Shown piece by piece: positions 1 through 28,052 of a stretch of 28,052 nucleotides of DNA. Under the pieces are notes generated by a model. It saw only the letters and a program-made list of their open reading frames with translations, did no database searches and had not been told where the DNA came from. The stretch's first letter is position 1. Every line of letters starts with the position of its first letter. Source of the DNA: a virus; the IMG/VR virus record IMGVR_UViG_3300020190_000283, positions 1-28,052 of that record; one strand, given 5' to 3'. A program made the position numbers and the translations under genes.

Positions 1-237
1 ATCTTTATCCTTCACCATCCACTCATAGATCTTCTGCCATGCCGGCATATGGTCATCTCGGCATATCTGCCTTAGTGGCTCTCCGTTAGCGAGTCGTTCG
101 CATATCTCTGCGGCGAGCTCCGGGGTGTATTTGGATGGGCGGCCAATCTTAGGTTTCGGCGGGGCTTCTCCCGGGGCCGCAGCCGCCGTGACGGTCATCT
201 CTGCCGTTGGCTTGGTCTTCTTACGTGTTTCAGGCAT
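1..237 (-). CDS. Terminase small subunit, partial (C-terminus beyond window edge)
   Basis: The first 79 codons are present, reading off the left edge. After an Ala/Pro-rich lead of about 30 residues comes GRPSKYTPELAAEICERLA, followed by a segment ending in the YEWM part of a helix-turn-helix. This is the typical start of a phage terminase small subunit, which recognises the packaging site and delivers it to the large subunit. The start is the ATG at 237-235, with GGAATAAGGG just upstream. The large subunit should follow to the left of the window. Family assignment is from recognised motifs only; a DNA-binding regulator of the same fold is a less likely alternative. Confidence 0.8.
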   Translation of the reverse strand, partial: MPETRKKTKPTAEMTVTAAAAPGEAPPKPKIGRPSKYTPELAAEICERLANGEPLRQICRDDHMPAWQKIYEWMVKDKD

Positions 238-276
238 TACCCTTATTCCTACGTGTTTGGTTGATGCGGCGAATTC

Positions 277-306
277 TAACCGGCGGTTAGCCAGCGGTCT
301 AGGGCG
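277..306. repeat. Degenerate iteron-like elements
   Basis: A perfect inverted repeat TAACCG-G-CGGTTA lies at 277-289. Its right arm starts a GGTTAGCCAGC unit (GGTT at 285), and a further weak unit, GGTCTAGGGC, begins exactly 11 bases later at 296. Core and spacing match the better array at 550-593, so this looks like a decayed or auxiliary copy. It is short enough to be chance. Confidence 0.35.
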
Positions 307-514
307 GAGGGCCAGATTTGGCGGTTTCCTCGGTGCCGAGTAGAAAGCAGGAAAAAACCCCGGCGTCCCGCATCCTCTGTTGCCTGCTTAACACCCTCCA
401 AACTCTGGCGGGGGCCGGGTTGTGTACCCCAACCGAATCCCACCGTTGCCGGAATCCTGTGAGCCCGACCCCCTTACGGCTGAGACCCGCCCAAGCGTAA
501 AGGTCCCCGGATTT

Positions 515-534
515 AACGACTTCGGGGTGTCGTT
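515..534 (+). other. Hairpin with T-rich tail
   Basis: AACGAC at 515-520 pairs with GTCGTT at 529-534 around an 8-base loop, followed by TCTTTGTT on the plus strand. CCCCG at 505-509 could instead pair with CGGGG at 523-527, so the two folds exclude each other. No plus-strand gene upstream needs a terminator here, so the role is unclear. Confidence 0.3.
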
Positions 535-549
535 TCTTTGTTCAACCGA

Positions 550-593
550 CGGTTAACCTGCGGTTGACCTGCGGTTAGCCATCGGTTCACCAC
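550..593. repeat. Iteron array 1: four 11-bp tandem repeats
   Basis: Four head-to-tail 11-base units: CGGTTAACCTG (550-560), CGGTTGACCTG (561-571), CGGTTAGCCAT (572-582), CGGTTCACCAC (583-593). GGTT falls at 551, 562, 573 and 584, exactly one helical turn apart. An inverted half-site, AACCG-A-CGGTT, lies at 544-554. The first unit is identical to one on the opposite strand of the array inside the DUF1376 gene. Tandem helically phased sites of this kind usually bind an initiator or regulator cooperatively; that role here is inferred. Confidence 0.75.
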
Positions 594-602
594 TGCCCAA
601 AA

Positions 603-630
603 CCAGAAAAGGCGCCTTATTGAGCGCCTC
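603..630 (-). terminator. Rho-independent terminator of the 2680-653 operon
   Basis: On the minus strand AGGCGC (629-624) pairs with GCGCCT (615-610) around an 8-base loop, followed by TTTTCTGGTTTT. It lies 23 bases past the stop of the last gene of the minus-strand operon, where a terminator is expected, and would insulate the terminase gene from early transcription. Confidence 0.75.
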
Positions 631-652
631 TCTATCCTGCATTTTACTCCTC

Positions 653-997
653 TTAGTGAGACCTGAGAGATGGTTTTTCCCTAATGCCATGAAGCGTTTC
701 AATCTCGGCCACGATCTCGGTCAGGTTGCCCCAGCCCAAGTCGGAGTTGTGATCCCAGAGGTGCTCCTTGATGTCATAGTCCGATAGGGGCTGCTGCCGG
801 ACCGTGACCTTGCCGCTCAGTAGGATCGACCGGACCGCGCAGTCAAACCCAAAGCTCGCACCGTGCCGGTAAACCTCCTCCATGAACTCGAGGAACTTGG
901 ACCGCTGGGCGCCATCAGCGAACTCAATACCGAACTGCTCGGCCTGCTCGATCATCCTATGGGCCTCAGGGGGCCCGTCGTTAAACTTGATGGTCAT
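653..997 (-). CDS. Hypothetical protein, 114 aa
   Basis: Function not recognised. A soluble, mixed-charge protein with no signal peptide or membrane segment. The N-terminal half is acidic and helical; a GASFGFDCAVRSILL segment sits near the middle. The ATG start follows a near-perfect AAGGAGGTGA Shine-Dalgarno sequence that lies in the 3' end of the upstream gene, with which it overlaps by 17 bases. It is the last gene of the small early operon and is followed by a clear terminator. Short first-expressed phage genes of this kind often act on host functions, but nothing in the sequence says which. Confidence 0.7.
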   Translation of the reverse strand: MTIKFNDGPPEAHRMIEQAEQFGIEFADGAQRSKFLEFMEEVYRHGASFGFDCAVRSILLSGKVTVRQQPLSDYDIKEHLWDHNSDLGWGNLTEIVAEIETLHGIREKPSLRSH

Positions 998-1199
998 GAT
1001 TCACCTCCTTAGCCCGCGGGCCGTCTGAGCACCTTTTTACCGCATCCTTAAACCCCAGGCTATAGACATCGATGCACAGCTCCAGGAGCGCCACCCCGTG
1101 CAGGGTCTTGATGTCGGCCTTCAGGCCCTTCTCCTGCGCCCAGACCGCGAAGTCCTGCAGGGTGGGCATACCCCCTTTATGGTCAAACGGTACTTCCAT
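981..1199 (-). CDS. Hypothetical protein, 72 aa
   Basis: Function not recognised. A small soluble protein with mainly helical segments (LQDFAVWAQEKG; VALLELCIDVYSLGFKDAV). Its GFKDA-type segment resembles the GASFGFDCAV segment of the downstream 114-aa protein, so the two may be distantly related or interact; this is a weak similarity seen by eye. It overlaps the genes on both sides by 17 bases and is presumably translated together with them. Confidence 0.65.
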   Translation of the reverse strand: MEVPFDHKGGMPTLQDFAVWAQEKGLKADIKTLHGVALLELCIDVYSLGFKDAVKRCSDGPRAKEVNHDHQV

Positions 1200-1413
1200 T
1201 GTCGTTCTCCTCGATGGTTATGGTGTAGGTCTTACCCTGAATATCGACAACCGAGATCTGCTTTTTGGGAGACAGCATGCGGCCGTTTTCGTCCAGGTCA
1301 AACCGGATGGACCCTACGGTGTCGATTAGTGCCTTATCCCTGAGATCCTGGTCTTTCAGGTGCTTTTTGATCAGGTGGGCGATGTAATCGCAGTAAGCTA
1401 ACTTAATGGTCAT
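1183..1413 (-). CDS. Hypothetical protein, 76 aa
   Basis: Function not recognised. The N-terminal half is helical and basic (HLIKKHLKDQD); the C-terminal half looks like beta strands (SIRFDLDENGRM, KTYTITIEENDNG). It begins MTIK, as does the 114-aa protein downstream, but the rest differs. The ATG overlaps the stop of the upstream gene as ATGA, so translation is probably coupled. Confidence 0.65.
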   Translation of the reverse strand: MTIKLAYCDYIAHLIKKHLKDQDLRDKALIDTVGSIRFDLDENGRMLSPKKQISVVDIQGKTYTITIEENDNGSTV

Positions 1414-1643
1414 TTTTGGTCTTTCAGTTCAAAGATTTCCAAGGCGCGAACAAAAAGCTCTGGCCAAGTGGCCTGGATCTTCTCGCGGTTGGCTGGGTCA
1501 GCTCGGAACCAGGTAAGTGCCAGGGATTCCGCAAAGCCACCGAGGTGGCCGTTAGACATCACGTTGGCTGCCTGGTGAAATTCGACCGGCCGGCGCATCT
1601 TGATGCCACGCTCTTCATTGATAAGGTCTTGATAAGTTGTCAT
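1410..1643 (-). CDS. Hypothetical protein, 77 aa
   Basis: Function not recognised. A soluble helical protein, rich in aromatic residues towards the C-terminus (ALTWFRADPANREKIQATWPELFVRALEIFEL). The ATG has a good CAGGAGATCAAA ribosome site. A stable hairpin with a UUCG loop (1661-1676) sits in the leader just before this site, between this gene and the 125-aa gene upstream, and may tune its expression. Confidence 0.65.
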   Translation of the reverse strand: MTTYQDLINEERGIKMRRPVEFHQAANVMSNGHLGGFAESLALTWFRADPANREKIQATWPELFVRALEIFELKDQK

Positions 1644-1660
1644 TTTGATCTCCTGAAAAT

Positions 1661-1676
1661 GGGGGCCGAAGCCCCC
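1661..1676 (-). promoter_or_regulatory. Intercistronic hairpin with UUCG tetraloop
   Basis: On the minus strand GGGGGC-TTCG-GCCCCC forms a six-pair stem closed by a C(UUCG)G tetraloop, the most stable RNA tetraloop class. It is followed by ATTTT and then the AGGAG of the next gene. The short, interrupted T-tract makes it at best a leaky terminator; it could equally stabilise or punctuate the operon mRNA. Confidence 0.6.
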
Positions 1677-1681
1677 GGTTA

Positions 1682-2059
1682 TTAGAATGAATAGTCGTAA
1701 TACTCGTTACGCATTCCAAGAATCAGGCCGCCGTATTCGTGTTTGTTCCAGCGGCCGGTTTCTGCGTTCAATACAATGCGATCCCAACGATTGGTTTTTT
1801 TGTTTCTGCGAAAGTACCACTTAGTGCCATCCGGATTTGGTGAGAATTCATACTTCTGACTCTCACTCATACTGCGATCATCAACACGCTTGGCAGTATC
1901 TTGCTGCACCGTAATGATTTCCTTGTTTGAGTCCCAGCAAATAACCGTTGCTGCATGGCGGTCTGTATAACCAGTGATTGTTGCGGCCATACCGGCTTGC
2001 GGCTGGGGAGCGCCATTCGTCATTGCTTCGTACATTCTGTTTTGGAAAGATCCGTGCAT
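1682..2059 (-). CDS. Conserved phage-type hypothetical protein, 125 aa
   Basis: No function recognised. The first 30 residues are flexible and rich in Gln, Pro and Ala. The middle looks like a small beta domain (ITGYTDRHAATVICWDSNKEIITVQQD), and the C-terminal part is Trp/Arg/Tyr-rich (DGTKWYFRRNKK, then GGLILGMRNEYYDYSF). The aromatic C-terminal tail is reminiscent of small proteins I have seen in other phage early regions, without a known role. The ATG follows GAGGAGATAAAAA. Confidence 0.7.
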   Translation of the reverse strand: MHGSFQNRMYEAMTNGAPQPQAGMAATITGYTDRHAATVICWDSNKEIITVQQDTAKRVDDRSMSESQKYEFSPNPDGTKWYFRRNKKTNRWDRIVLNAETGRWNKHEYGGLILGMRNEYYDYSF

Positions 2060-2078
2060 TTTTTATCTCCTCAAAGTA

Positions 2079-2092
2079 GGGGCCGGAGCCCC
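2079..2092 (-). promoter_or_regulatory. Intercistronic hairpin with UCCG tetraloop
   Basis: On the minus strand GGGGC-TCCG-GCCCC forms a five-pair stem with a UNCG-type loop. It lies between the 90-aa and 125-aa genes and is followed by TACTTTGAGGAG, the ribosome site of the latter. It is a sister of the hairpin at 1661-1676, with the same position relative to the downstream ribosome site. Confidence 0.55.
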
Positions 2093-2097
2093 GTGAA

Positions 2098-2370
2098 TTA
2101 AGAAAACCAATAGGTCTTGCCAAACAAGCAAATACCGGTAGTACCAGACCGCAAAGCAGCCGAGTCAAGGGCGGCCTGAACGACCATGTTCTTGTCCAAA
2201 AAAGCCACGGTCTCAACCGGGCGACAGCCATCACCCTCAGTGAAGGTGAAGTTGTTTTTGCTGCGAAGACGGCAGATGAACTTGTCGTCCATCTCTTTGA
2301 TGTACTCCACGATCAACCACTCATCACCGGCGTGGTCGATTGAGGGGCGAGCTGAGATTGTTGTTGCCAT
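2098..2370 (-). CDS. Hypothetical protein, 90 aa
   Basis: Function not recognised. A compact soluble protein with alternating beta-like stretches (EWLIVEYIKEMDDKFICRL, TGICLFGKTYWFS) and two cysteines. It starts at an ATG with CAGGAGATCAAC upstream, 13 bases after the first gene of the operon, and ends just before the hairpin at 2079-2092. Confidence 0.65.
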   Translation of the reverse strand: MATTISARPSIDHAGDEWLIVEYIKEMDDKFICRLRSKNNFTFTEGDGCRPVETVAFLDKNMVVQAALDSAALRSGTTGICLFGKTYWFS

Positions 2371-2383
2371 GTTGATCTCCTGA

Positions 2384-2680
2384 TTAACGTGCGGTAGTTT
2401 TGACAGAGAAGACTGCGGTGGTCTTGGTGTACTTTGCGACTACGTCAGCTGATACGCCAAGGTCAGACAGCAGAGCTTTGTAATCAACGGTGGAGCGGTT
2501 AGCCTCAACCACGGTTGCTTTGAAGAGGTTGCCCTCAAAGACTTTGGAGCCGTTAGGTGCGGTGGCTGAATCTTTAAGCTCGTCTTTGATTGAGTCGGCC
2601 TGGGCTGTCAGATCGGCGATCTGGGCGAGCAGCATGCCCAGCTGATCTACGTTGGTGGTAATCATGTCGGTGGTTTTCAT
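2384..2680 (-). CDS. Hypothetical protein, 98 aa, first gene of early operon
   Basis: Function not recognised. The N-terminal 40 residues form a likely amphipathic helix or coiled coil (QLGMLLAQIADLTAQADSIKDEL). The rest is a small mixed domain with FKATVVEANRSTVDYKALLSDLG, reminiscent of small phage proteins whose role I do not know. The ATG has AAAGGAAA at good spacing. The promoter at 2725-2753 reads directly into this gene. Confidence 0.7.
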   Translation of the reverse strand: MKTTDMITTNVDQLGMLLAQIADLTAQADSIKDELKDSATAPNGSKVFEGNLFKATVVEANRSTVDYKALLSDLGVSADVVAKYTKTTAVFSVKTTAR

Positions 2681-2696
2681 TTCGCTTTCCTTTCGC

Positions 2697-2743
2697 TGTA
2701 ACGATCACAGTGACCGTAGATAGAAATGTAATCGTTCGTTACA
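2697..2743. promoter_or_regulatory. Operator-like inverted repeat at the early promoter
   Basis: TGTAACGA at 2697-2704 is the exact reverse complement of TCGTTACA at 2736-2743. Inside lies a smaller palindrome, TCAC-A-GTGA (2705-2713). The arms flank the -10 box and reach into the spacer of the minus-strand promoter, which is where a repressor would block it. The binding protein is unknown; the Cro-like protein of this phage is one candidate. Confidence 0.5.
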
Positions 2744-2753
2744 CCCCCTGCAA
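2725..2753 (-). promoter_or_regulatory. Sigma-70 promoter for the 2680-653 operon
   Basis: On the minus strand the -35 box is TTGCAG (2753-2748) and the -10 box TACATT (2730-2725), 17 bases apart. Just upstream lie two runs of seven A's separated by GT (2758-2776 region), as in an UP element for the RNA polymerase alpha subunit. The first gene starts about 45 bases downstream of the -10 box. Confidence 0.6.
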
Positions 2754-2789
2754 CCCCTTTTTTTACTTTTTTTACTATAACCCCATAAA

Positions 2790-3092
2790 TTACTCAGGTA
2801 TTAGTCTGGGGGCCTCAGCTAACACCCGCCGGCAGTCCTCCTGTAGGTCAGCCTCGGTGAACCCCCAATGCTTTGGGAAGCCCTTCGTGCCCAGCCCGTG
2901 GACGCCTGTAGGCCCGCGGTGATGCTCGGGGCAGAGTGGGATGGCCTGGGAGTGCGGCGCCCGCCTGGCGCCCCCTACGCCCGTCCTAGGGTGGTGGATC
3001 TCGGCCGGGGTGCCCGGGTAGCCCATGCGCCGGCAAACAGCGCAGCCTAGTTCGGCTAGGGCAGACAGGTGGCGCTTCTCGTCTTTTGTCAC
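2790..3092 (-). CDS. Ref-like HNH nuclease (RecA-dependent nuclease family)
   Basis: A 100-aa protein with the pattern of the phage P1 Ref nuclease domain: a CAVCRRMG zinc-knuckle-like pair of cysteines (C18, C21), then PAEIHHPR, a Gly/Arg-rich loop, HSQAIPLCPEHHRG and GVHGLGTKGFPKHWG. The His-rich parts match the HNH fold. P1 Ref cuts DNA at RecA-made displacement loops; here it could act in phage recombination. It lacks the long basic N-terminal arm of P1 Ref, as do many phage relatives. The start is a GTG overlapping the upstream stop as GTGA. It is the last gene of the long operon; no hairpin terminator follows. Confidence 0.75.
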   Translation of the reverse strand: MTKDEKRHLSALAELGCAVCRRMGYPGTPAEIHHPRTGVGGARRAPHSQAIPLCPEHHRGPTGVHGLGTKGFPKHWGFTEADLQEDCRRVLAEAPRLIPE

Positions 3093-3301
3093 TTCTGCTT
3101 AGCGTGATACTTCTTATTCTGCTCACCAACCCACAGGCCAGCGCACACCATTTCAAGTTCTTCGCTAGGCGGGTCAGATTTCAGGGCGTAGTGCATGCCT
3201 ACTTTAAATCCCTCTGCGTGAGCACGATCTATTTTGTTGTCAATGAGTAGCCAAACCAAACCAACTACGCAAAGAATAGCTACTGTGTTGTAAAAGTTCA
3301 T
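3089..3301 (-). CDS. Small membrane-anchored protein, 70 aa
   Basis: Function not recognised. Residues about 5-20 (NTVAILCVVGLVWLLI) form one N-terminal membrane segment, followed by a 50-residue hydrophilic tail ending in basic residues. There is no lipobox or clear signal-peptidase site, so it is probably a signal anchor. Its ATG overlaps the upstream stop as ATGA, and its stop overlaps the GTG of the Ref-like gene. Confidence 0.65.
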   Translation of the reverse strand: MNFYNTVAILCVVGLVWLLIDNKIDRAHAEGFKVGMHYALKSDPPSEELEMVCAGLWVGEQNKKYHAKQK

Positions 3302-3933
3302 TCTGTCCTCTCGTCAATGGAATAAAACCAGGAACTGCCCGTCGTCCACTTGGCCGTGCTCTCGACTGACCAGGTGTTACTCGGGACCAAGAAATCAGGA
3401 AACTTTGTTTCGTTTGGGACCATGCTCAGGTCGTAAAACAGACACCGGTTATTGGGCTGCGCTGCAAACTGTCCGTTATCCAGCTTCAGGATATTGAACG
3501 ACTTATGCTCTTGGGTGCCTTCTGTAAATGTCAGGTCTAGTCGGTTGTGATCGGCCGCGCAGAAATCTACCGTGAACATATAGCTGCCAAAGTAGAACTG
3601 GCGGTCCTTGCAGTAGAACTTAGCCTTGAGTCCCCGGAGGTTTGACTTCTCCACTACCGTTAAGTCGTAGGACATACAGTCCCAGATCTGAAGATAGTCC
3701 AGTGGCAGCGGCTCCTCGACAGCTTTCCAGACATAGGCCGACAACGGGAGCTTGTCGTACAAAGCGCCGTAGTTAGTCAACAAAGATTCGATCCGCAACG
3801 CCTGGCCCTTGATCGACTTGACCGTCATCCAGACGCATGGCTCAAGTTCCCCGTGTCGCCTGGTCTGATCGTACAGATACTCTGCTTTAACAAAGCACTT
3901 AATCGGGGGGATGTTGGCTACTAAGAAACTCAC
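3298..3933 (-). CDS. Conserved aquatic-phage hypothetical protein, 211 aa
   Basis: No function recognised, but the order of motifs (KAEYLYD, GELEPCVWMTVKSI, LLTNYGALYDKLPLSAYVWK, LDYLQIWDCMSYDLTV, HKSFNILKLDNGQFAAQPNNR) recalls a protein I associate with marine and freshwater phages; this is from memory. It is rich in Tyr, Trp and Phe and has no membrane segment. An ATG 18 bases upstream (3951) is possible, but the GTG at 3933 has GGAGAG at ideal spacing and forms the GTGA overlap common in this operon. It follows directly on the TGT-like gene, so a shared task is possible. Confidence 0.7.
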   Translation of the reverse strand: MSFLVANIPPIKCFVKAEYLYDQTRRHGELEPCVWMTVKSIKGQALRIESLLTNYGALYDKLPLSAYVWKAVEEPLPLDYLQIWDCMSYDLTVVEKSNLRGLKAKFYCKDRQFYFGSYMFTVDFCAADHNRLDLTFTEGTQEHKSFNILKLDNGQFAAQPNNRCLFYDLSMVPNETKFPDFLVPSNTWSVESTAKWTTGSSWFYSIDERTE

Positions 3934-4616
3934 TTTATCTCTCCAATCCAATCTAATTGTAGTGATGACTTAAATTTCAGCGGTGGATTTTTAGCGTCTA
4001 TTCTTTGCGCCATAACTTCTGGTTCTAAATTTGAGATTGCATGATTCCTCGCGATATTAGACGAATCTGCTGAAGATAAAGGCCAGCGGCCATCAGACTG
4101 TCCTAGCATCCTCATTCCGTGAATCCAAGGGAGATACCTTCTGGTCTTTGTCAACATCTCAAAGACTTGATCCATCCTCTGTTCCCACTTTCTTGTGCCG
4201 ATCTGCCAAAAATCGCCAGAAGACCCAAGACAAACACGCCCATAGGTATCCGCAAGCTCTTGCAGCCACTCCAAAGAAAGATTGAAATGCCAAACTGCTG
4301 CGGATAATTCTTTCGGAAAAGGCCAGTCGCTCATGTACTCCCGCTGCTCTTCTACCGATCCCCCAATGACATCAGGTATTACTGCCCAATTTGGATGTGC
4401 AAGATATTCTTCGCACCACGCATAGAACCCTGGCTTATCCATTGGTTTGCCTTTTGTGTAGGCAGTAAAAGCACCATTGTCCATCATCAGACTTTGACCA
4501 ATTTGCAAGCACGTTTCTAGGTCTCTTGGGTCTGCAAAAGAGACACAAAAGTGCCTCCCCTGCATCTCCAACAACTTAGACCTTGGCGTGATTGGTGTGC
4601 CGTGATAGTGGATCAT
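3930..4616 (-). CDS. TGT/DpdA-like family protein (putative base transglycosylase)
   Basis: A 228-aa protein starting MIHYHGTPITP, with motifs spaced as in a TIM barrel of the tRNA-guanine transglycosylase superfamily: MMDNGAF (44-50, comparable with the DSGGF motif carrying the catalytic Asp of TGT), AVIPDVIGG (78-86), VWHFN (108-112), LGSSG (130-134), IHGMRML (165-171) and SSADSSN (181-187, a possible second Asp). TGT exchanges guanine for a 7-deazaguanine in tRNA; the related phage DpdA enzymes do so in DNA. It is shorter than bacterial TGT and lacks the cysteine zinc site. No deazaguanine synthesis genes are recognised with certainty in this window. The assignment to this superfamily is an inference from motif order; a plain hypothetical protein is the safe call. 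Confidence 0.6.
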   Translation of the reverse strand: MIHYHGTPITPRSKLLEMQGRHFCVSFADPRDLETCLQIGQSLMMDNGAFTAYTKGKPMDKPGFYAWCEEYLAHPNWAVIPDVIGGSVEEQREYMSDWPFPKELSAAVWHFNLSLEWLQELADTYGRVCLGSSGDFWQIGTRKWEQRMDQVFEMLTKTRRYLPWIHGMRMLGQSDGRWPLSSADSSNIARNHAISNLEPEVMAQRIDAKNPPLKFKSSLQLDWIGEIK

Positions 4617-4981
4617 TAACGTTTTGTAGAGATATAAACGCCGTGATGAAAACCTGTTAAAACTTGGTTACCACCAAATTTTTGTGCCAATCTATCCGCA
4701 AAAATTTCGTGATAGTCGCTCTGTAAATTTTCTACAAACTCTAATAAATCTTCAACTAAAATCACTTTTGTAGTTTTAATTTTTAATTTGTATTTAATTT
4801 CTAAATTATTAACAGGACATGGTTTACTGAAAATAACTTTATATTGATTGACCTGACATGGGCATTTCATCTCTAGTGCTTGGCGTAGTGCTTCAATTGC
4901 TGGAGTCTTTGCTCTCCATTTGCCTAAGTTTGCTTCCAAAGCCTCCAATGCCTGCTCTGCTGCTTTTCTCAAGTCGCTCAT
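4616..4981 (-). CDS. Chimeric 121-aa protein: phage helical N-terminus plus AT-rich C-terminal domain
   Basis: Residues 1-38 are the common phage helical segment (AAEQALEALEANLG ... AIEALRQALE). From about residue 40 (left of position 4862) base use changes sharply to AT-rich codons and the protein becomes Lys/Ile-rich. The C-terminal part contains PCPV (54-57), ILVEDLLEFVENL (74-86), DYHE (89-92) and TGFHHGVYIST (109-119). This order loosely recalls T-fold enzymes such as QueF, which have CP, FHE and a GG-I motif, but the QueF signature is absent. The junction suggests fusion of a foreign segment. Function unknown. The ATG overlaps the upstream stop as ATGA. Confidence 0.65.
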   Translation of the reverse strand: MSDLRKAAEQALEALEANLGKWRAKTPAIEALRQALEMKCPCQVNQYKVIFSKPCPVNNLEIKYKLKIKTTKVILVEDLLEFVENLQSDYHEIFADRLAQKFGGNQVLTGFHHGVYISTKR

Positions 4982-5181
4982 CTCACCCTCACCTGACAGT
5001 TATACGTCTGCGCTCCATCGCGGAACGATCCCATGAATCGGCAATCCTCAGTAATCAATTTTTCTTCCAGGGCCATGCCCATCCAAAATGCGACGAGCGC
5101 CAACACCACACAACCGAATGAGGTGCGCCAACGTGCTACGCACCATTCCCACATTTTTTTTAAATCAATTAAGTCTTTCAT
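4978..5181 (-). CDS. Small single-pass membrane protein, 67 aa
   Basis: Function not recognised. A helical N-terminus with several Trp (KMWEWCVARWRTSFG) is followed by one membrane segment at about residues 23-37 (CVVLALVAFWMGMAL) and a short tail with a Cys pair (C47, C62) that could form a disulphide if periplasmic. It overlaps both neighbours by 4 bases (ATGA). Confidence 0.6.
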   Translation of the reverse strand: MKDLIDLKKMWEWCVARWRTSFGCVVLALVAFWMGMALEEKLITEDCRFMGSFRDGAQTYNCQVRVR

Positions 5182-5411
5182 TTTTTCTCTCCAAATAAAT
5201 TAATTTGGTACCACTTTAGATCATTCTTAACTTTCTTAATTTTCCGAATCTTTTCAACCATTACATGCACTGTTTTTGGAAATGGCCATGACAGGGTTCC
5301 TTCTACCCTCACCATGAATCGCTCACCTTGGTCCAAAACGACAACGACCTCTCCCTTTTCGTTGGTTTCGCATATCAACACCCAGTCGCCCTCGACAATT
5401 TCCTGGCTCAC
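5178..5411 (-). CDS. Hypothetical protein, 77 aa, SH3-like
   Basis: Function not recognised. It begins SQEIVEGDWVLICETNEKGEVVVVLDQGERFMVRVEG, a run of short beta strands with a GDWV turn, which looks like a small SH3 or KOW-type barrel; the C-terminal third is basic (EKIRKIKKVKND). The GTG at 5411 is preferred because GAGGGTGG lies 5 bases before it and it sits 10 bases after the upstream stop; a GTG at 5447 would give 89 aa but overlaps more and has a weaker ribosome site. Confidence 0.6.
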   Translation of the reverse strand: MSQEIVEGDWVLICETNEKGEVVVVLDQGERFMVRVEGTLSWPFPKTVHVMVEKIRKIKKVKNDLKWYQINLFGEKK

Positions 5412-5421
5412 AATCCCACCC

Positions 5422-5754
5422 TCATATCGTTGCCTTGCCCTCCGCACGCAGGTTGGCCTGCTCGGTGCGCCAAATCTCTACTCGCGCCTGAGCGGCAATG
5501 AGGTCCCAGCGCAGCTTCTCCTCCACCTCAACCGCTTCTTTCAGCCCACCCAACAGCTGGCGATACTCTTCATGCGCATAAGCCTCTCGCTCCTGAGCCC
5601 CAATCGATTCCTCGAGGCTGCGTTTCATCAGTAACGACTTTAGTGACTTCCGATATTCCTCAAGGTATACCCGCTCCGCTTTGGCCTTTGCAAACTTCTT
5701 GGCATTGGCAATGATGTAATCAACCGCTTTGTGTGGGTCTCGTTCGTTACTCAT
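5422..5754 (-). CDS. Conserved phage coiled-coil protein, 110 aa
   Basis: An almost wholly helical, highly charged protein. The order REAYAHEEYRQLLGGLKEAVEVEEKLRWDLIAAQARVEIWRTEQANLRAEGKATI matches, as I recall, a family common in phages of Gammaproteobacteria and Betaproteobacteria, found near recombination genes and without a proven function. A DNA-binding accessory role is possible. The start ATG overlaps the stop of the upstream gene by 8 bases. Confidence 0.7.
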   Translation of the reverse strand: MSNERDPHKAVDYIIANAKKFAKAKAERVYLEEYRKSLKSLLMKRSLEESIGAQEREAYAHEEYRQLLGGLKEAVEVEEKLRWDLIAAQARVEIWRTEQANLRAEGKATI

Positions 5755-5935
5755 CTCTTTTCTCCATAATCTCTGTTCTTCGCTCGAGCATCGCCTGCGC
5801 TATTTCAAAAGAACCTTTTGCAACAAAAGCCGGCAATGCCTCTGGTCCATATCTTTGAATTAATCCAATCGATGCCATCGCCGCATACAAGTCAAGTAAG
5901 GTCGGGTCCTGTTTCACTCGTTTCGATACAGCCAT
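5747..5935 (-). CDS. Hypothetical protein, 62 aa
   Basis: Function not recognised. A soluble helical protein with LLDLYAAMASIGLIQRYG and FEIAQAMLERRTEIMEKRDE. The ATG at 5935 is chosen because GGGAG lies 6 bases upstream; a TTG 30 bases further up would add ten residues but has no ribosome site and would overlap more of the mini-gene at 5914-5988. Confidence 0.55.
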   Translation of the reverse strand: MAVSKRVKQDPTLLDLYAAMASIGLIQRYGPEALPAFVAKGSFEIAQAMLERRTEIMEKRDE

Positions 5936-5988
5936 AGCGTGCTCCCAATTAAAGTAATCATCCAAAATAAAAAGACGCCTGCGCTCAT
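5914..5988 (-). CDS. Candidate 24-aa membrane mini-protein
   Basis: The frame from the ATG at 5988 to the TGA at 5914 encodes MSAGVFLFWMITLIGSTLWLYRNE, essentially one hydrophobic helix with a short charged end. Its ATG overlaps the stop of the 67-aa gene as ATGA, the same coupling seen across the operon, and it fills what would otherwise be the only 50-base gap here. It overlaps the next gene by 22 bases. Too short to judge by homology. Confidence 0.4.
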   Translation of the reverse strand: MSAGVFLFWMITLIGSTLWLYRNE

Positions 5989-6188
5989 ACCATGTACTCC
6001 TTTACTGTCATAGTTACTTTTACGACTGCTGCCCTGCCACCCCAAAAGTTATTTGCAACCAGCCAGGTCTCTGCTTGCTTGCGAGTTCTAAATAGCAAAG
6101 TCCGATCAGCCTCCCAATAATATTGCGGAGGTTTATTGATGAAATAATCTCGTTTGGTTTTAATTGCCCACGCTGTTTTTTTGCTCAT
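5985..6188 (-). CDS. Hypothetical protein, 67 aa
   Basis: Function not recognised. A small basic protein; the core KPPQYYWEADRTLLFRTRKQAETWL looks like a strand-helix unit of a small alpha/beta fold, and the end is VVKVTMTVKEYMV. It starts inside the 3' end of the RusA gene (28-base overlap) with GAGGAA upstream of the ATG, so its translation probably depends on RusA translation. Confidence 0.6.
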   Translation of the reverse strand: MSKKTAWAIKTKRDYFINKPPQYYWEADRTLLFRTRKQAETWLVANNFWGGRAAVVKVTMTVKEYMV

Positions 6189-6531
6189 CTAATTCCTCAA
6201 TTTTTATTTTTAGCATTCCACCGATCTCTGTCGCCCAGTAGATTCTCAAGTCCACAATAAGCGAGTCATCGATATACAAGCCGGCATGACTCATTGAGTC
6301 CAACACCGCCTTTAAAAGGTTGTCCAGATCTCGCCGGCGGTTATCCGGACGCCACGCCTCGATCGTTACCTTTAGCTTTCCGATCGTGCTCTTACCGCGG
6401 GATTGCAGGAATGTCTGCTCTGCTACCGCCTTGCGATACTTTCGTCCGGCCTCGCTGACCACCACCGTGCCGCGGTATGAGCGCCAATAGTGATTCACCG
6501 ATGGCGGCCAGGGCAAAGTCACCTCAATCAT
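6160..6531 (-). CDS. rusA: RusA-family Holliday junction resolvase
   Basis: A 123-aa protein, the usual length. It starts LPWPPSVNHYWR, the RusA N-terminal signature, and carries RRRDLDNLLKAVLDSM (66-80) and GLYIDDS (84-90). D68, D70 and the Asp pair at 88-89 match the acidic catalytic residues, and K74 the conserved Lys. RusA dimers resolve four-way junctions made during replication and recombination. It overlaps both neighbours in the operon, between the 79-aa protein and small hypothetical genes. Confidence 0.92.
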   Translation of the reverse strand: MIEVTLPWPPSVNHYWRSYRGTVVVSEAGRKYRKAVAEQTFLQSRGKSTIGKLKVTIEAWRPDNRRRDLDNLLKAVLDSMSHAGLYIDDSLIVDLRIYWATEIGGMLKIKIEELDEQKNSVGN

Positions 6532-6767
6532 TTCCAGCCTTCGCCTCGATTACCTTTATGCCACTGGCTAAGTACGTCTCGTTCCAAAATAGATCTGGGG
6601 TGCTTTTCGTTCCAGCCTTTGAGCCACTTGACCGCCTTATCCCGATCATGAAGCCGCATACGGATAACCCAAGCCACCAGATGTCGGTGCCTGCTTTGGT
6701 CCTCGCCCTCGCCTTCCTTCCAGGCTCTAAGTTTTTCCCATACCGCATCAGAAGTCTCCCTTGTCAT
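6528..6767 (-). CDS. Hypothetical protein, 79 aa (DUF7696-like)
   Basis: A soluble basic protein: RHRHLVAWVIRMRLHDRDKA, then WLKGWNEKHP and LERDVLSQWHKGNRG. The layout resembles the phage family DUF7696 as I remember it, unknown in function. The ATG at 6767, which overlaps the helicase gene by 20 bases, gives MTRETSD; the competing frame starting at 6748 yields a low-complexity protein and is judged a shadow. The stop overlaps the RusA ATG as ATGA. Confidence 0.65.
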   Translation of the reverse strand: MTRETSDAVWEKLRAWKEGEGEDQSRHRHLVAWVIRMRLHDRDKAVKWLKGWNEKHPRSILERDVLSQWHKGNRGEGWK

Positions 6768-7698
6768 CGAACACCATCGGCCTGCTGTCAAATTGATCAA
6801 TGAACTGGTGGCTGTCTTTGTGAAACCACAATGAATACCAGTCCTCGTTTTCTCCGTTTCGCTGTTTCTCGCACATCAACATCGCATCTGGTGTCGCATC
6901 GTCTACGCTATTGCCCGCATGGCTTGCGTGCTCTTTCTTTTTATTTCGCCAAACGAGTAACACGTTATCAACCTGATCTGCAATAGACCCGGTGCCCTTT
7001 AAATCGTTCTTATTCGGTGTCACCTCTTCACTCGTAAGTTTTCGAATGTGATGCACCAGGTGAATATGGATGTTGTGATCCCGGGCCAGAGCGGTTAGCT
7101 CATCCACAAAATATTTCTGCGCGTTGTAATCGTCTTCACTCGGCACGCACTTCATGAGCGAGTCAATAAAAATATGAGTGATTTGCAGCTTGACTGCGCA
7201 GTACCTAGCCATTGCAATGACCTGATTTGCATTGGTCGTTCCCTGCTGGTCGTAAAACCAAAGGTGACTTGCCGAGAAGTCTTTAAAGCGCATGACTAAA
7301 TCGGTGATGTACTTTGCTTTGTCCTGGTACCGCGGCCGATCAATGTTCTCGCCGGAAAACTGGCGGATCATCCGGTAGATTGATCGCTTGGGCTTCATCT
7401 CAAACGAAGCTATGCAGACCCGTTGCTTTTGCTTAATTAAGCCCATCGCAATCTGGCCGGTGATCAAAGACTTCCCGCCACCGTTTGAGCCGGCATAGAC
7501 CGTGACCTCACCCGGACGGTAGTGAAACGACGCCTGGGTCTTGATCCAGGGCATGCAGATCAGGTTTTCCTGCGGCGGGTGGATGGCGTCTTGCTTAATA
7601 TCCTCCAGCCAGACCCCGGCCTCGCGGATCTTTTGCTGGGGTTCCGTCGCATGTAGGTAGGCAGCAAAATCGATGTTGTCAGGCTGCAGGATATTCAA
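6748..7698 (-). CDS. DnaB-like replicative helicase (RecA-fold ATPase)
   Basis: 316 aa with a RecA-type core: Walker A GSNGGGKS (70-77), SFEMKP (98-103), Walker B THIFIDS (174-180), HLVHHIRK (213-220) and KGTGSIADQVDN (234-245), the last like the H4/arginine-finger region of DnaB and T7 gp4 helicases. It lacks a primase domain and the long DnaB N-terminal domain, so a primase or host DnaG must help. It should unwind the fork after loading by the DUF1376 initiator candidate upstream. The start is a TTG with GGGAG 6 bases before it; no nearby ATG fits. Confidence 0.88.
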   Translation of the reverse strand: MNILQPDNIDFAAYLHATEPQQKIREAGVWLEDIKQDAIHPPQENLICMPWIKTQASFHYRPGEVTVYAGSNGGGKSLITGQIAMGLIKQKQRVCIASFEMKPKRSIYRMIRQFSGENIDRPRYQDKAKYITDLVMRFKDFSASHLWFYDQQGTTNANQVIAMARYCAVKLQITHIFIDSLMKCVPSEDDYNAQKYFVDELTALARDHNIHIHLVHHIRKLTSEEVTPNKNDLKGTGSIADQVDNVLLVWRNKKKEHASHAGNSVDDATPDAMLMCEKQRNGENEDWYSLWFHKDSHQFIDQFDSRPMVFDDKGDF

Positions 7699-8026
7699 TC
7701 TTCGCTCCCAAGTTAAACAGCAAATTGCCCTCGATCATGGTCGACACAGACTTGGCGCCTACCTCCGTAAATGCCCGGTGAACTTTCAGGATTCGGTCCC
7801 TAGAATCGTCTCCGTCGATGTGAACCTGCAGCCCATAGGCAAACCTAAGGTCCAAAAATTCGATCCGATCAGAGGGCAAAATGGCCACTTCCGGGTGAGA
7901 ACGAAACTCTGGAATTTCGGGCCATAGAGCCGACATCTCAGTCGGGTGGATACCTACCCATACCCAGACCGCTTTGGGGGCCTTACCGGCCATTCTCATG
8001 CGTTTTAGAGGCATATCTCCGATCAC
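7679..8026 (-). CDS. Hypothetical protein, 115 aa, between initiator and helicase
   Basis: Function not recognised. After a basic start (MPLKRMRMAGKAPK) it has WVWVGIHPTEMSALWPEIPEF, ILPSDRIEFLDLRFAYGLQVHIDGDD and FTEVGAKSVSTMIEGNLLFNLG, a mixed alpha/beta protein. Its place between the initiator candidate and the helicase suggests a loader or replication accessory role, by position only. The GTG at 8026 is chosen: AAGGAG lies just upstream and it overlaps the DUF1376 stop as GTGA. A longer reading (from 8092) is possible but lacks support. Confidence 0.65.
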   Translation of the reverse strand: MIGDMPLKRMRMAGKAPKAVWVWVGIHPTEMSALWPEIPEFRSHPEVAILPSDRIEFLDLRFAYGLQVHIDGDDSRDRILKVHRAFTEVGAKSVSTMIEGNLLFNLGAKIEYPAA

Positions 8027-8748
8027 AGAACTCTCCTTCCTGCAAAAACTCCTGGGGTTGAGCTGTCCCCTTCGGGGTTGCCGTCCAGCCACCGGGACTG
8101 CCCAAGGTAGGTTTTTGGGGACGGTTCAAACCCCTCCCGCCACTGCTGGGTCTGTTTCATCGCCCGGATGTGGCCGAGGATCTCGGCGGCCAGGGCATCG
8201 AGCTTGCGGTCAGCCCAAATTTTCTGGCAGGCAGCCCTGGCGACCTTGCGCTTGCTTGCCGGCCAGACGGTCCAAAAATTTTCGAACGCGGTCGACGCAG
8301 TCGACGAAGGGTGTTGCTTTTGTTTTTCTGGTTCTGTTTCTGTATCTGTTTGGTTGCCCGCAGGTTCACCGGAGGTTGACCGCAGGTTAACCGCTGGTTC
8401 AGAGCCTTGACTGGTGCGCTTCTTAGCCGCACGAGCTTGTCTTGCCTTAACGCTCTTTTTGGCAATTTCGGTGTTATGTTTGACAAATTTTGCGTACTTC
8501 GAAATCTCTTCTTCGCACCGTTGGTTCAACCATCCGTCAACCGTCGGTTGAAAGAACTCTTTGAGCACTGGTTCGACCACATCCAGGTCCATCCGAACCT
8601 TCTTACAAACGACCGTTAGATCGTTTGGAATGGGCTTTTCGGTCATCATGTAGAGGTCGATCAGACGCCGGTAGGCTAGGTCCTCGGCGTCGTCCAGGTG
8701 CAGGGTATGCGTGATGTAGTCCCCGACGTGGAATTTGTACCAAATCAT
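8023..8748 (-). CDS. DUF1376 replication protein, candidate origin-binding initiator
   Basis: 241 aa. Residues 1-90 are a DUF1376 domain (WYKFHVGDYITHT, DDAEDLAYRRLIDLYMMTE, PTVDGWLNQRCEEEI), a winged-helix domain found in phage replication proteins. A basic stretch (KKSVKARQARAAKKR) and a polar linker of about 45 residues follow. The C-terminal part (FENFWTVWPASKRKVARAACQKIWA, then FEPSPKTYLGQSRW) resembles the C-terminus of phage O-type replication proteins. The linker DNA holds five 11-bp tandem repeats (8350-8404), as the lambda O gene contains its own origin. ATG overlaps the Cro-like gene stop as ATGA. Confidence 0.85.
   Translation of the reverse strand: MIWYKFHVGDYITHTLHLDDAEDLAYRRLIDLYMMTEKPIPNDLTVVCKKVRMDLDVVEPVLKEFFQPTVDGWLNQRCEEEISKYAKFVKHNTEIAKKSVKARQARAAKKRTSQGSEPAVNLRSTSGEPAGNQTDTETEPEKQKQHPSSTASTAFENFWTVWPASKRKVARAACQKIWADRKLDALAAEILGHIRAMKQTQQWREGFEPSPKTYLGQSRWLDGNPEGDSSTPGVFAGRRVL
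8350..8404. repeat. Iteron array 2 inside the DUF1376 gene (candidate origin)
   Basis: Five 11-base units with GGTT at 8352, 8363, 8374, 8385 and 8396. Read on the minus strand they include CGGTTAACCTG (8393-8383), CGGTCAACCTC (8382-8372), CGGTGAACCTG (8371-8361) and weaker CGGGCAACCAA (8360-8350). The period is not a multiple of three, so the encoded peptide is not repeated: the pattern is kept at DNA level. One unit equals the first unit of the array at 550-593. A further site TCAACC-GTC-GGTTGA lies at 8537-8551. Confidence 0.8.
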
Positions 8749-8954
8749 TTGACCTCCCCGAACAGATCTGGCCGTAGATCTACCCGCCGCACCTGGCCGT
8801 TTGTGATCCGTTCTATCTCAAGGGCCAGCTCCGGGCTCGGTATGCGCAGGCCGTTGATAACCAGGGCCATCCAGGTCCGGCTAATGCCCAGGGCCTTGGC
8901 CATGTCTGCCTTGCTGCCATGCGGCTTGCCGGCGAAATACTCTCTCAATGTCAT
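8745..8954 (-). CDS. Cro/YdaS-like transcription regulator, 69 aa
   Basis: A small helix-turn-helix protein: MTLREYFAGKPHGSKADMAKALGIS..WMALVINGLRIPS, then the ITNGQVRRVDLRPDLF end typical of YdaS/Cro-like proteins. It probably binds as a dimer in the divergent promoter region just upstream and controls both early operons. The ATG at 8954 is chosen because CAGGAG lies 7 bases before it; a start 27 bases upstream has no ribosome site and would lie downstream of the -10 box by only a few bases. No partner repressor of CI type is seen. Confidence 0.85.
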   Translation of the reverse strand: MTLREYFAGKPHGSKADMAKALGISRTWMALVINGLRIPSPELALEIERITNGQVRRVDLRPDLFGEVK

Positions 8955-8979
8955 CGCTATCTCCTGAAAATCTAACTGC

Positions 8980-9007
8980 ATAGTAAACCATTTTATCTGG
9001 AATGCAA
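8980..9007 (-). promoter_or_regulatory. Promoter for the cro-like/replication operon
   Basis: On the minus strand TTGCAT (9007-9002) and TACTAT (8985-8980) are 16 bases apart. The ATG of the Cro-like gene lies about 26 bases downstream of the -10 box. It is the only plausible sigma-70 pair between the divergent genes on this strand. Confidence 0.5.
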
Positions 9008-9013
9008 ACTTTC

Positions 9014-9042
9014 TTGTATTTCCCGATTACACCCTTTATCCT
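9014..9042 (+). promoter_or_regulatory. Weak candidate promoter for the plus-strand early operon
   Basis: TTGTAT (9014-9019) and TATCCT (9037-9042) are 17 bases apart, 30 bases before the first plus-strand gene. Both boxes are imperfect, so an activator or another promoter is possible. It lies back to back with the minus-strand promoter. Confidence 0.35.
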
Positions 9043-9071
9043 TATGGCTCGACTAACCTCGAAAGCGACAG

Positions 9072-9275
9072 ATGACTGACAGCGAATATCACCAGGCCAA
9101 CCTGGAATTGCAGCAGATGCTGGAAGACGCCCTTAGCCGGGCTGAGGCCGGCAAAGCCACCCCGGACGACTGGAACTTAATCCGGTACGGGTGCGGCTTG
9201 AAAAAGCGTCCAGCAGCTATTTTTAAACCATACAAAGGAGCAGACGATGGGTCTTACAGTGAAAGCGGGTTCTGA
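9072..9275 (+). CDS. Hypothetical protein, 67 aa
   Basis: Function not recognised. The first 40 residues are an acidic helix (LELQQMLEDALSRAEAGKATPDDWNLIRYGCGL), a pattern I associate with small proteins in other phage replication regions; the C-terminal part is flexible. It is the first gene of the plus-strand operon and overlaps the SSB-like gene by 29 bases, with the ribosome site of the latter inside it. The upstream context of its ATG is weak (AGCGACAG). Confidence 0.6.
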   Translation: MTDSEYHQANLELQQMLEDALSRAEAGKATPDDWNLIRYGCGLKKRPAAIFKPYKGADDGSYSESGF

Positions 9276-9894
9276 AGGTAGTTTTGTACCGGTACCAGCC
9301 GGGTTGCATCTGGCGCGGTGCTATCAAATCATCGATCTTGGTACGCAAAAAAGCGAATACATGGGCAAGACAAAGTACCAGCCCAAGGTGATGTTTAAGT
9401 TTGAGGTGCATGGCGAAGACGACCAGGGCAACCCTCTGGTGACCTCTAAAGGCGAGCCGATGTCGATCAGCAAGAACTACACGGCATCCCTGTCCGATAT
9501 GGCCACCCTACGGGAAGACTTAAAGAACTGGCGCGGCCGGGACTTCACCCCCGAGGAACTGCGTGCCTTTGAGCTAAAAAACGTTCTGGGCGTGTTTGCC
9601 ATGATCTCGGTGTCTACCGCCCAGGGTAGGGACGGAAAGGAATACACCAACATCGGGGCCATCATGCCGGTGCCTGCCAACATCAAGAAGGCCGGCCTAC
9701 CAGAGGGCCATAACCCCACCGCGTTTTTTGATCTCGATAACCCAGACATGACACTGTTTGAAACGTTAAGCGAAAACATCAAAAACAAAATTATGTCGTC
9801 ACCTGAATGGCAGGAGCGTCAAGGCGGTGTGATCGAGGGAATTGGTTCGCCAATCAATCAGATTACCAAGCTCGATGACGACATACCCTTTTGA
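9247..9894 (+). CDS. Phage single-stranded DNA-binding protein analogue
   Basis: 215 aa. The first part (FVPVPAGLHLARCYQIIDLGTQKS, YQPKVMFKFEVHGED) looks like an OB-type beta fold seen in phage SSB-like proteins; the last part is a flexible linker ending DDDIPF. That acidic tip is the hallmark of bacterial SSB proteins, used to recruit repair and replication partners. The protein should coat single strands at the fork and during recombination. The start has AAAGGAG at good spacing. Its neighbour four genes down is a PD-(D/E)XK exonuclease. Family assignment rests on layout and the tip, not on an exact match. Confidence 0.72.
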   Translation: MGLTVKAGSEGSFVPVPAGLHLARCYQIIDLGTQKSEYMGKTKYQPKVMFKFEVHGEDDQGNPLVTSKGEPMSISKNYTASLSDMATLREDLKNWRGRDFTPEELRAFELKNVLGVFAMISVSTAQGRDGKEYTNIGAIMPVPANIKKAGLPEGHNPTAFFDLDNPDMTLFETLSENIKNKIMSSPEWQERQGGVIEGIGSPINQITKLDDDIPF

Positions 9895-9903
9895 GGAGAA
9901 CTT

Positions 9904-10170
9904 ATGAGAAAACCCATGCTAATTGCCCTGACCTTATGTCTGACTGGCTTTATTCAAGGCTGCAGCTCTACGTTTGAGGCGCCTAAGGTGGCTTCACAGA
10001 ACCTGGTGCTGGATAAAGATATTCATCCGATGGACCGGCAGGAAGTCATCCAGGCCATCAAAGAATGTGAGAGCCAGCGGCTACGCCCAATGGTCATCTA
10101 CGGTAAGCGCAAGATCAATAACCAGTCTGCTATTACGGTCGTAGACGTAACCTGTGCGCCTAACTTCTGA
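9904..10170 (+). CDS. Predicted lipoprotein, 88 aa
   Basis: A signal sequence MRKPMLIALTLCLTGFIQGC ends in a lipobox-like IQGC with the acceptor Cys at residue 20; Gln at -2 is unusual but tolerated. The mature part of 68 residues has two more Cys (CES and DVTCAPNF) and could be disulphide-bonded in the periplasm. It lies 9 bases after the SSB-like gene, in the early operon and far from the lysis genes, which fits an early envelope role such as superinfection exclusion better than a spanin. That role is an inference. Confidence 0.7.
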   Translation: MRKPMLIALTLCLTGFIQGCSSTFEAPKVASQNLVLDKDIHPMDRQEVIQAIKECESQRLRPMVIYGKRKINNQSAITVVDVTCAPNF

Positions 10171-10177
10171 GGCAATC

Positions 10178-10381
10178 ATGAGTCATGCATCCGACATACT
10201 GACCCATCTCATAAAACGTAAATCCATTACCCCGCTTGATGCATTCGCGCTGTACCGGTGCATGCGTCTGGCGGCCAGGATTCAGGATCTACGGGATGCC
10301 GGCCACAAGATTCTTACCCGCATGGAAACGACCAACGGTAAGAAATACGCTCGGTACGTGTACATAAAGGGAATCAAATGA
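10178..10381 (+). CDS. Helix-turn-helix phage protein, 67 aa
   Basis: The order ILTHLIKRKSITPLDAFALYRCMRLAARIQDLRDAGHKILTRM, then NGKKYARYVYI is a winged helix-turn-helix as in the small phage HTH family (HTH_39-type). It is expected to bind DNA; targets are unknown. The ATG at 10178 is chosen because GAGG lies 6 bases upstream and it avoids overlap with the lipoprotein gene. It overlaps the exonuclease gene as ATGA. Confidence 0.72.
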   Translation: MSHASDILTHLIKRKSITPLDAFALYRCMRLAARIQDLRDAGHKILTRMETTNGKKYARYVYIKGIK

Positions 10382-11160
10382 CCGAACTTAAAGTTTCAGC
10401 TTATACCGCTGAGTCTGGCCATTGGTACACCCGTAACGGGGAGCCGATGTACCAGATCGAGGGCGCTAATGGCAAGATCAGAAATACGACCCTACGAGAT
10501 GCCCGTAAGCACAACCTGGTGCCGTCCGTTACAACCATTCTCAATGTGGCAGCCAAGCCTGGTCTCGACAACTGGAAGCTCCAGCAGGTCCTTCTGGCTG
10601 CGCTGACGCTACCGCGTAATGAAGGCGAACCCGAGGGTGCTTATATCGATCGGATCATTTCTGACTCAAAAGAGCAGGGACGGTCTGCTGCGGACGCTGG
10701 CACCGAAATCCATGCTTCTGTCGAGAAGTTCTTTGACAAGAAAGTTATTGTTGGGCACGAGCAACACGTCCGCGGTGTTGAGCGCGAGATTAAGAAGGTC
10801 TTTGGTGACCAGGACTGGATCTGCGAAAGACCCTTTGCTCATGAGACTGGCTTCGGCGGCAAGGTCGATATGTTTGCCCGCGGGACAATCAAATCCGATG
10901 ATGGGATTGTCTTGGACATCAAAACCAAAGAGTTTTATGACTCAAATAAGGTCGAAGGATACGACGAGCACATGATGCAACTGGCTGCTTACCGGGTGGG
11001 TATAGGCATGCAGTCGGCTAAGTGCGCGAACGTCTTTGTGTCCCGTAGTGTTCCGGGCCTAGTCAAAATCATTGAGTGGAGCCCAGAAGATCTACAACGT
11101 GGCTGGAAGATGTTTTACCGTCTGTTGGAGTTCTGGCAATTTAAAAATAACTATAAATGA
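10378..11160 (+). CDS. PD-(D/E)XK exonuclease (RecB/Cas4-like)
   Basis: 260 aa. GTEIHASVEKFF (108-119) is the GxxIH-type first helix; GKVDM (161-165) gives D164, VLDIKTK (178-184) gives the D180-x-K182 pair, and MMQLAAY (199-205) is the QLxxY motif of the RecB family. Together these define a metal-dependent exonuclease. In phages such enzymes resect ends for recombination or degrade host DNA. Neighbouring SSB-like, RusA and Ref-like proteins fit a recombination system; no annealing protein (Redbeta, RecT, Erf) is recognised. The stop overlaps the next ATG as ATGA. Confidence 0.85.
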   Translation: MTELKVSAYTAESGHWYTRNGEPMYQIEGANGKIRNTTLRDARKHNLVPSVTTILNVAAKPGLDNWKLQQVLLAALTLPRNEGEPEGAYIDRIISDSKEQGRSAADAGTEIHASVEKFFDKKVIVGHEQHVRGVEREIKKVFGDQDWICERPFAHETGFGGKVDMFARGTIKSDDGIVLDIKTKEFYDSNKVEGYDEHMMQLAAYRVGIGMQSAKCANVFVSRSVPGLVKIIEWSPEDLQRGWKMFYRLLEFWQFKNNYK

Positions 11161-11369
11161 AAACCATCTCAGCGTTTCAAACCTCGGACGGAAAGATCTT
11201 TGCAATTGAGTCGGAAGCTCAACGGTATGAAAAGTTTCTGCAGCACCGCAACGTTGTTGAAGATTTTCTCAATAGCGAGTTGAACAATTATAAGAACTTT
11301 GCTCAAAAAAGCATTGCCCGTAATACCGTAATCAACTGGGAACTTTGGAAGACCAAGAATGCTAAGTAA
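11157..11369 (+). CDS. Hypothetical protein, 70 aa
   Basis: Function not recognised. It starts MKTISAFQTSDGKIFAIESEAQRYEKFLQHRNVVEDFL: a short strand pair followed by helices, a layout I associate with small proteins in other phages. It overlaps the exonuclease gene by 4 bases and the next gene by 11. Its AT content is higher than that of the exonuclease gene. Confidence 0.65.
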   Translation: MKTISAFQTSDGKIFAIESEAQRYEKFLQHRNVVEDFLNSELNNYKNFAQKSIARNTVINWELWKTKNAK

Positions 11370-11577
11370 TGAGGAACTCAAACAGATTTTTTTTCATTGC
11401 AACAACAACAGCCCTGACGGCTCTTTCGCTGACGACGTTGATATCTTGGAATATGGCCATAAGGTGGCTGCGGTCGTTATTCAGAAAGCGGTGAAAGCCG
11501 AGCGGGAAAAGTGCATCGAGTTTGTGATGTCGCTTAACACCGAGGTCGGTAAAGCCCTGGCTGAAAAGCGGCAATAA
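11359..11577 (+). CDS. Hypothetical protein, 72 aa, last gene of plus-strand operon
   Basis: Function not recognised. An N-terminal helix (NEELKQIFFHC), an acidic turn, then a long helix KVAAVVIQKAVKAEREKCIEFV that resembles the end segment of many small phage proteins. It overlaps the preceding gene by 11 bases. Its TAA is part of the A-run that forms the T-tail of the opposing terminator. Confidence 0.6.
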   Translation: MLSNEELKQIFFHCNNNSPDGSFADDVDILEYGHKVAAVVIQKAVKAEREKCIEFVMSLNTEVGKALAEKRQ

Positions 11578-11600
11578 AAAAGCCCCGGCGAACCGGGGCA
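11576..11600 (-). terminator. Terminator of the late minus-strand operon
   Basis: GCCCCGG (11582-11588) pairs with CCGGGGC (11593-11599) around CGAA. On the minus strand this hairpin is followed by six T's (11581-11576), so it ends late transcription arriving from the right. On the plus strand the same hairpin has no T-tail, though it could slow polymerase from the early operon. Confidence 0.82.
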
Positions 11601-11606
11601 AGAGTA

Positions 11607-11636
11607 TTGACGGAGGAGTGAAGGGCTGACCGTCAA
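11607..11636. other. Second hairpin between converging operons
   Basis: TTGACGG at 11607-11613 pairs with CCGTCAA at 11630-11636 around a 16-base loop. It lies between the late-operon stop and the main terminator. It lacks a T-tail and may protect 3' ends or simply be chance. Confidence 0.35.
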
Positions 11637-11649
11637 CACCCAGGAGATG

Positions 11650-12945
11650 TTAGGGGGCGATCATTTCCGGTGGCACTGACTGGCCACTGGCACGCATCTT
11701 GTCTAGCAAGTAAAGGGTTAGGGGTGAGGCGCCACTTAAAGCCATGCCTACCCCGCGGACAATCGGATGCGGGAAGGCAGAGGCTAGCCCTCCGACCGTG
11801 CCCATGCCGGAGAGGAGCATTCCAGGTACGTCACCAGCTTTATATCGCTGATGGAACTCTTGGGCCCCTTCAGCGGCTCCCAGGCCCCCCAGAGCTCCCG
11901 ACAATACTGGCGAGGCACCGATGGTACCTAGACCCCTGCCGGCGGCCTGTGTGACCCTTTCTAGCGGTCCTGGAGGCGGCGTTGCTGGTCCGATGGGGAC
12001 CGTGGGCGCTCCACGTGGGCCGGCCCCGGTCTGACTGGGAACAAATAGCCCAGCACGCTCGGGAGCCTGGCGCATCTCAGGAGCAATCTGACGGATCTTG
12101 TTTTCTGCTGCGATGGCAGCTTCTTTCATCTGGTGAGCCTCGGCCATACTGCGAGCCTTCATACCGACGTCACGGTAGGCACCGGTCGTATCCTGGGCGC
12201 CAATCCAGTTCTGGGTCATACGGCCACCAGCCGGGGGTCCCTGCAATGGTCCCTGGGCGGGCGGCAGGCCACCAGTCGGCATACCGGGCGCTCCGGGTGC
12301 GCCGGCTCTAGCACGATCAGCCATAGCCTTAGCGGTTTCAGCCAGGTTACCCATGAATTGCACGCCCTTAGATCCGACATCCAAGGCTTTGGCCGCGGCA
12401 GCACCTGTACCAGCGCCGACCACGTCGGTCATGATCCGGCCTTTGTTGCGCATGAAATCTTCGGACGATACCTCAACCGGCTGATCAGCTTCTGCAGCTT
12501 CCGTTGCACCTTCCTCACCTTCGGCCTGAGTAAATCCACCTAAACCTTTAATTGATTTCAAATGATTTATGGTGCTCTCTGGCAACTTTTTATCCGGATT
12601 GGTAAAAAACGGATGGTCGTGTCCAACGTTATATCCAGCGACAGCCATCACCGGGTCACCAAATTTATCAATGCCCATCTTAAGATAGGTCAGACCAGCG
12701 CGAACGTTCTCAGCCAGGTCATCTAACTTCTCGCGGGGAAAGCCGATCATCTCTGCAGTGGCCGGTTTGATCTGCATGATGCCAATCTCACCGTGAGCGC
12801 CAGGTTTAGCAGGCGTCTTTAAGCCGCTTTCTTGATAAGCCAATGCCACGGCTAGACGGGGATTGATGCCCATCTTTTTGGCCTCGCGGGCAATCAGTAG
12901 GGCGTTGTCTCGTTGCTCCGCATCCAGCTTATCAATAAATTCCAT
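11650..12945 (-). CDS. Virion protein with lytic transglycosylase (SLT) domain
   Basis: 431 aa. Residues 1-135 are an SLT domain: AVALAYQESGL with catalytic E39, GEIGIMQIKP (52-61), GLTYLKMGIDKFGD and AVAGYNVG (101-108). The rest is Ala/Gly/Pro-rich with helical parts and no other known domain. As the last gene of the structural block it is probably an internal virion protein that cuts peptidoglycan during DNA entry, like the N-terminal domain of T7 gp16, though much shorter. Two hydrophobic Gly/Ala segments near the C-terminus may insert in membranes. The start has GAGG just upstream. Confidence 0.82.
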   Translation of the reverse strand: MEFIDKLDAEQRDNALLIAREAKKMGINPRLAVALAYQESGLKTPAKPGAHGEIGIMQIKPATAEMIGFPREKLDDLAENVRAGLTYLKMGIDKFGDPVMAVAGYNVGHDHPFFTNPDKKLPESTINHLKSIKGLGGFTQAEGEEGATEAAEADQPVEVSSEDFMRNKGRIMTDVVGAGTGAAAAKALDVGSKGVQFMGNLAETAKAMADRARAGAPGAPGMPTGGLPPAQGPLQGPPAGGRMTQNWIGAQDTTGAYRDVGMKARSMAEAHQMKEAAIAAENKIRQIAPEMRQAPERAGLFVPSQTGAGPRGAPTVPIGPATPPPGPLERVTQAAGRGLGTIGASPVLSGALGGLGAAEGAQEFHQRYKAGDVPGMLLSGMGTVGGLASAFPHPIVRGVGMALSGASPLTLYLLDKMRASGQSVPPEMIAP

Positions 12946-12955
12946 GGTGTCCTCG

Positions 12956-14542
12956 TTATATTCCGAGCTCGTCTTTTAATCTGTCGCGGGATCGCCCAAA
13001 CTGCCCAGGGGTTCCTGGACGCGGTTGACCCGGTCTTGGTCTAACGCCGATGTTTATAGCGATATCTGAGATCTTGTCCAAGTAGCTGTCGACCATCTTC
13101 TGATACTTTTCTTCGTTTTTGTCTTTGTATTGGTCAAGCGACATCTTAGTCCTGCGAAGCTCCCGGGCAACCTCTTTATCAAAGTTCGAGCGAGCCTCGA
13201 GTACGGCTAGCTTGGCAACAATCGTGGTCGGCGTGTCCTTTGGAGAAATGCTGGCGTCTGCGAATAAAGTCCGTTCAAAGTTTGACACCGAACCTTGACC
13301 AGCAGCCAGTTTGGCTTGTTGAAGCTGAATTGTGGCTAGACGGGCCAAAGCAAACTGATAGCGAGCGATCTGATCATCATTCAGCCCTAAATTCCTGAAT
13401 GCGCCAACCAGATCGCCAACTTCAAACGAATTAGAAGCACCAGGTACTTTTAGACGCTCAGAAATAAGATTACCGACGAATGACGAAAAGTCCCCCGTCT
13501 GAAAGATACCAAAAATCTCTTTTGCATCTGGTCGGCTTGCGATCGATCGAACCGAGCGAATCGTAGCCAAAGTTTCATTGGCGCTATCTGATCGGGCGAT
13601 AGCCTCCTGGGTCCGCGCAACTTCAGCTTTCGCACCTTCGGTTGCTGTTGTTTCTGCGGCTTTAGCGGCAGCACTAATTTGCTCAACAGTACGACGCCCT
13701 GGAGCTCCAGGCTGGCCACCGCGCCAGTTTTTCATCCACTCCTCGCCTCTACCCTCTCTCACGGCATTCATGAACTGCGAATACTCGTAAGGAAGCATGC
13801 GGAAGGTGCCAAAAGGCGTCTCGAAGTCTTCCTGCTTCTGACCAGGGACCGGCAGGTCAATATATTTTTCTTCTCGCCTGTCATACACCGCGCCGTTCAT
13901 GGCGATGACAAAGCGATCCTGATCCGCCTTAATCATGTCAAGAAGGATCTTAGCTTTACCCTCCATACCGGGACGGGATGCCAGGCGGGCAATGTCAAGG
14001 GGCGTAATTTTCCTAAACTCAGTTGGAGCGCCTCCCGCTTGAGGGCCAGTAGGTGGCAGCACGGTTCCGGGAGTAGTTTTTCCGGCACCGCCTTGCAGCT
14101 CAGACCTCAGCACCTGAAAACCGCCAGGGGTCTCAACAAATTCATCAGCCCCTACAGTAGGCGGCGTTGGGGCTGTTGGCGCAGACGGTCCAGGACCAAG
14201 AATCCGTCGCAACTCCTGCTCACCTTTAGCGGCCTGGCGCATGCCGAGCTCACCTTGGGCAAGCTCTAGCCGCATCTTGGCCAGGTCCATCTGACGCTTG
14301 TTTTCAGCTTCTTGGGCTGGTCCGACTAAGGCGGCAGCGTTACCGATCGACTCGCCGAAAGAACCCGACTTGGTCGGCGCCAGGAACCCCTGGGCGGCTG
14401 CAAGTAGAACCGGGTCGAACAGCTGCCGGCGGTTCTCTAATGCACTGCGCAGGTTTGCATAGGTGTTTTTGATCTCGTCGACCAGAAGTTGCTCTTCTGC
14501 GTCTTCGGCGTATAGCGAGGCAAGGGGAGCTTTAGCGGCCAT
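12956..14542 (-). CDS. Putative internal virion protein, 528 aa
   Basis: No family recognised with certainty. Long helical and Ala/Gln-rich stretches (LVDEIKNTYANLRSALENRRQL; EAENKRQMDLAKMRLELAQGELGMRQA), a Pro/Gly/Thr-rich spacer around residues 115-170, and a helical C-terminal half with FALARLATIQLQQAKLAAGQGSVSNFERTLFADASISP, which resembles structural proteins of other phages. Ends GQFGRSRDRLKDELGI. Its place between the transglycosylase virion protein and the 323-aa protein suggests an ejected inner-core protein. The ATG follows TTAGGATAAAAC. Confidence 0.65.
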   Translation of the reverse strand: MAAKAPLASLYAEDAEEQLLVDEIKNTYANLRSALENRRQLFDPVLLAAAQGFLAPTKSGSFGESIGNAAALVGPAQEAENKRQMDLAKMRLELAQGELGMRQAAKGEQELRRILGPGPSAPTAPTPPTVGADEFVETPGGFQVLRSELQGGAGKTTPGTVLPPTGPQAGGAPTEFRKITPLDIARLASRPGMEGKAKILLDMIKADQDRFVIAMNGAVYDRREEKYIDLPVPGQKQEDFETPFGTFRMLPYEYSQFMNAVREGRGEEWMKNWRGGQPGAPGRRTVEQISAAAKAAETTATEGAKAEVARTQEAIARSDSANETLATIRSVRSIASRPDAKEIFGIFQTGDFSSFVGNLISERLKVPGASNSFEVGDLVGAFRNLGLNDDQIARYQFALARLATIQLQQAKLAAGQGSVSNFERTLFADASISPKDTPTTIVAKLAVLEARSNFDKEVARELRRTKMSLDQYKDKNEEKYQKMVDSYLDKISDIAINIGVRPRPGQPRPGTPGQFGRSRDRLKDELGI

Positions 14543-14550
14543 GTTTTATC

Positions 14551-15522
14551 CTAATTAAATATTCCTTTGACACCTTTGAAGATATCGCCAAGAACATCGC
14601 CGGCTTTATCCACCATCTTGCCACCGAATCCCTCAATAATTTCACCGGTCTTTGGATCAACCGTGCGGTTAAAGGCACTGCCTAACAAAGTTCCCAGGCC
14701 GGCAATCTGCGAGAGCGGAGACGGCGCATAAACGTTAGCCGGGCCGACGTATTTCTCCACTGTTTCGGTCGGGTAGGTGTATCCCCGTAAAAGCTGGGCG
14801 ACGTTCAAAGCTCGGGTCAGAGGAGCCTCAATCTTGGCCTGCTCAAAAGCCTGCTGCTGCTGTCCCAGCTCTGCACCGGTCTTTAGTGCATTCATGGCGG
14901 CTTGCTGTTCTGCGGTGCCAAGTCCAGTAAGGGCCTGCGCGGCCTGGGTCTGATATCCCTTTTGCCGCAGTGCCGCATCCAAGGCTGAAGCAAAGCCCTT
15001 GGATTTTAAAGCTGCTTGCTCACCTAGAAGGTTAGCTTCAATGTCAGCTAGAGCTTGGCCTGTAGCTCCGGCATATCGACGGCCACCGAAGCCGCCCGAT
15101 CCAGCAAAGGCTCCGCGGAGCATCGGCAGGACGTTGCGCTGAACGTTTAGGGCGCTCTGGCGGCTCATCTCATCGATGACGTCCTTTCTGTACGGGTCAT
15201 AGAACCCAGAAATGTCTGTGGCGGTAATTCCCGTGCCACCCGCCTGTCCGGCTGTATAGGCTGCATCAAGCGGCGACTCATATCGTGCCAGGGCAGTCGG
15301 TGCCGTCTTGTAGGCTGCAGTCGCCAGACTCCCCTGGGAGGCTACCAAGTCCTTTCCCGCGGTCGGTGTTATCACGCCCGTCTTTGGGTCGAGGGTGCCC
15401 AGCTGGGTGGTGCCTGCCTTAGCTAACTCTGAGAGATAGTCGGTAAGGTACTTTGGCGCGGTCGCCGTAATACTCTTGGTCGTTTCTATGTTTGGCGGCG
15501 CAGTGCCTTCAAATAAACTCAT
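14551..15522 (-). CDS. Putative DNA-ejection or internal virion protein, 323 aa
   Basis: The central part (GFYDPYRKDVIDEMSRQSALN, then GSGGFGGRRYAGATGQALADIEANLLGEQA) matches a structural protein common in podoviruses and aquatic phages as I recall it. Helical Ala/Gln-rich segments follow, then a Gly/hydrophobic C-terminus (IAGLGTLLGSAFN, DVLGDIFKGVKGIFN) that could meet a membrane. The start has AAGGAG. It is likely ejected with the DNA or forms part of the inner core; no enzyme motif is visible. Confidence 0.68.
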   Translation of the reverse strand: MSLFEGTAPPNIETTKSITATAPKYLTDYLSELAKAGTTQLGTLDPKTGVITPTAGKDLVASQGSLATAAYKTAPTALARYESPLDAAYTAGQAGGTGITATDISGFYDPYRKDVIDEMSRQSALNVQRNVLPMLRGAFAGSGGFGGRRYAGATGQALADIEANLLGEQAALKSKGFASALDAALRQKGYQTQAAQALTGLGTAEQQAAMNALKTGAELGQQQQAFEQAKIEAPLTRALNVAQLLRGYTYPTETVEKYVGPANVYAPSPLSQIAGLGTLLGSAFNRTVDPKTGEIIEGFGGKMVDKAGDVLGDIFKGVKGIFN

Positions 15523-15532
15523 CGTTTTCTCC

Positions 15533-18500
15533 TTACCGCTTAGATTTTAAGTAGTCAAGCGGAGATTTCAAGGCAGGGGGTGGTAAATCCTTGCTTTTTG
15601 TTGATCGGGCCCGCTCCCGTATGGCGTGCATCATCTCGTAGAGCTTATCGGTGCCAGCCTTGGATGATCCGTTTCCCAGGGCAGAAACCACGTCTGCAGG
15701 GAACACGAACTCGCCATCAGCCAGCATGGCAGGAATATCGTCAGACTGCCCGTCGCCGTCGCCCGCCACGTGCTTGCCGTCCCGAAAGTCTTCTCGGCCT
15801 TCAGTCATGGCCGGCAACCCACCTTTTTTAGCCATCAGAGGCAGCGTCATGCCTCCCTGGGCCATCAGGGGTTCGACATACCCGCCGGCCGCGTAGGGCA
15901 GCCCCTGCATCTGGGTGGTGGCCAGGATGTCATCGATAGAATCTTCCTTGCCATAGGCGTAATAGGCATTCTCTTTTTCCTTTTGGGCTTTGGCTGGGTC
16001 AAAGGTATTGCCAGTCAAAACCCTAGCTAGGGTGCCTAACCCAGACAAGTCCTGGGACTGCGGTGCGACTCCCATGCGCTCCTGTAATACAGACGCAAGA
16101 CGTGGGTCGATGTTTTGCATAATGGCCTCTGCTTCACTTTGTTGTTGTATCTCCCGCAGGCGCTCCAGCGGGTCGATTTTCTTCTCACCGGTTACAAACG
16201 ACTCTAGCATCTGCGGCTCGATGCCCGTGATTTCTCCGGCCATGCCAAGCCCAGCCGGCGTACTTTGAGTTAGACGTCGCCGTTTCTTTTGTTTTTCCTT
16301 CTTCTTCTTTTCTTCTTCTGTCTCTTTTGGTTCTTCAACAGTCTTTACTGGGTCCAGAGTTTTGATTGTCGTGACCGGCTTAGTCTCTTCGCTAATGACT
16401 CGATTGGTATTTAGATCAACCGTTGTGGTGGTCTGAGTGTTGGTGTCAACATTGGTATCAGTCTTGGTCTGAGTATTCGTGTTGTTATCGACCTTAACCT
16501 CAGAGACAACTTGATTATTGGTATTGGTATTGATTGTGGTGGTTGTATTGGTGTTGCTATCCACAACCGTTTGTGTAGTCGTATTGGTATTGGTGTCCGT
16601 AGTCGTTGTCGTTTCGGTATTGGTTTTGGTGTCCGTTTTGACTTCGGTATTGGTGTTTGTGTTGGTGTTGGTGTTTGTCTGGGTTGTAACGCCGGTATTT
16701 TGATCGGTAACCGTAGTGGTATTGACTCCGGTATTCGGATCGGTTGTGGTTTCTGTCCGCGCACCGGTGTTGGTATTTACTGAAGAGGTAGTCGTCGCAC
16801 CCGACTGATCCGTGGTCGTTCCTGTTGTCGTGGTGCCGCCAGGGAATGCGCTTAAACTTGATAAGTCTCCGACAGTCAAAGACTTACCATCGGCGCCAGT
16901 GCCAATATAGACATCAGGCGCGACATAAGCGATGTTACCGGTGCCGGTGACCGATGCACCCATAAAGTCTCCCAGGGTGACCGCGTTGCCAAACTTGTCT
17001 GCCCCTACCGCGACATTTAAGTCCGGGATATTTAGCTGTCCATGAGAGTTAATGTTTGTAAGAATCTGCTCGGCAACAGCGGTGTTAGCCACACTCTCAG
17101 CCTGCTGCTGGTTCATGCCAGAGGCGGTCATGGCCGTAACAATGTCAGCACCAGCCTGTTTAAGATCGACGCCAGGTTGCATGGTGGAGTTAATTGTATT
17201 AATCAGGTTTGTAGCCTGGTCTGGATTTGAGGTTGCCGCTGCGATGACCTCAGTCGTTGCCGGCTTATTCCCTGTCACCTCAACTACAGTTGCCACCGTC
17301 CCCGACACGTTTCCGGCAATCACCGGGTCGAGAACAGCCGACGTCATCACCGCATTCATGTTGACGGTGCCCGTACCAAAGTAGCTACTTAAAGCTGCGG
17401 CGCCACCACCTTCAATACTCTCGGTGCCCATTTCCCTACCGACGGTTTTGCCTACCTGGGTGGCCGATTCTTTGACTCCGGTCTTGGCTGTGCCCTCTAT
17501 AAGTTCACCCGCCCGCTTCAGTATTGGAATCTCAGCCGCCGATCCCAGTACTAAACCCATAGCTCCCTGAGCGGCTGACGATTTCTGCGCTAATCGATGA
17601 GCCTCCTGTTCGGTCTTGCCAGATGCTAGAGCCTGCGCCTTGGTGTCGTTATAGCCAGCACCAGCAGCTTCAATTAAATTTGTTATTGCGTTTATGCCAT
17701 AAGCCATAATTTTTGGTGCTTTGGCTACTAAAGACAATACACCGCCAACAAGACTTGGAATCTCTTCAACGCCCTCACTAACGCTGATAGTTACTATTGC
17801 CAAAGGATTATTTATAAATCCATCTTTTAATGCTCTGCCAATTTCAGCCGGAGTTTCCGCTTTTGTGAATCGATCAATCAATTCTTTTTCGTTGTTTAAT
17901 ACTTTATCTCCAATTTGATACTCAGCTGTTGCTTTTAAATCTTTTGCTATTTTGATGAGCGGAGAGTTTTTATTAATGACTTCGATTGACTGCAGAGCGC
18001 CTGCTGTCCAGTCTGCAATACCACCCACCCCGCGGGTAACTAAACCCACTGTTGTAACAACCGGTTGAATAAGTTGCTTGCTAATCTTGTCATCGACGAT
18101 GACGTATTCACCGCCAAGTCCAGCTGACTTCAGATAAGGATCAAACGTGCCGTAAGTCTGCGCCTGATCGAGCCCAGAAAAATCAATCTTAGACAAGTTA
18201 CTTTTTACTGCTGATTCATCGTATCCAGCGTAGGTTCCCTTGCCACCACCTAAGCCGCGATCGGCTAATTTGATCTGATCAGAAGCTGCCGCCAGCGAGG
18301 CGTTCTCAGCGCGGGTGTCCGTGCTGTACTTATTACCATTCCATTCAAATACCTGACCGGGACCTAAGGCAGTGCGAGCTGTGTTATAGGCATCATTGAA
18401 ATTGGTTGACGAAGCAATCTCTGCGTTGGTGATATTTTTTACCAGATCAACGCTTGACTTGCTAACGGAATAGGTTTGCCCACCAAAGGTAAAGTTATTA

Positions 18501-20656
18501 AATCCGCGATTAGCGGCCAGTGCTGTTGCCTCTTCTAATGTATCTGCCTGAGTATTGGTGATGTTCATAGTGTTGAGCTCAGTGGTGCGCTCGATTGCGT
18601 CATCTAAGCCCTCAAACTCACCCATATCTACCTTGGTAACACCGCTTAAAACATCGGTTTTGACATCACCCGTGTCAGACACTTTAGTTACATCACCACC
18701 TTTAACTTGAGTGATTGATGTAATTGTGTTTGCAGCTTTCAATGCATCCTCTTCTGATGCTCCAGAATTAACTGCCGAAACAAAAATTGCTTCTTTTAGG
18801 TTATCAGCACCAGTTTTATCAATTTCACTTTGCGTGATGGTCTTAACCAGATCACCTACAGTTTTCTCATTACCTAAATTATTGGTTGCGTCGGTTGATA
18901 ATTTGTCGATATTGGTGACTGCTTTAACCATTCCACTAAAATTGCCGGTCTGCGCGGCCGTGATGAGACTGGTCGCCTCGCCAGCCAATCGGACGTCTGG
19001 GCTATCAACAAGTTTGCCAGCGTTAATTAATACACCGCTAATATCGCCTTTAGATGCTGAACTTACAACGTTGATTGCCGTGCCAGCATCTTTTAGGGAT
19101 ATGGTATCGGTCAGCATCGTTGTGCCTGCCGCATTAGAAATGTTTGGGTTTGCCATTAAAGTTACGGCGGCACCCGTAAAATCTCCCTTGGATATCTGAT
19201 TGGTGACATTTAATCCGGTGGCAACATTGCTGTATCCAGCCATGCCAGCTAGAGATGCTAGGGTTCCTAATGTGTCACCGTTGTTGTACGCCATGTAAGC
19301 GTTTGCTGCCATTACAAATGGTTGGGCACCCGGAATAAATTGCGCAATCGAAAGTGCACCACGAATGAGGTCGGCATCGCCCGTGCTTCCGCCGAATGCT
19401 GAAAAGTGCGTCTTGCCCGTAAGGGGATCAATATAAACGTTGTAATTGGTTCGTCCTGGACCTGAAAATGTCTGACCAAAGACAAAATCTAAATCCTGCA
19501 TCCCCGGAGCTGTTTGCGTGAGAACCGTGTCTCCTGCAAACAGTTCTTTGCCGGTGGCTATATTTTTCCCAATGTACTGCCCATACGATTCGTTTGAGGG
19601 ATCAGGAATATGCTCAACCTTAGCAACTTCATCCGGGCGCAAATCGACTATTTGAGGATTCTCAAATTGGTCATAAAACATCCGGGAATAGCCAACAATG
19701 TTTCCGCGACCATCATATTTCGGAAAGACATTGACATCGGATAACACGTCTCGCACTTGGATCTGACTGATATCCGTGATCCCTCGATCCATCAAACTTT
19801 TGGCCATATCCAATACGACCTGCTGGCCAACTGACGGATCGTTGTTCAGGATTGATCTAGCGGTTTCATAATCAAACCCTACGGACGGTTGGTTTTCACC
19901 AAACACGCCACCAGAAAACGATGTGATTTGCGGAACAATCTGACCGGCCAAGTTTAATAACGTAACGCGGTCATACTCTTTGTTACCATACTGGATTGTT
20001 GGTTTTGGACCAGTTGTAGTAATTGTAGTGGTTAACGGACTGGCTACAGTAGACCCGCTCGATCCAGGCAAGAACCCTTGGTAGGTAGGCGTTATATTTG
20101 CTTGGGAAAAATATTGGTTCTGTTGTTCCGGGGTGACCCCAGTCGCCGCCATAATTTCATTTGCAGTAACACCGAAACGAGTGGCAGCATCATTAATCGC
20201 ATTTGGATTGTAAATATTTTGTTGAATAAAAGTTGCAATTTGCTCATTTCGAGTTGGAACAGTTGAGACAGGAGTAAGATTTATTGATGTTGTTGGAAGC
20301 GCAATATTTGCCTTTGCAAAATACTCTCTTTGTGCCTCAGGACTAACTCCAGTTGCTTGTTGAATTTCTGACTCGGTTACCCCAAATTTTGATGCCGCAT
20401 CAGCAATCGCTTGAGGATTATTGATATTGTTTTGAATGAATGTTTGAACCTGCTCTAACCGACTTGGCTGTGGACCACTCGGAGCCGGAGGACCAGAAAT
20501 TTCCATAGAAAGCGGTGCTGTTAAACCAGGGGACGGCGTATTTGCAGCATAATATGCCGCTGCTTGGGCAGCGTTATAAGCCGACAAGGCATCCATGATG
20601 TTTGTATAGCCTGCCGCCTGCAGTCCTGGTAAGGCTTCTTCAAATGACTGTGCCAT
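15533..20656 (-). CDS. Giant virion protein, 1707 aa (putative ejection protein)
   Basis: Two related repeats lie at about residues 66-117 and 136-187 (each with TFIQ.NI.NP.AI.DAA..FGVT..EI..ATGV). A long Ala/Gly/Thr region with recurring GDV, NAG and ITNxD turns follows, then hydrophobic helices near 920-1000 and a GTESIEGGG segment typical of large phage ejection proteins. Residues about 1285-1440 are Thr/Asn repeats, followed by a Lys/Arg/Glu block. The C-terminus has DDIPAMLADGEFVFPADVVSALGNGS, a motif shared with tape-measure and internal proteins. It is most likely ejected into the host with the genome. The ATG at 20656 overlaps the upstream stop as TAATG. Confidence 0.72.
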   Translation of the reverse strand: MAQSFEEALPGLQAAGYTNIMDALSAYNAAQAAAYYAANTPSPGLTAPLSMEISGPPAPSGPQPSRLEQVQTFIQNNINNPQAIADAASKFGVTESEIQQATGVSPEAQREYFAKANIALPTTSINLTPVSTVPTRNEQIATFIQQNIYNPNAINDAATRFGVTANEIMAATGVTPEQQNQYFSQANITPTYQGFLPGSSGSTVASPLTTTITTTGPKPTIQYGNKEYDRVTLLNLAGQIVPQITSFSGGVFGENQPSVGFDYETARSILNNDPSVGQQVVLDMAKSLMDRGITDISQIQVRDVLSDVNVFPKYDGRGNIVGYSRMFYDQFENPQIVDLRPDEVAKVEHIPDPSNESYGQYIGKNIATGKELFAGDTVLTQTAPGMQDLDFVFGQTFSGPGRTNYNVYIDPLTGKTHFSAFGGSTGDADLIRGALSIAQFIPGAQPFVMAANAYMAYNNGDTLGTLASLAGMAGYSNVATGLNVTNQISKGDFTGAAVTLMANPNISNAAGTTMLTDTISLKDAGTAINVVSSASKGDISGVLINAGKLVDSPDVRLAGEATSLITAAQTGNFSGMVKAVTNIDKLSTDATNNLGNEKTVGDLVKTITQSEIDKTGADNLKEAIFVSAVNSGASEEDALKAANTITSITQVKGGDVTKVSDTGDVKTDVLSGVTKVDMGEFEGLDDAIERTTELNTMNITNTQADTLEEATALAANRGFNNFTFGGQTYSVSKSSVDLVKNITNAEIASSTNFNDAYNTARTALGPGQVFEWNGNKYSTDTRAENASLAAASDQIKLADRGLGGGKGTYAGYDESAVKSNLSKIDFSGLDQAQTYGTFDPYLKSAGLGGEYVIVDDKISKQLIQPVVTTVGLVTRGVGGIADWTAGALQSIEVINKNSPLIKIAKDLKATAEYQIGDKVLNNEKELIDRFTKAETPAEIGRALKDGFINNPLAIVTISVSEGVEEIPSLVGGVLSLVAKAPKIMAYGINAITNLIEAAGAGYNDTKAQALASGKTEQEAHRLAQKSSAAQGAMGLVLGSAAEIPILKRAGELIEGTAKTGVKESATQVGKTVGREMGTESIEGGGAAALSSYFGTGTVNMNAVMTSAVLDPVIAGNVSGTVATVVEVTGNKPATTEVIAAATSNPDQATNLINTINSTMQPGVDLKQAGADIVTAMTASGMNQQQAESVANTAVAEQILTNINSHGQLNIPDLNVAVGADKFGNAVTLGDFMGASVTGTGNIAYVAPDVYIGTGADGKSLTVGDLSSLSAFPGGTTTTGTTTDQSGATTTSSVNTNTGARTETTTDPNTGVNTTTVTDQNTGVTTQTNTNTNTNTNTEVKTDTKTNTETTTTTDTNTNTTTQTVVDSNTNTTTTINTNTNNQVVSEVKVDNNTNTQTKTDTNVDTNTQTTTTVDLNTNRVISEETKPVTTIKTLDPVKTVEEPKETEEEKKKKEKQKKRRRLTQSTPAGLGMAGEITGIEPQMLESFVTGEKKIDPLERLREIQQQSEAEAIMQNIDPRLASVLQERMGVAPQSQDLSGLGTLARVLTGNTFDPAKAQKEKENAYYAYGKEDSIDDILATTQMQGLPYAAGGYVEPLMAQGGMTLPLMAKKGGLPAMTEGREDFRDGKHVAGDGDGQSDDIPAMLADGEFVFPADVVSALGNGSSKAGTDKLYEMMHAIRERARSTKSKDLPPPALKSPLDYLKSKR
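16430..16790. repeat. Low-complexity GGTATT/GGTGTT tract
   Basis: About 360 bases are made of imperfect short repeats (ggtatt, ggtgtt, gttgtc on the plus strand) that encode the Thr/Asn-rich segment of the giant protein on the minus strand. Such tracts expand and shrink by slippage and make spurious long open frames on the plus strand here. Confidence 0.8.
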
Positions 20657-20904
20657 TAGTTTGTCCGCGGGTTCACTGCATTGACGACAGCCTCTGCCCA
20701 CTCCTGCCAATCGTCAAAGTTATAAGGTTCGGGTATGGCTTCATTTGCAAATAGGTCAATTGTTTTTAAACCAGCAGCCCATGATTTCCAATCTACTCCC
20801 GGACCAGGAATCTGTAGCTGCTGAGGTGCGTAGAGCTCGCACATAAGCGACGCCCAAGAATCAAATGTATGGTATCGGGGGTCGTAAATCAGCGCGACGG
20901 TCAT
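20656..20904 (-). CDS. Small conserved structural-region protein, 82 aa
   Basis: No function recognised. A soluble, Trp- and Pro-rich protein: YHTFDSWASLMCELYAPQQL, PGVDWKSWAAGLKTIDLFANEAIPEP and FDDWQEWAEAVVNAVN. I associate similar short proteins with the space between tail and internal-protein genes of other aquatic phages. It is coupled at both ends, ATGA with the upstream gene and TAATG with the giant-protein gene, so it may be a chaperone or minor part of that protein's assembly; this is by position only. Confidence 0.65.
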   Translation of the reverse strand: MTVALIYDPRYHTFDSWASLMCELYAPQQLQIPGPGVDWKSWAAGLKTIDLFANEAIPEPYNFDDWQEWAEAVVNAVNPRTN

Positions 20905-23180
20905 GTTGAATATCCTCGTACATCACCCACGTCTGCATTCACAATGACCTTACCTACTTGATAGTCACCATTTACAGTATTGGAGACAAATTTCATTCGC
21001 AGCTCTCGGCGCTGTTCCCGCATATCGATCTTCCCAGTGGTGGGAGAAAAGGTGTAAGCATCCGAAATCTTGTCCTGCTCCTGAGCATAGGGCCGACCGG
21101 TGATGTACAGATCCATGTCGCCTACTTGCACAAAGTCAGGCTCAACCCGTTCAATATGCAGCCAGCGATTTTCACCTACCGGTAGGGGTTGCGATGGACC
21201 ACCGGCTACCCAACCCAGGTCTGAGGTCTCAAAGTACGACTCGATCGCTAGGACATTTGCAAAGGCCACGGCATCTTTTCCGACTTCGTGTTGCCACAGG
21301 GTCACTAAGGTCTGTGTGCTGTTAACTGTTAGCTGAAAGTTTGATCCTGCGGGTATTGTGGCCGTTAAAGTGTCTCCGACGGTGTAGCCGGTGCCACGAT
21401 CTGTGATTTGAACATTGATCGCTGATCCACCAGAGATAACAACATTTGCCTTGGCACCTGAACCCGTACCGCCCGTCAGAGATAAATAAGAATAAGTTGC
21501 ATTTGTATAACCCGTTCCTGCGTTTGAGATCGTGACTTTATTTACCGCGCCGGTGTAGTTAGACTCCCATCCACCGTTGACCGGGAATCTGAAGACCTGA
21601 GAGAAATACCCCGCCGACCTGCGAGATCCAAGAGCTTGTCCAGCGTCATACCAAGTGTTTTCTCTGATGTTATAGATGATGCAGTCGTTACACTCCTCAG
21701 AGTTACCGCGGGGGTAAAACCACCATATCTCACCAAATCTTGGGACCTTAGTCGCATAAACCTTCTGACGCTGAACATAGTTGAGATTGTCAAAAAACCA
21801 GTTTTGGTTCATTGAGTTGGGAATCTCTTTGACAACACCGTTATAAAGCAAAAATCGATCGACTCCGCACCAGTAATAGATGCCGTCATACTCAATGATG
21901 GACTGAGACGACAGCATCGAGGACTGGCTGCTAATTACGTCATAGCGCCAAAAGGTCGGGGCGGCGAAGTTACCAGTGCCAGCCACGCCCAAAGACTGGG
22001 GGGCAAAGGATACGCGAATTATGCTATCCAAGCTCCAAAAAAGTCCCGAAGGGCTGTTTGAGCCGCCTCGGACGGGGAATCCTTGGACGATCTTGCCGGT
22101 GGCCATATTGACCTCATTGGCATCCGCAGAGACCCAGTCATCAGTGTTTCCTGATGCACAGTTACGGATCAGTCCGTTATTGCCATACACAAACACAAAC
22201 GGGTGCAGAGAGACTACCCCACCTGATACTTGAACCTCGTTATCAAAAGTCAGGGTGACGTTTGTGCCGTTAGCGGTGGCATTTTTATCTAGGGTAAGAG
22301 TTGTCGTGACAATGGACAGCACGCGACTGTTTGCTGCTATACCGGGACCTGTCACAAGCTGCCCAGCGCCGATATTGGTGTTCAGAGCTGGCAAGGTTAT
22401 CACCGCAGACCCGCTGATCACGGTGGCGGCTGTTTGGGTAAACACCCCGATCGGGTTCATATTGGTGCCGGTAAATGATCCAGCGAAAACTGGCGTATTG
22501 GTCTCATCATCAATGTCAGACAAATCTTGCGAAGGATGCGCTAAGAGCAGGTTTTGCCCCGAACCATACGAATCAGTAAAGGTATCAAACTGCCAAACAT
22601 TATTAGCACTTGGGGTAAATGATTCGTTAAGCGTAGCCACCTGGACCGAAAACCCCGATCCCGTACCGCCTATAAGAGATGCTGCGGCAGTGAGCTTGTC
22701 GTATAGCAAATAGCCATATCCACCCCCGGTAATTGTTACAGAGGTCACCACATTACCCGCCACAACGATCGTCGCTGACGCTCCTGAACCGGTGCCAGAA
22801 GTTACATAAGATAGAGGCACGCCAGTATAGGTCCCGTTTGTATAAGAGCTGCCGGCAACCAGCGTGTTAACAGTCAGGACCGACCCGCCAAAAGTTAAAT
22901 CTGTAATTCCAGAACCGGTGCCGTTGTTATCAACTGGGATGATCTGCAGACCGTCTGAGTAACCAGAATAAACATTATTAAATGTGCTACGGGGCACCAC
23001 AAATATGCCCCGAGATGGTCCAGCTAGCGCATCGGTAATTTGGCGATAACCACCTATTTTCCGTGGTCTAGCCCGCTGGAATCTGACCCAACGACCATCT
23101 ACATAAAACTCTTTATCAAAAAGCGTGCCATCCCGCTGGATACCGGGTTTGGTATCAAGAGCGAAAACCTTTTTGGTCAT
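20901..23180 (-). CDS. Large structural protein, 759 aa, with Gly-rich beta modules
   Basis: The N-terminus (LDTKPGIQRDGTLF, YVDGRWVRFQRARPRKIGGYR) and the central and C-terminal parts (YYWCGVDRFLLYNG, QRQKVYATKVPRFGEIWWFYP, WYDAGQALGSRRSAGYF) match, as I recall, a conserved structural protein of podoviruses, possibly part of the tail nozzle. Two related GTGYTN...GGTGSGA modules are inserted at about residues 98-182 and 545-623, and another beta module (AVITLPALNTNIGAGQLVTGPGI) near 255-320. These look like surface add-ons of the kind found on receptor-binding parts. The ATG overlaps the fibre gene stop as ATGA. Confidence 0.75.
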   Translation of the reverse strand: MTKKVFALDTKPGIQRDGTLFDKEFYVDGRWVRFQRARPRKIGGYRQITDALAGPSRGIFVVPRSTFNNVYSGYSDGLQIIPVDNNGTGSGITDLTFGGSVLTVNTLVAGSSYTNGTYTGVPLSYVTSGTGSGASATIVVAGNVVTSVTITGGGYGYLLYDKLTAAASLIGGTGSGFSVQVATLNESFTPSANNVWQFDTFTDSYGSGQNLLLAHPSQDLSDIDDETNTPVFAGSFTGTNMNPIGVFTQTAATVISGSAVITLPALNTNIGAGQLVTGPGIAANSRVLSIVTTTLTLDKNATANGTNVTLTFDNEVQVSGGVVSLHPFVFVYGNNGLIRNCASGNTDDWVSADANEVNMATGKIVQGFPVRGGSNSPSGLFWSLDSIIRVSFAPQSLGVAGTGNFAAPTFWRYDVISSQSSMLSSQSIIEYDGIYYWCGVDRFLLYNGVVKEIPNSMNQNWFFDNLNYVQRQKVYATKVPRFGEIWWFYPRGNSEECNDCIIYNIRENTWYDAGQALGSRRSAGYFSQVFRFPVNGGWESNYTGAVNKVTISNAGTGYTNATYSYLSLTGGTGSGAKANVVISGGSAINVQITDRGTGYTVGDTLTATIPAGSNFQLTVNSTQTLVTLWQHEVGKDAVAFANVLAIESYFETSDLGWVAGGPSQPLPVGENRWLHIERVEPDFVQVGDMDLYITGRPYAQEQDKISDAYTFSPTTGKIDMREQRRELRMKFVSNTVNGDYQVGKVIVNADVGDVRGYST

Positions 23181-24418
23181 GTAAAGGTTCCACCAGAAAT
23201 TCCACCGCTAAAGGTGCCGGTTCCCGTGACAGAAATTCCGGTAGCCGTGACATCTAGAATTAAATTAGATAGAACGGATACGCCAAAACGGCCTGCGCCC
23301 GGTCGAAAAACACCGGTATTGGTTTCAGAACCAAAGTTTAAAGACGGAGAACCAGCAGAGCCGTTCACAAGGCTAAATGAGGTGCCACCTACCTGTGTGG
23401 TATTGGCGTTCAAAATGTTTGTGCCATCGCAAAACAAAGTTGCCTGGCCAGCCGCTGGAACTGTAGCGGTATTCGCACCAACCGCCCCCGTGGAGATGGT
23501 CAGCGTGTTACCGCCCGCACTACACTGGTTTGAAATCACGTACAGATTGACCACCGGCGGGACAATGACTGTCACCGCCCCGGACAGCGTTCCGGTGTAA
23601 ATCTGCAGGGTGTTTGAGGCTTCGCTAGCTGTCAGGGTATAACTGCCACTCGTGACCGCCTTGGTTAACACGCCAAACTCAAATTGGGTGCTCACCCCAT
23701 ATCCCACAGTCACATAAGCCGTGCCGGTAGAAATAATGATGGCCGACTCGGTAGGGGCAAAGGCTTTGGTAATTGCTCCATCCAAAAGCTGACCACCGGT
23801 CGTGCTTACAGTAAGGGTGCCGGTGCCGTTATTTTTAAGAAGCACAAACCAGTTATTTCCGGTCGTGGTCGCCGATGGAAGCGTTGCCGTACCAGCACCG
23901 CCAGTCCAGATATAAGTTTGAGCCCGATCTGATGTAGCCAGGGTATAAGCATCGACCAGAGAAATTGTCGGGTGGCTTTGATTCAGGGTAGCGCCGCTTG
24001 CCAGCAGGCCATATCCGGCTAGGGTGGCGGCATCTGCGCTTGAGGTGCCAACCCCAAAAGAGATGATCCCCCAAGTGCCCTGCTCAGTAGCATTGGTCGT
24101 GATGTAGATATATTTTGACTCACCGGCAGCTATCGAAATAATCGTATTTGAGCCGGAATAATCTTTAACCGTAAATGTGGTTGCCCCGACATTTCGGATT
24201 AGCGCATCATTACCCACCGAAGACTGGTTTGCCGGCGGCATATACAGGCAAAGGCCACCGCTTGAGGCCGTGACCTGCATAATTCGGGCGGCAAAGTCAT
24301 CAGTCGCATTCCCGTTGATTGGCCACTCAAGTTGTGTATTGGCCGTCAGGGTAATTGATCGGTACGAAACGTCGGTCGGCTGGACCACGTTGCCGGTAAA
24401 AGGCGAGTTATAGCTCAT
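23177..24418 (-). CDS. Tail fibre or appendage protein, 413 aa
   Basis: The N-terminus NVVQPTDVSYRSITLTANTQLEWPI is one I associate with particle-attachment ends of phage fibres. Thr/Ser/Gly-rich beta repeats follow (TLTVSTTGGQLLDG, SYTLTASEASNTLQIYTG, TLTISTGAVGANTATVPA), then LNFGSETNTGVFRPGAGRFGVSV and a terminal GTGTFSGGISGGTF motif. No chaperone or enzymatic end domain is present, so the protein stops where many fibres would go on. It lies between tail adaptor and large structural protein, the usual place. The start follows AAGGATAGAAC. Confidence 0.72.
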   Translation of the reverse strand: MSYNSPFTGNVVQPTDVSYRSITLTANTQLEWPINGNATDDFAARIMQVTASSGGLCLYMPPANQSSVGNDALIRNVGATTFTVKDYSGSNTIISIAAGESKYIYITTNATEQGTWGIISFGVGTSSADAATLAGYGLLASGATLNQSHPTISLVDAYTLATSDRAQTYIWTGGAGTATLPSATTTGNNWFVLLKNNGTGTLTVSTTGGQLLDGAITKAFAPTESAIIISTGTAYVTVGYGVSTQFEFGVLTKAVTSGSYTLTASEASNTLQIYTGTLSGAVTVIVPPVVNLYVISNQCSAGGNTLTISTGAVGANTATVPAAGQATLFCDGTNILNANTTQVGGTSFSLVNGSAGSPSLNFGSETNTGVFRPGAGRFGVSVLSNLILDVTATGISVTGTGTFSGGISGGTFT

Positions 24419-24427
24419 GTTCTATCC

Positions 24428-25063
24428 TTAGGAGTCTATAGCGATGGCCTGCCGGTCAGCCATGCGCAGCTTATCCTCGGCCATCAGGGTCTGCATGATC
24501 TGGTCGTACTGGGCTTGCCACAGGGGCGTGCGCTCATCGTTCTTCAAAAACGGCATCGCCTGCAGCAGGGTGCCGTAAAGCAGGGCCTGGGGCGCGTAGA
24601 TCGTGAACCAGTTGGTCTGGTTTGAGGAATCCAGGGGTTGAATTCGCTCGTAATACAGGACCTCAAAGTTATAAGCCGAGGCCGGGGTGGGCGCCACCAG
24701 CCAATGCGTGTAGTCGTAATCGCAGTAAAACTTGGGCACGCTAGTCTCAGCTGGATCTGGCCAGTACTCCCGCAGGTACTCGTATTTGCGCAGCAGTACC
24801 GGAGACCGCTGACCAGCCACGGTAACGTTCATCGAGACGGTTTTGTGCCATCTAGCGGGCTTATCGACGACATTCTGACTGGCCACCATAGCGCTAGTCT
24901 GGACCGTAAGATTGCCCAGAAATTTGATTTGGCTGGCGATGACCTGCTCGGCCAGCATGATGAAGGTCGGGATCTTCTCCAGGGTTGCCTGGTCGGTTCG
25001 CTCCAGGTAGGTCGAGATGTCGTCTACCAGGCTGTCATAGGTCATTACCGCGGCGACTGTCAT
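24428..25063 (-). CDS. Head-to-tail adaptor protein, 211 aa
   Basis: The order MTYDSLVDDISTYLERTD, IPTFIMLAEQVIASQIKFLGN, LLRKYEYLREYWPDP, PKFYCDYDYTHWLVAPTPASAYNFEVLYYERI, and NWFTIYAPQALLYGTLLQAMPFLKNDER is typical of phage adaptor proteins of the P22 gp4 / SU10 type, which form the ring joining portal to tail nozzle. The length fits. The ATG at 25063 is chosen, with AGGAG at good spacing and a TAATG overlap; a TTG two codons earlier is less likely. Confidence 0.85.
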   Translation of the reverse strand: MTVAAVMTYDSLVDDISTYLERTDQATLEKIPTFIMLAEQVIASQIKFLGNLTVQTSAMVASQNVVDKPARWHKTVSMNVTVAGQRSPVLLRKYEYLREYWPDPAETSVPKFYCDYDYTHWLVAPTPASAYNFEVLYYERIQPLDSSNQTNWFTIYAPQALLYGTLLQAMPFLKNDERTPLWQAQYDQIMQTLMAEDKLRMADRQAIAIDS

Positions 25064-25470
25064 TACCAACTCCTATGCTTTTTGGTTTTTTCAGCGATTG
25101 ACTTGGGTTGAGCAACAAACTGCTTACCGGCCGCTTTTCCTTCCCGCTTGGCCCGGGTGGTGGCGGCATATTCCGAGGAGGACAGACCTTGTATAGCCTT
25201 CTTGGGCAGATACCGCTCCCCGGTGGCCTTAGGGCCGACCGTAGAGGGTTTGCCAGACTTGGTTCCCCATTCCTGTTTACCCCATTGGGAGAGACTATTA
25301 TCGGCCTTTTTGGGGCCTTTATAGCCCCCGCCAGAACCTTTGTACTTCTGGGTAGCCAGTTGGGCCTTTCTTGCCGACCACTGACCCGGTGCGCCCCCCT
25401 TACCCGAGGCTTTCACCTGGGCGACGATCCGCTTCCATTTTGACGGGTCAGACTTGACGGCTGTGCTCAT
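25063..25470 (-). CDS. DUF5872-like basic protein, 135 aa
   Basis: A very basic, Gly/Lys/Ser-rich protein. The first 60 residues (WKRIVAQVKASGKGG, PGQWSARKAQLATQKYKGSGGGYKG) and the following SLSQWGKQEWGTKSGKP match the layout of DUF5872 as I know it, a domain of unknown function found in large DNA viruses and phages. The C-terminal part (YLPKKAIQGLSSSEYAATTRAKREGKAAGKQFV) is equally basic. It may bind DNA or RNA, or be packaged. It sits between endolysin and adaptor genes and is coupled to both (ATGA and TAATG). Confidence 0.75.
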   Translation of the reverse strand: MSTAVKSDPSKWKRIVAQVKASGKGGAPGQWSARKAQLATQKYKGSGGGYKGPKKADNSLSQWGKQEWGTKSGKPSTVGPKATGERYLPKKAIQGLSSSEYAATTRAKREGKAAGKQFVAQPKSIAEKTKKHRSW

Positions 25471-25916
25471 GAGAAGGCCCTTGTTCCTTGTTTGTCAATT
25501 ATCAGCTTTTGGCCTCGAGCTTGCATCTCAGGTGTGTTTGGAACCGAAATATGGGTCCAAGAATCAAACTCAAGAATGATCTGATCAAATGGCACTTGAG
25601 CGGCTATGCAGGCTTCCACCACCTCCCGTGGCTTCATCCCCGGAACTCGGAGGTCAGCCGCGCAACCCAGGCGGTGCTGGGAGGTGTCTTTAGACCCCAC
25701 AGCGTCATTGACCGGCTTTGAGCGGTAGGCACTGTTGATCATCACGGCCTTGCCGCCTACCGCTTTCTTGACTTCTTGGAGGAGTCCAGCGAGCCTTTTA
25801 AGATTTTCGATTTCAGACTCATTAGGCGTGTTTTCAACGCCGAGACGAACTGCTGTATCCGAGCGAGTAAGTTCTTCATAGGTAAAGTTCTCCGAAAGTT
25901 TGTCAGAGGGGTTCAT
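25467..25916 (-). CDS. Endolysin, M15 family peptidase
   Basis: 149 aa, the common length of single-domain M15 endolysins. INSAYRSKPVN (60-70), SQHRLGCAADLRV (79-91) and DSWTHISV (118-125) carry the zinc ligands H81, D88 and H122, and R65 fits the conserved Arg. The enzyme cuts the peptide stem of peptidoglycan (D-Ala-D-Ala carboxypeptidase-like or L-Ala-D-Glu peptidase). It has no signal sequence, so it needs the holin just upstream to reach the wall; the two genes overlap as ATGA. Confidence 0.9.
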   Translation of the reverse strand: MNPSDKLSENFTYEELTRSDTAVRLGVENTPNESEIENLKRLAGLLQEVKKAVGGKAVMINSAYRSKPVNDAVGSKDTSQHRLGCAADLRVPGMKPREVVEACIAAQVPFDQIILEFDSWTHISVPNTPEMQARGQKLIIDKQGTRAFS

Positions 25917-26314
25917 TTCTGTTTCGCCTTCATGTCCATGATTTTCTCAAGGGTTCGTCCACCGAAGTAAAACGACATGATCAGCATCCCCCACTGGCCG
26001 AGCAATTCCACATAGTTATTGTTGACTTCCAAATCCCAGGCGCTCATTAGGCCGAAAGAGGTATAGGTCACCAAAATAAACACCAGCGTCCCCGGCCGGA
26101 TGTTCTTGGATAGCCAAGAGTCCGACTTCATGTCGGCTTCCATCCGCTTGGTGAGATTGTCTTGCTCGTTCATGTCGGCCTGCAATTTTGCCAGTTCGCC
26201 CTTTTGCTGGAGTTCCATGAGTGCTGCCTGGGCCTTGGCCTTTGCCTCGGGATCAGGGATTACTTTGTCGAGGATCTTGCCTCCGACCTCTAGTAGCGTT
26301 CCGATAGGAATCAT
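25913..26314 (-). CDS. Holin (3TM/GTA-type), 133 aa
   Basis: An amphipathic N-terminus (IPIGTLLEVGGKILDKVIPDPEAKAKAQ) leads to a coiled coil (LMELQQKGELAKLQADMNEQDNLTKRMEADM), then RPGTLVFILVTYTSFGLMSAW (about 73-93) and VELLGQWGMLIMSFYFGGRTLEK as membrane segments. This is the layout of the GTA-type holin family (PF11351 by memory), which makes holes in the inner membrane at lysis. The ATG at 26314 has AGGAG upstream; the frame stays open for 54 more codons upstream but that part belongs to another reading frame's gene. It overlaps the frame before it as ATGA. Confidence 0.82.
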   Translation of the reverse strand: MIPIGTLLEVGGKILDKVIPDPEAKAKAQAALMELQQKGELAKLQADMNEQDNLTKRMEADMKSDSWLSKNIRPGTLVFILVTYTSFGLMSAWDLEVNNNYVELLGQWGMLIMSFYFGGRTLEKIMDMKAKQK

Positions 26315-26433
26315 TTCTTCTCCTTCGCTAACATGGTTGCGGCGATCATAAGCATCGCCCTTACTTGATCTAAATTGGCCGGGGGTGTAGCCCAGCCAAC
26401 TGTAATCTGTCCAATGAATCTGTTCTGCTCTGG
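26311..26433 (-). other. Open C-terminal remnant in frame with the 51-aa membrane gene
   Basis: Directly after the TAA of the 51-aa gene the same frame reads on for 40 codons, PEQNRFIGQITVGWATPPAN..., ending TMLAKEKK, and stops in a perfect ATGA overlap with the holin ATG. It has no good start of its own (only inner ATGs 26 codons in). The text looks like real protein and, from memory, like the C-terminus of a longer phage membrane protein family whose N-terminus matches the 51-aa gene. It is most simply a gene with a large internal deletion and an in-frame stop, or a readthrough extension. Confidence 0.5.
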
Positions 26434-26589
26434 TTAAGCACCTACCAGCAGGTCTTTGTTGTCGTAAAACATCCAACCCGCAAAGGCTAGAACCGCCATC
26501 AGGATCAAAGCAAATAACTTAAACGGCGAGTCCACGTACGCCAACACCTTGGAGAACGTATCGTTCGCGTTAAGTTTCTCGTCTGCCAT
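26434..26589 (-). CDS. Small membrane protein, 51 aa, possibly truncated
   Basis: MADEKLNANDTFSKVLAYVDSP precedes one membrane segment (KLFALILMAVLAFAGWMFY, about 24-42) and a short tail NKDLLVGA. The SPFKLFA..LMAVLAFAG part strongly recalls a phage single-pass protein that normally continues for another 100 or more residues in the lysis region. Here a TAA follows Ala51, and the frame goes on for 40 codons to the holin start. The ATG at 26589 has AAGG 8 bases upstream. It could still anchor in the membrane as a holin-like or antiholin-like peptide; that is speculation. Confidence 0.65.
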   Translation of the reverse strand: MADEKLNANDTFSKVLAYVDSPFKLFALILMAVLAFAGWMFYDNKDLLVGA

Positions 26590-26659
26590 CACCACACCTT
26601 CGGTGCTTTAAGGAACGACCTTTGACGGGTTGGGCAGTCGGGTCAAGATGCATCGCTTA

Positions 26660-26848
26660 CTAACCTATTTTTAAGGCTATGCCGAGTAGGCAAGCAATTA
26701 TGAACCCAGCGGAGCCGATGAGTATGGTCTCAATCCGCCTGAGTCGGGCACAGAGCGAATCGTAACGCAGCTCGCACACCGCAATGTGCGTGTTCAGATC
26801 GGCGCGGGTTTCGTCAATTAATAAACCACTGATCTGTTCCTGCGACAC
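26660..26848 (-). CDS. XhlA/holin-like small membrane protein, 62 aa
   Basis: The N-terminal half is a charged coiled-coil helix (DETRADLNTHIAVCELRYDSLCARLRRIETIL), and residues about 43-60 (LIGSAGFIIACLLGIALK) form one membrane segment at the C-terminus. This is the layout of XhlA-type lysis proteins and phage tail-anchored proteins. It is the first of the lysis-region membrane genes. The start is a GTG with GGAG 8 bases upstream. Confidence 0.65.
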   Translation of the reverse strand: MSQEQISGLLIDETRADLNTHIAVCELRYDSLCARLRRIETILIGSAGFIIACLLGIALKIG

Positions 26849-26879
26849 TCAAGTTACTCCTTGGTTTCAATAGATTTTA

Positions 26880-27251
26880 TTAAGCAGCCTGCTCTTCCAT
26901 CTCTTTCCAAGAAGTTGTAGCCTCATCCCATGAGTAACGCTTGCCATCTGTCGGCATCGGGGTGGGAGCTTGCCACTGAGCGGTAGTGTTATTCAGCGTC
27001 CACGAAGCGTAGGGCTGGGGCGGAACGAACGCATCAATACCGGCATTGTAGTCGTAACCGATACCGGCGTAGTTCTTGCGGAAGTTGCCGTTATACGAGG
27101 TCTGCTTCCAGGTTCCCCCGAAAAGACGCTCACAAAACGCTGCGCCGATGTGTTCTTTCTCCACACCAGATGCGTCTGCGGTATCTGAGTTAGCAACCAC
27201 GATGACCCGCTTGACTTTTCCAAACTGGTCGATTTCTGCGAAGTGAGCCAT
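26880..27251 (-). CDS. Conserved aquatic-phage protein, 123 aa
   Basis: MAHFAEID..GKVKRVIVV, then FCERLFGGTWKQTSYNGNFRKNYAGIGYDYNAGIDAFVPPQPYASWTLN and SWDEATTSWKE. I associate this sequence type with cyanophages, pelagiphages and other aquatic phages, often near tail or fibre genes; its function is not known to me. It is Trp/Tyr-rich and soluble, plausibly a virion decoration. The ATG follows AAGGAGATATTAA. Confidence 0.78.
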   Translation of the reverse strand: MAHFAEIDQFGKVKRVIVVANSDTADASGVEKEHIGAAFCERLFGGTWKQTSYNGNFRKNYAGIGYDYNAGIDAFVPPQPYASWTLNNTTAQWQAPTPMPTDGKRYSWDEATTSWKEMEEQAA

Positions 27252-27262
27252 TTAATATCTCC

Positions 27263-27862
27263 TTAAAGATGAAGGCCGGTTAAATCTAAATCTCCCCCAA
27301 CGTATCCTTTTGGGAAGGTGTTAAAAGAAATGCTGATTCTGGTCTGGTCGCTTTTTGTTGTTTCCACCATGTGAGTAAGGCTTGATGGAAAGAGCAAAAG
27401 ATCACCAGTTGCTACCTCAAACCACCACGAGTCTGAGTTGTACAGGTTAAAGTTCTCGGTCGGTAGTTTGATCTGCTGGTAGCCGTTTTTGTAGAAGTAG
27501 ATCTTATCCTTTTGGGAATCTGCGTTGATGTACAGAACGCCGGACAGAAAAGAGTTCGGATGCTCGTGTTTGTGGTGATACTGCCCAGGTTCCGTATAGT
27601 TAGCCCAGGACTGAGTGAATCGGAGCGTCACATCATTTTTAGGAGCGTAGATCTCTTTTAAGTAGTCAGACACGGCCTCTTGGCACATCTTGGCAATATC
27701 TCTCATCTCCTTGCGGTCAAAGAGGTTGTTGTCCTTGCTTGTGACGTTTCCCTGATTGGGTCGAGTCTCAAGCCCCTTGATAAACTTCAGTTCCTTCTCG
27801 GTGAAGTCACGACCAAGGGTAAACTTGCCGACCGCTATCGGAAATACGTTGTATGTGATCAC
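27263..27862 (-). CDS. 2OG-Fe(II) oxygenase family protein, 199 aa
   Basis: The putative 2OG-Fe(II) oxygenase type common in aquatic phages. QSWANYTEPGQYHHKHEHPNSFLSGVLYIN holds the metal-binding H-x-(D/E)-like region (HKHEH), DLLLFPSSLTHMVE the distal His, and TRISISFNTF the 2-oxoglutarate-binding Arg. Such enzymes hydroxylate or demethylate an unknown substrate, possibly a phage protein or nucleic acid. The start is a GTG overlapping the upstream stop as GTGA. Confidence 0.8.
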   Translation of the reverse strand: MITYNVFPIAVGKFTLGRDFTEKELKFIKGLETRPNQGNVTSKDNNLFDRKEMRDIAKMCQEAVSDYLKEIYAPKNDVTLRFTQSWANYTEPGQYHHKHEHPNSFLSGVLYINADSQKDKIYFYKNGYQQIKLPTENFNLYNSDSWWFEVATGDLLLFPSSLTHMVETTKSDQTRISISFNTFPKGYVGGDLDLTGLHL

Positions 27863-28052
27863 TCGGCCACCATCTCAGCGACCTGCTGATTTGCTTGATT
27901 AACGGGCGCAAGGGCTTGGATCTGCTCGGGTAACCAAATAGTGTCGATGGAGTCCTCAAAGGCTTTGATTCTCTCCATCGTGGCAAAGACTTCCTCAATC
28001 GTTGGGCATGGGCGTGGATCTTCCCACCGTGTGAACATGGTGTTTGAGATCT
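27859..28052 (-). CDS. Hypothetical protein, probably complete at 59 aa or partial at right edge
   Basis: The frame runs off the right edge. From the ATG at 28038 it reads MFTRWEDPRPCPTIEEVF, then MERIKAFEDSIDTIWLPEQ and a Gln/Ala-rich end. The frame stays open upstream of that ATG and no ribosome site is visible before it, so the true start may be outside. Function not recognised; the sequence type occurs, from memory, beside tail genes of aquatic phages. It is coupled to the oxygenase gene by a GTGA overlap. Confidence 0.6.
   Translation of the reverse strand, partial: ISNTMFTRWEDPRPCPTIEEVFATMERIKAFEDSIDTIWLPEQIQALAPVNQANQQVAEMVAE

What the first reader, a model, noticed from the sequence alone, without database searches (positions are those of the whole stretch)
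550..593. A second array with the same core and period 8 kb away in non-coding DNA
Four 11-bp units at 550-593 share an identical 11-mer (CGGTTAACCTG) with the in-gene array on the opposite strand. Two matching arrays suggest DNA looping, a second origin or an incompatibility-type copy control by one binding protein, next to the terminase gene. This could couple replication to packaging.
Basis: partly seen in the sequence, partly recalled or inferred. Interest (0 to 1): 0.72.

Follow-up and report, generated by a model that had tools for sequence, protein, structure and literature searches.

The report
Replication-initiator sites at phage terminase gene
In a group of uncultured phages, the DNA repeats that mark the likely replication origin inside the initiator gene recur, in matching form, at the start of the DNA-packaging (terminase) gene 8-10 kb away, and the two sets change together between phages, so one protein (very probably the replication initiator) reads both and could tie packaging to replication.

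Summary
The array is real: TTCAACCGA plus four 11-bp units at 541-593. It and the in-gene array are the only 11-bp-period arrays in the window, and they share a 15-mer. The in-gene array sits in a DUF1376 'primosomal/replication' gene. In 150 non-redundant DUF1376 genes the linker is strongly enriched for 11-bp and 6/7-bp repeats, a lambda-like in-gene origin layout. In the window's Rep clade, the start of the terminase small-subunit gene (terS) carries sites matching each phage's own in-gene core. Cores differ between phages and both loci change together (0 of 20,000 permutations). In sister contigs L302/L306 the Rep DNA-binding domain and all three site groups differ, while the TerS helix-turn-helix is identical: the sites follow Rep, not TerS. 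The window has a further site (278-288) between the -35 and -10 hexamers of a predicted terS promoter. Most likely this is a second Rep-binding cluster gating terS, probably by repression that lifts as replicated origins titrate Rep. An SPP1 oriR-type fork barrier or second origin is the main rival; looping is untested. New variant of a known kind (SPP1 oriL/oriR).

The parts
541..593 (+). Distal terS-side Rep-site array: TTCAACCGA + four 11-bp units (dyad AACCGACGGTT 544-554)
   Evidence: 100% conserved in L017 while flanks diverge
273..305 (-). Proximal site: dyad AACCGGCGGTT (278-288) lying between the -35-like TAGACC (301-296) and -10-like TAGAAT (278-273) of a predicted terS promoter
   Evidence: 27 of 28 bases 278-305 identical in L017; relatives have AAGCGAATCG-NN-TACACT in the same place
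607..632 (-). Rho-independent terminator-like hairpin of the upstream gene (653-997), immediately before the array
1..237 (-). Terminase small subunit gene (Sf6-type), N-terminal 79 codons; cut by the window end
   Evidence: Pfam Sf6_terminase 2.2e-15; PHROG 1482
8023..8748 (-). DUF1376 / 'primosomal protein' replication initiator candidate (Rep)
   Evidence: Pfam DUF1376 3.9e-21; PHROG 9327 primosomal protein; AF2: N-domain 1-113 confident, winged-helix-like; linker disordered; C-domain confident
8350..8393 (-). In-gene 11-bp iteron array CGGTTAACCTG CGGTCAACCTC CGGTGAACCTG CGGGCAACCAA, in the codons of the disordered linker
8326..8349 (-). Period-6 A-rich repeat ACAGATACAGAAACAGAACCAGAA directly after the iterons (position of the AT-rich 6/7-bp tract in other DUF1376 genes)
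8539..8552 (-). Further in-gene site TTCAACCGACGGTT in the DUF1376-domain codons, identical 14-mer to 541-554
6748..7698 (-). DnaB-like replicative helicase gene downstream of Rep
   Evidence: Pfam DnaB_C 3e-19

Best explanation
The array at 541-593, with the proximal dyad at 278-288, is a second cluster of binding sites for the phage's own replication initiator (the DUF1376 protein at 8023-8748), whose primary cluster lies in its own gene as a lambda-like origin. Initiator bound at the terS side most probably gates terS (and the late operon behind it). Early in infection Rep occupies the terS promoter region and holds terminase expression back; as origins multiply they titrate Rep, the promoter is freed and packaging starts. 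Shown: the arrays, their covariation with Rep rather than TerS, the location at terS, and the site inside a promoter-like spacer. Inferred: that Rep binds them (about 0.85 likely), that the effect is on transcription, and that its sign is negative.
For: (1) DUF1376 linkers are enriched for 11-bp iterons (51% of 150 genes with z>3) and 6/7-bp AT-rich repeats (63% at period 7). (2) Own in-gene array against own terS region: 0 of 20,000 random pairings reach the observed mean. In window, L317, L302, L306, L133, L128 and L140 it beats every other 570-bp stretch of the same contig. (3) L302/L306 (94-95% identical over most of their common length): Rep N-domain diverged, C-domain nearly identical, TerS helix-turn-helix identical; site cores switch together from ACCGANTCGGT to ACCAANTTGGT in the DUF1376 codons, the linker and the terS 5' end. 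(4) L128/L140: TerS region 93% identical, Rep N-domain 58%, different cores at both loci. (5) The site-bearing phages fall together in one part of the Rep tree. (6) The proximal site sits in the spacer of a predicted terS promoter, downstream of a terminator, and abuts a TACACT -10 in relatives. (7) In L302/L306/L133 the array lies in terS codons just after the start, which fits a roadblock or operator, not an activator.
Against: No binding or expression data. The promoter call is a consensus match only. L302 and L306 show no covarying site upstream of terS, only within its 5' codons. Single sites also occur elsewhere in 53-55 kb relatives, so the cluster is not the sole extra target there. 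About half of the DUF1376+TerS contigs examined lack a matching terS cluster, so the arrangement is not essential for DUF1376 phages. The fold matches to winged helices are generic (best Z 6.7).
Confidence: 0.5

Rival explanations
1. SPP1 oriR-type site: Rep bound at the terS-side cluster stalls replication forks (or serves as a late origin) and triggers the switch from theta to concatemer-producing replication next to the packaging start.
For: SPP1 has oriL inside initiator gene 38 and oriR in an intergenic region ~13 kb away with similar direct repeats, both bound by gp38, and gp38 at oriR is proposed to stall forks (PMC6316719, PMC3485210). Same spacing scale here (8-10 kb). The terS-side cluster may lie in coding or non-coding DNA, which suits a barrier. 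RusA, RecA-dependent nuclease-like and exonuclease-like genes are present.
Against: No AT-rich 6/7-bp repeat tract seen beside the terS arrays, whereas SPP1 oriR has one; no GC-skew feature at 550; the proximal site sits in a promoter spacer.
Confidence: 0.27
2. Rep activates, rather than represses, the terS/late promoter (initiator as late-gene activator).
For: Promoters have a -10 but poor -35 (TAGACC), with the site just upstream of the -10.
Against: Sites lie in the -35/-10 spacer and, in L302/L306/L133, inside terS codons, poor places for classical activation.
Confidence: 0.1
3. The terS-side array is the pac site recognised by TerS, and the in-gene copy is incidental.
For: pac sites of headful phages lie in or near terS (general knowledge); this array does too.
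Against: Cores change while the TerS helix-turn-helix is 100% (L302/L306) or 93% (L128/L140) identical; the in-gene arrays are a widespread DUF1376 feature independent of this terminase.
Confidence: 0.06
4. Plasmid-style handcuffing/looping between the two clusters that limits copy number.
For: Paired iteron clusters for one protein.
Against: No direct evidence; a phage in its lytic cycle has little need of strict copy control.
Confidence: 0.05
5. Chance or mutational copy of a repeat with no function.
For: About half of the DUF1376+TerS contigs lack it.
Against: Covariation, conservation in L017 and clade-wide position.
Confidence: 0.02

Closest known systems
Bacillus phage SPP1 oriL/oriR with initiator gp38 (PMC6316719, PMC3485210)
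   Same: Initiator-site cluster within the initiator gene plus a matching second cluster in DNA ~10 kb away in the late region; direct repeats; one initiator reads both.
   Different: Different initiator annotation (DUF1376; relation to gp38 not tested); second cluster at the start of terS, in some phages inside its codons; no adjacent AT-rich tract seen; a site in a promoter spacer; natural covariation of cores.
Phage lambda ori inside gene O (general knowledge)
   Same: Iterons followed by AT-rich DNA in the codons of the linker between N- and C-domains of the initiator.
   Different: 11-bp rather than ~18-20-bp units; lambda is not known to have a second O-site cluster at its terminase genes.
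Iteron plasmids (general knowledge; review PMC4980987 seen by title and abstract start only)
   Same: Directly repeated initiator sites; initiators that also act as transcriptional repressors of their own operon.
   Different: Here the second target is the packaging gene of a phage 8 kb away.

Membership tests
Lambda-type in-gene replication origin (iterons + AT-rich tract in the initiator gene) | Tandem iterons inside the initiator gene, DNA-level (11-bp period runs through all three frames) | tested here: met
Lambda-type in-gene replication origin (iterons + AT-rich tract in the initiator gene) | AT-rich tract next to the iterons | tested here: met
   6/7-bp repeats directly after the iterons in the family; in the window a short A-rich period-6 run, 8326-8349
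Lambda-type in-gene replication origin (iterons + AT-rich tract in the initiator gene) | Initiator binds iterons and replication starts there | not testable with these tools
   needs biochemistry
SPP1-type dual initiator clusters (oriL/oriR) | Second cluster with the same repeats, ~10 kb from the in-gene one, in the late region | tested here: met
   SPP1 features from PMC6316719
SPP1-type dual initiator clusters (oriL/oriR) | AT-rich unwinding element beside the second cluster | tested here: inconclusive
   no 6/7-bp AT-rich repeats seen by inspection beside the window array or the relatives' terS arrays; no dedicated search for an unwinding element was run
SPP1-type dual initiator clusters (oriL/oriR) | Initiator homologous to gp38 | not tested
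   no comparison with gp38 was run
pac site read by TerS | Site specificity follows TerS | tested here: not met

The most novel reading that the evidence does not exclude
The replication initiator of this phage clade doubles as the repressor/timer of the terminase operon: multiplying origins titrate it, so packaging starts only when enough genomes exist. The operator and the origin coevolve with the initiator's DNA-binding domain.
Probability: 0.35. Interest if true: 0.8.

Novelty: new variant of a known kind. Interest (0 to 1): 0.64.

Why it matters
How phages time the change from genome copying to packaging is poorly understood outside a few models. Here natural phage pairs (L302/L306, L128/L140) provide a ready genetic test: swap the initiator domain or the sites and ask whether packaging-gene expression or concatemer formation follows. 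The survey also indicates that the DUF1376 family, still 'unknown function' in Pfam, often carries an iteron-plus-AT-repeat origin in its own gene.

Tried and rejected
No similar 200-700 region in the phage collection. GC skew in the window: no turn at either array. RNA fold of 306-530: no better than shuffles (z -0.03); no Rfam family in the window, L114, L294 or L302. PDB sequence search with the Rep profile: nothing up to E=1; Foldseek: no hits at E<=0.001. An own-core second-array scan over 39 DUF1376 loci found only the window and L169 as outliers; it does not cover the nearest relatives, whose units vary between 11 and 12 bp, so a local alignment against the terS region was used instead. 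A longest-shared-word test misses L140, whose units differ internally. A regex for half-site + -10 promoters elsewhere in the relatives gave essentially only terS, plus one hit at L129 498 with no gene start within 150 bp. A TerS/pac reading was considered and rejected on covariation. Paper searches for DUF1376, YdaU and initiator/late-promoter combinations gave no paper whose title or abstract start describes these sites.

Full report
CHECK. Only two 11-bp-period segments stand out in the 28 kb, the reported one (544-587) and the in-gene one (8352-8399), with scores 15.5 and 19.5 against at most 10.5 in 60 dinucleotide shuffles; they share the 15-mer CGGTTAACCTGCGGT. The exact dyad AACCGNCGGTT occurs three times only: 278-288, 544-554 and 8539-8549. 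The first two flank the region upstream of the terminase small-subunit gene (terS, start codon at 237 on the - strand; Pfam Sf6_terminase); the third is in the DUF1376 codons of the replication gene 8023-8748. The same array is carried by L006/L018, L015, L016/L020, L019/L021 and L017. In L017, 541-618 is a 78-bp run of identity, the longest in the aligned 1.5 kb, although the adjoining 306-480 is only 33% identical.

SETTING. In the direction of transcription (- strand) the order is: gene 653-997; a rho-independent terminator-like hairpin 632-607; the array 593-541; ~235 bp; a predicted promoter TAGACC-17-TAGAAT (301-273) whose spacer holds the 278-288 dyad; terS. Array and dyad therefore lie in the stretch expected to contain the terS promoter.

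WHAT THE IN-GENE ARRAY IS. Across 150 non-redundant DUF1376 genes from viral and bacterial contigs, the linker after the DUF1376 domain is strongly enriched for 11-bp periodicity (51% with z>3 against codon shuffles) and for 7-bp (63%) or 6-bp (23%) periodicity. In 49 genes that passed a threshold for a clear array, 11-bp units of many different cores are typically followed by AT-rich AACCAATA-like repeats (one of the 49, L195, is a masked run of N and is not evidence). The window has this layout: 11-bp units 8393-8350, then period-6 repeats 8349-8326. AlphaFold2 gives confident N- and C-domains with a disordered linker encoded by just this DNA; the N-domain resembles winged helices generically (Z up to 6.7). 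By established analogy with lambda O (general knowledge), this is a replication origin inside the initiator gene.

THE SECOND ARRAY FOLLOWS THE INITIATOR. Of 34 contigs with both DUF1376 and TerS, the own linker matches the own terS region better than expected: mean 14.7 against 12.3 for random pairings, 0 of 20,000 permutations. In the window, L317, L302, L306, L133, L128 and L140 the terS region beats every other stretch of the same contig. The cores differ: GGTTAACC (window), GAGGTACCC (L140), ACCGATTCGGT (L302), ACCAATTTGGT (L306), AACCCAAACGG (L133), AACCGAGTCGGTT/AAGCGAATCG (L117, L122, L128, L129). L302 and L306 are 94-95% identical over most of their common length; the Rep N-domain has diverged (74% over 112 aa) while the C-domain is nearly identical, TerS is identical beyond its first ~27 residues save one residue, and the core switches in all three places: DUF1376 codons, linker, terS 5' end. 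In L302 (11 kb) the core with up to one mismatch occurs at just those three places. L128 and L140 have 93% identical TerS helix-turn-helix regions but 58% identical Rep N-domains and different cores. So the specificity lies with Rep, not TerS. On a Rep tree the site-bearing phages cluster (2 changes of label against 9.7 in shuffles; the unlabelled row among them, L110, was not in the scored set). L110 itself has Rep-gene sites, a site ~680 bp upstream of terS and a weaker AAACCGAAAGGGTTTACACT at the promoter position.

HOW IT PROBABLY WORKS. Established: matched, coevolving sites at the initiator gene and at terS. Inferred: Rep binds both. For the consequence there are two serious candidates. 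(a) Control of terS transcription: the proximal site lies in the promoter spacer in the window and directly before the -10 (TACACT) in L122, L128 and L129; in L302, L306 and L133 the array is inside the first terS codons. These places favour repression or roadblock; release by titration as origins multiply would delay packaging until genomes accumulate. (b) An SPP1 oriR-like fork barrier or late origin: SPP1 has the same two-cluster arrangement, and gp38 at oriR is proposed to stall forks and switch replication to concatemers (PMC6316719, PMC3485210). Against a second origin: no AT-rich repeat tract was seen at the terS arrays and no skew signal was found. I put (a) ahead, without excluding (b).

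LIMITS. No binding data; 'Rep binds' rests on covariation and analogy. Many DUF1376 phages lack the terS cluster. In three 53-55 kb relatives further single sites occur, including AAGCGAATCGGTTATG overlapping a start codon after a terminator-like hairpin in two of them, so Rep may have a small set of targets. The window is a virus record of 28,052 bp, probably incomplete, and terS is cut at its edge. The relatives' cores were read partly by eye from the printed sequences; the statistical weight rests.

Noticed in passing
L273 reverse strand, ~220-740 of the reverse complement (three copies); also upstream of terS in L114 and L294: Recurrent stem CAACACGCATGGGGATTG ... CAGTCCCCAG(T/C)CGTGTTGG with variable loops upstream of terS, tandem in L110's phage; no Rfam family matched in window, L114, L294 or L302. 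Possible structured RNA.
   Followed up: partly
L169:9943-9976: A DUF1376 phage with a second array of its own core ~58 bp upstream of its rep gene rather than near terS; possible autoregulatory operator.
   Followed up: no
L116:18394-18427, L129:12005-12053: Further arrays of the own core upstream of a small ORF (MxYxAxIExRVAGIPC...), 8-9 kb downstream of rep.
   Followed up: partly
L358:13869 (G008), L361:9617 (G011): Single site AAGCGAATCGGTTATG overlapping a start codon just after a GCCCCTTCGGGGGC hairpin in two relatives.
   Followed up: no
DUF1376 genes, e.g. L169, L138, L155, L248: Widespread in-gene layout of 11-bp iterons then AT-rich 6/7-bp repeats in a Pfam 'unknown function' family.
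   Followed up: yes
L302:819-1600 vs L306:1024-1800: Rep genes mosaic: N-domain and linker diverged, C-domain nearly identical; looks like a domain exchange.
   Followed up: partly
window 16500-16680: Low-complexity TNTNTN-coding stretch in the 1725-aa protein 15533-20710.
   Followed up: no

Follow-up and report, generated by a model that had tools for sequence, protein, structure and literature searches.

The window, i.e. the whole stretch of DNA that was analysed, is a 28-kb virus record (28,052 nt; IMGVR_UViG_3300020190_000283, positions 1 to 28,052). Its minus strand carries a DUF1376/YdaU gene (8023-8748), which encodes a candidate replication initiator of 241 aa and was characterised using Pfam (PF07120), PHROG and AlphaFold2. 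A gene for a YdaS/Cro-like HTH protein (8745-8981, minus strand; PF15943, E=9.3e-13) is located directly upstream. Downstream is a gene for a protein with a DnaB-type helicase domain (6748-7698, minus strand; PF03796, E=3e-19), beyond which Pfam and PHROG matches identify a RusA gene. The 3' end of the DUF1376 gene is overlapped in another frame by a 137-aa ORF with a GTG start (7679-8092, minus strand), for which no match was obtained in Pfam or PHROG. Moreover, the protein encoded at 9247-9894 ends in DDDIPF, the tail typical of single-strand binding proteins, and has a homologue in L024, one of the closest relatives of the window phage, at positions 2349-2987 (minus strand), where the homologue adjoins the second repeat array of L024 (see below).

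The window protein matches PF07120 with 75.6 bits (curated cut-off 30.1; E=3.9e-21), and all 64 relatives aligned with it match the same family. DUF1376 was the only Pfam match of the window protein and of these 64 relatives, which places them outside the lambda O family. Among the PHROG families the window protein matched 'primosomal protein' (8.9e-35), and its matches to 'replication initiation protein' were restricted to the C-terminal half. AlphaFold2 modelling (64 sequences) predicted an N-terminal domain (residues 1-113; pLDDT >90 over most of it), a disordered linker with low pLDDT (residues 118-150) and a C-terminal helical domain (residues 153-216); the N-terminal domain models as winged-helix-like and ends in a long helix. 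Fold matches in the PDB were weak (none with E<=0.001), with many winged-helix proteins among them, and a PDB search by sequence returned nothing convincing; the best fold matches to viral models were DUF1376, Lin1244/Lin1753-like and 'replisome organizer' proteins. The predicted disordered linker coincides with the DNA repeats described in the following.

The part of the DUF1376 gene that encodes the linker contains five 11-bp units (8352-8406, minus strand), which are out of phase with the codons. On the plus strand these are GGTTGCCCGCA (8352-8362), GGTTCACCGGA (8363-8373), GGTTGACCGCA (8374-8384), GGTTAACCGCT (8385-8395) and GGTTCAGAGCC (8396-8406), and read on the gene strand the array is GGCTCTGAACC AGCGGTTAACC TGCGGTCAACC TCCGGTGAACC TGCGGGCAACC. 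An initial annotation of this DNA had noted five units exactly 11 bases apart in the linker-coding DNA, and the unit starts (8352, 8363, 8374, 8385 and 8396) bear this out; as to its description of all five as GGTTNACC-type, the three middle units are perfect matches and the outer two only partial ones. Its statement that the peptide is not repetitive holds as well, the encoded GSEPAVNLRSTSGEPAGNQ having no regular repeat. The best 33-bp stretch of the gene has 27/33 matches at lag 11, to be compared with maxima of 22 at lag 11 and 24 at any lag from 7 to 35 in order-1 Markov shuffles of the whole window (n=300). Within the DUF1376 gene, 27/33 was reached in 0/2000 codon shuffles and in 3/2000 synonymous shuffles.

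Abutting the 11-bp units on the gene-3' side is an A-rich 6-bp array that the initial annotation had not noted (8325-8351, minus strand; ACAGAT/ACAGAA on the gene strand, TTTCTG on the plus strand; TRF period 6, 4.5 copies). Duplex stability is low at 8325-8351, and we regard this array as a candidate DNA unwinding element. In the domain-coding part of the same gene, GGTTCAACC, GGTTGAA and GGTTCGACC are spaced by ~23-24 bp (8523-8578), and these may be weak extra sites or a coincidence. A search among phages at the DNA level gave no match to the replication region of the window. When IMG/VR was searched for exact copies of three GGTTNACC units in tandem, a single match was returned, which lies in a hairpin-like region of the viral contig L011 and appears to be unrelated; in L011, tandem GGTTGACCACC units are followed by inverted copies of them (10980-11110).

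To survey the family we used 77 non-redundant DUF1376 genes without ambiguous bases from phages and IMG/VR, and a gene was scored as positive when it had at least 22/33 matches at lags 7, 11, 14 or 22. Since this threshold was set on the 77 phage genes, the test was repeated on an independent set of 32 prophage DUF1376 genes from bacterial genomes (Pseudomonadota, Nitrospirota, Bacteroidota, Verrucomicrobiota and others). In the comparison that the initial annotation had proposed as a check, the 11-bp period is kept in related linkers, with at least 22/33 matches in 41 of the 77 phage genes and in none of 246 control ORFs. Taking the four lags together, 63/77 phage DUF1376 genes were positive compared with 0/246 other ORFs at the same loci, and 22/32 prophage genes were positive. 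With both sets pooled, 11-bp and/or 7-bp linker repeats are present in 85 of 109 non-redundant DUF1376 genes; the remaining 24 lack a strong repeat at the lags used, and several of these have 6-bp repeats only, which could be peptide repeats.

Pooled autocorrelation over linker codons 95-150 of the 77 phage genes was 0.391 at lag 11, 0.355 at lag 22, 0.339 at lag 33 and 0.340 at lag 7, and reached 0.441 at lag 11 in the first half of the linker; codon-shuffled sequences gave ~0.28, and the two domains of these genes 0.26-0.30. The peaks at 11, 22, 33 and 7 are confined to the linker, are absent from the two domains and were replicated in the prophages. For period 11, the z-scores relative to codon and synonymous shuffles were 29.5 and 18.6, respectively, in the phage set, and 15.1 and 8.2 in the prophage set. 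The motif of the 11-bp units varies among phages, e.g. AACCCA, TTCAACG, GCGAACGC, AACCCAGT and CGGTTAACCTG among others, and the spacing is constant.

The composite layout seen in the window is typical of the family. Specifically, a run of about four 11-bp units gives way to repeats of 6 or 7 bp, and in all 38 genes with both arrays the short-period one lies on the gene-3' side of the 11-bp array (median offset 48 bp). The short-period array is composed of 55% A, 31% C, 3% G and 11% T and forms the 40 bp of lowest duplex stability in an average gene, such that the 11-bp units are adjoined by an easily melted A+T-rich element (AT 0.66 vs 0.48), as would be expected of an origin located within a gene.

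A second five-unit 11-bp array, overlooked in the initial annotation, was detected in the window at 540-594 (plus strand) by TRF, pattern search, whole-contig scan and an own-versus-foreign motif test. It is intergenic, ~300 bp upstream of terS, and its units (GTTCAACCGAC GGTTAACCTGC GGTTGACCTGC GGTTAGCCATC GGTTCACCACT) have the motif and spacing of the in-gene array, 7.8 kb away, in the opposite orientation. The score of 26/33 at lag 11 is above all shuffles. The array is flanked on one side by a terminator-like hairpin (632-607) belonging to the minus-strand early operon and on the other by a second hairpin (515-534, plus strand) revealed by hairpin analysis, beyond which terS starts (237). 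An A-rich stretch beside the array was considered as an unwinding element and rejected, being the T tract of the terminator (607-632, minus strand). The terS gene itself (1-237, minus strand) is cut by the contig end, leaving the N-terminal part of TerS, the terminase small subunit; its translation as an open-ended ORF, GRPSKYTPELAAEICERL...ICRDDHMP, matches the L024 ORF at 1381-1896, and we take it to be TerS from recognising the sequence. Close to where terS begins, and to a promoter-like site (301-273, minus strand), GGTTAGCCAGC is followed 11 bp on by GGTCTAGG (285-306), a pair that is possibly a degenerate copy of the same 11-bp motif.

The location of the arrays is specific within each genome. 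Across 32 phage contigs, strong 11-bp arrays were located in DUF1376 genes apart from two, each of which has the motif of its own phage. A search with each phage's own motif through 1.31 Mb outside DUF1376 genes detected four arrays (in the window, L024, L065 and L102), and scans of 41 Mb with foreign motifs yielded nine matches, of which eight fell on these four arrays and came from related motifs. In the window and L024 the second arrays are positioned 300-400 bp upstream of homologous terS genes and in the same orientation relative to terS, with different motifs; in L065 and L102 the second array falls within the final part of the preceding gene, some 60 bp ahead of the DUF1376 start. Since arrays with a phage's own motif are found both in and outside the gene, a single trans-acting factor in each phage reading both is the simplest account, and from the sequences the DUF1376 protein is the natural candidate for this factor.

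Considered together with the adjoining A-rich 6/7-bp repeats, the 11-bp iterons most probably constitute a phage replication origin within the linker-coding DNA of the initiator's own gene. In this respect, the window DUF1376 gene has repeated sites that are selected at the DNA level (see below) and a helicase gene (DnaB_C) downstream in the same module, as an origin inside an initiator gene would. Among 50 records, DnaB_C was detected over the Pfam cut-off in 19 and an IstB/DnaC-like domain in three more, i.e. 22/50; the 28 records with neither by Pfam count against the origin. An alternative, which we consider unlikely, is that the arrays are operators through which the DUF1376 protein or its YdaS/Cro-like neighbour controls transcription with no origin involved. 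Operators could well be placed where the second arrays are, be it ~60 bp upstream of the DUF1376 start in L065 and L102 or upstream of terS in the window and L024, but such out-of-gene arrays are present in four phages only, and in nearly every relative the main array is found ~300 bp into the gene. Moreover, an A-rich, G-poor element invariably accompanies the main array on one and the same side, and operators have no need of such an element.

That selection acts on the DNA, as the initial annotation had argued from the window, is supported throughout the family. Neither 11 nor 7 is a multiple of 3, and in the phage and prophage sets alike the signal is stronger than in synonymous shuffles. 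The unit cores, separated by variable spacers, match about equally well whichever of the three reading phases they are in (0.92-0.94 for AACCCA). In L065 and L102 (79% identical), the same A-to-G change has occurred in three successive units and alters the amino acid in two of the three (N to S and T to A), which points to a concerted change of binding sites that an explanation at the peptide level does not give. These data, together with the presence of the same motif in second arrays outside the gene, make it very improbable that the repeats lack a DNA function and are a byproduct of replication slippage or of selection on an N/Q/T/P/K-rich linker, even though the linkers are polar and of low complexity, the plain 6-bp repeats of some genes (TPTPTP, NTNTNT) fit slippage and, for the window alone, 3/2000 synonymous shuffles reach the observed score. 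Binding of the arrays by some other protein, e.g. TerS at a packaging site or a partition protein, with the in-gene position a chance of phage organisation, would agree with the position of the second arrays in the window and L024, which precede homologous terS genes by ~300-400 bp and are oriented alike relative to terS, but we find it hardly credible given that the TerS N-termini of these two phages are closely similar and the array motifs differ (CGGTTAACCTG vs GCGAACGCACT), that each second-array motif matches the DUF1376 gene of its own phage and that phages and prophages of very different kinds have in-gene arrays in their DUF1376 genes.

For the proposed in-gene origin we envisage that the 11-bp units would be the iterons bound by the initiator and the adjoining A-rich 6/7-bp repeats the unwinding element. 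The DUF1376 protein would bind the iterons via its winged-helix-like N-terminal domain, on one face of the helix and with one turn per unit, and, once bound, could melt the A-rich element; its C-terminal domain might then recruit the helicase or a loader, often encoded next door, and the origin would fire. The array can persist in the linker because three 11-bp units (33 bp) stay in frame, and the linker would tolerate almost any polar peptide.

The initial annotation had likened this arrangement to lambda O with its in-gene origin, in a different protein family. The family-wide 11-bp period and the separate Pfam family uphold this comparison, and the sequence data support it as a mechanism. 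In lambda, ori comprises iterons and an AT-rich tract in gene O (PMC7466680), and as in the DUF1376 genes the initiator-binding iterons are in the middle of the gene and are followed by A-rich DNA on the gene-3' side. The two differ in that lambda has four 18-bp inverted repeats 20-24 bp apart, compared with exactly spaced 11-bp direct repeats in the DUF1376 genes, and in that lambda has no evident counterpart of the A/C-rich element with its 6/7-bp period; furthermore, lambda O and DUF1376 belong to different Pfam families.

The Bacillus phage SPP1 has two origins, oriL in gene 38 and oriR ~13 kb away, which are both bound by gp38; oriL contains direct repeats and an AT-rich unwinding element, oriR is organised alike and has been proposed to stall forks and trigger concatemer synthesis, and the system includes a helicase loader and a DnaB-type helicase (PMC6316719). 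Compared by layout, the window similarly has an initiator gene with repeats and a melting element, a helicase and a second distant site with the same repeats 7.8 kb off, although the array at 540-594 has no clear unwinding element of its own and second sites of this kind are present in only four phages of the set. By analogy with oriL/oriR, the array ahead of terS probably serves as a second origin, a fork barrier or a regulatory site. Overall, the sequence comparisons support the view that the feature in the window would work like the in-gene origins of lambda and SPP1, outside the lambda O family, and those two phages demonstrate that an arrangement of this type can function as an origin; searches of the open-access literature yielded no account of a DUF1376 gene containing one.

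In the Rac prophage of E. coli the gene order is ydaS-ydaT-ydaU-ydaV, where YdaU is a DUF1376 protein and the downstream ydaV encodes an ATP-binding protein. A ydaS-type gene is upstream in both Rac and the window, with ydaT in between in Rac and the YdaS/Cro-like gene directly upstream in the window. Rac has an active origin, oriJ (PMC3945230), and its mapped position relative to ydaU was not found in the open-access literature. In the linker of E. coli ydaU, GATGTTCAA-type repeats recur at intervals of 33, 33 and 12 bp alongside an A-rich stretch; the 11-bp periodicity of this linker is weak, the 33-bp repeat scoring 22/33, which is within the codon-shuffle range. The DUF1376 linker suggests a testable position for the long-known oriJ.

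If the in-gene origin is real, DUF1376, a widespread domain of unknown function, gains a likely role as a replication initiator, and it could become possible to read many phage and prophage origins directly from the initiator genes. Origins within initiator genes would then be a family-wide feature in a further protein family, with a grammar of 11-bp and 7-bp repeats that is easy to scan for, and dozens of natural initiator/iteron pairs with differing motifs would provide a ready set for work on DNA recognition. With respect to the latter, the peptide types GGRP, GKAS and ARW pair with the motif types AACCCA, TTCAACG and GCGAACGC, respectively, and peptide type agrees with motif type in all 44 classified DUF1376 genes. 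The domain tree is weakly supported and has one supported pair for an independent change of peptide and motif; we therefore treat the agreement as a lead and reject the covariation as proof of recognition, its phylogenetic independence being limited to that pair. Tentatively, the linkers could be swappable cassettes in which a specificity peptide after the winged helix and a matching 11-bp origin are changed together; in the window and L024, the additional copy ahead of terS would then couple the initiator to the transition from circle to concatemer replication and packaging. Finally, on the Acinetobacter plasmid pSWBY1 (L203, 21372-22262) a ydaU gene is paired with an ATP-binding-protein gene beside a separate repM; as the plasmid also carries repM it is not decisive as proof of replicon function, and its ydaU linker contains 7-bp and 33-bp repeats.
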